Virus record (IMG/VR): IMGVR_UViG_3300029286_000086
Location: 1 to 43,741 of that record
Direction: 5' to 3' (one strand)
DNA length: 43,741 nt
Source of the DNA: a virus
Below the pieces are notes generated by a model. It ran no database searches. It was not told the DNA's origin and saw only the letters and a program-made list of their open reading frames with translations. Every line of letters starts with the position of its first letter. Position 1 is the stretch's first letter. This document shows positions 1 to 43,741 of this stretch, piece after piece. The translations under genes and the position numbers were made by a program.

Positions 1-143
1 GCTTGGCTGTTCCTCTCCAATTGCGCCAAAAATCAGGGTGTTTATTGGTATAAGAGAGTGGTAATGCCGCGCATCAAAGCGACACAACGCCAAACAAATT
101 CCCACAATTTCATCTGCCATTTATGTAAATGTGGATGTAATTT
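1..143. repeat. Terminal direct repeat, left copy
   Basis: Positions 1-143 match 43599-43741 with only two differences, at position 9 (g here, a at the right end) and position 135 (a here, c at the right end). This is what a circular or circularly permuted molecule gives when assembled as a line. It contains the end of the gene at 43462-43662 and runs into the 57-bp tandem repeat. The two mismatches lie near the edges and could be strain variation, assembly error or different copies of the tandem repeat. Confidence 0.9.
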
Positions 144-236
144 CATAACACAATTAGAGTTATGTAATTGTGGCATGCTATTTATGTAAATGTGGATGTA
201 ATTTCATAACACAATTAGAGTTATGTAATTGTGGCA
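119..236. repeat. 57-bp tandem repeat, two copies
   Basis: Units at 119-175 and 180-236 are identical over 57 bp with a 61-bp period and a 4-bp spacer. Each unit contains an inverted repeat, CATAAC - 9 nt - GTTATG, and ends in AATTGTGG. The element CCCACAATT just upstream (101-109) is the reverse complement of this end, so further pairing is possible. The array sits immediately before the TATA box and start of a ribbon-helix-helix gene, which suggests an operator array. An iteron-like replication origin is the alternative. Confidence 0.85.
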
Positions 237-242
237 GTTACC

Positions 243-251
243 TTTATATAT
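243..251 (+). promoter_or_regulatory. TATA box for the RHH gene
   Basis: TTTATATAT lies directly after the tandem repeat and about 34 nt before the GTG start at 281. Predicted transcription would begin near 272, leaving a very short leader carrying GGTGA. Confidence 0.6.
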
Positions 252-280
252 TTTTACATGCAAATTATGTTGGTGATTTT

Positions 281-508
281 GTGAAAACAGTAAGAATAGA
301 CAACATGACGTGGGAATTGCTTGTCCAGCTCAAGCTGAACAGGAAGCAAAAGACGATGGATGCAGTTATACGCCAGCTCATTCTGGCGGCATCCAAGACA
401 TCCAAGCCAGAAATCAAAACCGAGCCAGAGATAAAGTATGAAATCATCCCAAACGCATCGGAAGATGAAATAAAGAACGCCGAGCGTTTTGATGCGGAAG
501 CGGAATAA
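281..508 (+). CDS. Ribbon-helix-helix DNA-binding protein
   Basis: A 75-residue protein whose first 45 residues look like a ribbon-helix-helix domain: a short strand (KTVRID), a helix, a turn and a second helix (MDAVIRQLILAAS). Such proteins bind DNA as dimers, commonly as autorepressors or antitoxins. The GTG start at 281 is chosen because GGTGA ends 4 nt before it, a spacing used all over this genome. The upstream extension would read through the repeat array. The tail is acidic. The linker SKTSKPE is encoded by one copy of the dispersed 9-nt repeat. Its place just behind two inverted-repeat units suggests it controls its own promoter or the rightward arm. No toxin partner is visible. Confidence 0.7.
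   Translation: MKTVRIDNMTWELLVQLKLNRKQKTMDAVIRQLILAASKTSKPEIKTEPEIKYEIIPNASEDEIKNAERFDAEAE
388..408 (+). repeat. Dispersed 9-nt-unit repeat, copy 1
   Basis: GGCATCCAAGACATCCAAGC lies here. The 9-nt unit CATCCAAGA is repeated in frame and encodes the linker of the RHH protein. Confidence 0.6.
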
Positions 509-628
509 CCTGAGGAAAGCCTGACCACATCTGGTCGCCTTGCGCGTGGAACTTGCGTCTCTGCCAAGAAACAGCATTTGAATGAAACGCGCCTCTAGTT
601 CTGGTCAAGCCCTCAATGGTGATGCAAC

Positions 629-931
629 ATGAATAGAATGGCTGTCCTCAAGGCGGCAACCGCGTTTGCCGTTCTTGTTTTCGGCACAATCGGGATAATC
701 TACGAACACGAGCTTGTGCATATCCAGTTATGCAAATACTTCGGGGGAAACGCGACGGGAATACATTTCTCCCTCAACAGAGGCATATACACGACATGCC
801 CGAACGGCTCGCCTGAAATGTTGGGATGGCACGCGATGAACGAGATAGTCGGATATACCTTCGGCTTCATGTTTGTCCTCCTCCTCTTTATCAGGTTCGT
901 TGATGCCGCGTTTGCCTGTTTTGATTTTTGA
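629..931 (+). CDS. Small membrane protein with HExxH motif
   Basis: A 100-residue protein with a hydrophobic N-terminal segment (about residues 5-25), the motif HELVH at about residues 27-31, and a second hydrophobic segment at about 70-92. HExxH is the zinc-binding signature of many metalloproteases. Its position next to a membrane segment resembles the first half of M50-type intramembrane or membrane-linked peptidases, but no third zinc ligand motif is obvious in so short a protein. GGTGAT ends 5 nt before the ATG. The stretch 509-628 before it holds no gene. It could act as a small membrane protease or could simply be an unrelated membrane protein. Function is not established. Confidence 0.6.
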   Translation: MNRMAVLKAATAFAVLVFGTIGIIYEHELVHIQLCKYFGGNATGIHFSLNRGIYTTCPNGSPEMLGWHAMNEIVGYTFGFMFVLLLFIRFVDAAFACFDF

Positions 932-972
932 ACTCTTTTCTTTTCGCTCCGATGCCGTGCAAGCCTGATTTT

Positions 973-979
973 TTTATAG
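973..979 (+). promoter_or_regulatory. TATA box for the gene at 1004
   Basis: TTTATAG, preceded by a T run, is centred 28 nt before the ATG at 1004. That would give a transcript starting at or just before the start codon. Confidence 0.55.
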
Positions 980-1003
980 CCTCGCACGGCGGAACGTGAT
1001 AGG

Positions 1004-1384
1004 ATGGAATGGAAAAGTATGGATGCGATGAAGGCGGATACCGACCAGTTCTACGGAACGGAAGGCTACCACTTCAACCCTCTCTACAAGTCCATGAACT
1101 ACACCGATGGAATACAGTTCATCGGTGCGCATGGGTTTGGCTGGCTGATTGACGAAATCGGCATAAACCACCATGCGCGCATGGTCGAGGACGGCGCAGG
1201 GTTCTACATCGTTGTTCTCGACGTTAAGGACACCCGCGCCAAGCTGACGATATGCGTTGACATCGACGGCGCGAACCTCCAGGATGTTCTCGTGGAGAAG
1301 GAAATAGACCACACCGACGCGCCTGAAGGGCGGCTGACGCTCTACTGGCAGAACGGCGTTCTTTTCCTCCCGTCCGAGTATTGA
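1004..1384 (+). CDS. DUF6876-like protein
   Basis: A 126-residue soluble protein. The order of short motifs matches what I recall of the DUF6876 family, which is found in phages and plasmids: FYGTEGYHFNPLYKSM at the start, YTDGIQFIGAHGFGWLIDEI, then a strand-rich middle with an EIDHTDAPEG segment, and the ending LYWQNGVLFLPSEY. No function is known for that family. The start has a TATA box about 28 nt upstream and only a weak ribosome site, so the message may be leaderless. It is the first gene of a run of small genes spaced by a few bases. Confidence 0.7.
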   Translation: MEWKSMDAMKADTDQFYGTEGYHFNPLYKSMNYTDGIQFIGAHGFGWLIDEIGINHHARMVEDGAGFYIVVLDVKDTRAKLTICVDIDGANLQDVLVEKEIDHTDAPEGRLTLYWQNGVLFLPSEY

Positions 1385-1403
1385 ACGAAACGAGGTGAAA
1401 AGC

Positions 1404-1586
1404 ATGGACATGTGGGAAAAACTGCAATCCTTCCTGCCTTCCCCTAACGTCGAGGAGAAAATCGTCAATCTTCTTAAAACTCTTGACGAGTCCTCGCGCG
1501 AGGAACTGCTGGAGGAAGTGAAATACAATCTGGGCGGAGACGCGGTCGAGCGTATCAACTGCCGCCTCATGGAGGTGTCTCCATGA
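1404..1586 (+). CDS. Hypothetical small helical protein
   Basis: A 60-residue, charged, probably all-helical protein. The ATG at 1404 is chosen because GAGGTGA (1392-1398) sits 5 nt before it. A GTG inside that ribosome site is an unlikely start. Its last bases overlap the next gene (ATGA), so the two are probably translated together. No family recognised. Confidence 0.6.
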   Translation: MDMWEKLQSFLPSPNVEEKIVNLLKTLDESSREELLEEVKYNLGGDAVERINCRLMEVSP

Positions 1587-1828
1587 GCGGTCTTTGCCCT
1601 AACTGCGGGGAACATATAAAATCCCTCGCAAACTATCAGGACACGACGGTGCGCTTCGACGTTATGCTTGACGGCGATTGGGGAACAGTCGAGTGTATCA
1701 AATGCGGCGGGGAAATCTCCGAAATAAAATCGGAAGACGACGCTGTCTCTTTCCTTAAAGGCGAGATGGATGCCGTGATGCAAGCGAAATACGACAAACT
1801 GCGAGGTGAAGAACATGAGCATGACTAA
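1583..1828 (+). CDS. Zinc-ribbon protein
   Basis: An 81-residue protein with two CxxC knuckles, CPNCGEH near the N-terminus and CIKCGGE in the middle, which together would bind one zinc as a zinc ribbon. The C-terminal half is acidic and helical. It starts in an ATGA overlap with the gene before it, with GGAGGTG upstream. Zinc ribbons of this size in viruses usually bind nucleic acid or a host protein. The exact role is unknown. Confidence 0.7.
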   Translation: MSGLCPNCGEHIKSLANYQDTTVRFDVMLDGDWGTVECIKCGGEISEIKSEDDAVSFLKGEMDAVMQAKYDKLRGEEHEHD

Positions 1829-2180
1829 GGAAACGCCCGAATTCAAGGAGACATTCGGGACAGTCGAGACAGAGGGCAAGTATGCCCCAGACCCGCCAAT
1901 CAAAGGCACGATGCCCGACATCATCGACGACATAATCTCCTATTTTGAGGAGAACATGCAGGTCGATGGTCTCCCCGCGCACCGAGGCGAGGAACAGCCC
2001 GACATTGAAACCTATATCGGAGACAAAATTGCAGCGCGTGATTTTGTCATCGGAAAGATACAGGATTTCATCAATGCCGAATTCAAGCGCAAGCAGGGGC
2101 ATTTCGGCAAGTGCGAGGAAGGCGAGGTCGAGATATTCGAAGACAGCGAGCCTTCGATGGACAAGAACGATTTGGATTGA
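1815..2180 (+). CDS. Hypothetical acidic protein
   Basis: A 121-residue, strongly acidic protein with no recognised domain. The ATG at 1815 is preceded by GAGGTGA at 1804-1810 and overlaps the end of the zinc-ribbon gene. Its acidic character (PDIIDDIISYFEE, EGEVEIFEDSEPS) could suit a DNA-mimic or a protein-binding role, but that is speculation. Confidence 0.6.
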   Translation: MSMTKETPEFKETFGTVETEGKYAPDPPIKGTMPDIIDDIISYFEENMQVDGLPAHRGEEQPDIETYIGDKIAARDFVIGKIQDFINAEFKRKQGHFGKCEEGEVEIFEDSEPSMDKNDLD

Positions 2181-2189
2181 GGTGGAACT

Positions 2190-2378
2190 ATGCCAAGAAT
2201 ATGCAAGGTCTGTGAAGTGAAGATTGACCATCTGATAAACACGCAGATATGCGAGGAGTGCGCGCAGCTCACTTACTTCGAGCAAATGCTTATCATGAAG
2301 CTTGGAGACGTGAGCTACAAGCTGGTCTGCCTTGAGGAAGCGATACGCGACGGTCAGCGCGGCGGGCAGGGCGATTAG
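2190..2378 (+). CDS. Small zinc-knuckle protein
   Basis: A 62-residue protein with CKVC (residues 5-8) and CEEC (residues 21-24), enough to bind one zinc, followed by a helical tail. GAGGTGG lies 5 nt before the ATG. It ends the first small-gene run. A 121-bp non-coding leader follows before ku. Confidence 0.65.
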   Translation: MPRICKVCEVKIDHLINTQICEECAQLTYFEQMLIMKLGDVSYKLVCLEEAIRDGQRGGQGD

Positions 2379-2389
2379 TATATCCGACT

Positions 2390-2484
2390 ATGCTAAAAAT
2401 CCCATTTTTAGCATATCTGGAAAGTTTTGTGTGGTCATAATCACACATAACCCAGAAGCTTTGCATGGTCTTAGCCATGCAAAG
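2390..2484 (+). promoter_or_regulatory. Three consecutive hairpins in the ku leader
   Basis: Three perfect inverted repeats follow each other in 95 bp. The first is ATGCTAAAAAT-CCC-ATTTTTAGCAT (2390-2414, 11-bp stem). The second is TGTGTG - 8 nt - CACACA (2428-2447). The third is CTTTGCATGG-TCTTAG-CCATGCAAAG (2459-2484, 10-bp stem). The last one ends two bases before the AAGGAGG ribosome site of ku. They could be operators for dimeric regulators, or RNA hairpins acting as a terminator/attenuator (the first has a T5 run in its right arm) and as control of the ribosome site. Confidence 0.7.
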
Positions 2485-2499
2485 TAAGGAGGTCAGACT

Positions 2500-3267
2500 A
2501 TGACAGGAACAATGAAGGCGGGCGCAACCCGCAGGACATTGACCATCATGGTCGGCAAGCTTCCTCTGGTTGTCAAGTATAACGCGGTCTCGAAAGAGGC
2601 TGAAAGCGGCAACCATATGTTCAGCCCGTCAGGCAATCCGATAAAGCTAAAGCGGATTGACGCGGTGACTGGCGAGGAAGTTGCCTTTGGCGACATAGTC
2701 AAAGGCAGGGAGATAGGGGATAAGGTCATCCTCTTTTCCAAAGCCGAACTTGATAGCGTCAGCGCAAAGAGCGAAGGCACGGTCTCGAAGGTGCAGGTCG
2801 TGGATTGCCCGAACATCCCATCTGAGAATGTAAGGGTGAGGTATTTCGTGCAGCCGCAGAACCAAACCTTTTGGGACATGATAGGCGGCAGGCTGAAGGC
2901 GCGGAAGCAGGCACTCAGGTTCATCTGGGTGGGCGGAAGCCAAGAGAGGGAAAGCTACCTGTATTTTGACGGCGACGTGCCGACATTGGTTCAGATGCTA
3001 TTCCCAAGCGAAGTGCTTGAGAAGCCGAGCATACCGACAAACGACAATGCAGCAACGGCGGCAGGGATTGACGCGCTTCTTGACATCTTCAGGAACACCG
3101 ACATCCCGACGCCTGAGGAACAGCGCAACAAGGCGATGGATGAACTGATTGAAGCGAAGCTGACAGGCAAGGAACTCCCTGTATTCGAGACACCCAAGAC
3201 ATCCAAGACGCAGACAGCAGAGGACTTGCTTGCCGAGAGCCTAATCTTGGCGAAGGCGAGCAAATGA
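2500..3267 (+). CDS. ku: Ku-family DNA end-binding protein
   Basis: A 255-residue protein that matches the bacterial/archaeal Ku core throughout. KLKRIDAVTGEEVAFGDIVK (residues 49-68) corresponds to the Ku segment with conserved GEEV and a following KG, then KVILFSKAELDSVSAKS, a strand into YFVQP, and FIWVGGSQERESYLYF followed by LVQMLFPSEVLEKP. Length agrees with short prokaryotic Ku proteins. Prokaryotic Ku forms a homodimeric ring on double-strand ends and recruits a ligase for end joining. Some mycobacteriophages carry Ku to close their genomes. The C-terminus is a linker (ETPKTSKTQT, encoded by a dispersed repeat copy) and a short helix. GGAGG lies 7 nt before the ATG. A ligase gene lies about 5 kb downstream on the same strand. 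Confidence 0.85.
   Translation: MTGTMKAGATRRTLTIMVGKLPLVVKYNAVSKEAESGNHMFSPSGNPIKLKRIDAVTGEEVAFGDIVKGREIGDKVILFSKAELDSVSAKSEGTVSKVQVVDCPNIPSENVRVRYFVQPQNQTFWDMIGGRLKARKQALRFIWVGGSQERESYLYFDGDVPTLVQMLFPSEVLEKPSIPTNDNAATAAGIDALLDIFRNTDIPTPEEQRNKAMDELIEAKLTGKELPVFETPKTSKTQTAEDLLAESLILAKASK
3189..3210 (+). repeat. Dispersed 9-nt-unit repeat, copy 2
   Basis: The sequence begins GACACCCAAGACATCCAAGA. It encodes ETPKTSKT in the C-terminal linker of Ku. It is close to copy 3 in the VWA gene, with ETPKTLKT. Confidence 0.6.
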
Positions 3268-3383
3268 AACCTTCAGGTGTGTTCGGATATATTCCCTGCG
3301 ATAGTTGCAAATCTGCAATCTCTCCAGAGGAATACAAGAAAGGAAAAGGATTGTGTATTCCGTGCGTGCGGGCTATGCAATAA
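3264..3383 (+). CDS. Tiny zinc-knuckle protein
   Basis: A 39-residue protein with CDSC (12-15) and CIPC (31-34), spaced as in a single zinc finger. The ATG overlaps the ku stop codon (ATGA), so translation is probably coupled. It resembles the product at 6172-6303 in size and layout. Both may be adaptor-like zinc proteins. No family assigned. Confidence 0.6.
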   Translation: MKPSGVFGYIPCDSCKSAISPEEYKKGKGLCIPCVRAMQ

Positions 3384-3395
3384 GGAGGTAAGGTT

Positions 3396-4268
3396 ATGCC
3401 AAAGCAGATTGACATAGATAAAGTCCGAGACAAAATCGGATTTATCGACGAGAATGGAACTGTCCTGCCCGAACTGGCATACGCCCTCAACAACGGCGCA
3501 AACGTCTTGATGACCGGCGACACAGGAACGGGAAAGACGTTTGTAGCCGAGCAGTTGTGCGAGGCGGTTGGCTGGAAATATTCCACGCTCAACTTCTACA
3601 ACACGACCAACGCCACGAAAATCCTCGGCGGGTATAAGCCCGTCGAGGGTAAATTCCTCTGGCTTGACGGCGTATTGACCGAATGTATGCGGGAAGGCAA
3701 GGTCTTTATCGGCGAGGAGGCTAACTTCATGCGAAGCGATGTCTCCTCGGTTCTTTATCCGATAATGGACTTCAGAAGAACGACGGTGCTTGATGAACAT
3801 CCGTCTCCCTCTGAAATGGAGAAGGGGGTTTTCAAGCCTGAGATTGTGAAGGCGCATCCTGATTTCAGGATTATCCTCACCTGCAACCTGAATTATCGCG
3901 GAACCGAGAAGTTCAATGCCGCGATAAAGAACAGGATAGGCAGCTATATCAGGGTGGATTACCTCACGGCGACGCTCGAAAGCGCGTTCATCGTGAAGAA
4001 ATTCGGGATTGACAAGGAGGTGGCGGCGAAGATGTGCAAGGTTGCCGCATCCCTGCGCGCCAACAGGGAGAAGACAGGCTACGACCCTGTTTCTACTCGT
4101 ATTGTCGAGGAGTGGGCAAGGCACATATCAAAAGGCATCCCTCCTCTCCAAGCCGCGCAGAACACCATTGTGCCGTGCATCACCGACGACCCGAAGGAAC
4201 AGGGAACGCTGACCGAATTCATATTCGGGCAGTTCAACGCGAAGAAACGGGGTGACGACGATGACTGA
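3396..4268 (+). CDS. MoxR/CbbQ-type AAA+ ATPase
   Basis: A 290-residue AAA+ ATPase. Walker A is GDTGTGKT (41-48), the Walker B region is VFIGEE (103-108), and a sensor segment reads ILTCNLNYRGTEKFNAAIKN with an arginine-finger-like R just after. This is the layout of the MoxR/NirQ/CbbQ group, ATPases that remodel partner proteins together with a VWA-domain protein. The gene overlaps the next one, which is exactly such a VWA protein. Such pairs are also seen in some archaeal and bacterial tailed viruses, but their viral role is not settled. GGAGG lies 7 nt before the ATG. Confidence 0.88.
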   Translation: MPKQIDIDKVRDKIGFIDENGTVLPELAYALNNGANVLMTGDTGTGKTFVAEQLCEAVGWKYSTLNFYNTTNATKILGGYKPVEGKFLWLDGVLTECMREGKVFIGEEANFMRSDVSSVLYPIMDFRRTTVLDEHPSPSEMEKGVFKPEIVKAHPDFRIILTCNLNYRGTEKFNAAIKNRIGSYIRVDYLTATLESAFIVKKFGIDKEVAAKMCKVAASLRANREKTGYDPVSTRIVEEWARHISKGIPPLQAAQNTIVPCITDDPKEQGTLTEFIFGQFNAKKRGDDDD

Positions 4269-6108
4269 CGACCCGAAGCCATTGCCAATCAGGCATCCAA
4301 GCGAGGGAATTCCCTGGTCGGAACTGGCAGGAATGGCTACAGCCAAGCCCCACACGGAAGACGAGAAGGCGATTGAGAAACGCCTCAACCTAGAAGCCAA
4401 TATGCTGACTCAGGTTCTTCTTGGAAGAACGGTGGCGGTCTCGCTTGGAAGGTTCGGCGACGAGAAGTTCGGGACATCGGTTGATATGGAAACCGGCAAG
4501 GTGAAGATTGCCTATCTCACGAAGGATGAGGAAGTCCTCAAAGGCTCTCTTTATCACGAGATATTCCATGTCCTGCTGACCGAAACGCCGGACTACAGGA
4601 AGCACGGCGTTCCCGACGAGGATTTGAAGCTGCTGCATCTTCAGCTCAATTCGCTTGAGGATTACCGCATCGAGCATATCGGCGGCACGAAGCTGTATCC
4701 GCCTGCCGACTACTATATCTGGTGGGCGGCGCGGTGGTGGAGGCAGAAAGGCGTTCATTCGCGCCCAGTCGGCTCGATTGCCGATAATCCTATGATGTGC
4801 CTGCACTATCTTCTCGACAACATGGATTTGACGAGGTTCGTGGCAGACAAGGCTTTGAGGAAGGAGATACGCGCCATCGCAAAGGAGCTGAAGGAGAAGA
4901 AATTCTACGAGTTGAACACAACTGAGGAATTATTCCCTCTGGCGCGCGATGCCTATTACCGCCTCAAGCCATGGTTGCCGGCAGATAAAGAAGCCGGTGC
5001 TGACATGGAAGGTGCAATAGTCTCAGGAGTCTCAGGTGCGGGAGAGCGCAAGAAGGCTCTTTTTCCAGATGCTTCCAAAGTTGGAGCCGGTTTGGAGACA
5101 CCCAAGACATTAAAGACATCGGAAGAAGCACTCAAGTCCATGATTGAGAAAAAGGCGGAAGCCGTTGCTGAGGGCGAAGGAAGCCTCAAGGCTGTCAGCG
5201 ATAGCCCAAGGATTACAACGGAAAAACAGGAGAAAGACTATGCACGCCCCTACACTCCCCAGATAAGGGTTTTCCATGAGCCGATTGAGGGAGGAGAAAA
5301 GATAATTCTCGACCCGAACATGCAGGCTGAAGGCAGGCGTATAGGAAGGGAACTGACACAACTCCTAAAGCTGGAAGACCGAAGCAAACAGCATTGTGAG
5401 GATGGCGACTTGGATATGGATGCCGTTTTTCAGGGCATTATGGAGGGCAGAGGCAGCCTTCGGAGGAAAGATATATTCTCAACCGAGATACCTTTAATCC
5501 GAAAGCACACCGTCCTCATACTGATAGACTTCTCTGGGAGCATGAGAGGGTATAGGGAGACGTGCGCTCGCAACGCCGCGCTGATGATTGGCAGCGCACT
5601 GGATGAAATGAATATAACATACGCGGTGCGCGGGTTTGGCGCGGAAACCAACAAGCTCGTGATTGCGGATTTTGTCCTCAAGGATTTTGGTCGCCCACTA
5701 GACCTTGATAAGCTTGCTCGACACAATAGCGGGCAATATGGTCAGAACAGGGACAGCGACAGCCTGCGGCGCGCGGTTGAGGTCATCAAAGGAGAAAGCG
5801 GGAAGAAAATCATTTTCGTAATCTCCGATGGGCAGCCGGCTCACCCGGATGGCGTGAAGGATTACCGTGCCTTCAACAAGCAATCTCATATGGATATGAT
5901 ACACGCCATCCGCGACGCTGAAGACATGGGTATAAGCGTCATCGGTGTAGGCATCACGGCTGATGCCGCCGAATTCATTGAGACCGCATACAGCAAGGGC
6001 TTCTTTATTCAGAAGCTCGATGAACTGCCTGAGAAACTCATTGAAATCTACTTGAAGGAGACTGAAGAACTGCGCGGGAACAGGTTTCATGCCTTTACAA
6101 TGGCATGA
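4261..6108 (+). CDS. VWA-domain protein with N-terminal HExxH
   Basis: A 615-residue protein, partner of the MoxR ATPase. The N-terminal part carries HEIFH at about 99-103 and EDYRIE at about 133-138, an arrangement known from CobT-like and related MoxR-linked proteins with a metallopeptidase-like domain. The middle (about 245-330) is a low-complexity linker that includes a dispersed repeat copy (ETPKTLKT). The C-terminal third is a von Willebrand A domain with the metal-binding DFSGS motif at about 423-427. ATG at 4261 is preferred over a GTG 9 nt upstream because GGGGTGA ends 5 nt before it. It overlaps the ATPase gene by 8 bp. The pair probably acts as a chaperone/remodelling machine. Confidence 0.85.
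   Translation: MTDDPKPLPIRHPSEGIPWSELAGMATAKPHTEDEKAIEKRLNLEANMLTQVLLGRTVAVSLGRFGDEKFGTSVDMETGKVKIAYLTKDEEVLKGSLYHEIFHVLLTETPDYRKHGVPDEDLKLLHLQLNSLEDYRIEHIGGTKLYPPADYYIWWAARWWRQKGVHSRPVGSIADNPMMCLHYLLDNMDLTRFVADKALRKEIRAIAKELKEKKFYELNTTEELFPLARDAYYRLKPWLPADKEAGADMEGAIVSGVSGAGERKKALFPDASKVGAGLETPKTLKTSEEALKSMIEKKAEAVAEGEGSLKAVSDSPRITTEKQEKDYARPYTPQIRVFHEPIEGGEKIILDPNMQAEGRRIGRELTQLLKLEDRSKQHCEDGDLDMDAVFQGIMEGRGSLRRKDIFSTEIPLIRKHTVLILIDFSGSMRGYRETCARNAALMIGSALDEMNITYAVRGFGAETNKLVIADFVLKDFGRPLDLDKLARHNSGQYGQNRDSDSLRRAVEVIKGESGKKIIFVISDGQPAHPDGVKDYRAFNKQSHMDMIHAIRDAEDMGISVIGVGITADAAEFIETAYSKGFFIQKLDELPEKLIEIYLKETEELRGNRFHAFTMA
5097..5120 (+). repeat. Dispersed 9-nt-unit repeat, copy 3
   Basis: GACACCCAAGACATTAAAGA and four further bases. 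In frame in the VWA gene linker, encoding ETPKTLKTS. Confidence 0.55.
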
Positions 6109-6130
6109 ACTTGTTCGGAAAGAGCATACC

Positions 6131-6140
6131 TTTATATAAT
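6131..6140 (+). promoter_or_regulatory. TATA box before the gene at 6172
   Basis: TTTATATAAT is centred about 36 nt before the ATG at 6172 and lies in a 63-bp gap after the VWA gene, so a new transcript likely starts here. Confidence 0.6.
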
Positions 6141-6171
6141 AGGTATGTTGTAATGAAGGAGTGTGATAAAG

Positions 6172-6303
6172 ATGGCTGGAAGAAATCCGACAGTTTGGCA
6201 GTGCCAGTCCGACCCGAAGCATAAAATCATCGGGAAGAATGGTTTCTGCCTTGAATGTGCTGCCTATACAGGCAAAAGAGTAGAAAGTTGGAGAGGTGTT
6301 TGA
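6172..6303 (+). CDS. Tiny zinc-knuckle protein
   Basis: A 43-residue protein: WQCQSDPKHK followed by GFCLECAAYTGKR. Cys and His are placed as in a small zinc finger (C11, H17, C26, C29). GGAGTGTGAT precedes the ATG. It directly abuts the next gene (TGA then ATG), and has its own TATA box, making it the first gene of a new transcription unit. Function unknown. Confidence 0.6.
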   Translation: MAGRNPTVWQCQSDPKHKIIGKNGFCLECAAYTGKRVESWRGV

Positions 6304-7632
6304 ATGCTACACGCATTGGAAATAGAGGCTCTCAACGACATTGTCAAGAGCGCTGGCATCGACCCAAAGAAGGGGGAGCGAGTGATAGACTTGCGCCTTT
6401 CCTTCGCCGAGAACAAGCGCGTCATCCGCGACTGGATGAAGGCGGAAGGCAAGGTCACAGACCTGCGCACGGAGATTGTCGTGGAGAAGGAACTTTCCTC
6501 CAAGATGGCGAAAGCCCTCAAGGAGGAAGTGGAAGCGAAAGAGGAGGAGAAATATGTGGCGGTGTCTCCCCGCAAGAAGGAAATAAACGACGCAATCCTG
6601 AAACGGCAGGATGAAATCATGAAGGAGATTATCGACTACAATCCCCACATGATGAACGTCACCTATTCTACGCTGTTCGCGGTGATGAACGGCAAGAACG
6701 GGAAACAGAAAACGAACGTCATCAACATGGGCAAGCACGGAACGGGCAAGTCGAGGGGGACTTCAGACCTGCTGACCGGGCTTGACATAAGCGACGCGGT
6801 GATTATCCGTGGCTTCATGACTCCGAAGAAGGTCTATGACACGCTGAAGAAGCATTTCGCTTCCACGGTGTGCTTCGACGAGGCGGAGAACATCATGAAC
6901 GACGAGATGTCGATGTTCATCCTGCGCCCCGCCATGTTCGGAGGCAAGGTAAGCTGGCTATCAAGCAAGGGAGAGGCTCTGGATGAATTCGACTTCACCG
7001 GCACGGTGATTGCCAACATGAACCACTTCGGTGTGACCGAGGCGGCTGCGGCTCCGCTGTTCGACAGATGCCTGTTCAACAACGTGAACCTCGACAGCCA
7101 TCAAATCATCGAGAAGATACAGAGCGCGAACACATACAGGAAGAACGAGGCGTTATGGACGCTCATCAAGGAGAAGATTGTCCTGATACGGCGTGAAGGC
7201 GTTGAGGAACTCACGGAAGCCGAGGAGGAATATGTGATGTCCTTCATCGTGAAGATAGCCAACGCCTCGTCGGTGTTCAACAAATCCCTGTCGGCTCGTG
7301 CGCGAGGGAGGGCGTTGCTCGTGGCACGATGCCTCAAGAGCCTGTTCATGTCCTTCGACAGCAAGGTGAAGGAACTGTTCGAGACGATTGCCAAGCCCTA
7401 TGTATCGACCGACGACGCTGACGACATCTGCGTCAAGATATTGAAAGCCAATCCGAAACTGTCAAGAAAGGAACTGGCGGAAATAATATCGGAACAGAAA
7501 TCAATCAGCGACAGGCAGGCGACGAGGCTGATAAAGGCGGCGATAGAGAGAGGGGTGCTGATAGCCCTGAACCGCACGACGGTATTAATCAACGACGGAA
7601 AACCGCACGAAACAACGGAGGTAGTATCATGA
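6304..7632 (+). CDS. AAA-type P-loop ATPase with C-terminal winged helix
   Basis: A 442-residue protein. Residues 1-120 are helical and charged. Walker A is GKHGTGKS (143-150), Walker B TVCFDEAE (188-195). A sensor-like segment FTGTVIANMNHFGVTE and a following FDRCLF complete an AAA-type module. The last 60 residues (SRKELAEIISEQKSISDRQATRLIKAAIERGVL) look like a winged helix. The combination fits a viral DNA-dependent ATPase: replicative helicase, helicase loader or initiator. It differs from the second, MCM-like ATPase at 9631. AGAGGTG lies 5 nt before the ATG. Confidence 0.7.
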   Translation: MLHALEIEALNDIVKSAGIDPKKGERVIDLRLSFAENKRVIRDWMKAEGKVTDLRTEIVVEKELSSKMAKALKEEVEAKEEEKYVAVSPRKKEINDAILKRQDEIMKEIIDYNPHMMNVTYSTLFAVMNGKNGKQKTNVINMGKHGTGKSRGTSDLLTGLDISDAVIIRGFMTPKKVYDTLKKHFASTVCFDEAENIMNDEMSMFILRPAMFGGKVSWLSSKGEALDEFDFTGTVIANMNHFGVTEAAAAPLFDRCLFNNVNLDSHQIIEKIQSANTYRKNEALWTLIKEKIVLIRREGVEELTEAEEEYVMSFIVKIANASSVFNKSLSARARGRALLVARCLKSLFMSFDSKVKELFETIAKPYVSTDDADDICVKILKANPKLSRKELAEIISEQKSISDRQATRLIKAAIERGVLIALNRTTVLINDGKPHETTEVVS

Positions 7633-7988
7633 GCGAGATAAGGAATGGGATAAGAACGGACAAGATGGTGGGCAGGTTCCAGATAGCCATCTACTGGGGA
7701 AGCCCGACATGCGCCTCGGTGGTGAGGGCATGGGATGTCGGCGAACATCCGACCATCATAAGGCAGAACCAATACCCATCTTGGCAGATATACGAGGGGG
7801 ATTACGACGAGGCGAAACGGGTGTTCGATGCCCTCACGGATGAATTCGAGGTGGATAGGCGGTGCGACCCGATGAAGCGCAACCCGCGCCTGACGAGAAG
7901 CGAGGACATCGAGGAATTCAGGCGAAGATACCCGACGATAATGAGGAACCTTGAAGGTGATGCAAGTGGAAGAACCAACAGACGATAG
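7629..7988 (+). CDS. Hypothetical protein
   Basis: A 119-residue protein with a probable mixed alpha/beta first half (FQIAIYWGSPTCASVVRAW) and an arginine-rich, charged C-terminus. It starts in an ATGA overlap with the ATPase gene behind GGAGGTAG and overlaps the next gene. No family recognised. Confidence 0.6.
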   Translation: MSEIRNGIRTDKMVGRFQIAIYWGSPTCASVVRAWDVGEHPTIIRQNQYPSWQIYEGDYDEAKRVFDALTDEFEVDRRCDPMKRNPRLTRSEDIEEFRRRYPTIMRNLEGDASGRTNRR

Positions 7989-8226
7989 GACGCCTGAACA
8001 GAAGGCGCGCGATGCGATTGAGGATGCGAAGCGCAGAAGGGAGGCAGACAGGAAAAGGCGCGTCAATTCATACGGCATCCTCAACAGGAAGATTGACCTG
8101 AGCAAGGAGGTTCAACGGGCTGCAAGGGCGATGTGCAACTGCGGCGCATACGAAACCGTCGGGCAGGTGGCTCTCCACAAGGAGAGCTGCCCGGTGGTGA
8201 GGTTGGCAAGAAGCAAATTGAGGTAA
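7966..8226 (+). CDS. Hypothetical Cys/His protein
   Basis: An 86-residue protein with a basic helical N-terminal half (EQKARDAIEDAKRRREADRK) and a C-terminal CNCGAYETVGQVALHKESC segment, whose Cys and His could bind zinc. The GTG at 7966 is chosen because GGTGAT ends 4 nt before it, as with several other genes here. It lies 5 bp before the ligase gene, so the two are probably co-expressed. Confidence 0.55.
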   Translation: MEEPTDDRTPEQKARDAIEDAKRRREADRKRRVNSYGILNRKIDLSKEVQRAARAMCNCGAYETVGQVALHKESCPVVRLARSKLR

Positions 8227-8230
8227 TTCT

Positions 8231-9112
8231 ATGAGTGAAAAAACATGTATGCTGGCGCAAGCTGGCGACGAGACGAAGATTGACCAGATGATTGCATCCG
8301 GCAACTGGCATTTCGAAAGGAAATACGACGGGGAACGAGGCGTGATGCAAGTAGTTCGCGGGGGAGGTCTGCTTATTGTCTATCTCCGCAACAGGCAGGG
8401 AAAAACAATCAACACGCAATTCCCCGAACTGGTCGAGATGGGAAAGCATCTCCCTTCGGGAATTTACGACGGAGAGATATACGTTCCTTCCAACTCAGCC
8501 AACAAGGACAAGCCGACTACGGCAGGAAGGACATCGGTGGGGGAGGCAGACGCGAAGCTGCGCGCGAGGATAAATCCTGCGACGTTCATGTGCTTCGACG
8601 TATTGGAATTCGAGGGTGAGAACATTGAAAAGAAAAATTATGAGGAAAGGAAAGCTCGTCTATCCGAGGTATCTTCTCTTGGAATTGTCGGGTTTAAAGG
8701 CGTCATGCCTGAGACAAATCCTAGAGCTGCTTGGGATGAAATTAGGGGTTCTGGGGACGAAGGCATGGTTGCTAAGCGGAGAGGTAGCCCCTACTCACAC
8801 ACGAGAAGTCCGCATTGGTGCAAACTCAAAACTTGGAATGAGGAGGACTTCGACGTAGTCGGCATCACATCGGAGAAGCGGGAAGTCTCGGCACTTGTTC
8901 TCGACAACGGAATGAAGGTGAATTGCGCCCTCAATGGAGAGGCGTATGCAGCCCTCATTGCAGACCTCGTGAGAAGCGGAGAGATAATGAAGTGCGCCGA
9001 CGGAACGACGGCAACGAAACTCACCAAGCACTACAGAGCGAAGGTGAAATTCCTGAACAAGTCGGCAAGCGGATTGCGCTTCCCGATACTGCACCAACTG
9101 GAGGGATTTTGA
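8231..9112 (+). CDS. ATP-dependent DNA ligase
   Basis: A 293-residue ligase made of the catalytic core only. Motif I is KYDGER (31-36), with K31 the lysine that would carry AMP. The DGE motif III is at 80-82, FMCFDVLEF follows at 119-127, EGMVAK (motif IV) at 177-182, and the KLK of motif V at 198-200. The C-terminal ~90 residues fit an OB-fold. Compact ligases of this type resemble the ligase part of LigD and other virus ligases, and seal nicks or joined ends. With Ku on the same strand, it is the natural partner for end joining, though nick sealing in replication is an equally simple role. GAGGT precedes the ATG. Confidence 0.9.
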   Translation: MSEKTCMLAQAGDETKIDQMIASGNWHFERKYDGERGVMQVVRGGGLLIVYLRNRQGKTINTQFPELVEMGKHLPSGIYDGEIYVPSNSANKDKPTTAGRTSVGEADAKLRARINPATFMCFDVLEFEGENIEKKNYEERKARLSEVSSLGIVGFKGVMPETNPRAAWDEIRGSGDEGMVAKRRGSPYSHTRSPHWCKLKTWNEEDFDVVGITSEKREVSALVLDNGMKVNCALNGEAYAALIADLVRSGEIMKCADGTTATKLTKHYRAKVKFLNKSASGLRFPILHQLEGF

Positions 9113-9148
9113 TGAAAACAACAATTATCATCCTGTGAAGCCCAATGG

Positions 9149-9158
9149 CTTTATAAAT
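9149..9158 (+). promoter_or_regulatory. TATA box before the AbrB-like gene
   Basis: CTTTATAAAT lies in the 99-bp gap after the ligase gene. Transcription is expected near 9180, about 30 nt before the TTG start at 9212. Confidence 0.55.
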
Positions 9159-9211
9159 CTATACCGTGAGTTATCCCTCGGACAGCCGTGAGATAGGCGA
9201 AGGTGATTTGG

Positions 9212-9391
9212 TTGAAGCAAACTACGAGTGTAATAGAAAACAATGGCTCTACTTATCTATTGATACCGCCCGCCCTTGTGCAGCATCTTGGTCTGAAAGC
9301 AGGGAAAGACCAAGCCGTGATTGAGGACAAGGAAAAAGGCAACGGAAAATACGCTGCCTTCTGGTCGGTTGATGCCAATGTCAAACAATAA
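9212..9391 (+). CDS. AbrB/MazE-type swapped-hairpin regulator
   Basis: A 59-residue protein fitting the AbrB-like fold of small archaeal regulators: a first strand TTSVIENNGSTYLLIPPALV, then LGLKAGKDQAVIEDKEK and a final strand YAAFWSV. Such proteins bind DNA as dimers. A TTG start at 9212 is chosen because GGTGAT ends 4 nt before it. A GTG at 9203 lies inside that site. It has its own TATA box and overlaps the next gene by 14 bp. Likely a transcriptional regulator or an antitoxin-like protein without an obvious toxin. Confidence 0.7.
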   Translation: MKQTTSVIENNGSTYLLIPPALVQHLGLKAGKDQAVIEDKEKGNGKYAAFWSVDANVKQ

Positions 9392-9626
9392 CAACGAAGT
9401 CACCGCAGAGATGTCGGTTGCCGTAGTCAATGCGAGGGTGAAAGTCCTTTCAAAATGCGAAGGGGACATACTGAAAGTCCTCGATGGCTACAAGGTGACG
9501 ACGCCGGAAGCAATCTTCATGTTCGAGAAGATAAAATTCACGGCTCTGCATGCCGATGCCCTGCGCACCGCGGCAACCCAGAGGTCGAAGCGGGCTGCAA
9601 ACACCACAGGCAGGATGTTCGGGTGA
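9378..9626 (+). CDS. Hypothetical helical protein
   Basis: An 82-residue, probably helical protein with a basic C-terminus (TQRSKRAANTTGRMFG). The ATG at 9378 is preferred, with GGTTGAT a few bases upstream, and the gene overlaps the AbrB-like gene, so translation is likely coupled. It ends 4 bp before the helicase gene. Unknown function. Confidence 0.55.
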   Translation: MSNNNNEVTAEMSVAVVNARVKVLSKCEGDILKVLDGYKVTTPEAIFMFEKIKFTALHADALRTAATQRSKRAANTTGRMFG

Positions 9627-9630
9627 ACTC

Positions 9631-11796
9631 ATGGAAAGACTCATGGAAAGACCACCTACTCAACCTCCAAACCCGCTTCCAACGACACCGTTCTTGTGTC
9701 TTATGTGCGACGAGCAGTATAAGGAACTTCCTGAAAATGGAAAGTGCCGGAACTGCGGGCGCATCGCTGTGGAGATAAACCCATGGCTCCCAAAAGAGCC
9801 GAAGGAACCGAAGAAAATAAGCTCGCTGATGCGGCATCTCGTGGAAATAATGCAGCTTAAACTGCGCGAGGCAGGAGTTCTGGACGTGGCTCTCCTTGTA
9901 AAATGGCAGGAAAGCACCGGGCTTTCCCCTGAGGAATTTCTCCAAAAAGCGAAGGAACTTGCGGCAACGAACAAGCACCTCGACATATCCCCTCTTGAGG
10001 ACTACCTGCTTGCCACAAAATCGGAGATTATACAGGATGACGCACCGAAAAAGACGAGGGCGAGCATAGAGCTTGTGAACGCCATACTGCCCATGCTCCA
10101 GAACAGCAACGGGTTTATCACGCTCAAGACGGAACTGCCCAACTCGTTCGAGCAGGTCAAAAGCGGGATAAGAACGGCATTGAATGACTACATAAACATC
10201 AACATCAACGCCGCGCCTGACGACCTGATACTCCCCTTCATAATCACCAAGGAACGCAGCATAGAAGGGAACGTCCTTGCCAATCTCGACGCGACGAAGA
10301 AAGCCATAACCCTCTTGGTGGCTTACAAGAACGGCAACGAACTCCTCTATCAGTTCTTCGGAGAGCCGAAATGGAACAAGCGGCTCACCCCGTTTGCGAG
10401 ATACACGCACCTTTTCTTCGTCTATAAATTCATGACAGACGACGGAGAGGAGATGGTTCTTCTTTCCCCGACACAGCTTGAACTGTCGAACTGCCGCATC
10501 AACGGGATGGAGGCAAGCACCTACGACTTCGTGAAGATAGGCAACATGGCGAAGCTGAACACCACGCAGAAGATAATATTCGTCCACTCGCAGGAACCTG
10601 AGATAAACAGGCTCAACGAGATGGCGTTCTGGGGAACCGCTTCGCGCATAGACGACCCTGACAAATGCTACAAGGCGTTCTTCGGGAACTATCCGCACCC
10701 GAAATGGTTCGCCGAGTTCATAACCGCGTGGATGTTTTCCGGCAAGCTGGACAACATGCCCACCCACCTGTCTTTGCTGTCTCCGCCGTCTTTGGGAAAG
10801 ACAAGGATGATGGAAAACATCGCGCAGGTATTCAGGCAGAAGATAAACGAGGGCGGCACGATAAAGGGCTTGGTTCCGTCATTTGCCAACGGTGTGCCGC
10901 GCGAAGGGTATTTCATCAGGTGCAAAAGATTTGGCTTTGTGGATGAATTCATCCACATCCTTGCCTATTCCAAAGGCAACCACGCGATTGACAGTTTCGA
11001 TGGAGGCTCGTCGCTTCTTCTCAAGGTGCTTGAACATTCCGAAGGGGAACACTCGTCAGCCTTCGGCATCATCACTGCGAAGCCGCGCATGTGGAGCCTG
11101 TTCGTGTCGAACATAAGACCTCACGAGCAGATACGGAACTTCGTGGATTTGCATGGAAAGCTCAACGCGGCTTTCATGTCGAGGATTTTGTGGTATGTCT
11201 ATAATCAGGAACACATAGACTACATCAACAAGAACAAGAACTATGTGATGAAGTTCACGGCGGATGACATGCCGCAGTATTCCCCTGACTTGTGCGCTCT
11301 TGTGGATTATCTTCACATGATAACGCTTGACATACCGCACGAGACCGTGTCTGCGATACTCGAAAGGAACAGGAAGTTCGTGCCTGCACAGATAATAACC
11401 GACATCTACGACAGCAGGATGGTCATGCACATCTATCGCATATTGGATGGGTATGCAAAATACAAGTCGATAGTCGAAAGGCGCGGCGCATTGGTATGCA
11501 CTCCTCAAGACGTTCAGGACGTTGATGCCATGTTCGAGCGCATCGTGAAGTCATGGAGCATAGGCGTTGAGCAGGAGAAGCTGCCTCCCATGCTGAAAAT
11601 AAGCTATCTGAACAGCATGCAGCGCGAGGTCTATGAGCTGATACACAGCATGAAGGACATCGACCAATACGAGCTTGAGAAGGCAATGGGTCTGACGGCA
11701 GACCAGATTGCGCGCGAGCTTCAGAAGAAAGGGCTTGTGAAGGAAGTCCTCGGTTTGGGCAAGGTGATACATTGGTTGCCATACGACATAGAATAG
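9631..11796 (+). CDS. MCM-like AAA+ replicative helicase
   Basis: A 721-residue protein. A zinc knuckle lies at the N-terminus (C23, C26, C39, C42). The AAA+ part has a Walker A-like SPPSLGKT (384-391), Walker B GFVDE (435-439), a sensor segment SLFVSNIRP and an MSRILW arginine finger with R518, the order seen in MCM helicases. The last ~80 residues (YELEKAMGLTADQIARELQKKGLV) are a winged helix, as in archaeal MCM. The N-terminal ~300 residues are not recognisable and may hold a DNA-binding or initiator part. ATG at 9631 follows GGGTGA by 4 nt. No DNA polymerase is encoded here, so this helicase likely recruits host replication proteins. Confidence 0.75.
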   Translation: MERLMERPPTQPPNPLPTTPFLCLMCDEQYKELPENGKCRNCGRIAVEINPWLPKEPKEPKKISSLMRHLVEIMQLKLREAGVLDVALLVKWQESTGLSPEEFLQKAKELAATNKHLDISPLEDYLLATKSEIIQDDAPKKTRASIELVNAILPMLQNSNGFITLKTELPNSFEQVKSGIRTALNDYINININAAPDDLILPFIITKERSIEGNVLANLDATKKAITLLVAYKNGNELLYQFFGEPKWNKRLTPFARYTHLFFVYKFMTDDGEEMVLLSPTQLELSNCRINGMEASTYDFVKIGNMAKLNTTQKIIFVHSQEPEINRLNEMAFWGTASRIDDPDKCYKAFFGNYPHPKWFAEFITAWMFSGKLDNMPTHLSLLSPPSLGKTRMMENIAQVFRQKINEGGTIKGLVPSFANGVPREGYFIRCKRFGFVDEFIHILAYSKGNHAIDSFDGGSSLLLKVLEHSEGEHSSAFGIITAKPRMWSLFVSNIRPHEQIRNFVDLHGKLNAAFMSRILWYVYNQEHIDYINKNKNYVMKFTADDMPQYSPDLCALVDYLHMITLDIPHETVSAILERNRKFVPAQIITDIYDSRMVMHIYRILDGYAKYKSIVERRGALVCTPQDVQDVDAMFERIVKSWSIGVEQEKLPPMLKISYLNSMQREVYELIHSMKDIDQYELEKAMGLTADQIARELQKKGLVKEVLGLGKVIHWLPYDIE
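11504..11529 (+). repeat. Possible divergent copy of the 9-nt-unit repeat
   Basis: CTCAAGACGTTCAGGACGTT and six further bases keep the 9-nt periodicity, with GACGTT in place of GACATT. It encodes PQDVQDVDAM in the helicase. It may be related or a chance likeness. Confidence 0.3.
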
Positions 11797-11807
11797 GGCG
11801 GCGCGGG

Positions 11808-12011
11808 ATGAGCATAAGTGTTCAAGGAAGGTATGGGAAATGCGCGGATTGCAACGAAGTCATGAAGCTCATTGGATATTTATGCTTTCCCTGTTATCGA
11901 CGAAGGAGGAACAGAAGCAAATACGCAAAGGACAACGAATATCGCAAGAAAAATCTGGCTCGTTCAGCACGTTGGAGACGGCTACGAGGACAAAAAGAAA
12001 GAAAACGATAG
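11808..12011 (+). CDS. Small basic zinc-knuckle protein
   Basis: A 67-residue protein with CADC (13-16) and CFPC (28-31), followed by a very basic tail rich in Arg and Lys. Such a layout suits nucleic-acid binding. The ribosome site is weak (GGGCGG). It ends just before two TATA boxes. Confidence 0.6.
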   Translation: MSISVQGRYGKCADCNEVMKLIGYLCFPCYRRRRNRSKYAKDNEYRKKNLARSARWRRLRGQKERKR

Positions 12012-12012
12012 C

Positions 12013-12039
12013 TATATAAACAAGTAGGCTGATATATAA
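12013..12039 (+). promoter_or_regulatory. Two TATA boxes before the wHTH gene
   Basis: TATATAAA (12013-12020) and TATATAA (12033-12039) precede the ATG at 12053. The first is at the better distance, giving a transcript starting near 12041 with GGTGAT in a short leader. Confidence 0.6.
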
Positions 12040-12052
12040 CACGGTGATTAGT

Positions 12053-12370
12053 ATGTCGAATACATTAAAGCAAAACCTGATTGAAAGGAGTTCTGAAATA
12101 AAGATGGTCTTGGAGAGGGAGTTGCATGGACTCAAAGCTCCATGCACAATCTCAGACCTGATGAAGCGTTGCGGCGCGAGCCGGATGCCGATAGAGAAGC
12201 ATCTCAAAAGCATGATGGCGCAAGACGAATTCGAGGACATAGGCATCGTTCGCATAGGCGGATATGATATAGTCTATCGAAGATGCTTGTGCCCAGACTG
12301 CAATCCTAGTCCACCAGTGGCATCGCAGATGGGAACTGCAACGACCACGGACAAACCAAAGGAGGAATGA
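12053..12370 (+). CDS. Winged-helix-turn-helix regulator
   Basis: A 105-residue protein. Residues 30-75 (APCTISDLMKRCGASRMPIE followed by KHLKSMMAQDEF) read as a helix-turn-helix followed by a wing with IGIVRIGGYDIVYRR. A CLCPDC motif follows, then a disordered tail. GGTGAT ends 4 nt before the ATG. It is the first gene behind a strong TATA pair, so it likely regulates this late part of the rightward arm or itself. Confidence 0.65.
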   Translation: MSNTLKQNLIERSSEIKMVLERELHGLKAPCTISDLMKRCGASRMPIEKHLKSMMAQDEFEDIGIVRIGGYDIVYRRCLCPDCNPSPPVASQMGTATTTDKPKEE

Positions 12371-12374
12371 GAGC

Positions 12375-12815
12375 ATGACGCAGACAGACCTGAATAACTT
12401 CGTGGTCTCCGAGCAGGAGGCTTCGGAGATAGACGACCTGAAGAACAAATACTTCAGCGCAAAGAGCAACACTACGGTGAAGCTGACGTTTTCGGACATC
12501 CCCGCGGATGACGAGGACAGCCCGGATAAAAAGTGCGTGACGGGCAGGCTCATCAAGCAGATGGTTCCTGTCTTTGCAGGCGGGAAGAAAACCGGCGAGA
12601 TGGAGGAGGCGTTGCTCAGGCAGATGGTCATTTCGAGCCTGAATGGAAAGCCATGCAATAAGGTATGGCGCATCAAGAGCAAGAAGATGCGCGAGCTTTT
12701 CAAGACCTATGCCGACAACAACCTTTTGACAAAGAGGCTGTTCATCCTTGAGATAAAGGGAGAACTCAAGGAGTGCAACTATATCCTGACGGCACTTGAC
12801 AAGCCGGGAAACTGA
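12375..12815 (+). CDS. Hypothetical protein, possibly ssDNA-binding
   Basis: A 146-residue protein with an acidic N-terminus, then KLTFSDIPADDEDSPDKKCV and a C-terminal KVWRIKSKKMRELFKTYADN, then RLFILEIKGELKECNYILTA. That ending resembles the last strands of some viral OB-fold single-strand binding proteins, but the likeness is weak. A strong hairpin follows directly, closing the transcription unit. GGAGGA lies 9 nt before the ATG. Confidence 0.5.
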   Translation: MTQTDLNNFVVSEQEASEIDDLKNKYFSAKSNTTVKLTFSDIPADDEDSPDKKCVTGRLIKQMVPVFAGGKKTGEMEEALLRQMVISSLNGKPCNKVWRIKSKKMRELFKTYADNNLLTKRLFILEIKGELKECNYILTALDKPGN

Positions 12816-12819
12816 GTGA

Positions 12820-12852
12820 GGAGGGGAAGGGCGCACCACGCCCTTCTTCTCC
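12820..12852 (+). terminator. Strong hairpin after the gene at 12375
   Basis: GGAGGGGAAGGGCG - CACCA - CGCCCTTCTTCTCC forms a 14-bp stem with two mismatches, starting 5 bp after the stop codon. The right arm is pyrimidine-rich. It would act as a terminator or as an mRNA-end stabiliser. Confidence 0.7.
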
Positions 12853-12905
12853 TGAACCTATGGGATGGGGTGGGGAGGCGTTCTTATGATGGACGACATC
12901 AAGAC

Positions 12906-12936
12906 AAGAAAAAGGAGGACTGAGCCGATGGACGAC
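12906..12936 (+). repeat. Repeated ribosome-site cassette, copy A
   Basis: A 31-bp block, AAGAAAAAGGAGGACTGAGC followed by CGATGGACGAC, contains the ribosome site, the ATG and the first two codons. It is identical to copy C at 13685-13715. Confidence 0.8.
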
Positions 12937-13056
12937 AACCTGCTACGCATCAAAAGAACGCCACAACACATTCCCGAAGGATGGTGGTGGCTAAACAAGC
13001 AGGGAAAGACATGCTTTAACGAAGGAAAACCAACAAAAATGGAGTTGAGCCGATGA
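12928..13056 (+). CDS. Hypothetical tiny protein behind cassette A
   Basis: A 42-residue protein with PEGWWWLNKQGKTCFNEGKP in the middle. The ATG lies at the same place in the repeated ribosome-site cassette as in two later genes. An in-frame start at 12886 behind GGGGAGGCG would add 14 residues that are encoded by the cassette itself. I prefer 12928 because the cassette then acts as leader in all copies. The stop overlaps the next start (ATGA). No family recognised. Confidence 0.5.
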   Translation: MDDNLLRIKRTPQHIPEGWWWLNKQGKTCFNEGKPTKMELSR

Positions 13057-13409
13057 CGAAACAAATACTCAGAAAAGAAATAAGCCGAAAAGTCAATGGC
13101 AACAAGGAAGTTGTAGAATACGAGTATTACCGCAAGAGGAACTTCTTCAATGAAAACGACATTGAAGCGATACAAGACCTACATGGCGACGATGCAGAGT
13201 GCGCCTATGATTATGGGATAGCCTTTGATTGGGACGGCGACCTTTGCTGGATTAACATTGACAAGTTCCTATCTTGGGCTGATGGTTGGCTTCAAGAACA
13301 AGAAAAAGACGAGAAAGAGGCTGGCTTTGAAAAGTCAATGCATTATCCAAACGTCAAGAGAATGAAAAAGAAGGCTGAGAAATATAAGGGATTTGACCTG
13401 TGGTTTTAA
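13053..13409 (+). CDS. Hypothetical acidic protein
   Basis: A 118-residue protein rich in acidic and aromatic residues (GDDAECAYDYGIAFDWDGDL). Its start region, GGAGTTGAGCCGATGAC, looks like a fourth, degenerate copy of the ribosome-site cassette. Codons are plainly AT-richer than in the replication genes. Unknown function. Confidence 0.6.
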   Translation: MTKQILRKEISRKVNGNKEVVEYEYYRKRNFFNENDIEAIQDLHGDDAECAYDYGIAFDWDGDLCWINIDKFLSWADGWLQEQEKDEKEAGFEKSMHYPNVKRMKKKAEKYKGFDLWF

Positions 13410-13411
13410 AG

Positions 13412-13443
13412 AAGAAAAAGGAGGACTGAGCCGAATGGACAAC
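13412..13443 (+). repeat. Repeated ribosome-site cassette, copy B
   Basis: Same block as copies A and C with one inserted a before the ATG and one changed base. It begins 2 bp after the stop of the previous gene. Confidence 0.75.
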
Positions 13444-13680
13444 GAGAGAATAACAAAAGAAGGCTTTAAGGAAAGAATATGCCGAAACATGGGGATAGAT
13501 GCAGAGATAGCAAGAACAAAGGGAGGAATAATTCTCTTGTTCAGCGACGAAGCAAGAAAGGATGCACGGACAAATCCAAACTATGAACAAGCCCTTAACG
13601 AACTTGTCAGGGATAAAATTCTAATCAAGAAAGGAGAAAAATACAACATGAACGTGGAACATGAGGATTTTGATTGTTAA
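13435..13680 (+). CDS. Hypothetical small protein behind cassette B
   Basis: An 81-residue protein, probably helical with a short C-terminal strand pair (ELVRDKILIKKGEKYNM), which could be a winged-helix remnant. The ATG is set by the repeated cassette with GGAGGA. Unknown function. Confidence 0.55.
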   Translation: MDNERITKEGFKERICRNMGIDAEIARTKGGIILLFSDEARKDARTNPNYEQALNELVRDKILIKKGEKYNMNVEHEDFDC

Positions 13681-13684
13681 ACCA

Positions 13685-13715
13685 AAGAAAAAGGAGGACT
13701 GAGCCGATGGACGAC
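13685..13715 (+). repeat. Repeated ribosome-site cassette, copy C
   Basis: 31 bp identical to copy A, again placing a GGAGGA ribosome site 8 nt before ATGGACGAC. Confidence 0.8.
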
Positions 13716-13910
13716 GAGGAAATAAAGAAGCTGTGGAAAATGCTTTGGATAGAAAGCAGAGAGATTGGCTCAAAACAGACCCCACTTGAAGCCGACCAAC
13801 AGGCATCCATCCGCCTCTACCGAATGGCGCAAGAACAAGCCCGCGCCGACGAACGGGAAAAATGCAACTGGGCGCATAACGAAGCCTACGCCAAAGGGAA
13901 GGCAGAATGA
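13707..13910 (+). CDS. Hypothetical helical protein behind cassette C
   Basis: A 67-residue helical protein ending EREKCNWAHNEAYAKGKAE. Phage helical proteins with this EAYAKGKAE-type segment usually continue, and the frame just downstream (13906 on) reads as such a continuation. So this may be the first part of a longer protein broken by a frameshift. Confidence 0.55.
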   Translation: MDDEEIKKLWKMLWIESREIGSKQTPLEADQQASIRLYRMAQEQARADEREKCNWAHNEAYAKGKAE

Positions 13911-14184
13911 AGCAACCTACGCCAACTTGGAAGATGTCTATAAAACGCAATTCCAAGAAGGCTACAAAAAAGGGCAAGCCGACCTGATAGAGAAACTGAC
14001 AAGCAAAGACATAAACAAGATAGCAAGTATTGTGTTCTGGGACAACATGAAAAGTGAGGTTGAGAACTACGATGCAATAATGGCACTCGCAATCAAGGCA
14101 GCTATAAAAGCAGCAGCAACAACAGCAATAAAGCAAAGAGCTTCGCTCTTTGCTACGGAGGAGGCAAAGGAGGTCAAACAATGA
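13906..14184 (+). CDS. Reading frame without a clear start, possible frameshift continuation
   Basis: About 92 residues that look coding (VYKTQFQEGYKKGQADLIEK, then an Ala-rich helix) but without an ATG/GTG and ribosome site near its beginning. The only nearby start is a TTG at 13927 with no good site. It lies in the +1 frame relative to the gene ending at 13910, and the two overlap, so a single +1 shift or one sequence error would fuse them into a protein of about 160 residues. The boundary given is where coding likeness begins, not a proven start. Confidence 0.4.
   Translation, partial: NEATYANLEDVYKTQFQEGYKKGQADLIEKLTSKDINKIASIVFWDNMKSEVENYDAIMALAIKAAIKAAATTAIKQRASLFATEEAKEVKQ
14132..14154 (+). 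other. Perfect 10-bp hairpin inside a gene end
   Basis: AGCAAAGAGC-TTC-GCTCTTTGCT lies in the last codons before the nuclease gene and just ahead of its GGAGGAGG ribosome site, so it may limit access to it or slow translation. Confidence 0.6.
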
Positions 14185-14540
14185 GTGCAGTCTCACGTGG
14201 AAAAGCCTTCGAGAACTTCGTCGCAGACCAGCTCAAGCAGATGGGCTACCACATAGCCTATAAGTCGGTGCGTATGCGCTTCGGGGCTATCGACTTCGAC
14301 GGGATGTGGGATATTGTAGCGGTCAAGAGAGAAGGGTATCATACGCTTGCAACTTCAGAAAAAGTATATGAGGTTAAGTGGATGTTTGTGCAGTGCAAAT
14401 CCACGCGCATGTATGGGCAGGAAAAGCAGAAGCTCATCGACTGGATGCACACCTACGGCTTCGCCGGGATAAACTGCATGATAGCGGTGAAGACGAAGCA
14501 GGGAAGAAAGACCGCCATTGAGTGGCATACGCTGTCCTGA
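14181..14540 (+). CDS. PD-(D/E)XK nuclease, Hjc-like
   Basis: A 119-residue nuclease of the archaeal Holliday-junction-resolvase type. RGKAFENFVADQLKQMGY carries the first acidic residue (E11). The catalytic core is D44 in GMWDIVAVK and Q71-C-K73 in MFVQCKSTRMYG. This matches the E...D...(E/Q)xK order of Hjc/VRR-type nucleases of similar length. It would resolve branched replication or recombination DNA before packaging. It is the last gene of the rightward arm. An ATGA overlap links it to the frame before it. Confidence 0.75.
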   Translation: MSAVSRGKAFENFVADQLKQMGYHIAYKSVRMRFGAIDFDGMWDIVAVKREGYHTLATSEKVYEVKWMFVQCKSTRMYGQEKQKLIDWMHTYGFAGINCMIAVKTKQGRKTAIEWHTLS

Positions 14541-14542
14541 GT

Positions 14543-14607
14543 GTCTCGAATGACGCCAATCGAGACGCTCAAGACATTCGCGCCATCACTTCTTCTTTTT
14601 GTTTTTC
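14543..14607 (+). terminator. Hairpin and T-rich tract at the convergence point
   Basis: GTCTCGA - 10 nt - TCGAGAC (14543-14566) begins 2 bp after the last rightward gene, followed by a dispersed repeat copy and the T-rich stretch TCTTCTTTTTGTTTTT (14591-14606), which overlaps the end of the leftward gene. This is a plausible terminator for the rightward arm. Archaeal termination relies on T-runs. Confidence 0.6.
14567..14584 (+). repeat. Dispersed 9-nt-unit repeat, copy 4
   Basis: GCTCAAGACATTCGCGCC lies between convergent genes, directly after a hairpin. The same CTCAAGACAT...CGCGCC arrangement follows a hairpin at copy 9. Confidence 0.55.
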
Positions 14608-14867
14608 GCTCCTACTATCGGGAGAACCGGGCTGTGCTGAAGCCAGTTGGCAAGGGCTATAAACGCGCCTATTATGCTCGGCTTGACCAGCATCCAGACA
14701 GGGAGATATGCCGGAAAGCCAGATTGAAGCTGTGTTTCAACCGCACCGACTATCTCAAGGTTCATGGCTGCCACTACCCCAAGCGTCGCAAGGATAGTCC
14801 CTTTTACGAACTTTCTTGTGGTGTGGTGGCGCGCGAACCACGCCGTTAATTGTTCTATTGCACCCAT
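14586..14867 (-). CDS. Holin-like small membrane protein
   Basis: A 93-residue protein with two hydrophobic segments, FVKGTILATLGVVAAMNLEIVG (about 20-41) and PVWMLVKPSIIGAFIALANW (about 56-75), and a Lys-rich tail (KNKKKK). Size, membrane segments and basic tail fit holins, which open the cell membrane late in infection. GGAGTGA ends 4 nt before the ATG. It is the last gene of the leftward arm, two genes after a transglutaminase-like protein. A rightward frame over the same bases was rejected. Confidence 0.6.
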   Translation of the reverse strand: MGAIEQLTAWFARHHTTRKFVKGTILATLGVVAAMNLEIVGAVETQLQSGFPAYLPVWMLVKPSIIGAFIALANWLQHSPVLPIVGAKNKKKK

Positions 14868-14871
14868 AGTT

Positions 14872-15192
14872 TCACTCCTGCAAGGACATTCTAGCCCTTA
14901 CAAACGTTGTCGAGTCCTTCTGGAACATGTAGGTCACCTGATTGCTTACTAGATTGACCTCCTTGTGCATTACAGTTTTCACAACTTCCGGGGAAAGCCA
15001 AAGGAACGAGAGCTTCCACTTCCTGTTCATCCGTTCGTTGTAGACCTTGGCGTGCCTGAGCATCTCAGTCTCGTTCGGGGCTTCGATGTAATTGAAGCCG
15101 CCGTTGGCGACAAACCTTCCAATCTCGAAGTTGAGACTGGCAAGCTGCATTTCAAAGTCGTCTGCCGCTGCGGCTGTTATTTTTTCCTTCAT
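14872..15192 (-). CDS. Hypothetical protein
   Basis: A 106-residue protein, probably helical at the start with a mixed second half (KWKLSFLWLSPEVVKTVMHK). Start behind GAGGCGAT. It lies between the transglutaminase-like gene and the holin-like gene, so a role in lysis or in the virion is possible, but nothing in the sequence decides. Confidence 0.55.
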   Translation of the reverse strand: MKEKITAAAADDFEMQLASLNFEIGRFVANGGFNYIEAPNETEMLRHAKVYNERMNRKWKLSFLWLSPEVVKTVMHKEVNLVSNQVTYMFQKDSTTFVRARMSLQE

Positions 15193-15193
15193 C

Positions 15194-16174
15194 TTATCGC
15201 CTCTTTTCTGATTTCTTCCAGTAGTCGTTTATCGCCTTGCGTTTGTCCTCTCCGTCCTCTACCTTGAGTTCGCGGATGTCGCCTGCCCCTGTCTTTGGCA
15301 TGGCTATCCCATTGAAAAGGGATGCGCTCTCAGGCTTGATGCTCCCGAAGAACGCCCAATTCTGTATCCCGCCCTCAGACCAATACTGGCTTCCGTTGAG
15401 CTTCTTGGGTGCCGAAGGCACGAAGTCGAGCGTGGTTTCATAGATGTAGAACCCTTTGCCCGTCTGCTCGCACGGAGTTCCCTTGATGTCTGCGTCGTCC
15501 AGGAATACGGTCGGGTAGGAATGATACCCGAAGCTGGTGTTCCCGACGTGATTGAAAGCATCGGTGGCTGATATTCCGCATGCGCGGCAGGCGTCTATGA
15601 ACAGGATGGTTCCATCCTCGCAATCACCGAACTTCCTGAGTATGGTTATCGGATGAAGCTGATGGTTGTCGCGCGTGTCCCATTTATAGGTAAGCGCGTT
15701 GATGGTGAACTCCCATATCTTCATGAGCTTCTGGTATTTGTTGAGCTTCTTCAAGTCCTGCGACCTTATGGATTTGTTGAGGAGGTCGCTTCTCGTATAC
15801 ACATTGGTCGGGTCTTGAACGCTTATGTCCTCGCCTTCTACCTGTATGTTTGGGCGGTAGCAATACCCGCTTCCGATGAACGCCGGCTTTGCGGCTGGAA
15901 GGTCTATTCCGTTGGCGGCTATCTCGGTCTTGAGGCTTTCTATCACAAGTCCAAGCTCGGTTATCCGGACATTCAAGACATTCGCGACATCAAGAGCCTC
16001 GTCGTATTTCTTTTGGAGGGCAATCTTTTCCTCGGCAAGCTGGAGTTTACTCTTGCTGACCTGATAAAGAATGTCGTTCTGCGCGGAGACCTTAGCGGTG
16101 AGGGTTGAAACGGAAGCCTCAAGGGAGGCTATCCCGGTGATGTCCTTCCACTTTGCAATAAGCCATTCAATCAT
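15194..16174 (-). CDS. Transglutaminase-like cysteine protein with coiled coil
   Basis: A 326-residue protein. Residues 15-90 form a coiled coil (ALDVANVLNVRITELGLVIE), in which one dispersed repeat copy is embedded. Residues 100-240 look like a transglutaminase/cysteine-peptidase fold: FGDCEDGTILFIDACRACGI with the likely nucleophile C185, then YHSYPTVFLDD with H218 and D226 or D227. That Cys-His-Asp order is shared with the archaeal-virus pseudomurein endopeptidases, although those are a separate family. Its place between the fibre and the holin-like gene fits either a lysis enzyme or a virion-borne peptidase. There is no signal peptide. AGGAGG precedes the ATG. Confidence 0.7.
   Translation of the reverse strand: MIEWLIAKWKDITGIASLEASVSTLTAKVSAQNDILYQVSKSKLQLAEEKIALQKKYDEALDVANVLNVRITELGLVIESLKTEIAANGIDLPAAKPAFIGSGYCYRPNIQVEGEDISVQDPTNVYTRSDLLNKSIRSQDLKKLNKYQKLMKIWEFTINALTYKWDTRDNHQLHPITILRKFGDCEDGTILFIDACRACGISATDAFNHVGNTSFGYHSYPTVFLDDADIKGTPCEQTGKGFYIYETTLDFVPSAPKKLNGSQYWSEGGIQNWAFFGSIKPESASLFNGIAMPKTGAGDIRELKVEDGEDKRKAINDYWKKSEKRR
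15967..15996 (+). repeat. Dispersed 9-nt-unit repeat, copy 5
   Basis: GGACATTCAAGACATTCGCG then ACATCAAGAG: three or more 9-nt units. It lies inside the coiled coil of the leftward transglutaminase-like gene, but in the same orientation as the other copies. Confidence 0.6.
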
Positions 16175-16238
16175 GATATACCTCCTTGGCGGCTGGCGCG
16201 GCGTTCATCACGCCGCAACCAACCGCAATGCAACCAAC

Positions 16239-16433
16239 TCAGACAGGCGCAAGCAGGGCATCCACTTCTGCCTTCTGCTTCTTCAGTTCCTCGACATTCT
16301 TCTCAAGCCGGGTTATGTCCTCGGCTATCTTGTCGCGGAAAAGAACGAGATTGTCCTTTGTTACGCTCTCGACGACGTTGCTCTCGACTACCTTGAACGT
16401 GCCGTCGGCGTTCTTCGTGATTTTCCTATCCAT
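16239..16433 (-). CDS. Small coiled-coil protein
   Basis: A 64-residue protein ending in a heptad-like helix (IAEDITRLEKNVEELKKQKA). Position directly after the tail fibre suggests a small virion protein, a fibre chaperone or a connector. GGAGATGG lies upstream of the ATG. Confidence 0.55.
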   Translation of the reverse strand: MDRKITKNADGTFKVVESNVVESVTKDNLVLFRDKIAEDITRLEKNVEELKKQKAEVDALLAPV

Positions 16434-16472
16434 ATATATACCATCTCCTTTTTCGGCGTCTTGCGCCTTTCA

Positions 16473-18422
16473 TTACATCTTCCGTATCATGGCTTTTATC
16501 AGTTTCGGTTCAGGAGCCTCGTTGGTTTCCAACGCCTGCGCTATCACCGTCCCGAACACGTTGTCGGATGACGATATGGCACATCCATCCTCTGCGGAAA
16601 CCAGATAGTCCCCTTCATGCACCGCGCCTATGACCTTGATTGGTTCAGCCCCCATGACTATCGGCTGACCTTCCGTGGATGAAACAGCCTGAACGAGTTT
16701 GTCTCCTTTCTTGTAACTCGTTGTCAATTCGCCGTTCTTCCAGACCAGAACGTCGCCATGCTTGAAATCCGTCTGGCATGGCTCGCCGTTCATTATCCCT
16801 TCGCGCTGCTTCTCTGAGAGAAGCCCCATCTCGCAGAAAGCCGAGCCCGTGATGTAGTTGCTTGCCGTCTGCGTCGAACAGTAAAGACGGGTGAAATATC
16901 CATAGTCTGTGCGCGTGCCGTTGCTGCCGATGTTTTTAATCCATAAAGTCTGCCACCGGTTTGCGGGAGCTCCGATGTTGTAGGTTTCGGCTGCAAGAGG
17001 GTAATAATGCCCAGAATAAAGCAAGGTGAAATATCCATAACTAGTTGGAGTAGCAGCAGTTCCTACATATTTCGACCAAACATAAAGCCATCGGCTATCG
17101 GATGCACCAAGATTATAACTTTCAGACGTTACAGTGACATCATTTGAGTGGTGCATTACTCCAGATACTTGAACCGTGCCTGTTCCTTTTGGAGCAAGTT
17201 CGAGGGTGATGTTGCTCTCGGTTCCAGTTGCAATAAATTTGAAATTGGTGGCTGATGTAGCCGCAGCAGTCATGCCTATGTTTTTTCCTCCAGTGACTTC
17301 ATTCATAGCCAAAGCTTGAACATAAGCATTACCCCAGAAATACGAGGACGTTCCCAACGATGTAACCAAAGTCGTCTCAGGTCTAAACGCAGCCACTTCG
17401 TCCAACGATGCTGTGGCTACTATTATTTCAGAAGCACCCTTGCAGGCGATTGTCAAAGGCTGCGTTGCGTTTGTTCCGTAGGGGAATAAATAAGCACCGC
17501 TTGAAAGATACCCCAATGCAGACCCGTATGTTCCGCCGCTTTCTGGGATAATTATGGTGTCTCCTGCGGTCGATGGGCTTAAAACAGTGGAAGTTTTACT
17601 CCAATACCCCCCAGAAGCATCAGCCCAATAAGCGGGGCTTGAACCGTTGCTTGTCAGAACCTGACCGGCTGACCCAACCCCACCGTTTGCACTGATTGTT
17701 TTGGTGACTTTGAGATGTTGAACCTTTGTGAAGTAGGTAGCCCCGGCATCTATAAACAAATCACCAGAGCCAGACCCAGTTACGAAACTTGTATATAGGA
17801 CACTGGCATCGACTTCATCAGCATAGGCATTTTTAGCATAGACGCTTTTCCAACGATAGGATGAACTGCCAAGCCCTGTTTTTTCGTTTTCTTCCGGTCG
17901 TATATATCCAAGAGTAGAACCTCTGCTGTCAGCAAATATTATATCGGCACTATCGGATGTCAAATATAAACCGGCAGTCCCGCTTGTGGCATAGGCTGAA
18001 AAATAAGAAGCGTTGGCTTCAGACCATACGGTGATTGAAGCATTTACAGATGGGTCTCCAAATACGCCTTGAGCTATATATGACTCAGCCCAGTAGTTTG
18101 TTACAAGACCAAGATTAGCCGTTCCATTAGGAACAACGTCATCACCAGAAGTATGAGGGGTTATATACGAACTCCCTGAGTTTCTATCCCACTGGCTCGT
18201 TCCGCCTCCGTCAGCCCATTCAACCGCAGCCCCCGCCCCTCCGCTTGTGAGAACCTGACCTGCGGTTCCGCTTGAGCCGTTCAGAAGGATTGCCTTGGTG
18301 ATTGAAAGATTGTCCGTCATAAGACATGCGTTGCCGCTTGCGTTCGACAGGATTACCTGCGAGAAAGGCTGGTTGAGATAGACATTGCCGTTCTTGAAGT
18401 AAAATATATCGTTGTATGCCAT
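16473..18422 (-). CDS. Tail fibre/receptor-binding protein
   Basis: A 649-residue protein. It contains a recurring fibre motif in which a Gly/Ala-Ser-rich turn is followed by W and an aromatic: LGSSSYRWKSVYAKNAY, LGTSSYFWGNAYVQAL, LGASDSRWLYVWSKYVG, IGAPANRWQTLWIKNIG. GTAGQVLTSGGAGAAVEWAD near the start recurs as GSAGQVLTSNGSSPAYWAD. Such repeats are typical of trimeric phage fibres. The C-terminal ~100 residues (GDVLVWKNGELTTSYKKGDK and on) look like a small beta-domain. Start is the second ATG, in a TGATG overlap with the hub gene, with GGTGG 5 nt upstream. Likely host recognition. Confidence 0.75.
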   Translation of the reverse strand: MAYNDIFYFKNGNVYLNQPFSQVILSNASGNACLMTDNLSITKAILLNGSSGTAGQVLTSGGAGAAVEWADGGGTSQWDRNSGSSYITPHTSGDDVVPNGTANLGLVTNYWAESYIAQGVFGDPSVNASITVWSEANASYFSAYATSGTAGLYLTSDSADIIFADSRGSTLGYIRPEENEKTGLGSSSYRWKSVYAKNAYADEVDASVLYTSFVTGSGSGDLFIDAGATYFTKVQHLKVTKTISANGGVGSAGQVLTSNGSSPAYWADASGGYWSKTSTVLSPSTAGDTIIIPESGGTYGSALGYLSSGAYLFPYGTNATQPLTIACKGASEIIVATASLDEVAAFRPETTLVTSLGTSSYFWGNAYVQALAMNEVTGGKNIGMTAAATSATNFKFIATGTESNITLELAPKGTGTVQVSGVMHHSNDVTVTSESYNLGASDSRWLYVWSKYVGTAATPTSYGYFTLLYSGHYYPLAAETYNIGAPANRWQTLWIKNIGSNGTRTDYGYFTRLYCSTQTASNYITGSAFCEMGLLSEKQREGIMNGEPCQTDFKHGDVLVWKNGELTTSYKKGDKLVQAVSSTEGQPIVMGAEPIKVIGAVHEGDYLVSAEDGCAISSSDNVFGTVIAQALETNEAPEPKLIKAMIRKM

Positions 18423-20386
18423 CATAACCACCTGCTTTCGCGCGACATTTTCAGAGTTTCCTTCAGGCTTACAGATTTCATGTCGAACCTAGTGAACGCT
18501 GTGGCATACGGCATGCACGCCAAAGCAAGCTCGTATGCGCTTTCGCGGTTCAGCACGAGCCTCATGCTCATCACGCGAACTTCAGACGCGCTCAGACCGA
18601 GCGAACTGTCGGTTATGGCAACCTTGTCGCCTATGGAAAGGATGTTGAAATCCCCGCCTACGTCCTGCGGAAAGAGTTCGTGGTATATCCCTCCCCATCG
18701 GTAATTTCCAAGCAGCTTGCTCGCATAAAGCTCGACCTGTTTCTTCGAGATTATGTTCGGCTCCTGGACTACCAGTGAGTGTATCCCGTTCACCTTGATT
18801 GAACTGCTCGTGGCATCGACGGCTCCGTTCGTTCCCTGCTTGACGAACACGCCGCTTGGGTGATATTCGGGAAGCATAATCTGAACCACTCCGTCTCCAG
18901 ACGAGTGCGCTCCGGCTCTGTCTCCCCGCATGCAACCGGAGAAGTGCGTGCCGTCGATTGAGGTGTAGCTTATGTCCTCGGAAGGATATGTTCCTCCGTA
19001 AATCCTTATCACGCCCTTCGCCTCCATGCCTGAGGTGGAGGCTACCGTGATGGTGTCGTCGTCTGCATCTATGTCGGCTGAGAGCGTTGTTGATGAATAG
19101 GCGAACCGCGTATAGCATACGGCTGCGGTTGATACGTCGAGTGAGAAATAAGCCGGGCTTGCGTTCTTCCCGGTATAGGTAATCACCTCGTCTCCAATCT
19201 GAAGCTCGCCGGAAGAAGCGAAATCTGTCGTGGAAGCCACATAAATCCTTCCCGCTACGAACGCAGGGGAGTTCTTAGTCCACACGCTGTTCTCGGCATA
19301 AAGAGGGCTGAAAGCGGGGGTTCCCCCAACCGTGGCTACTGTGCAACCAGATAGGGAATTGCCGGAAGCCCCGGTATAGGCTATAAGCGTCATAGGGGAA
19401 AACCAGTTAGTCGATGGCTGTGTTTCGGTGTAAACACCGCCATCGCGCAGGAGTATATAGCCTGAGGAAGGAAGCCCTTCTATGTCATAGAGATACATGA
19501 CGGTATCGCACGTTCCATCGACGATATTGAATGGCGCGATAAGGTGCTTGTCGCCTGACGTGAGCGTGGTTTCCTTCGTGGTGTAGTCCGAATATGTCGC
19601 CATCACTTTTCCTGAATGACCTACCACGGTTATGTCGTTGTATATGTCAAGCCCGGTCAGATGCCTCTTGCCAGCGTATGCGTTCTGCTTTTCGCCTGTC
19701 AGGTAGTATCCGTCCTGCCCTCCAACCGCAACAGCCGTGGATGCTCCTCTGGTGCTTTTGGCGTTTAATCCTCCTGTGAGTTCGTTGATGTAGAAATATA
19801 TGTCGCCGCCTGAACTGGTCTTGAGTTGGCTGGCAACATACCATAAAGCGTCACGCTTGTTCGACAAAGGTATTTCCATTTTCACTGGCAACGACACGAT
19901 TGTTTCAACAGGAAGTATCGCCGCGCCGGTTTCACTGGCGTTGAGGATGTTAATCAAGTCGTTTAACGTAGCACCGTCTGGCGTCACATACTTCCCGTCG
20001 TTGAATACGAACCACGATGTCGTAGGGTCGAGCTTCTGGTTTGAGAGGAGATACGACATATCCTGCCCTTCGATGTCGAGATAGTTGTAGTTCTCGTATG
20101 TCACGTTTGAAACCATGCCTATGAATACGAGCGACGTGGTGCTTCCGTCGTTGTAATACACGCCCATCATCATGTTCACTGCAACCGGGATTGAGGATGA
20201 AGCCACTCCTCCAAGCCGTATGCTGAATGTGGCGTTTGCAGACATCTGTTGCCGGACTTCGCACGTCATCCACTGGTTGTAATACGACGTGCCGTGACTG
20301 GCGTTGTAGGCTATGTTGGTGGCAACGTCGTTGGCTGTGTTGTAGAGGGAAAACTTTATGTCGAAGTCCTTTGCGTCTGCTGCCAT
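18422..20386 (-). CDS. Tail hub/baseplate protein
   Basis: A 654-residue protein located after the tape measure and a smaller tail protein, where tailed viruses keep the hub. The C-terminal part (FNILSIGDKVAITDSSLGLS followed by VRVMSMRLVLN) is typical of hub proteins of the gp27/gp44-like fold. The central part is beta-rich with TITVASTSGM and GDEVITYTGK-like segments. GGAGGTTGA precedes the ATG at 20386. A TTG 6 nt earlier is a less likely start. It overlaps the fibre gene by one base. Confidence 0.65.
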   Translation of the reverse strand: MAADAKDFDIKFSLYNTANDVATNIAYNASHGTSYYNQWMTCEVRQQMSANATFSIRLGGVASSSIPVAVNMMMGVYYNDGSTTSLVFIGMVSNVTYENYNYLDIEGQDMSYLLSNQKLDPTTSWFVFNDGKYVTPDGATLNDLINILNASETGAAILPVETIVSLPVKMEIPLSNKRDALWYVASQLKTSSGGDIYFYINELTGGLNAKSTRGASTAVAVGGQDGYYLTGEKQNAYAGKRHLTGLDIYNDITVVGHSGKVMATYSDYTTKETTLTSGDKHLIAPFNIVDGTCDTVMYLYDIEGLPSSGYILLRDGGVYTETQPSTNWFSPMTLIAYTGASGNSLSGCTVATVGGTPAFSPLYAENSVWTKNSPAFVAGRIYVASTTDFASSGELQIGDEVITYTGKNASPAYFSLDVSTAAVCYTRFAYSSTTLSADIDADDDTITVASTSGMEAKGVIRIYGGTYPSEDISYTSIDGTHFSGCMRGDRAGAHSSGDGVVQIMLPEYHPSGVFVKQGTNGAVDATSSSIKVNGIHSLVVQEPNIISKKQVELYASKLLGNYRWGGIYHELFPQDVGGDFNILSIGDKVAITDSSLGLSASEVRVMSMRLVLNRESAYELALACMPYATAFTRFDMKSVSLKETLKMSRESRWL

Positions 20387-20388
20387 GT

Positions 20389-21051
20389 TCAACCTCCTGT
20401 CGTCGGGCTTCCCTGCACGAGCGTTATCTTGATGGGCATCATGGAGATGCAGGCAAGCGGCTCCTGCGAAGGCTCGAACGATGTCGTTATCCTGGCGTCG
20501 TCCGATATTGTGAGTTCGGTTATGAACGCCTGATTGAAGAAATCATTCTTCAGATAATCCGTGCCTGACGGGTTCTTGATGCCTCTCCATTGGACTGTCA
20601 ATCCTTTTCCGCTTTCCGTTCCTGCAAGGGCAAGCTGTTCCAAAATCCATTTCTTGATTATTGCCTTGTCCACCGCGGTGCAGCCAGAGCCGTCATAGGT
20701 GACGGCTCCGGTGGTTCCGTTGAGGGCTACCGCCCTTGCGCTTCCATCGCATAGCTTGTCGGTATTCGCTCCGCCGGATACGGTGTGGCACAACGTTCGC
20801 CTTAGGGTTTTATTATCGTAGGTGGTGTCGGCTATGTATCCATCAATGATTATCTTTCTGCTTACACGCCTAAGATTGATGAGCTTCGTCAAAGGGGATG
20901 ATGTGTTCCCTGTGGATGGGATGGACAAAACTAGGATTGGATTTGAAAAATCGAACCGTATGGTGACTGCGTGTATCACAACGGCATCATAAACGGTTGT
21001 CGCCTGAGGGCGTTTCCCTACGATTAGGACTGGAACGTATTCATCTACCAT
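20389..21051 (-). CDS. Tail protein, distal-tail position
   Basis: A 220-residue beta-rich protein between the tape measure and the hub, the usual place of a distal tail (Dit-like) or tail-tip protein. No motif proves the fold. AGGTGAG ends 4 nt before the ATG. It is 2 bp from the hub gene. Confidence 0.55.
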   Translation of the reverse strand: MVDEYVPVLIVGKRPQATTVYDAVVIHAVTIRFDFSNPILVLSIPSTGNTSSPLTKLINLRRVSRKIIIDGYIADTTYDNKTLRRTLCHTVSGGANTDKLCDGSARAVALNGTTGAVTYDGSGCTAVDKAIIKKWILEQLALAGTESGKGLTVQWRGIKNPSGTDYLKNDFFNQAFITELTISDDARITTSFEPSQEPLACISMMPIKITLVQGSPTTGG

Positions 21052-21056
21052 GAGCC

Positions 21057-22301
21057 TCACCTTTGCAATGTAGTATTGGTTTCATACCCGGCATGCGTGT
21101 TCGGAGCATTTGACGGGAAGAACGAATTATATACCACTATCGATGACGGGTTCCCTGTCATTCCCTGCATATAGGCATTTGTGCGTAGAGGGTCTGACAT
21201 CGCCCCTTCAAACAGGTCGCGCGAGGAATTGATAAGCCCGTTGAACGCCCCAAGGGCAAACATGATGGAGTTGCCGATAAGGTCGTCCTTCCCTCCGCCG
21301 ATACCAAGCATCTTGCGTTGATTGGCTTCTATCTCAGGGTCTTGCCTTCCGAACATCCTTGCAAATGCAAGTGTCCCTATGGTCGCTGCCGGAATAGGGT
21401 GGGCTGAAGCCAGAGCAACCGCAGGGGCGGCTGCTGCGGAGAGCTTGGCGGCAAGCCCAGGCAACCCTCCTTTAGACAACGCCCCTGCCGTAGCTACCGC
21501 AGTCCCGCTTGCGGCAGTCCCGAAAATCAGGGAGGATGCGCTTCCCAAAGCCATAGCACCGATAGCAAGCTGTCCTACAAAGCCCAAAATCGCAAGTATG
21601 CCAGCCAAGAACAATGCAAGCCCTGAAACAAGCAGCTTCAATTCCGGGCTGAGTTTCTCTACCCAATCAAGGAACGCCAACGCCCAATCGAGAAGTATCA
21701 ACCCTGCCGGAAGGAACAGGAGAACCAGCGCAGCCGTAAGGACATCGAACACGCCTACCGCATCTGCGGCAGGCGCGATAAGGCTTTGGACAGCCTGACC
21801 TACGAACATGCCGAAGAACATTACGCCAAGACCCGCGCCCAACGCCTCTTTCCTGACGCTCATAAGATGCCGGGTTTCTTCCTCAAGGGATTGAGAGTAA
21901 CGTTTTCTCTCATCGTAATACATGTTTGACACACCGTATGTGCCTGCTCCGCCATACTGTATCCTTGAGGAAACGCCAGACGACCTATCGGTAACAACCC
22001 CGCGCTGAGAAAATGAATAATCTGAAAACGCGACTCCACCCGGCATCTGGTTGCCATAATCCCCTACAATGGGCGCGAACGCCGCGTTGCGCCGTTTATC
22101 GCCAAGGCGGGAAGTTCCTTGTTTGTATGTATAAGGGGACGCCCCAACCGCCTCGGAGGATGCAGACGTATAGCTGTCGATGCTTGTGAACGTTGGGCGG
22201 GAAATCTGCTGTATGCCGCCCATCAGGCTTTTTATCCTGGACAGGTCTGAGATGATTTTCTCGGCTCCTGCCATTCCAATATCGAATTGTGCGTCAGCCA
22301 T
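21057..22301 (-). CDS. Tail tape measure protein
   Basis: A 414-residue protein with a helical N-terminus, long hydrophobic segments in the middle (about residues 150-260, including AGLGVMFFGMFVGQAVQSLI and VSGLALFLAGILAILGFVGQ), an Ala/Gly-rich stretch and a soluble C-terminus. Hydrophobic cores and this place after the two chaperone-like genes mark a tape measure, which sets tail length and may enter the membrane. From the usual rule of about 0.15 nm per residue the tail would be short, near 60 nm. That estimate is inference. Confidence 0.75.
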   Translation of the reverse strand: MADAQFDIGMAGAEKIISDLSRIKSLMGGIQQISRPTFTSIDSYTSASSEAVGASPYTYKQGTSRLGDKRRNAAFAPIVGDYGNQMPGGVAFSDYSFSQRGVVTDRSSGVSSRIQYGGAGTYGVSNMYYDERKRYSQSLEEETRHLMSVRKEALGAGLGVMFFGMFVGQAVQSLIAPAADAVGVFDVLTAALVLLFLPAGLILLDWALAFLDWVEKLSPELKLLVSGLALFLAGILAILGFVGQLAIGAMALGSASSLIFGTAASGTAVATAGALSKGGLPGLAAKLSAAAAPAVALASAHPIPAATIGTLAFARMFGRQDPEIEANQRKMLGIGGGKDDLIGNSIMFALGAFNGLINSSRDLFEGAMSDPLRTNAYMQGMTGNPSSIVVYNSFFPSNAPNTHAGYETNTTLQR

Positions 22302-22542
22302 CAAATCCCATCCCTTTCTTCCGTTTAGACTCCGACTCAGCCATCTCCTTTTCAGCCTTCTTTATCTCCATCCATCTGAGCCATACCTCGTCATACGACG
22401 CATACGGCATCTCAAGGATTTCGGCAGGATTGGAAACGCCGAACTCCCTCATCATCAGCACAAGCTGGATGCAGAAATCATCGACCCATTTCGGGACGGT
22501 TGAAGTCTGCGACATCCTGAGCTTATACTCCTGCCTTGTCAT
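22294..22542 (-). CDS. Tail assembly chaperone, downstream frame
   Basis: An 82-residue frame that overlaps the end of the gene before it (22523-22885) and has no ribosome site of its own before the ATG at 22542. Overlapping pairs before the tape measure are the hallmark of tail assembly chaperones, where the second frame is made as a fusion by ribosomal frameshift. An A10 run lies in the overlap. This frame is +1 (or -2) relative to the upstream one. Confidence 0.6.
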   Translation of the reverse strand: MTRQEYKLRMSQTSTVPKWVDDFCIQLVLMMREFGVSNPAEILEMPYASYDEVWLRWMEIKKAEKEMAESESKRKKGMGFDG

Positions 22543-22885
22543 CCGTCTTGTTTTTTTTTTCTTCCGCCGGAAGATACATGCGCTCTATGTCTGCTCGCGT
22601 GAAGAACCCGAAGCCTATGGAAAGCTCATCGAAGAACTGCCTTGAGTTCTGGGTGAGAAGCTGCTCAAGAACATCAGGCTCGACGCTTGGGTAGGAACGG
22701 GCAAGAATGTCCTTTCCCCAAAGGAACAGGTCGTTCATGCTCATCGTCTTTTTCTCTATCCCTTCCCTTATCTCTATGAACCTGAGCTTGTCCTGTAGCT
22801 TGGCAAGGATGACGTATTTGTTCCCCTCAATCGTAATCTCCATCTTGCCGGTCAGCCGCCTGTATCTTTCCCATGGGTCATTCAT
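22523..22885 (-). CDS. Tail assembly chaperone, upstream frame
   Basis: A 120-residue protein (MNDPWERYRRLTGKMEITIE...) ending AEEKKNKTDDKAGV. GGTGAG ends 4 nt before the ATG. Its last codons pass through an A10 run, followed by the overlap with the next frame. By position it corresponds to gpG-like tail chaperones. The sequence itself is not similar to a family I recognise. Confidence 0.6.
   Translation of the reverse strand: MNDPWERYRRLTGKMEITIEGNKYVILAKLQDKLRFIEIREGIEKKTMSMNDLFLWGKDILARSYPSVEPDVLEQLLTQNSRQFFDELSIGFGFFTRADIERMYLPAEEKKNKTDDKAGV
22551..22560 (-). other. A10 run, likely ribosomal slippery site
   Basis: On the coding strand the run is GAAG then ten A then CAAGACGG, within the overlap of the two chaperone frames. 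Moving from the first frame to the second needs +1 or -2. Runs of A this long allow slippage in either direction. Confidence 0.55.
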
Positions 22886-23252
22886 GTATCTCACCTAATG
22901 TTTTCGGCTTCTTCGCCGTTTTGGTTTCTTTGTTCTGGTCGTCCTCGCCGCATATCGCAATCTCTATCAAGCCTATCCTTCCGTCCAATAGCTTCAGCAT
23001 GGCGTCTATCTCCGCGATTTTGCCGCTTGCAAGCCACTGGTCATACTTGTCAGCCTTCTGCATCAAATCCTGCAAATAAAGCCAGCTTTTGTTCGCGTAG
23101 CTCGATTTGGATATGCCTATGAACTTCTGGGCAAGAGGCAACGGGGTATCCCATATCTTGAGTGTCGTCTTGCCGGTGTCCATCTCCCTCAACCCTGCCG
23201 CTTGGGCTAGGGTCTGCACGGTTTCGGCTTGTTTTTCGCCTTCATGTTCCAC
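22878..23252 (-). CDS. Hypothetical tail-region protein
   Basis: A 124-residue helical protein with a GTG start 6 nt after GGAGGG. It lies between the major tail protein and the chaperone pair and overlaps the latter by 8 bp. It may be a further chaperone or a minor tail protein. No family recognised. Confidence 0.55.
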   Translation of the reverse strand: MEHEGEKQAETVQTLAQAAGLREMDTGKTTLKIWDTPLPLAQKFIGISKSSYANKSWLYLQDLMQKADKYDQWLASGKIAEIDAMLKLLDGRIGLIEIAICGEDDQNKETKTAKKPKTLGEIHE

Positions 23253-23267
23253 AATATCCCTCCATTA

Positions 23268-23837
23268 TCAGAAGTTATCCTCCTCGTAACAGTCCTGCGC
23301 GAGTGCGCCTATCGTCCATTTCTCCTCGACATAGCCATCCGAATTGAGGGTCATGTCCCTGCCTATAAGATAGGCGTTGTTCATAAGGAAATGATAGACC
23401 TTCGTGCCGTCCGTTGTCTTGAACAGCATGGCAATCTTCTGCCTATCGGCTGCCGCAGTGGATTTCTCGCCATACTGGAAACGGGTATAAGAGGTGCATC
23501 CTGTAACGCCCGAACCCGTAATATAGATTGCCGCATCGGCGTTCTCGAATATCACTCCAAATTCAGCCGTGACAAGTTCGGGTCTCCCCTGCTGACCAAG
23601 CTGGACTATGCCCAATGTGTCCACAGCCTTATATCCACGATTGCCTCCTCTCACTGAAACGTTCGTGACCCTGCCCGTCCATTCCTTCCTGTATCCCGTC
23701 TGGATGGTTGTGGATGAAGTTCCCATCAGTTCCAGAAGCGTCTGCGTGAAGCTCGCCGTGAATGGAACGGAAGCTATGCCTCCTAGATTTATCCACGCCT
23801 CAGCCTGTTGCGCATACCAAAGTGTCCCTACTGCCAT
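23268..23837 (-). CDS. Major tail tube protein
   Basis: A 189-residue beta-rich protein (GTLWYAQQAEAWINLGGIAS, and a TIGALAQDCYEEDNF end). Length and position, directly before the chaperones and tape measure in transcription order, fit the tail tube subunit. GGAGGGAGAAT precedes the ATG at 23837. A longer form would read into the non-coding gap. Confidence 0.7.
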   Translation of the reverse strand: MAVGTLWYAQQAEAWINLGGIASVPFTASFTQTLLELMGTSSTTIQTGYRKEWTGRVTNVSVRGGNRGYKAVDTLGIVQLGQQGRPELVTAEFGVIFENADAAIYITGSGVTGCTSYTRFQYGEKSTAAADRQKIAMLFKTTDGTKVYHFLMNNAYLIGRDMTLNSDGYVEEKWTIGALAQDCYEEDNF

Positions 23838-23856
23838 ATTCTCCCTCCATGATATA

Positions 23857-24720
23857 TTATGTCTTTCTCCGCCTTGAAGCGATGTTTTCAATGCTTCTCT
23901 TGAGCCTTTTCGCCCATCTATTTTTTATCCATCCTAGCACCCCGCTTCTCCCATCAACCCCGGTAAGGAGCCTTGGTGGACGCCCACTGTATGCGGCTTT
24001 TACGCCTCTTGTGTTTGGTATCCTGACCGTATAAAGCTCTGATTGCGGATTAGCCAGTTCATCCATGAAATCATGTGTCTCGTGGTCATCTTCCCTGTCT
24101 TCCCTGATTGGATAGGAAAACTTATCAACAGGGAGAGAACTCAGGCGATACAGCATTTCCTCTCGTGTCATATGCCCTTCCTTCAACAGCTTTTCGGCTA
24201 CATTCAAATGACCGCGTATTCTCATGACATGCTTGACATCCCCGCCTTTCGTAACCCAATCATACCCCCAAAGTTCGCGTCTTGCGATTGCAGGATACCT
24301 GGCATCGGCGAACGTCTTTCGGCGAAGCATCTTGTAAATCAAATCGAAGTTCGGATAATAACCCTGAAACTTCATTTTCTTGCCTGTTATGGCGTTGCGC
24401 CCATCCTCGATTATGTCTCCGTAATGGTGCGGCATCCCGCCTTTCCTGCTGACAGGATTGACGCTCAGTGTGATTGTTGAGGGGGTTTTTGAGATTACCA
24501 TGGTTTTTCTCTCAAGCTCTCCGCGTGTCGGGCTTGGGTATCTGTGGTAGTTCGGCAGCTTGTGTATCCGTGAAATCGTCTCGTTCTTTATTTCATCGAG
24601 AAACTCGGAGTCCACCGGCTTCTTCAGCTTCCGCTTCATTTTTGCAATCTTGTCGCTCATGTAATTATCCTTGAAGCTCAGGCTTATGCCGAACCCAGAC
24701 CTTTTTGCAGGTTTCACCAT
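23857..24720 (-). CDS. Neck/tail completion-region protein
   Basis: A 287-residue basic protein. Its first 60 residues (ISLSFKDNYMSDKIAKMKRK and a following helix) resemble HK97 gp10-like neck proteins, which join head and tail. The remainder is longer than in that family and ends RSIENIASRRRKT. Starts in a TGATG overlap with the gene before it. The function is inferred mostly from place. Confidence 0.55.
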   Translation of the reverse strand: MVKPAKRSGFGISLSFKDNYMSDKIAKMKRKLKKPVDSEFLDEIKNETISRIHKLPNYHRYPSPTRGELERKTMVISKTPSTITLSVNPVSRKGGMPHHYGDIIEDGRNAITGKKMKFQGYYPNFDLIYKMLRRKTFADARYPAIARRELWGYDWVTKGGDVKHVMRIRGHLNVAEKLLKEGHMTREEMLYRLSSLPVDKFSYPIREDREDDHETHDFMDELANPQSELYTVRIPNTRGVKAAYSGRPPRLLTGVDGRSGVLGWIKNRWAKRLKRSIENIASRRRKT

Positions 24721-25160
24721 CAGCAATCCCACCACAAATACTCCAATGTAAGGGTATAATTATAGACCACGGACTTGTCTTCCTGAATGACATAACTGAG
24801 GATGCCGCTGGTGTTCATGTATTTATACATGCCATGCGTATTGGCGAATATCGTGGAGTTCGTCTGAACAACATCGCGAATTGCGTCACAGATGCTACGA
24901 AGAACGCTTTCCTTCCTGTCGAATATCTCGACTTTGAACACGAGCTTCTCGTTCTTTTTGGTGAGCGTCACCCACTCGCCGCTTGAAATCTCAGGGGTTG
25001 GAACTATTATGTAGGGAAATCCAGTTCCGCTTGTAAGCCCAAGAGGAACCCCATCAAGAACGTTCTTGGTATAAGAGAGAATGGTTGCATTGGTCTTGAG
25101 AAGCGTCCACAGGTTTGACTGGGACTCGGTTAGGCTGTTTGCCGTAGTAATCTGAACCAT
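24720..25160 (-). CDS. Tail terminator/head-tail joining protein
   Basis: A 146-residue protein: helical start (SLTESQSNLWTLLKTNATIL), FPYIIVPTPEISSGEWVTLT, KLVFKVEIFDRKESVLRSIC and a final VYNYTLTLEYLW. This order of helix and strands matches tail terminator (gpU-like) or tail completion proteins. GGGAGG lies 7 nt before the ATG at 25160. Confidence 0.6.
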   Translation of the reverse strand: MVQITTANSLTESQSNLWTLLKTNATILSYTKNVLDGVPLGLTSGTGFPYIIVPTPEISSGEWVTLTKKNEKLVFKVEIFDRKESVLRSICDAIRDVVQTNSTIFANTHGMYKYMNTSGILSYVIQEDKSVVYNYTLTLEYLWWDC

Positions 25161-25216
25161 CGACGCGCCTCCCTTACGGGACACTTCCGCACGGAGAACC
25201 GCACGGCTATTCGTTA

Positions 25217-25245
25217 TTCAGGACATTCAAGACATTGGCGACAGG
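25217..25245 (+). repeat. Dispersed 9-nt-unit repeat, copy 6
   Basis: TTCAGGACATTCAAGACATT and nine more bases, in the 87-bp gap between two leftward genes. Confidence 0.6.
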
Positions 25246-25247
25246 TA

Positions 25248-25439
25248 TTATTTAAGTGTATCTTTGGGTTCACTGGGTTCACTTGTCTTATGGGTGCAGA
25301 GCTTTGCCCCTCCAAAATCAAATTTATGCGGGCAATAATCCGGCTCAAGACATCTGGTAAGTCTTCTGTCAAAATCGCCATAAGGCTGCGCCTTGTTATA
25401 TTTCAGGCATTCGTGCTTTGTCTTTAAATGAATGACCAT
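25248..25439 (-). CDS. Small Cys/His-rich protein in the structural module
   Basis: A 63-residue protein with Cys and His (HECLKYNK, TRCLEPDYCPHKF, KLCTHK) placed to bind one zinc. The layout CLEPDYCPHKF resembles small zinc-binding phage proteins but no family is certain. GAGG lies 8 nt before the ATG. An unusual small insertion between neck genes. Confidence 0.5.
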   Translation of the reverse strand: MVIHLKTKHECLKYNKAQPYGDFDRRLTRCLEPDYCPHKFDFGGAKLCTHKTSEPSEPKDTLK

Positions 25440-25449
25440 GTCCACAGCC

Positions 25450-26238
25450 TCAGATTGTAGCGAATGAATTCGAGCGAAGCGCGCGCTTCAGTTCGGCAAT
25501 CATTCCGTATCTTGTCGGGTCGGTTTTCATGGTGTTCGCAACCATGAGGAGAGCCAGATGCTTGACATCGTCGGTAGGTTCGGAGTTTCCGTAGGTATAT
25601 GAAATCTTCACAGCCCTCCTGTTTGCAGGAAACACCGAGACTTCGGCTAAATTGGGGTCGAGATATACCCCTCCACGGTCAGAATACACCTTCGCGTAGG
25701 AGGGCGTCACCGTCGTGTATGTCCCGCTTTCGGTTTCATCAACAGAAATCGCACTTACCGAAACAAGGTCGTTGTGGATGAACATGTATGCGTCGCCGCT
25801 TCCGTCAAGATACTCGTCCGTGACGGTTTCAACGCCCTGCCATGTCCTGCCGGTCAGCCTGTTTATGGAGGAAGTCACGGTGTCAATCATGGTCTGTATC
25901 ACGGCATCGGAATATTCGGCAGACTGCACGTTGGTGAAGCCGCGCACCTCAGATATTGTGCAATAGCCACGCATGTCGGAGCCACGCATAGGGTCGCTGT
26001 AATCGCCCCACTTGGCATTGACGCTGTCATAGGGGCGTATCTTGTAGTAATACGACGAACTTCCGAGAAGGTCTATGGCGTCGGTGTCGGAAATAAGTAT
26101 TCCGTTGGCGGTATATGCGGGGTCGTTGAGGGCTGTGAATTCCGTGTATGTGGTTCCGTCTGTGGAAACCCACACCTCCATGTGCGTATAGCCTTCCGCC
26201 GTGTCCGGCGCGACCCACTTGATATATTTCTTTGTCAT
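25450..26238 (-). CDS. Head-tail connector with N-terminal FN3-like domain
   Basis: A 262-residue protein of two parts. Residues 1-85 look like a fibronectin-III-type fold (IKWVAPDTAEGYTHMEVWVS, YYYKIRPYDSVNAKWGDYSD). Residues 95-262 match head-tail connector proteins of the gp6-like type: a helical SSINRLTGRTWQGVETVTDE segment, strand-rich middle and a helical KHLALLMVANTMK end. The fusion is less usual and could display the FN3 domain at the neck. GGTGG lies 5 nt before the ATG. Confidence 0.6.
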   Translation of the reverse strand: MTKKYIKWVAPDTAEGYTHMEVWVSTDGTTYTEFTALNDPAYTANGILISDTDAIDLLGSSSYYYKIRPYDSVNAKWGDYSDPMRGSDMRGYCTISEVRGFTNVQSAEYSDAVIQTMIDTVTSSINRLTGRTWQGVETVTDEYLDGSGDAYMFIHNDLVSVSAISVDETESGTYTTVTPSYAKVYSDRGGVYLDPNLAEVSVFPANRRAVKISYTYGNSEPTDDVKHLALLMVANTMKTDPTRYGMIAELKRALRSNSFATI

Positions 26239-26239
26239 T

Positions 26240-27076
26240 TCAACCACCAACCTTGAACCCTCTCACCATGAGAAGGACGGGCTTGCTTCCTGTCGATGAA
26301 ATCTCAGGCTTTAATCCTGCATTGACCAGCCTAGGCTTGATGCCCACCGACGAGACATCAGACGGCTTGGCAGACCACGCCATTCTCGGCTTTGAGCCGA
26401 CAAAACATATAAACGGCTTGTCGAATTCGGATGGAAGATTGAATATCTCAATTGAAAACGCCTCTGAGAAATATGCGCTTTCACTCGAAGGAGACCGAAC
26501 CGTCATGCCGAATGTCTCAGAAACCGAAAAGACCTCTGCGACTGACGACCCTCGGCTCATCGTGAATGTTTCAGATATTGAAAACGCCTCAGGAAACGAC
26601 TTTCCGTGCCTGAGAAGAAACGCCTCGTAGAAGTATGCGTTCTCTCCGAACGACTTAGCCAGCCTGCGCGCAAACGCTTCCGAAAAGACGGCTGCTTCTG
26701 ATGGGCTGGATGCCGATATTTTCGAGAATGTTTCCGAGAACGAAGCCGACTCTGAGGCGGAGGGCTTTATCGCCTTTGCAAACGCCTCGGAGAACGCCGC
26801 AGCTTCGGATGAACCGGCGAACCTTATTGATTTTGCAAACGCCTCTGAGAACGCCGCAGCTTCGGATGAACCGGCGAACCTTATTGATTTTGCAAACGCC
26901 TCTGAGAACTGAGCCTGTTCAGCCATGGCTTTTGCGACGCGCATGAGAAATGTTTCCGACGCCGAAAAGGTTTCGGAAGCCGCCTTGACGCTCCTTAACG
27001 ACACGGCTTCCGCCATGGAAAACCCTTCCGGGGTGAGCGTGAATTCAAACTGTTGGTGTTCCTGTTCAACCGGCAT
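26240..27076 (-). CDS. Repeat-rich structural protein
   Basis: A 278-residue protein built of degenerate repeats of about 19-20 residues with the core SExxxFSEAF. Two units are nearly identical at the DNA level (57-bp period, about 26775-26900), encoding SEAFAKSIRFAGSSEAAAF. The C-terminal 70 residues are different (KPRMAWSAKPSDVSSVGIKP) with short KP repeats. Such Ser/Glu/Phe repeats occur in phage structural proteins. It may form a flexible or fibrous virion part. GGTGA precedes the ATG by 5 nt. Confidence 0.6.
   Translation of the reverse strand: MPVEQEHQQFEFTLTPEGFSMAEAVSLRSVKAASETFSASETFLMRVAKAMAEQAQFSEAFAKSIRFAGSSEAAAFSEAFAKSIRFAGSSEAAAFSEAFAKAIKPSASESASFSETFSKISASSPSEAAVFSEAFARRLAKSFGENAYFYEAFLLRHGKSFPEAFSISETFTMSRGSSVAEVFSVSETFGMTVRSPSSESAYFSEAFSIEIFNLPSEFDKPFICFVGSKPRMAWSAKPSDVSSVGIKPRLVNAGLKPEISSTGSKPVLLMVRGFKVGG
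26775..26902 (-). repeat. 57-bp tandem repeat inside the repeat protein
   Basis: The segment starting TTTGCAAACGCCTC recurs at 26775, 26832 and 26889. The units are nearly identical, so the copy number changed recently. Confidence 0.75.
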
Positions 27077-27077
27077 G

Positions 27078-28568
27078 TCATTCACCGCTTATGTTTATGC
27101 TGACTGATTTTCCGGGCAACCCAAACACCTGAGAATAATTCCTATACAGGGATATGTTGATGCGCTGCCCGGCTTCCAGTATCTTCATGACCGAAGGCGA
27201 AGTCCCCAATACAACCGAACTGTTGTTGAAATAATCCGATGATGCAACCGTTGTCACCGCGTCGTATGTCGTGTTCCACCACATGGCTTCTTCCTTGACA
27301 TAATGGAAGAACCCTCCTGTGCTGTTCCTTAAAGTTATCTGCGAGGTTGAATTATGACACTGCCAGAATTGATAGCCACCGTATGTATGCGAACATCCGC
27401 GCAACTTTATATGCGTGGAGTTCGACGACCAACACGAGGAGTTTATAGTAAGATTGACGGTTCCTCCATCATCAGAAACCTGCCATGCGCTTGAAGAAAG
27501 CGCACCGGCAGGCTTTTTATATATTATATCAACGCATACCGGCGCGGATGGATTGTATGAATGATACCCGGTATCCCAGTCACCGTCGTAAAGATACCCC
27601 GCGCCTCCGGCATAAAGGTCTCCGTCGCTCAGATTTTGATACCCGCCATCGTCAAGCCCTCCGCACTCGGTTGAAACGTTGGCGGTTTCCTGATAGCACG
27701 AAACCGATACATTGTATGTGTCGTTCTGGCTGATATAGACGGTGAGATTTGACGAACCGTTATTTAGGCACTGGTAGACACCTGCCGGATTTGATTGGTT
27801 CACAGGATAGACATAGGATAGATTGGTTGTCGTTTCATTGAACACGAGCCTGTATTTTATGGATGAAACGTTCGGGGAGAACACACACGAAAATGGGTCT
27901 TGCTCGATTTCCCACCACATGGCTTCTTCGTAAATAAGCCCTGACCGTGAATATGCTGTTGTAGTCCATTCACTCATCCAAATTGATGCCGTGCTCCAAT
28001 TACCATCATACAGCGCAGAATATCCTCCCCATGATGGATTAACAGGAACACAATATGGAGTATATTCGGGGTCATCATTTGAACAGGTGCTTCCGTAATA
28101 ATATGTCCCAATGTTTTGCCATGCTGTGCCATTATAGCATTTTGGCTGACTGTTGAAGTTCGTTTCAGACCCAGTAGTATATATGGCAAGTTGCAGCGGG
28201 GTCTGTGACCAACAAGATGTTGGGATTGAAATGTTATATGCGGATGGTGCAATCGCAACATCTCCATCTCCGGGGGTTGCCCATCCGTGTTTAACCTGCC
28301 ATAATGATGAATTATTAGCTGTTGCGGGTTTCGTATAATTTATATAAAACGTCATATCCCATGGAAAGTCTGGGTTGCCAACATAATTATAATTTCCCGT
28401 GGTCACTCCTCCGCACGCAGTTGAGACATTCGCGGTTTCCTGGTAGCACCACGAAGCCGCCCCTCCTGCCGGATATATCACAGGATATGACGGAGTGGAA
28501 ACTATGATTAAAAGGGCAAGCAGTATCACAGCCGAAACAGCCGCGATTAATTCACGAACCCCGTCCAT
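27078..28568 (-). CDS. Membrane-anchored, glycosylation-rich surface protein
   Basis: A 496-residue protein with one N-terminal membrane segment (RELIAAVSAVILLALLIIVS) and a large Cys-, Trp- and Asn-rich outer part with many NxS/T sites. A domain opening CYQETANVSTACGG (about 41) recurs at about 291 as CYQETANVSTECGG. Each copy is followed by YDG(N/D)W-type segments and a later EEAMWW. This duplicated domain looks like surface proteins of uncultured archaea and not like virion core proteins. It could be a virion-surface adhesin, or be made in the host for surface change. It starts in a TGATG overlap. Confidence 0.6.
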   Translation of the reverse strand: MDGVRELIAAVSAVILLALLIIVSTPSYPVIYPAGGAASWCYQETANVSTACGGVTTGNYNYVGNPDFPWDMTFYINYTKPATANNSSLWQVKHGWATPGDGDVAIAPSAYNISIPTSCWSQTPLQLAIYTTGSETNFNSQPKCYNGTAWQNIGTYYYGSTCSNDDPEYTPYCVPVNPSWGGYSALYDGNWSTASIWMSEWTTTAYSRSGLIYEEAMWWEIEQDPFSCVFSPNVSSIKYRLVFNETTTNLSYVYPVNQSNPAGVYQCLNNGSSNLTVYISQNDTYNVSVSCYQETANVSTECGGLDDGGYQNLSDGDLYAGGAGYLYDGDWDTGYHSYNPSAPVCVDIIYKKPAGALSSSAWQVSDDGGTVNLTINSSCWSSNSTHIKLRGCSHTYGGYQFWQCHNSTSQITLRNSTGGFFHYVKEEAMWWNTTYDAVTTVASSDYFNNSSVVLGTSPSVMKILEAGQRINISLYRNYSQVFGLPGKSVSINISGE

Positions 28569-28891
28569 CAGCTCACCTTCGGGGGGAATAGATATTGCAA
28601 CGCGCCTGTGAAGAAAGCCATGACAATCGTGACTAGGGTTCCGACTATCCCTATTTCAAGCCTTCCTATGCGGCGGGCATTTCCGTTTATCTTATCGCAT
28701 GCCGTTTCGTTCTTATGCTCAAGGAGCTTGAAGCGTTCCTCGTGCGCGGTTATCAGCGGGATAAGGTGCGACAAAGACGCATCTATGCTGGTCAGCCTGC
28801 CGGTAATTGCATTGTTGGCATCGACTTGCCGTTCCTTGAAGTCACGGAATTCCTGCCGAAGCTCGGCAAACTCCCTACCATGCTCGTCCAT
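28568..28891 (-). CDS. XhlA-like coiled-coil/membrane protein
   Basis: A 107-residue protein: a long coiled coil (ELRQEFRDFKERQVDANNAI to RIGRLEIG) and one C-terminal membrane segment (IVGTLVTIVMAFFTGALQYL). This order is that of XhlA-type proteins linked to phage lysis cassettes. Here it sits among head genes, away from the other holin candidate. GGTGTT lies just before the ATG. Confidence 0.55.
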   Translation of the reverse strand: MDEHGREFAELRQEFRDFKERQVDANNAITGRLTSIDASLSHLIPLITAHEERFKLLEHKNETACDKINGNARRIGRLEIGIVGTLVTIVMAFFTGALQYLFPPKVS

Positions 28892-28937
28892 GCAAACACC
28901 AAACCACCGGGAATAAAACATAAAAAATAAAAAAGGA

Positions 28938-29474
28938 CTAACGGTTGGCGGTGATAGACCACGTTATTATCAGGTTGTCCCCGCTTACGACATTCACCGC
29001 GCCGAACGTTCTGCGCGAAAGCATGTCGCCCCCTGTCGTGGTGTGGTTGAATATCCCGGCTTCGTAAATCGCATACGAACCAGTGAAACTGAACGTAGCC
29101 GTGAAAGTGGCTGTGTTGGATGCGATTGCATCCGCGAACGCCACCCTGTGGCTTTCACCAGACAGAGACGTTTGGGTTGCCGCGGTTGCAGCCGAGTTCG
29201 TTCCGACGGCGATTGCCGAGAATTTAGCCCCGGTTCCGCTTGTCGAAATGAGAGATGCAAGCTCTGACAACCCTGCGTCCACTAGGTAATTCGGGGAAGC
29301 TATCGTAGCTATGACCTTCCCGCCTCTTACATGGTCGGCACGCAGATACCCACTCCATTGAACCGAGTCGGTCATCCGCCTTCCAAGCATCTTCGCCAGA
29401 CGCTCGGAAAACCCTGCGCGCTCGACAACCCCTGAGGGGGTGTTAAGCCCCCTCAGGAAGTCGAGTAATCCCAT
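28938..29474 (-). CDS. Structural protein next to the capsid gene
   Basis: A 178-residue protein of a kind often found in phage structural modules: NYLVDAGLSELASLISTSGT, then FSAIAVGTNSAATAATQTSL, YAIYEAGIFNHTTTGGDMLS and a final NLIITWSITAN. The role of that group is not settled. Head decoration or tail-associated are both proposed. It follows the capsid gene by 7 bp. The ribosome site is weak. Confidence 0.6.
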   Translation of the reverse strand: MGLLDFLRGLNTPSGVVERAGFSERLAKMLGRRMTDSVQWSGYLRADHVRGGKVIATIASPNYLVDAGLSELASLISTSGTGAKFSAIAVGTNSAATAATQTSLSGESHRVAFADAIASNTATFTATFSFTGSYAIYEAGIFNHTTTGGDMLSRRTFGAVNVVSGDNLIITWSITANR

Positions 29475-29481
29475 GTAGACA

Positions 29482-30408
29482 CTACTCGCTCTGGATGTCC
29501 TTCAACACGCAGATTGCCTTGGAGTAATTCACAGCAAAGGCGCAGCGCATGTTGCTCTGGATTTTCCAGTCGTCGGTGTCAATCAGGTAGAATTTATTGA
29601 GGCGCAGTTCCCTGCGGTTGGCGAATATGCCGCACTTGCCCCTTGCCACCATGATTGCTTCCGTAGCGGTAGTAGCCGTTCCACCTGTTAGGTTGGTCGG
29701 GAGTTGGGTTGTCTCGATGACGTCGATGCCCCAGATTTTTCCGACAATCCCGCTTCCAAGCGGAGAGCTTCCAAACGACACCATGTCGAGCAGGGGTGCA
29801 TTGGAAGTCGTGCTTTGCTTGAGTTTCCTTATCTTGTTGGTCAGCTTCGGGTGTATGATAAGGTCTGTCGGGATTATGTTCTGAGACCTCATTGCCGAGA
29901 TTGCGTCGGAAATCTTGTCCGTTGTAATCTCCCCGCCGACTGCAACCGAAAGGATTGCCGTGTCTGCGGTCGTGTCCCTCATTCCGTTGAAACCTCCTGT
30001 GGATGTGGTTCCGTTGTAGATTTCATAGTCCACCTTGAGGGCTATGTCCTCCGCAAGCCGGTTCACGATGATGTCCATGATGCTCGGATTGCTGTCCTCC
30101 ATCACCTCTGTCGAGAGGCGCGAGAGAGCCGCGACCTTCTTCGGGTGCAGCACGAGCTGACCGAACGTTGGCTGGCTTGCGGTTATGGTTCCAGCCTCCT
30201 CGGTGAAGTATGCGGTGCTTGCCGCAGTCACCTTGGGGAAATACAGCGTGTCGGACGTCATGGTGACGTTTTCACAGAGCCGTATCGCACTGGACTTTGC
30301 CAGTATCATGTCGTATATTTTTGAAGCCCAGACTTCAGGAACAAGATAGCCACCTTGTGTGTTGGTGTTCTCGTTCAAAGCCTTGAGCAAACTTTCCGGG
30401 TTCGCCAT
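29482..30408 (-). CDS. Major capsid protein, HK97 fold
   Basis: A 308-residue protein with the phage capsid family layout: GGYLVPEVWASKIYDMILAK at the start, AYFTEEAGTITASQPTFGQL, KKVAALSRLSTEVMEDSNPS, then LIIHPKLTNKIRKLK and a C-terminal DDWKIQSNMRCAFAVNYSKA. It lacks the long delta-domain of HK97 gp5 because that role is in the protease/scaffold gene just upstream. GGTGATTTAA precedes the ATG. It builds the head shell. Confidence 0.9.
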   Translation of the reverse strand: MANPESLLKALNENTNTQGGYLVPEVWASKIYDMILAKSSAIRLCENVTMTSDTLYFPKVTAASTAYFTEEAGTITASQPTFGQLVLHPKKVAALSRLSTEVMEDSNPSIMDIIVNRLAEDIALKVDYEIYNGTTSTGGFNGMRDTTADTAILSVAVGGEITTDKISDAISAMRSQNIIPTDLIIHPKLTNKIRKLKQSTTSNAPLLDMVSFGSSPLGSGIVGKIWGIDVIETTQLPTNLTGGTATTATEAIMVARGKCGIFANRRELRLNKFYLIDTDDWKIQSNMRCAFAVNYSKAICVLKDIQSE

Positions 30409-30419
30409 TTAAATCACCT

Positions 30420-31322
30420 TTACTCCTTTGCGTTGGCGATGGGCGCATGCTTTAGCATATACGCCGTCAATTCACCAGCACTCATTTTGCTTATCAGTCC
30501 TTTCATTTCGTCTGCCTTCTCCTCGTCGGTCTTCGGCTTTACCTCATCGTGAACCTTCTTTATCTTTGGTTCCAAGCGTTCAAGAGCCTTGATGACAGCA
30601 TCCGCCACCATATCCTGCTCCTTCTTCTCGGCAAGATACTTCGCGAGTTCGGAGTCCCTCTTTGCAAGCTCGGCATCCTTCTCTGCCATCTTCTGGAGAA
30701 GCGCGTCAAAATCCGCTTTCAAGACCGTCTCAGGTTTTATCTCCTGAGCCGTCTTTGCAAGTGCCTCTGTTTCGGCTATGGGCGGTGTTACTGACGTTTC
30801 CCCAACTGTGGCGGGGATGGATGGGGCTTCCTGCTTGTTTTCCACGGAAATCCCTCCTTCCGCCTCCATTACAGAGGCGTGTGTGTCGTCTCTTTTTGCG
30901 ACCATGAAGATGCTGTCTGGGTTTGCAGGTCTATCGACCAGCGAAACCTCGTTCAGCCTGTATTTTGTGATGCGGTTGCCCTTGCGCTCGATGACGCTTC
31001 CTCCTATGGAAAAGCCCTTGTAGACCTTCTTTTGGCACTTTCTCCATGCTTGGTCATCGACTATCTCGGCTCCGATATATACGCCTACGCCGACATGCTT
31101 CTCTATGATTGGGGCTATGCCAGCCGCAGTGTCGGAACGGTGCATCTCCTTGATGTTCGCCCACTCCTTCCACTCATCGACAGCCTCGAAGGAGGCATCC
31201 AAATCGACAACCTCGCTCTGGCTGTCCTGAGTGGGCGTAGTGGCGTATCCATACACCATGCGCTTCTCCTCGTCAATCTTGGAGATTGGAGCATACAGCC
31301 TTACAATTTCTGGTATTTCCAT
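30420..31322 (-). CDS. Prohead protease with scaffold tail (XkdF-like)
   Basis: A 300-residue protein. The N-terminal half fits XkdF-type/prohead serine proteases: DSQSEVVDLDASFEAVDEWK, then NIKEMHRSDTAAG with likely catalytic H61, and YKGFSIGGSV with likely S105. A DRPANPDSIF segment closes the domain. The C-terminal half is a Lys/Glu-rich helical scaffold (ELAKRDSELAKYLAEKKEQD). It would guide capsid assembly and then be cut. Its ribosome site overlaps the stop of the gene before it. Start is the second of two ATGs. Confidence 0.85.
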   Translation of the reverse strand: MEIPEIVRLYAPISKIDEEKRMVYGYATTPTQDSQSEVVDLDASFEAVDEWKEWANIKEMHRSDTAAGIAPIIEKHVGVGVYIGAEIVDDQAWRKCQKKVYKGFSIGGSVIERKGNRITKYRLNEVSLVDRPANPDSIFMVAKRDDTHASVMEAEGGISVENKQEAPSIPATVGETSVTPPIAETEALAKTAQEIKPETVLKADFDALLQKMAEKDAELAKRDSELAKYLAEKKEQDMVADAVIKALERLEPKIKKVHDEVKPKTDEEKADEMKGLISKMSAGELTAYMLKHAPIANAKE

Positions 31323-31326
31323 CATA

Positions 31327-34167
31327 TCACCTGAGTTCGTAATTTATGTTCATCCCGGTTCCATTGAGGGTATAGCCGTAGAACCACACGGTTTCATTGT
31401 ATCCTATCCTGATTATCCCGCTTCCCCAATTTGCTTCAATCCCGCCTGTAGTCCACGCCGAATATGCCGTTGTGTTGGTGGCTCCGGCTGAAACGTTTGC
31501 CGTAAGTTTCATCAATGCGTCGCTTCCATACACCAAATTGTGGACGATACATCCTCCTTCCACAAGGCATTTTGAGCTTGAGAGAAGCTGAAGTATGTTT
31601 GAATTGTAAATGGGGGTAAGCGGCGCATAATCGACACCTCCCGCCATTTTTCCTTGGCTGCTTGTCCAATCATAAGCTCCAACTCCTATATAAAGCGGGG
31701 GAATAGACGACGTAACAATTCCAAAAATTGCCACGCTCCCGTTCATCACGTTCGCATATATGTTCCCCTGGTTCTTGCTGTCATATGTGCAGTTGTAGAA
31801 GTTCGAGCCGTTCAGGTCCGTGACGTATGCCCCGCTTGTCGCGGTGAAATTGTTGAGGCAGAAGGTGTTGCCGCTTGCGTTTGCGTCAAGGTAGAGAAGC
31901 GTGGTGGCGTTCAGTATCGTGTTGTTGATGAGCAGGTTGCCGGTGTTGGAGCCTGTTTGGAACGTTACTGCCCGTGTTGCAGCCAGACCGTTTATGGTGG
32001 AGTTGGCTATGGTGTTGTTGGCGCAGTTGCTGTAGATGAACAGTGCGCCGTAGGTGTTGTCTTTGCCGTTGATTTGGGAGTTGGAGATTGTGTTGTTGGA
32101 GCTTATGTAGAGGTAGATGCCCCCGAATGTGCCTGCTGTTCCTGTTGAGTTGGAGATTGTGTTGTAGCTGGAGCTTATGTAGAGGTAGATGCCCCCGAAT
32201 GTGCCTGCTGTTCCTGTTGAGTTGGAGATTGTGTTGTAGTTGGAGCTTGAGTAGAGGTAGATGCCCCCGTATGTGCCTGCGGTTCCTGTGGAGTTGGAGA
32301 TTGTGTTGTAGCTGGAGCTTGAGGAGAGCATGATGCCCCTTCCTGCAAGCGAGTAGCCGCTTGAGCCGGTTATGGTGTTGTAGTTCGCGCCGTTGTAGAG
32401 GTAGATGCCGTTTCCGCTTGGGAGGGAATACGCCGCCGTTGTGTGCGTGGTGGTGTTTTCGATTGTGCCGTTGTCGGCTCCTTCAAAGTAGATACCCGTT
32501 GCGAAGTTGCTTATGTTGCAGTTCCTTATTGTCGTGTTGAACTGGCTGGAGTAGATGCCGTATTTTCCCGAGGTGTTGGCGCCGATGATGGATTTGCCTT
32601 GGCAATCAATCGTGTTGTTCTCGCCGCTGTTCACGGATATTCCCGCGTTTGCAAGGGATGTGACGTTTGTGTTGTAAATTAGGTTGTTGTTTGACGAGCT
32701 GTCGAAATATATTCCTGAAAGTGACGATGCGCCGGAAACCGAAAGCACTTCCGAATTGTTGATGGTATTTCCGTTGCTTGAGTAGATATATATGGGAATC
32801 CCTGTCTGCGAGGTCGCCTTGTAGTTGTTTAACACGTTGTTGTTCGACGCAGCATACAAGAACACTCCCCTTCCAGAATCAGCCGTTACGGTGGTGTTTT
32901 CCACGGTGCCAGATGTAGTCGCATATATGAACAGCGCGAATCCGCTTGTGACGCTTATGCTCACATTCGACACGCTTTGGTTTGCACTATCCCTAAGATG
33001 GATGCCTTGTCCTACTATCACGCCATCATACGTCTTTGTCGTTGTGACGCTCGTGTTGGTTATTGTGCTGTTGTCCGAGTCATAGAAGTATATGCCCGTT
33101 GCGAAGTTGCTTATGTTGCAGTTCCTTATTGTCGTGTTGAACTGGCTGGAGTAGATGCCGTATGTGCCGCTCGAGTTGTTCCCCGTCACCGAGAAGCCCG
33201 CGCAGTCGAGGGTGACGTTCGCGGCGGTCACGGTGAAGCAGGTGGAGCCGTCGATTGAGGCTGAGGCGTTCATGGTGTAGACGGTGTTGGCGCTTGCGAG
33301 TTCGCCGCAGGCTGATATGTCCGGGTCTATCTCATAGGAATAAGCCCCCGCCACGATGGTGACATTGAATACGCCACGCTCGAAGTTGTCCGTGTAAAGC
33401 CTGAACGCCCACTTGTCGGTCAGGGACGTATTGACGAAATCCGTTGTGTCGCCCAGGTCGAGCTGGAGATAGTCACGGTAGGTGGCTGGATATTCGGTTG
33501 TTCCGTTCTGGTAGGTTTCGTTGCGGCAGTCGTGGTGCGGAATGACTTCTGTTCTTTCGAGATAGGTTTCGTTCCAGCAGTCAGAATGGAATATTTCCTC
33601 CGTTCCGTTCCAAACGCTTTCGTTGCGGCAGACAAGTTCCGGCTCGCACATCCCAAGCCCAGACTCATCGAAGCACGGAAACGTGTCGCATATTTCCTGA
33701 GTATAGTATATTGGATTGCTTTCGGTGTAATTGTAGCACACCTCCCTCTCGGCGTAGATTGGGTTGCTCTCATTGTAGTCTTCGCAGACTTCGCGTGTTG
33801 AATAGGACGGCTCGCTGTATGCCGCAGACATCTCGCGCGCGACGGTTGTCTTGTTGAAAAGCGGGATGGCATCGACCTTTGAAATCGGAATGGTAGCCTT
33901 GATTTGGGAAAGGTCTATTTTGTAGGCGACCTGCGTGTTGCCGTTGAAATCGACGTAATAGAGGTGTTCGGTGTGGTCGGAGAATATTTTGTTGCTGTCC
34001 TCCATGCTGATTGTCACGCCGTATTCGGTCTTGCTTGGGAAGCCGGATTGGATGTAGTAGTGGTCGGCTTCGATGAACGAGCCTGTGACCTGTGGGGCGG
34101 CAGGCTGTGTGCATCCGCAAAGGAGCAACGCCACGAACAATGAAACGGCTGCAAGCTCACGGAACAT
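31327..34167 (-). CDS. Lipoprotein-like NosD/pectate-lyase beta-helix surface protein
   Basis: A 946-residue secreted protein. The signal segment LAAVSLFVALLLCGC with two Cys (17 and 19) looks like a lipobox. Then a beta-rich, NxS/T-rich part with repeated Cys segments (EVCEDYNESNPIY, EVCYNYTESNPIY). From about 280 a long right-handed beta-helix of NosD type follows: NNTISNSTGTAGTFGGIYLY rungs, four of them near-identical at DNA level (69-72 bp). The final ~85 residues (CIVHNLVYGSDALMKLTANV to GMNINYELR) are shared with the next protein. It lies between portal and protease, an unusual place. Likely a virion or host-surface adhesin. AGGTGG precedes the ATG. Confidence 0.7.
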   Translation of the reverse strand: MFRELAAVSLFVALLLCGCTQPAAPQVTGSFIEADHYYIQSGFPSKTEYGVTISMEDSNKIFSDHTEHLYYVDFNGNTQVAYKIDLSQIKATIPISKVDAIPLFNKTTVAREMSAAYSEPSYSTREVCEDYNESNPIYAEREVCYNYTESNPIYYTQEICDTFPCFDESGLGMCEPELVCRNESVWNGTEEIFHSDCWNETYLERTEVIPHHDCRNETYQNGTTEYPATYRDYLQLDLGDTTDFVNTSLTDKWAFRLYTDNFERGVFNVTIVAGAYSYEIDPDISACGELASANTVYTMNASASIDGSTCFTVTAANVTLDCAGFSVTGNNSSGTYGIYSSQFNTTIRNCNISNFATGIYFYDSDNSTITNTSVTTTKTYDGVIVGQGIHLRDSANQSVSNVSISVTSGFALFIYATTSGTVENTTVTADSGRGVFLYAASNNNVLNNYKATSQTGIPIYIYSSNGNTINNSEVLSVSGASSLSGIYFDSSSNNNLIYNTNVTSLANAGISVNSGENNTIDCQGKSIIGANTSGKYGIYSSQFNTTIRNCNISNFATGIYFEGADNGTIENTTTHTTAAYSLPSGNGIYLYNGANYNTITGSSGYSLAGRGIMLSSSSSYNTISNSTGTAGTYGGIYLYSSSNYNTISNSTGTAGTFGGIYLYISSSYNTISNSTGTAGTFGGIYLYISSNNTISNSQINGKDNTYGALFIYSNCANNTIANSTINGLAATRAVTFQTGSNTGNLLINNTILNATTLLYLDANASGNTFCLNNFTATSGAYVTDLNGSNFYNCTYDSKNQGNIYANVMNGSVAIFGIVTSSIPPLYIGVGAYDWTSSQGKMAGGVDYAPLTPIYNSNILQLLSSSKCLVEGGCIVHNLVYGSDALMKLTANVSAGATNTTAYSAWTTGGIEANWGSGIIRIGYNETVWFYGYTLNGTGMNINYELR
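32078..32330 (-). repeat. 69-72-bp tandem repeats in the beta-helix gene
   Basis: GAGTTGGAGATTGTGTTGT starts at 32078, 32147, 32219 and 32291. Each unit encodes one 23-24-residue beta-helix rung. Units are nearly identical, so the number of rungs probably varies between related viruses. Confidence 0.8.
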
Positions 34168-34168
34168 C

Positions 34169-34846
34169 CTAGCCCACCTCATAATATATGCTCATGTTCG
34201 TGGATGACGCATAAGGCGTCGCATAGATTGACAGGGTTTCGCCCATGCCCCATCTTATAAGACCAGACCCGGCATTGGACATCGTTCCGGCAGGAGACCA
34301 CCCTGCGAAGGCAGTCCGAACAACTCCTGAAACGGAAGTGATGTTGTGGGTCGTCTTAATCATCCCGTCGCCGCCGAAAATCAAATTCCTGAGAGTGCAG
34401 CCTGAAGGGGTTGCACACATCCTCTGCGCTCCGAAATTCGGCGCGGTGTTCCCCGCGGTGATGTTGAGTATCATGACGCCGCTTGCGTTATTGATGGTGA
34501 CCACTCCGACAGCCGCGCTTGAGAGCCTTGCCCCGTAGACAAACGCGAAATCAGCCAACGACGATGAAGTGTTGGTGTCTATCTGCGTGGTTCCGTTCAT
34601 CGTGAACGTCGCGCTTCTCTGCGTGTATGCGCCTGTCATGTAGTAAATCGTGAGCATCTGGTTGTCGCTTGCGCTCGTGCTGTTCAGCAGGAGATAGGTG
34701 TTGGAACCGCCTGTCTGGATTGGGAAACCAGATGCAAGATTTGTAGCCGTTCCTGCGGTGGAAAGTGTTCTCTCCATGAAATCCGCGCTTGCGAACGAGG
34801 TCAAAAGCAAGACCCCAAAAACCAACTTTAAGATATTCTCAAACAT
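34169..34846 (-). CDS. Secreted protein sharing a C-terminal domain with the beta-helix protein
   Basis: A 225-residue protein with a signal peptide (ILKLVFGVLLLTSFASA) and a Ser/Thr/Asn-rich body. The last ~85 residues (CTLRNLIFGGDGMIKTTHNI, then GSGLIRWGMGETLSIYATPY to STNMSIYYEVG) align with the end of the following beta-helix protein. The shared part may be an anchor or a capsid-binding/surface-binding domain. GGTGAT ends 4 nt before the chosen ATG. It overlaps the portal gene by 8 bp, so it is made with structural proteins. Confidence 0.65.
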   Translation of the reverse strand: MFENILKLVFGVLLLTSFASADFMERTLSTAGTATNLASGFPIQTGGSNTYLLLNSTSASDNQMLTIYYMTGAYTQRSATFTMNGTTQIDTNTSSSLADFAFVYGARLSSAAVGVVTINNASGVMILNITAGNTAPNFGAQRMCATPSGCTLRNLIFGGDGMIKTTHNITSVSGVVRTAFAGWSPAGTMSNAGSGLIRWGMGETLSIYATPYASSTNMSIYYEVG

Positions 34847-36281
34847 GTGCATCACCATTCACCGGCTTATCGCCCTTCATCTGATTTCTTGAGGTCATGT
34901 TCGTAGCGTTCTGCCGTGTGCGCGCATCCGCGGATGCGACCTCCTCCATCCTTCCGCGCTGCGCCTCGAATTCGTCCTGCTGTCTGGCAGGAAGCTCGTC
35001 GAACATCGGATTTGCTATCGGCTTGAAACCCAAATATTCCCTTGACTCGTTGATAGTCCATACGAGATTTGTCAGTTTCACGGCTATGTCAGCCTCCCTC
35101 GTCTCGTCGCGCTTGTAGACGCGCTTGAAATAGAACTCGACGTTGAAGTGGTCGAAAAGCTCGTTGTTATACAAATCCTCAAGCTCGGTCTGGATGTTGT
35201 TAATCCCCTTGAAATAGCCTTCAAGAGTGGCGGGAGTGTCTGCCTTCCCCCCGAACAGATGGTTGAAGCGCGCGGTAGTCCCGTAAGCCAGCATAAGCCG
35301 TTGGGTGAATTTGTCTATGAAGTTGGAGAACTCCAAGTCCTTGCCCATCGCGGCGACCTTGTTGATGCCGAGATTGCCGGTGGTCACCATGTGCCTGTGC
35401 GGGTTCTGCCTGTGCTTCTTGATTTCCTCGCAGAACTTCTTGTAGTTCTCGCTGTCAGGGCTGTCGTCGGGAAGATTGAAGATGAAGGAAGGAGTGGCGT
35501 CGTTCTGGAAAAAGAGACCTCCGTATGTCTTTGCATACCACAGTGAAATTACGTCGTAAATCGCTGTTTGGAGAGGGGATGTCCCGTAAATCTGGTCGCC
35601 TATCGGCTCGTATGCGTAATGGATGACTTCCTGAGGAAGGAATTTCACCGAGCCGTCGGCTCCAAGCGAGCCATAGGTGTATGTTTCAGGCTTGTCGTCG
35701 TCAGGGTCATTCGTGGTTGCGAAAGCGGAAAGCCCGCCTTTGGGCTTTTGGATGTAACCTAGGATGCGACCATGAACGTCGTAGTTGATATACATCCCGC
35801 GCGACATGAGGGGGAACAGAACTTTCGGGGAATATATGTCTGGCTTCATCGACATGACGCGGTTCATTATGTTCGTCTTGCAGATTGGGTCTGCCGCCTT
35901 GTTGAAAACGTCGGTGTAGATTGCGTCCATAGCCTCGAACACTTGGCTCTCGGTCAGGGAAGCCTTGCCAAGATAGCCGTCACCTGATATGAGGGTGTCC
36001 CTGAGCATGGATTTGGAATATGAATTGAACCGGTTTTGCCTGAGGAAGCGGTTTGCTTTCTGCTGGCGCATGCGGTCTCCATCAAGTCCGTATCCTTCGC
36101 CGAAAACGTCGGCGATAATCCCAGAGACGTTTGCCCTCACTTCTGGCATTTTCCAATACCAATCATACAGGCTGTCCCTTATGACGTTGTTCACTGCCGG
36201 ACGAGGTTGGGACTCGGTTGGCGTTGAAACATAGTCGTCTATGACGCGCGCGCTGATTGGGACGGTCTTTGTTTTAGCCAT
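34839..36281 (-). CDS. Portal protein
   Basis: A 480-residue protein with a portal-like layout: RDSLYDWYWKMPEVRANVSG, a DTLISGDGYLGKASL segment, a GRILGYIQKPKGGLSAFATT stretch, EVIHYAYEPIGDQIYGTSPL (the common portal helix region), FIFNLPDDSPDSENYKKFCE and a helical end. It forms the dodecameric DNA gate of the head. Its ATG at 36281 has no ribosome site but a TATA box about 28 nt upstream, so the message is probably leaderless. This begins the main structural transcription unit. Confidence 0.85.
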   Translation of the reverse strand: MAKTKTVPISARVIDDYVSTPTESQPRPAVNNVIRDSLYDWYWKMPEVRANVSGIIADVFGEGYGLDGDRMRQQKANRFLRQNRFNSYSKSMLRDTLISGDGYLGKASLTESQVFEAMDAIYTDVFNKAADPICKTNIMNRVMSMKPDIYSPKVLFPLMSRGMYINYDVHGRILGYIQKPKGGLSAFATTNDPDDDKPETYTYGSLGADGSVKFLPQEVIHYAYEPIGDQIYGTSPLQTAIYDVISLWYAKTYGGLFFQNDATPSFIFNLPDDSPDSENYKKFCEEIKKHRQNPHRHMVTTGNLGINKVAAMGKDLEFSNFIDKFTQRLMLAYGTTARFNHLFGGKADTPATLEGYFKGINNIQTELEDLYNNELFDHFNVEFYFKRVYKRDETREADIAVKLTNLVWTINESREYLGFKPIANPMFDELPARQQDEFEAQRGRMEEVASADARTRQNATNMTSRNQMKGDKPVNGDAHV

Positions 36282-36304
36282 TGGCTATGATATTCTGTGC
36301 TGGA

Positions 36305-36313
36305 TATATATAA
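36305..36313 (-). promoter_or_regulatory. TATA box for the portal operon
   Basis: CTTATATATA on the leftward strand is centred about 28 nt before the portal ATG, as expected for a leaderless archaeal transcript. Confidence 0.65.
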
Positions 36314-36327
36314 GCGTATGCAATCAG

Positions 36328-36355
36328 GCGTCGTGAATGTCGTGAATGTCCTGAA
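36328..36355 (-). repeat. Dispersed 9-nt-unit repeat, copy 7 (inverted)
   Basis: On the leftward strand the sequence reads TTCAGGACATTCACGACATT and then CACGACGC. It is the only clear copy in this orientation, and lies between the terminase and portal genes just upstream of the portal TATA box. Confidence 0.6.
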
Positions 36356-36356
36356 A

Positions 36357-37745
36357 TCAGACAAAGGCAAGGCTGGTGAAGGAACGTGTGGAAGCCGCTT
36401 CGAGGGCGATTGCGAGGCTCAGAACGCAATCGTCATGCTCTCCTAAGGATTGGTAAGCCATCCTGCCGTCCTTCATCTTCCTGTATGCGAACTGCGAAAG
36501 CTCAGAGAGGAGAACGTCGTTCTTCATAAGAGCCAAGCCGCCGTTCCTCATGGTGACTTCCAGCCTTGAGAGTATCTTTTCCCTGCTAGCCATCTTGGTG
36601 TCGAACTCCAAAGCGACGTTCTTCATAACGCCGTCGTTCATGCAGGCTTCGGCAACGCCCCATCCAACACCTGTCTTTTCGACGAGTATCCTGTCGGGCT
36701 TGTAGAAGTCGTGCAGACGGCGTATTTCCACGACGTTCTCCTCGGCAGTGAGATGCTTGCGTATCATGTCCACTTGGAGGATGGGCTGACCGTTGATGAC
36801 ATCCAAGACATTGAAGACAGACCAATCGGCACGCGCCCCGGCACTCACCGCGATGTCACAACCGATGACCCGTCGAGGCTTACCGAGTAGTCTCTTTTCG
36901 GAATATGCGGCTTTGACGGCTTCGTATTGCTCAGTCGCCTTGTTGAGGACGCTTTGCGGGAACAGCGCGGTGTCTTCCGACGCCGGGTTGCAGAGGTATT
37001 CGCGCGACCACAGGTGCGATGGCATGGTATCCTTGATGGACTGGAGTTGTTCCAAATCAAAATGTTCAGGAAATTGGGGACGCTGCCACGTTCCGTCATC
37101 ATTGAATACAACGGCAGGATACTTGAGGAAGGTAAAATTGGGCTTGGTGGAGAGGTCGGCAAGGAGGTCGGTGAAGGAAATTGGAGTGCCAACGACAATA
37201 AGTTTCCCGCGGCGAGCTTGGACAATGGGATAGACAACGCCGTAAAAGACCCGCTTCGCACCCTCGACGTCTGTGGCGACCTCGCCTTTGAGAACATCGT
37301 CGCAGATGCAGTAATCGGGGTGCTTCCCTCGCACGGTGTCTCCGAAAGGAAGGCAAAGAACACGATGCCCGTTCTTCGTGCGGATTTGGGTTTCGCTCCA
37401 TTTCGTGTCGTGTATGTTTTCTGGATATAAAACACCTCGCAGCGTCGGTATGTCCTCGACCTGACGCTTGAGGAGGTTCATGATTTCGGTCGATTGCTCA
37501 AGCGTCGCGGAGAGGATGACTATCATCTTGGGCTTTTCCTCGCGCATCATAATCCAGAGGGGGAAGGCGACCGAGAGAATTGTCGTCTTGAAATGCCCGC
37601 GCGCGCTCATGATGCAGGTGTGCTTGTTCGGGTCGAGGGCGGCTTTAATCCATTCGCGGTGCATCTGACCGAGCTTCTGCCTGAGGACTATCTTGCAGAA
37701 GTATTCAAAGCTCTCGCGCGGGAGGATTTCACCGAGTTGGTTCAT
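36357..37745 (-). CDS. terL: Terminase large subunit
   Basis: A 462-residue protein with the terminase ATPase and nuclease parts. A Walker A variant ARGHFKTT is at about 48-55 and Walker B YCICDD at about 145-150, with VVGTP after it as coupling motif. The RNase H-like nuclease has D297 in VIGCDIAVSAG, E356 in ILVEKTG and D438/D439 in GEHDDCVLSLAIAL. It drives DNA packaging and cuts DNA. A dispersed repeat copy encodes FNVLDVINGQ near the first nuclease residue. ATG at 37745 has only a weak ribosome site. Confidence 0.92.
   Translation of the reverse strand: MNQLGEILPRESFEYFCKIVLRQKLGQMHREWIKAALDPNKHTCIMSARGHFKTTILSVAFPLWIMMREEKPKMIVILSATLEQSTEIMNLLKRQVEDIPTLRGVLYPENIHDTKWSETQIRTKNGHRVLCLPFGDTVRGKHPDYCICDDVLKGEVATDVEGAKRVFYGVVYPIVQARRGKLIVVGTPISFTDLLADLSTKPNFTFLKYPAVVFNDDGTWQRPQFPEHFDLEQLQSIKDTMPSHLWSREYLCNPASEDTALFPQSVLNKATEQYEAVKAAYSEKRLLGKPRRVIGCDIAVSAGARADWSVFNVLDVINGQPILQVDMIRKHLTAEENVVEIRRLHDFYKPDRILVEKTGVGWGVAEACMNDGVMKNVALEFDTKMASREKILSRLEVTMRNGGLALMKNDVLLSELSQFAYRKMKDGRMAYQSLGEHDDCVLSLAIALEAASTRSFTSLAFV
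36797..36820 (+). repeat. Dispersed 9-nt-unit repeat, copy 8
   Basis: TGACATCCAAGACATTGAAG and four further bases, inside the terminase gene but oriented as the other copies. Confidence 0.55.
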
Positions 37746-37821
37746 AATTACCACAAATCATGATATTTCGCACATATTGAACAATAACGATACCAACAGA
37801 AATGAGGCGGGACTTTCACTT

Positions 37822-37968
37822 TCATACCCACGCCTGCACTTCCTGACCGAGAGCCTTCGCATCCTCGACAAGTTTTTTTATCCTCTCCTTGTTGGCTTTG
37901 AAGAACGCGATGTTCTTTTCCATGCGGGAAACTGTTTCCTCGTCCATTTTATCGAAATCCAAATTCAT
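37822..37968 (-). CDS. Small helical protein between terminase subunits
   Basis: A 48-residue helical protein (MDEETVSRMEKNIAFFKANK, then KKLVEDAKALGQEVQAW). GAGGTGA ends 4 nt before the ATG, which overlaps the stop of the gene before it (ATGA). A coupled helper of the terminase is possible. No family recognised. Confidence 0.6.
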   Translation of the reverse strand: MNLDFDKMDEETVSRMEKNIAFFKANKERIKKLVEDAKALGQEVQAWV

Positions 37969-38465
37969 GGTGTCACCTCGTCAGTCGCTCCCATTATCTC
38001 CTTCAGCTTCTTTTCGTCCTTCACCTCGATAAGACCGTCCTTCACCAGCACCTCTATCGCGTAGTAGTTGTTCTGCACGGCGACAAGCTTCTTGGTGTCC
38101 TCGTGCTGGCGGAACTTCTCGGTCATGCCGATGAGGACTTCAAGGGATTTCATAGAGGAGTTCGAGAGCTGCGCGAAGGTCTTGTAGTCCTTGTCGGCTT
38201 TGGCGAGGGCTGCGACCTCGGCAAGCTCGGCTTTTATCGAAAGGAGCGCACCGACGACGTTTTGGGATTTGAGTTCCTTGACAAGCTCATCCTCGCGCGC
38301 GCGGATTTCCGGTTCGCACCCCTTGAGGATTGCCTCTATCTCGGACTCGGTTATCGGGATGCCCATCTGGCTTCCGAACTCGTGGCAGATGGCGGCGGGC
38401 TCGAAGCCCATCGCATACCTGTCGATGAGGAACTGCCTGAAGGCTGTTCCGCGGTAGAGCGGCAT
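37965..38465 (-). CDS. terS: Terminase small subunit candidate
   Basis: A 166-residue protein. The N-terminal 60 residues (AICHEFGSQMGIPITESEIE) look like a helix-turn-helix, followed by a long helical part (EDELVKELKSQNVVGALLSI and on) and a short C-terminal tail. This is the usual make-up of small terminase subunits, which recognise the packaging site and form a ring. Place just before TerL supports it. AGGAGGGG precedes the ATG inside the end of the upstream gene. Confidence 0.65.
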   Translation of the reverse strand: MPLYRGTAFRQFLIDRYAMGFEPAAICHEFGSQMGIPITESEIEAILKGCEPEIRAREDELVKELKSQNVVGALLSIKAELAEVAALAKADKDYKTFAQLSNSSMKSLEVLIGMTEKFRQHEDTKKLVAVQNNYYAIEVLVKDGLIEVKDEKKLKEIMGATDEVTP

Positions 38466-38466
38466 G

Positions 38467-39945
38467 TCAATCGCCCCTCCTGCCGTCGGCGTCCTTTTTC
38501 ATGGGAGTGACGGTCATGTTGTCCTTGACGTTCTGAACCATCCTCGCGTAGTTCGCGGCGACGTCGCTGTCGGTTCTGATGTAGGTGTATGCGTCGGTCT
38601 GGAGGAAGCCGTGCTTGGCTAGGTCGATTTCGCTGATGTGCTGGGGCTGGAAGGCTCCCTTCGCCGCCACCTGCGCGTAGAGGGTTCCGTTCCTTGAGAG
38701 CATGCGCCTGAGAGCCGCGACGGTCTCCTCCGGGTTCTTGATGTGTTCGAGGACATCGATGGCGAATATCATGCCATAGACGCCTTCCTGCTTCTTCAGG
38801 AGATTGCCGTGCGCCTCGTTGTAGACCTTGAGCTTCCCCTTCCCGACGAGCTTCTGCGCCTCATAGACGCCGATGCGGTATTCAAGGTAGTCGAGGTTGT
38901 GGATGTTTATGTCGTAGAAATCCACGTCCGAGGAAGGATTGTCCATCGCATATTCAAGCCCGTAGTCGCCGATGCCGCATCCGAAATCGAGGACTTTGCC
39001 AATTCCGGGCTTCCATTTCCCGGTTATCTCCTCGCGCATCTTGCGGTTGTGCGACCAGAACCATGTGAGGTCGTAGATGTAGAGGTCGGTGTTGCGGTAG
39101 AAATCGAGGATGTCCTCCTCCTTCAGGAGGCTTTCGTCGGCGTCCTTCCCGAACTTCGCCTGCCACGCCTTGCACATGTTGAGCGAGCCGTTCGAGCATC
39201 GCTGATAGCACTCCTCGGAATTGATTTTCCTGTATCGCGCAAGCTCCTGCAAATCGGAATACTCGTCGAGCTTGTAGTGGAGGTAGTGCCACTGGGTGAC
39301 ATATGAGCCGTAATGGGGGACATTGACGGTTGGAACCGCCCAGATTTTATGACCTGCCTCGGCGAGGCGGTCGCAGAAATAGAGGTCTTCGGAAACATTG
39401 TCAGTCCATTTGAAGGGATAGCCCTTCGTGGCTGCGAACACGTCCTTCAGCGGCTTCATTTTCATGAGGACGAAGCCGAAGCCGATGCCATCGACGGCGA
39501 ACGGCTCCTTTTCGGGGAACTGCATGATTTTCTCGTAGAGACCGAGTTCGTTCTTGCGGCGAATGACGGCATCGTAGGGAAGCTCGCGCTCGTAGTAGAT
39601 GCCGGTGACGACCTGCCGTTCTTCGGGAGTGCCGTCCTTCCCGTGGAGGGCTTCCCAGAGACGCTCGAACATGGACTCGTTGAGGACTATGTCGGCATCC
39701 AGCCAAAGCGCGTAGTCGGCTCTGTTGATGATTGCGGAACGCGCGAGGGAACAGCGAGCCTTGTCGAGAGGCATCATGTCGGAAAAGACCGGCTGCGCGA
39801 CGATGCCGCGCTTCTTGAGGAGATGGATGAAAAGGGAGAGATATGTCTGCATGAAGATGCAATCGACCTTCCCGCGCATCGGGACAAGGAGCGCGAGCTT
39901 CCTGATTTCCGGCTGCTGGTCAATCACGTCGTTTATCGTCGGCAT
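38467..39945 (-). CDS. Glycosyltransferase-methyltransferase fusion
   Basis: A 492-residue two-domain enzyme. Residues 15-220 read as a GT-A-fold glycosyltransferase with the metal-binding DAD motif at 83-85 (YALWLDADIVLNESMFERLW). Residues 300-470 are a SAM-dependent methyltransferase: motif I VLDFGCGIGDYG at 318-329, DVDFYDINIHNLDYLEYRIG, then IFAIDVLEHIKNPEE. It probably adds and methylates a sugar on virion or host glycoproteins. Glycosylation-rich surface proteins are encoded downstream. GGTGATTTACG precedes the ATG. Confidence 0.8.
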   Translation of the reverse strand: MPTINDVIDQQPEIRKLALLVPMRGKVDCIFMQTYLSLFIHLLKKRGIVAQPVFSDMMPLDKARCSLARSAIINRADYALWLDADIVLNESMFERLWEALHGKDGTPEERQVVTGIYYERELPYDAVIRRKNELGLYEKIMQFPEKEPFAVDGIGFGFVLMKMKPLKDVFAATKGYPFKWTDNVSEDLYFCDRLAEAGHKIWAVPTVNVPHYGSYVTQWHYLHYKLDEYSDLQELARYRKINSEECYQRCSNGSLNMCKAWQAKFGKDADESLLKEEDILDFYRNTDLYIYDLTWFWSHNRKMREEITGKWKPGIGKVLDFGCGIGDYGLEYAMDNPSSDVDFYDINIHNLDYLEYRIGVYEAQKLVGKGKLKVYNEAHGNLLKKQEGVYGMIFAIDVLEHIKNPEETVAALRRMLSRNGTLYAQVAAKGAFQPQHISEIDLAKHGFLQTDAYTYIRTDSDVAANYARMVQNVKDNMTVTPMKKDADGRRGD

Positions 39946-39951
39946 CGTAAA

Positions 39952-40143
39952 TCACCTTTTTCCTTTTTGTTCGGCGTTCGTTCGGCGTTCGTTCGCGGCT
40001 GTTGCGGGAGGAACGGAGAGGCATCCGTATCCGTCGGCACGGCAGGCGTCGCAGTAATGGCGGTTCGTGCGCCGCCTTCCTTCGACGACACGCCTGCATC
40101 TCCGGCAAGACCACTTAGGGAGTTTGCTTTCGCCTTTCCTCAT
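39952..40143 (-). CDS. Small basic zinc-finger protein
   Basis: A 63-residue, Arg-rich protein with CRRCRRVVEG and HYCDACRADGYGC, a four-Cys zinc site. The tail is encoded by an 11-bp tandem repeat (GGCGTTCGTTC on the + strand). It overlaps the end of the exonuclease gene by 29 bp and has GGAGGCGA upstream. Likely nucleic-acid binding. Confidence 0.55.
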   Translation of the reverse strand: MRKGESKLPKWSCRRCRRVVEGRRRTNRHYCDACRADGYGCLSVPPATAANERRTNAEQKGKR

Positions 40144-40849
40144 GTCCGTTCGCCTCCTTCAGCCGCCACGCGGCGAAATCCGGGAAGTGTTTCACGACAT
40201 TGTAAAGGCGAGCCGTGGCGGTGAGGTCTGTGGCGTTGTGCTGAAGCATTTCGAGATGGTCGTTTTCGGTGAGGAGCTGCGGGTTCTTGTAGATGCGCGC
40301 GTTCCACAAGCCCTCGGATTTGCGGGGGACGTAGAGATTGGCGAGCTTCCGGCAGGCGTCGTCCTTGGAGAGGCGGCGACCCGTGACGAACCGCGCGTAG
40401 CCCATGAGGTCGATGTGCGGAGTGTCGAAAAGGAGCGAGGAGGTGTTTGCATGGGTTTCAAGTTTCGTTTTCAGGAATTTCGAGGAGACGAACGGAACGT
40501 CGAAACCTATGCCGTTGTAGGAAAGGATTGACTGCCCTTCGGAATATTTGAGGAAATAATTGGAGAAAGCGTTGATGCACTCCTTCTCGGCGAGTTCGAG
40601 GGAAATCTTGTAGGTGTCGAAGGGAGCCGAAAAAATCTGCATGCCGAATTCGTCCATGCAGCCGATTGCTACGATGTAATCCTCGGTGACACCATTGGCA
40701 ATCATTTCAGGAGTAGGGGACGGATAAAGCCCCGAACTTTCAATATCTATCGTGATAATATCAAACACCTCTAAATCTTCCTTTTGCATCCCTTTTTCCA
40801 GCATGAATAGCGTTGAGATTTTTCTTCCATTTTTCATTATGCAGTTCAA
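40115..40849 (-). CDS. 3'-5' exonuclease, DnaQ/PolB-exonuclease-like
   Basis: About 244 residues. Exo I motif IDIESSG with D35 and E37, Exo II YNGIGFD with N112 and D117, and Exo III-like HNATD with D208 are present, the order seen in stand-alone homologues of the PolB exonuclease domain. No polymerase domain follows. It may proofread, trim ends for joining, or degrade host DNA. The TTG at 40849 is chosen since GGAGG lies 6 nt upstream and it overlaps the stop of a tiny frame. An in-frame ATG lies 4 codons later. Longer upstream readings overlap another gene. Confidence 0.75.
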   Translation of the reverse strand: MNCIMKNGRKISTLFMLEKGMQKEDLEVFDIITIDIESSGLYPSPTPEMIANGVTEDYIVAIGCMDEFGMQIFSAPFDTYKISLELAEKECINAFSNYFLKYSEGQSILSYNGIGFDVPFVSSKFLKTKLETHANTSSLLFDTPHIDLMGYARFVTGRRLSKDDACRKLANLYVPRKSEGLWNARIYKNPQLLTENDHLEMLQHNATDLTATARLYNVVKHFPDFAAWRLKEANGHEERRKQTP

Positions 40850-40902
40850 CAGATGCCTCCTCTCCATTTCGGGTTCTTTGAACCGTGTTTGTCGTAGGTC
40901 AT
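40846..40902 (-). CDS. 18-residue coupled frame with HNH-like motif remnant
   Basis: MTYDKHGSKNPKWRGGIC. The ATG overlaps the stop of the RHH/zinc gene (ATGA) and its stop overlaps the TTG start of the exonuclease. GSKNPKWRGG is a phrase common near the start of HNH-type endonucleases. It may be a leader peptide for coupling, or the remains of a broken or frameshifted nuclease N-terminus. Confidence 0.4.
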   Translation of the reverse strand: MTYDKHGSKNPKWRGGIC

Positions 40903-41210
40903 GGTGCGAAGCCTCCACAACTCTTTCCTTCCTCGGAACACTGTTCGCACCTGTCTTTGATGGTCGGCGGTGTTTGCCGCGACCTTCCCATGTTTTCGGG
41001 ATAGTGATGAACGAGAGAGTGACCGCAAACCGAACACGCTTTCTCTTTTGATGACGCGGGTGTCTTGAGCTTCTCGGAGAGTGTGACTGTATTGTCCAAG
41101 GCACGTCGGCAAACTTCGGAGATTGAGATGCCAAGGTCTTTGCAGGCGGCGGTGTATTCCGATTTCTTTTCCGTTGAACAGACGAAATTGATGATGGTCT
41201 TGTTTTGCAT
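40899..41210 (-). CDS. RHH regulator with zinc-finger tail
   Basis: A 103-residue protein. Residues 1-43 form a ribbon-helix-helix (KTIINFVCSTEKKSEYTAAC then a second helix ISEVCRRALDNTV). The C-terminal half has CSVCGHSLVHH and CEQCSEEGKSC, likely one zinc. It is the first gene of the leftward arm. The ATG at 41210 lies about 26 nt from a TATA box and has no ribosome site, so it is probably leaderless. A likely regulator of the divergent control region. Confidence 0.7.
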   Translation of the reverse strand: MQNKTIINFVCSTEKKSEYTAACKDLGISISEVCRRALDNTVTLSEKLKTPASSKEKACSVCGHSLVHHYPENMGRSRQTPPTIKDRCEQCSEEGKSCGGFAP

Positions 41211-41231
41211 GAATGGAATGGTTTGGTTAAA

Positions 41232-41240
41232 CTTTATAAG
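41232..41240 (-). promoter_or_regulatory. TATA box of the leftward arm
   Basis: CTTATAAAG on the leftward strand, 26 nt before the ATG at 41210. Confidence 0.65.
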
Positions 41241-41439
41241 CATAGTGGGCGATACGACGGAGATAAAGAATGATATTTATCAATTTGGTGCAGAAATCCG
41301 GAATACAACAATCGCGGGAATTCTCGTCGGGCTGCATTACTCCCCCCATTATGGTTTTTGCCTGCAAAATGATATTATAATTTGTAGGTGAAAAATGGAT
41401 TAAAAAAATTGCATTATTTGACACTTAAAACCCAGTGTG

Positions 41440-41447
41440 TTATATAG
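41440..41447 (+). promoter_or_regulatory. TATA box ahead of the hairpin-rich stretch
   Basis: TTATATAG with a plausible start point 20-27 nt downstream. It precedes a dense series of hairpins and no gene for 600 bp. Confidence 0.5.
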
Positions 41448-41453
41448 CCCATA

Positions 41454-41817
41454 GGGAGAGAGAGGAGGCGAATGTTTGGAAGCCTTACAAGCTAACAGCC
41501 TCGGAGTTCTCCCGAATTGGATAGGTATAAGTAATTGGTTGTCATGGTAGAACGAGCAACTACCATAAACGGAAATTGCAAAAACCGCAATAGCCTTTTA
41601 TCATATAAGAGGGATGTTTCAGCCTCCCGATGAATAGGATAATTACCTTTAGAAGATGATAACGGGAAATTGCGAGTCGCAAAATTACAAAAGGGATAAA
41701 ACCCCCCAAGCTTCAGGAGTAAAAAAACGGTTCTGTCTGTTTTTTACAGTGTGCGGATTGTGCCGCGCACCAAAACCAATAATGGGAGTTCTAAAATCCG
41801 CTATTGTGGATTTTTTT
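41454..41817 (+). ncRNA. Candidate structured RNA, about 360 nt
   Basis: Nine stems can be read in order: GGGAGA/TCTCCC (41454/41508) enclosing GAGGC/GCCTC (41465/41498); ATGGTAG/CTACCAT (41544/41560); ATTGC/GCAAT (41575/41587); GAGG/CCTC (41609/41623); TTGCG/CGCAA (41670/41678); GTAAAAAA/TTTTTTAC (41719/41740); GTGCG/CGCAC (41751/41766); and AAATCCGC-TATT-GTGGATTT (41794-41813) running into a T-run, a terminator-like end. The first stem falls slightly before the predicted start point, so the exact 5' end is uncertain. No known RNA family was recognised. Confidence 0.45.
41794..41817 (+). terminator. Hairpin with T-run
   Basis: AAATCCGC-TATT-GTGGATTT is an 8-bp stem (one G-T pair) followed by further T, giving seven T in a row. 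It would end a transcript started near 41450-41470. Confidence 0.55.
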
Positions 41818-41945
41818 ACCCGTTGGAAGGTATAATAACCTGCCTGCGAAATAACCGCAAGGTAAATATAGACTATATACCCCTAAAACCTATAAGTATG
41901 GGTGAATCAGGTATAATAGAGTATGTATATTAAGCCCTTAATGGA

Positions 41946-42002
41946 TAGGAGTACCCTATACTATATATTAAAAAAGTTGATATATGGGTATGGGTACTCC
42001 TA
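41946..42002. repeat. 11-bp inverted repeat around TATA motifs
   Basis: TAGGAGTACCC (41946-41956) and GGGTACTCCTA (41992-42002) are perfect inverted repeats, 35 bp apart. The spacer contains TATATATTA and GATATATGG. This looks like an operator around a promoter for the gene at 42061, or part of an origin. Confidence 0.65.
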
Positions 42003-42009
42003 AACTTAG

Positions 42010-42530
42010 GGGGGCTTGAATAGGTTGCTTAAAGCGAGCCTGATTAAAAAGGTGAAAAATATGTCAAATGAGACCGAAATAACTAAACTCGCGGCGGAAC
42101 TTAAAGCGTCAGAGGAAAAGAACGCAAATAAAACCCAAATTTTGCGCGCGAATCCTTCTTTTTATGACGTTAAAGCGCACAATACCATTATTGTGAAAGA
42201 CGCGAACGAAATAATTAACCGTAATGAAAAGGTTCAAGTCTGTAAATTGCAAATAGATGCACTAAATAAGACGATGAAAGCGGTTAAACTGTCAGAATGT
42301 CCGGCACAGGTGCATGAAATAAAATGCGCCAAATCCGCTTGGGTTGATTATTGCAAGGAAGTGATGGAAGGCAAAAACCCAAATTATAAGAGTTATGAGG
42401 AAGCCTTTATAGCTCTAAAAGAAAAGCGAAAAGTCGCCGTTGTAATGACGGCAAAAACAGAATAAAGCGAAAAGAACGGAAAGTATAATATCATTATCAG
42501 GCTCGCAAGTTAATTCCTATTCAAGCCCCC
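42010..42530. repeat. Gene bracketed by 15-bp inverted repeats
   Basis: GGGGGCTTGAATAGG (42010-42024) and CCTATTCAAGCCCCC (42516-42530) are perfect inverted repeats. Inside each, about 10 bp further in, GCGAGCCTGAT recurs (42034-42044) and appears inverted as ATCAGGCTCGC (42495-42505). The bracketed 520 bp hold a single gene. Terminal inverted repeats of a tiny mobile element, or paired binding sites, are possible. No target-site duplication is evident. Confidence 0.6.
42061..42465 (+). CDS. Hypothetical protein inside the inverted-repeat segment
   Basis: A 134-residue, Lys/Glu/Ala-rich and probably helical protein (EITKLAAELKASEEKNANKT, SYEEAFIALKEKRKVAVVM). The ATG at 42061 follows AAAGGTGA by 5 nt. 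Codons are AT-richer than in the virus core genes. It is bracketed by the 15-bp inverted repeats and lies first in the rightward arm. There are no transposase motifs, so if the segment is mobile it would move by other means. Confidence 0.65.
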   Translation: MSNETEITKLAAELKASEEKNANKTQILRANPSFYDVKAHNTIIVKDANEIINRNEKVQVCKLQIDALNKTMKAVKLSECPAQVHEIKCAKSAWVDYCKEVMEGKNPNYKSYEEAFIALKEKRKVAVVMTAKTE

Positions 42531-42577
42531 ATTTTATTTTTTAATCTCGGAAAAGACAAAATTTAAGAGGTGAATTT

Positions 42578-42826
42578 ATGAGGAAAATAAAGGCGGACTA
42601 CATTCCCCGACATCTTAAAACGATGGTCAGGAAGGGGGATGCATATGGATTGAATGATGAAAGAAGGAAATTATGGAATAGGTGCAAAAAACTGGCAGGC
42701 GGAAACAGAGCCATGTCGAACATGGGGTTAAACGGAAATACGAACATCGTAACCCTTCTTAAAATAGAGGAAAAGCTGTTCAGCAACGCAGCCATGCGCC
42801 ACGCAATACGGCTCTCCAACTACTGA
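42578..42826 (+). CDS. Hypothetical small basic protein
   Basis: An 82-residue protein with a basic N-terminal half (KADYIPRHLKTMVRKGDAYG, then RRKLWNRCKKLAGG) and a helical end (NIVTLLKIEEKLFSNAAMRH). Basic residues suggest nucleic-acid binding. AGAGGTGA lies 5 nt before the ATG. Unknown family. Confidence 0.6.
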   Translation: MRKIKADYIPRHLKTMVRKGDAYGLNDERRKLWNRCKKLAGGNRAMSNMGLNGNTNIVTLLKIEEKLFSNAAMRHAIRLSNY

Positions 42827-42838
42827 ACGCGCAGGATA

Positions 42839-42855
42839 GGCGCGCAGGGCGCGCC
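42839..42855. other. GC-rich hairpin after the gene at 42578
   Basis: GGCGCGC-AGG-GCGCGCC is a perfect 7-bp stem, 13 bp after the stop codon. Its right arm CGCGCC also ends the dispersed repeat copies 9 and 10, so these may pair or share an origin. Confidence 0.55.
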
Positions 42856-42945
42856 CAAGCCCTTTAAGCTCGGGATTTACACCAAAGCTACTTTTGCCCT
42901 GCCTGCCCCTGAAAGGCGCGTAATGCCCTTGTAGAGCCCTATGTA

Positions 42946-42975
42946 GGCTCAAGACATCCAAGACATTCGCGCCAA
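42946..42975 (+). repeat. Dispersed 9-nt-unit repeat, copy 9
   Basis: GGCTCAAGACATCCAAGACA then TTCGCGCCAA. It follows a hairpin (GAGCC/GGCTC at 42934-42950), with a GGCGCG further upstream able to pair with its CGCGCC end. Confidence 0.65.
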
Positions 42976-43011
42976 ATGAAAAAACAAAACAAAACAAACC
43001 AAGGTGAATAT

Positions 43012-43113
43012 ATGATGGGCGCATACATAACGCGAAGAAACGGGCGGATTTATGGGCATTTCGAGCCCATGCCGGATTGCAGAGCCTTCTCTGCCATGTT
43101 CAGCGAGTGCTGA
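43012..43113 (+). CDS. Tiny hypothetical protein
   Basis: A 33-residue frame (MMGAYITRRNGRIYGHFEPM...) with GGTGA exactly 4 nt before the ATG, the spacing favoured in this genome. A second frame, +1 from this one, runs from 43052 to 43219 and reads like protein (SFNAFLDSYAELAEAKAKP), so the two may form one protein through a frameshift or a sequence error. Confidence 0.45.
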   Translation: MMGAYITRRNGRIYGHFEPMPDCRAFSAMFSEC

Positions 43114-43219
43114 CGCTTCTTTTAATGCTTTTTTGGACAGCTATGCGGAATTGGCGGAAGCAAAGGCTAAACCAATCTCCTCGCCTTTGGATTACCCCCC
43201 GACGGCATCGCCAGACTAA
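43052..43219 (+). CDS. Possible continuation frame of the gene at 43012
   Basis: A 55-residue frame from an ATG with a weak site (GGGCGG). The second half SFNAFLDSYAELAEAKAKPI looks like real protein. It overlaps the previous frame by 62 bp in the +1 phase. Could be an independent small gene or the rest of a frameshifted one. Confidence 0.3.
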   Translation: MGISSPCRIAEPSLPCSASADASFNAFLDSYAELAEAKAKPISSPLDYPPTASPD

Positions 43220-43240
43220 AGGGCGGGCATAGCCCAAACA

Positions 43241-43273
43241 GGCGCGCGTGTCATCCAAGACATTCGCGCCAAG
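43241..43273 (+). repeat. Dispersed 9-nt-unit repeat, copy 10
   Basis: GTGTCATCCAAGACATTCGC then GCCAAG, flanked by GGCGCG on the left and CGCGCC on the right, which can pair around the repeat. Intergenic, 20 bp before the next ATG. Confidence 0.65.
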
Positions 43274-43292
43274 AACACAACGAGGTGTAAAT

Positions 43293-43442
43293 ATGGAATT
43301 CGACGAAGACGAGACCGAAGCCGACCAATACGAAGACGACTTCAACAGCCACAGGATTGCCCACGCCGAGCAGTATTACAACTCTACGGGCAACATCGAG
43401 ACCGGCGCGTTCCAGGGACGCGAGAACATCCGCCGAAGATAA
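43293..43442 (+). CDS. Small acidic protein
   Basis: A 49-residue protein starting MEFDEDETEADQYEDDFNSH with a less acidic C-terminus. GAGGTG lies 6 nt before the ATG at 43293. A run of acidic residues of this kind may mimic DNA or bind basic proteins. No family recognised. Confidence 0.55.
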   Translation: MEFDEDETEADQYEDDFNSHRIAHAEQYYNSTGNIETGAFQGRENIRRR

Positions 43443-43461
43443 GGCGGTTCGAGGTGAAACA

Positions 43462-43662
43462 ATGGCAAAGGCAACAGCAAAGGCAACAAAGGCAACGGCG
43501 AAAACAAAAATAAGCATAAGCACCGACGAAATCCAGACCCTCTTTAAAAAGGGGAAACTGCTTATTGCTTCTGATTTCGGGCTGGTCGAGCTGAACTGGC
43601 TTGGCTATTCCTCTCCAATTGCGCCAAAAATCAGGGTGTTTATTGGTATAAGAGAGTGGTAA
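43462..43662 (+). CDS. Small basic-tailed hypothetical protein
   Basis: A 66-residue protein: a Lys/Ala/Thr-rich start (MAKATAKATKATAKTK) like the disordered tails of DNA-binding proteins, then STDEIQTLFKKGKLLIASDF and a beta-like end YSSPIAPKIRVFIGIREW. GAGGTGA lies 4 nt before the ATG. The gene runs into the terminal repeat, so its end is also present at the very start of the window. Confidence 0.6.
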   Translation: MAKATAKATKATAKTKISISTDEIQTLFKKGKLLIASDFGLVELNWLGYSSPIAPKIRVFIGIREW

Positions 43663-43741
43663 TGCCGCGCATCAAAGCGACACAACGCCAAACAAATTCC
43701 CACAATTTCATCTGCCATTTATGTAAATGTGGCTGTAATTT
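43599..43741. repeat. Terminal direct repeat, right copy
   Basis: Second copy of the 143-bp end sequence. It ends inside the first part of the 57-bp repeat unit seen at 119-236, with a c in place of the a found in both left copies. If this is a real difference and not an error, the array around the closing point may hold more than two units. Confidence 0.9.

Follow-up and report, generated by a model that had tools for sequence, protein, structure and literature searches.

A divergent Ku homologue and a LigD-like ATP ligase in a likely archaeal head-tailed virus: a possible end-joining pair

Does a virus that probably infects archaea bring its own machinery for joining DNA ends? This question is raised by two genes of the window, which is the whole IMG/VR record of 43,741 nucleotides analyzed here. 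A Ku homologue (2500-3267, plus strand) and an ATP-dependent DNA ligase (8231-9112, plus strand) had been read in an initial annotation as a possible archaeal viral end-joining module. As stated there, both lie in the same rightward arm; they are separated by 4.96 kb and several genes.

Identity of the Ku homologue and the ligase

The Ku gene encodes a protein of 255 amino acids, begins with ATG behind a good SD site (AAGGAGGT) and shows coding-like codon use in its own frame only. The profile check proposed with the initial annotation gave a match to PF02735, the Ku beta-barrel domain in Pfam (2e-10, 41.3 bits vs. a curated cut-off of 25). PHROG 4873 (“Ku-like DNA end binding”, PHROGs) is matched over residues 14-245 (6.6e-11), and residues 27-244 align to 20-252 of the 259 model positions of NCBIfam TIGR02772 (Ku_bact, 1.5e-18), with a score of 67.2 bits that lies under the equivalog cut-off of 150 bits. 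A comparison with 17 other Kus by hhalign gave 98.9% at an E-value of 2.1e-17, and the protein shares 20-26% identity with the other Kus compared. Judged from its sequence, the product is a divergent prokaryotic Ku, a member of the Ku superfamily that cannot be classed as an equivalog of bacterial Ku.

The previous claim that the gene reads as Ku through its whole core stood as far as the identity is concerned, which Pfam, PHROGs, NCBIfam and hhalign agree on, but the signal comes mainly from the N-terminal half. Scored with a Ku profile built without the window Ku, the full length reached 60.6 bits, the N-terminal part (residues 1-125) reached 48.9 bits and the C-terminal part (residues 126-255) just 8.6 bits, which is about shuffle level, as the top of 2000 shuffles was 10.0 bits. 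That the C-terminal half probably belongs to Ku follows mainly from its collinearity and from the match to DELIEAKLTGKEL, which is a conserved segment close to the end of the Ku core; compared with bacterial Ku, the part ahead of this segment lacks several residues. The core is followed by a short C-terminal helix, whereas the lysine-rich extended C-terminus present in many bacterial Kus is missing. An AlphaFold model of the protein was poor (mean pLDDT 46.9) and was set aside as proof of the fold because of this low confidence. The best 50 Foldseek matches of this model in the PDB were all Ku or Ku complexes (prob 1.00), headed by the Bacillus Ku core on DNA; as the alignment given to the model held Kus, we count this agreement as weak support for a Ku fold.

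The ligase (293 amino acids) has the size of a nucleotidyltransferase plus OB-fold unit similar to the LIG domain of LigD and carries no POL or PE domain. In line with the initial reading of a complete set of ATP-ligase motifs, all catalytic residues are kept (K31-Y-D-G, E82, F122-D123, E177-G-x-x-A-K182 and K198), and the protein matches PF01068 (4e-21, 76.1 bits vs. a Pfam cut-off of 26.2) and phrog_114 (2.5e-28). The best NCBIfam family is TIGR02779, the NHEJ ligase domain represented by LIG of LigD (2.5e-30, 105.8 bits), with far lower scores for dnl1 of the archaeal/eukaryotic replicative type (45.8 bits) and haloarchaeal LigA (33.3 bits). Furthermore, the nearest PDB sequence is the ligase domain of M. 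tuberculosis LigD. The description as LigD-like is backed by this family ranking and by the size of the catalytic core, but it expresses a likeness and not membership, since the score is below the equivalog cut-off of TIGR02779 (227.75 bits). A structural model of the ligase (pLDDT 71) fits archaeal ligases about equally well as the LigD ligase domain. Neither a LigD POL domain (TIGR02778) nor a PE domain (PF13298) was found in the whole window genome.

Between Ku and ligase are located a CobS/MoxR-type AAA+ ATPase (3396-4268, plus strand; phrog_249, 4.7e-39) and a CobT-like VWA protein (4252-6108, plus strand; PF11775, 1.7e-9; phrog_1576, 2.1e-16), and a TATA-like site at 6131 marks a possible separate promoter. 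The gap of 5 kb with these two genes argues against a dedicated operon.

A complete virus genome and its likely host

The window ends in an imperfect terminal direct repeat, the left copy of which (1-143) is identical to the right copy (43599-43741) at 141 of 143 positions, with two mismatches, which indicates that the record is a complete genome of about 43.6 kb. Genes for TerL, portal, protease and an HK97-type MCP were found, and the window is a complete genome of a head-tailed virus (Caudoviricetes). At the level of sequence it is established that this one genome carries both genes intact, one a homologue of Ku and the other of NHEJ-type ligases.

Using capsid and terminase we found nine sister contigs with a capsid identity of 77-91%, all of which stop before the Ku-ligase arm. 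Searches of these contigs for Ku and ligase were empty because the contigs do not reach the early arm. One of them (G002, 33.4 kb) ends about 500 bases past a gene for an Hjc/Mrr-like PD-(D/E)XK nuclease, which is located at 14181-14540 (plus strand) in the window and is conserved in this sister. A scan toward the sister early arms with an Hjc alignment again recovered G002 alone, ending just there, and single-protein scans of IMG/VR with Ku, ligase and the AAA+ gene yielded no close relatives. Two source metagenomes (3300035698 and 3300025698) belong to a study of Ace Lake, Antarctica (PMC8542988).

The assignment to an archaeal host is based on promoter geometry. The portal gene has no SD site, and a TATA box (CTTATATA, 36307-36314, minus strand), which is kept in sister viruses, is located 33 nt before its start, whereas clear SD sites are present at many other genes. 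The window and four distinct diverged sisters have an 8-base TATA box (CTTATATA or TTTAAATA) that starts 30-33 nt before a portal start without SD site; in a fifth sister (L017) TATA boxes are nearby and the start codon is not clear. The shuffle probabilities calculated for these boxes overstate the case, as related sequences were taken as independent and L017 was counted. A TATA box at such spacing in combination with a missing SD site is the geometry of archaeal leaderless promoters and not of bacterial ones. Therefore, the virus is likely archaeal, as had been proposed, but no host genome could be linked to it. A scan of the genome collection with the window Ku returned actinobacterial Kus only (23-29% identity) and neither a host nor a provirus.

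Joint or separate action of Ku and ligase

Viral Ku is on record from mycobacteriophages and one Streptomyces phage (PMC11936186). This agrees with a tblastn search with three different bacterial-type Kus against 50,697 deposited phage genomes, which found Ku in mycobacteriophages and one faecal contig only, and bears out the earlier statement that viral Ku is known mainly from a few bacteriophages. With the window Ku as query no Ku was found in the deposited phages, and the survey thus has a real sensitivity limit. Our searches of phage records and IMG/VR found Ku in no archaeal virus, and the papers covered by our literature search had nothing relevant on Ku or NHEJ in viruses of archaea. 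Eight records with Ku were obtained in an alignment-based scan of IMG/VR, and five of these also carry an ATP ligase close by. The two genes adjoin in three rhizobial-type records (L031/G012, 9932-11444; L032/G013, 9983-11447; L033/G014, 5935-7381) and are neighbours in G017 and G018. Most of the IMG/VR Ku records seem to be derived from genomes of isolates, and their DNA may belong to a prophage or to the host. The rhizobial-type records share with the window the presence of Ku and ATP ligase in a viral-called record, so this pairing is not unique to the window, but their genes adjoin and their Ku is of the typical bacterial type.

Mycobacteriophages Omega (cluster J) and Corndog (cluster O) are also tailed viruses with Ku, and PMC3706429 and PMC4351075, citing Pitcher 2006, implicate this Ku in NHEJ-based genome circularization. 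The window Ku shares only about 21-22% identity with mycobacteriophage Ku, and the window virus has its own ATP ligase and archaeal-type promoters, whereas the two mycobacteriophages checked (W02 and W03) have no PF01068 ligase. Cellular two-component NHEJ relies on Ku and LigD or on separate Lig, Pol and PE enzymes. Like these systems, the window combines Ku with an ATP ligase, here one that resembles the LIG domain of LigD, but it is viral and has no polymerase or phosphoesterase and no single tight operon. In Methanocella, archaeal NHEJ works with separate, non-fused enzymes (PMC4797286), and the ligase of Methanocella paludicola is free-standing as in the window.

In the mechanism that we propose, a Ku homodimer would form a ring that slides onto exposed DNA ends, either those of the linear genome once it has entered the cell or those of replication intermediates that have broken. 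Bound Ku would shield the ends from nucleases and hold two of them together, and the viral NHEJ-type ligase would then seal them, so that the genome circle is closed or breaks are repaired. Here we infer Ku dimerization, end binding, the cooperation of Ku with the ligase and the substrate. We estimate the probability that the virus encodes such a two-component end-joining set, consisting of Ku and its own NHEJ-type ligase, at roughly 0.45. This is favoured by the identity of Ku, the family ranking of the ligase, the complete genome, the precedents in mycobacteriophages and Methanocella and the coupling of Ku and ligase in other records, whereas the possible separate promoter and the lack of an NHEJ polymerase or phosphoesterase count against it. 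The terminally redundant genome could also be circularized by recombination instead of end joining. The wider claim of a first self-contained viral NHEJ in an archaeal virus, which would circularize or repair its genome in hosts mostly lacking end joining, is tentative.

As the main alternative, which is possible if somewhat less likely, the two proteins may act apart, with Ku capping or protecting the viral ends in the manner of phage Mu Gam and the ligase sealing replication nicks. Protection of DNA ends by phage proteins is established: Gam, a viral DNA-end binder homologous to Ku, blocks RecBCD loading (PMC12407980), although the window protein matches Ku and not Gam in Pfam. The C-terminal part of bacterial Ku is credited with stimulating LigD ligation (PMC8656161), and the window Ku, with its weakly matching C-terminal region and without the extended basic C-terminus, would fit a separate role. 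The same holds for the distance between the genes and for the free-standing ligases common in phages; as many phages have an ATP ligase and no Ku was found in them, the window ligase may simply serve replication. Its NHEJ-like class and the adjoining Ku and ligase genes in several other records speak against this alternative. We consider it unlikely that Ku recruits a host ligase or that the viral ligase aids host NHEJ. Mycobacteriophage Ku is thought to use host LigD, in line with the missing ligase in W02 and W03, but the window virus brings its own ligase. In addition, end joining is rare in archaea, as initially stated, with Ku and a LIG domain in 10 of 243 genomes (PMC7719229), so that the virus could not rely on finding a partner in its host. 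Finally, a host or bacterial Ku gene joined by assembly error seems very improbable, even though our searches of viral and genome collections gave no close Ku homologue. Ku lies inside the contiguous rightward arm and is only distantly related to the other Kus compared, and the closure of the genome on itself and the fitting codon usage led us to reject contamination.

Taken together, our best reading of this system is an end-joining or end-protection pair, as a variant of the Ku strategy known from mycobacteriophages. If Ku and ligase act together, viral end joining would be extended to a likely archaeal virus, and a pair without polymerase and phosphoesterase would provide a very small NHEJ system for study. 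A virus with its own Ku and ligase would also bear on the movement of Ku between lineages.

Further features of the genome

Two additional enzymes had been named alongside Ku and the ligase. The Hjc-like nuclease has matches to phrog_6591 and Mrr_cat that point in this direction and are weak (both 0.0018). The free 3'-5' exonuclease (40115-41134, minus strand) is real, with an RNase H fold that is PolB-exo-like, a PF13482 match of 1.9e-8 and an uncertain start codon, but it sits in the leftward arm. In the early genes examined with PADLOC no defence system was recognized; a single weak match to mad8 (18.6 bits) fell on the AAA+ gene, which together with the CobT-like gene (3396-6108) resembles a chelatase-like or remodelling pair.

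The best matches of the capsid protein (29482-30408) among deposited phages are cluster J mycobacteriophages (about 28-30%), a group that also carries Ku; this likeness may be chance, as the window Ku is no closer to theirs. A lipoprotein-like beta-helix protein of 951 amino acids (NosD/Beta_helix, 31327-34182) is encoded between the portal and protease genes, and its gene is placed differently in sister viruses; in L004 and L029 it follows the capsid gene. The record is classed as linear without end repeats despite its 143-bp terminal repeat.

The leader immediately upstream of the Ku start is filled by three consecutive perfect or near-perfect palindromes (2389-2485, plus strand; hairpins 2389-2415, 2416-2456 and 2458-2485), which are stacked directly ahead of the SD site. 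Folded as RNA, this region has an MFE of -50.6 kcal/mol (z -7.5), and a search of Rfam gave no RNA family. The palindromes could serve as a cluster of operators, as a regulated leader or as an origin of replication. At the left end of the genome, a tandem 61-bp repeat (115-236, 98%) is closely followed by a TATA-like site at 243 and by the first early gene.
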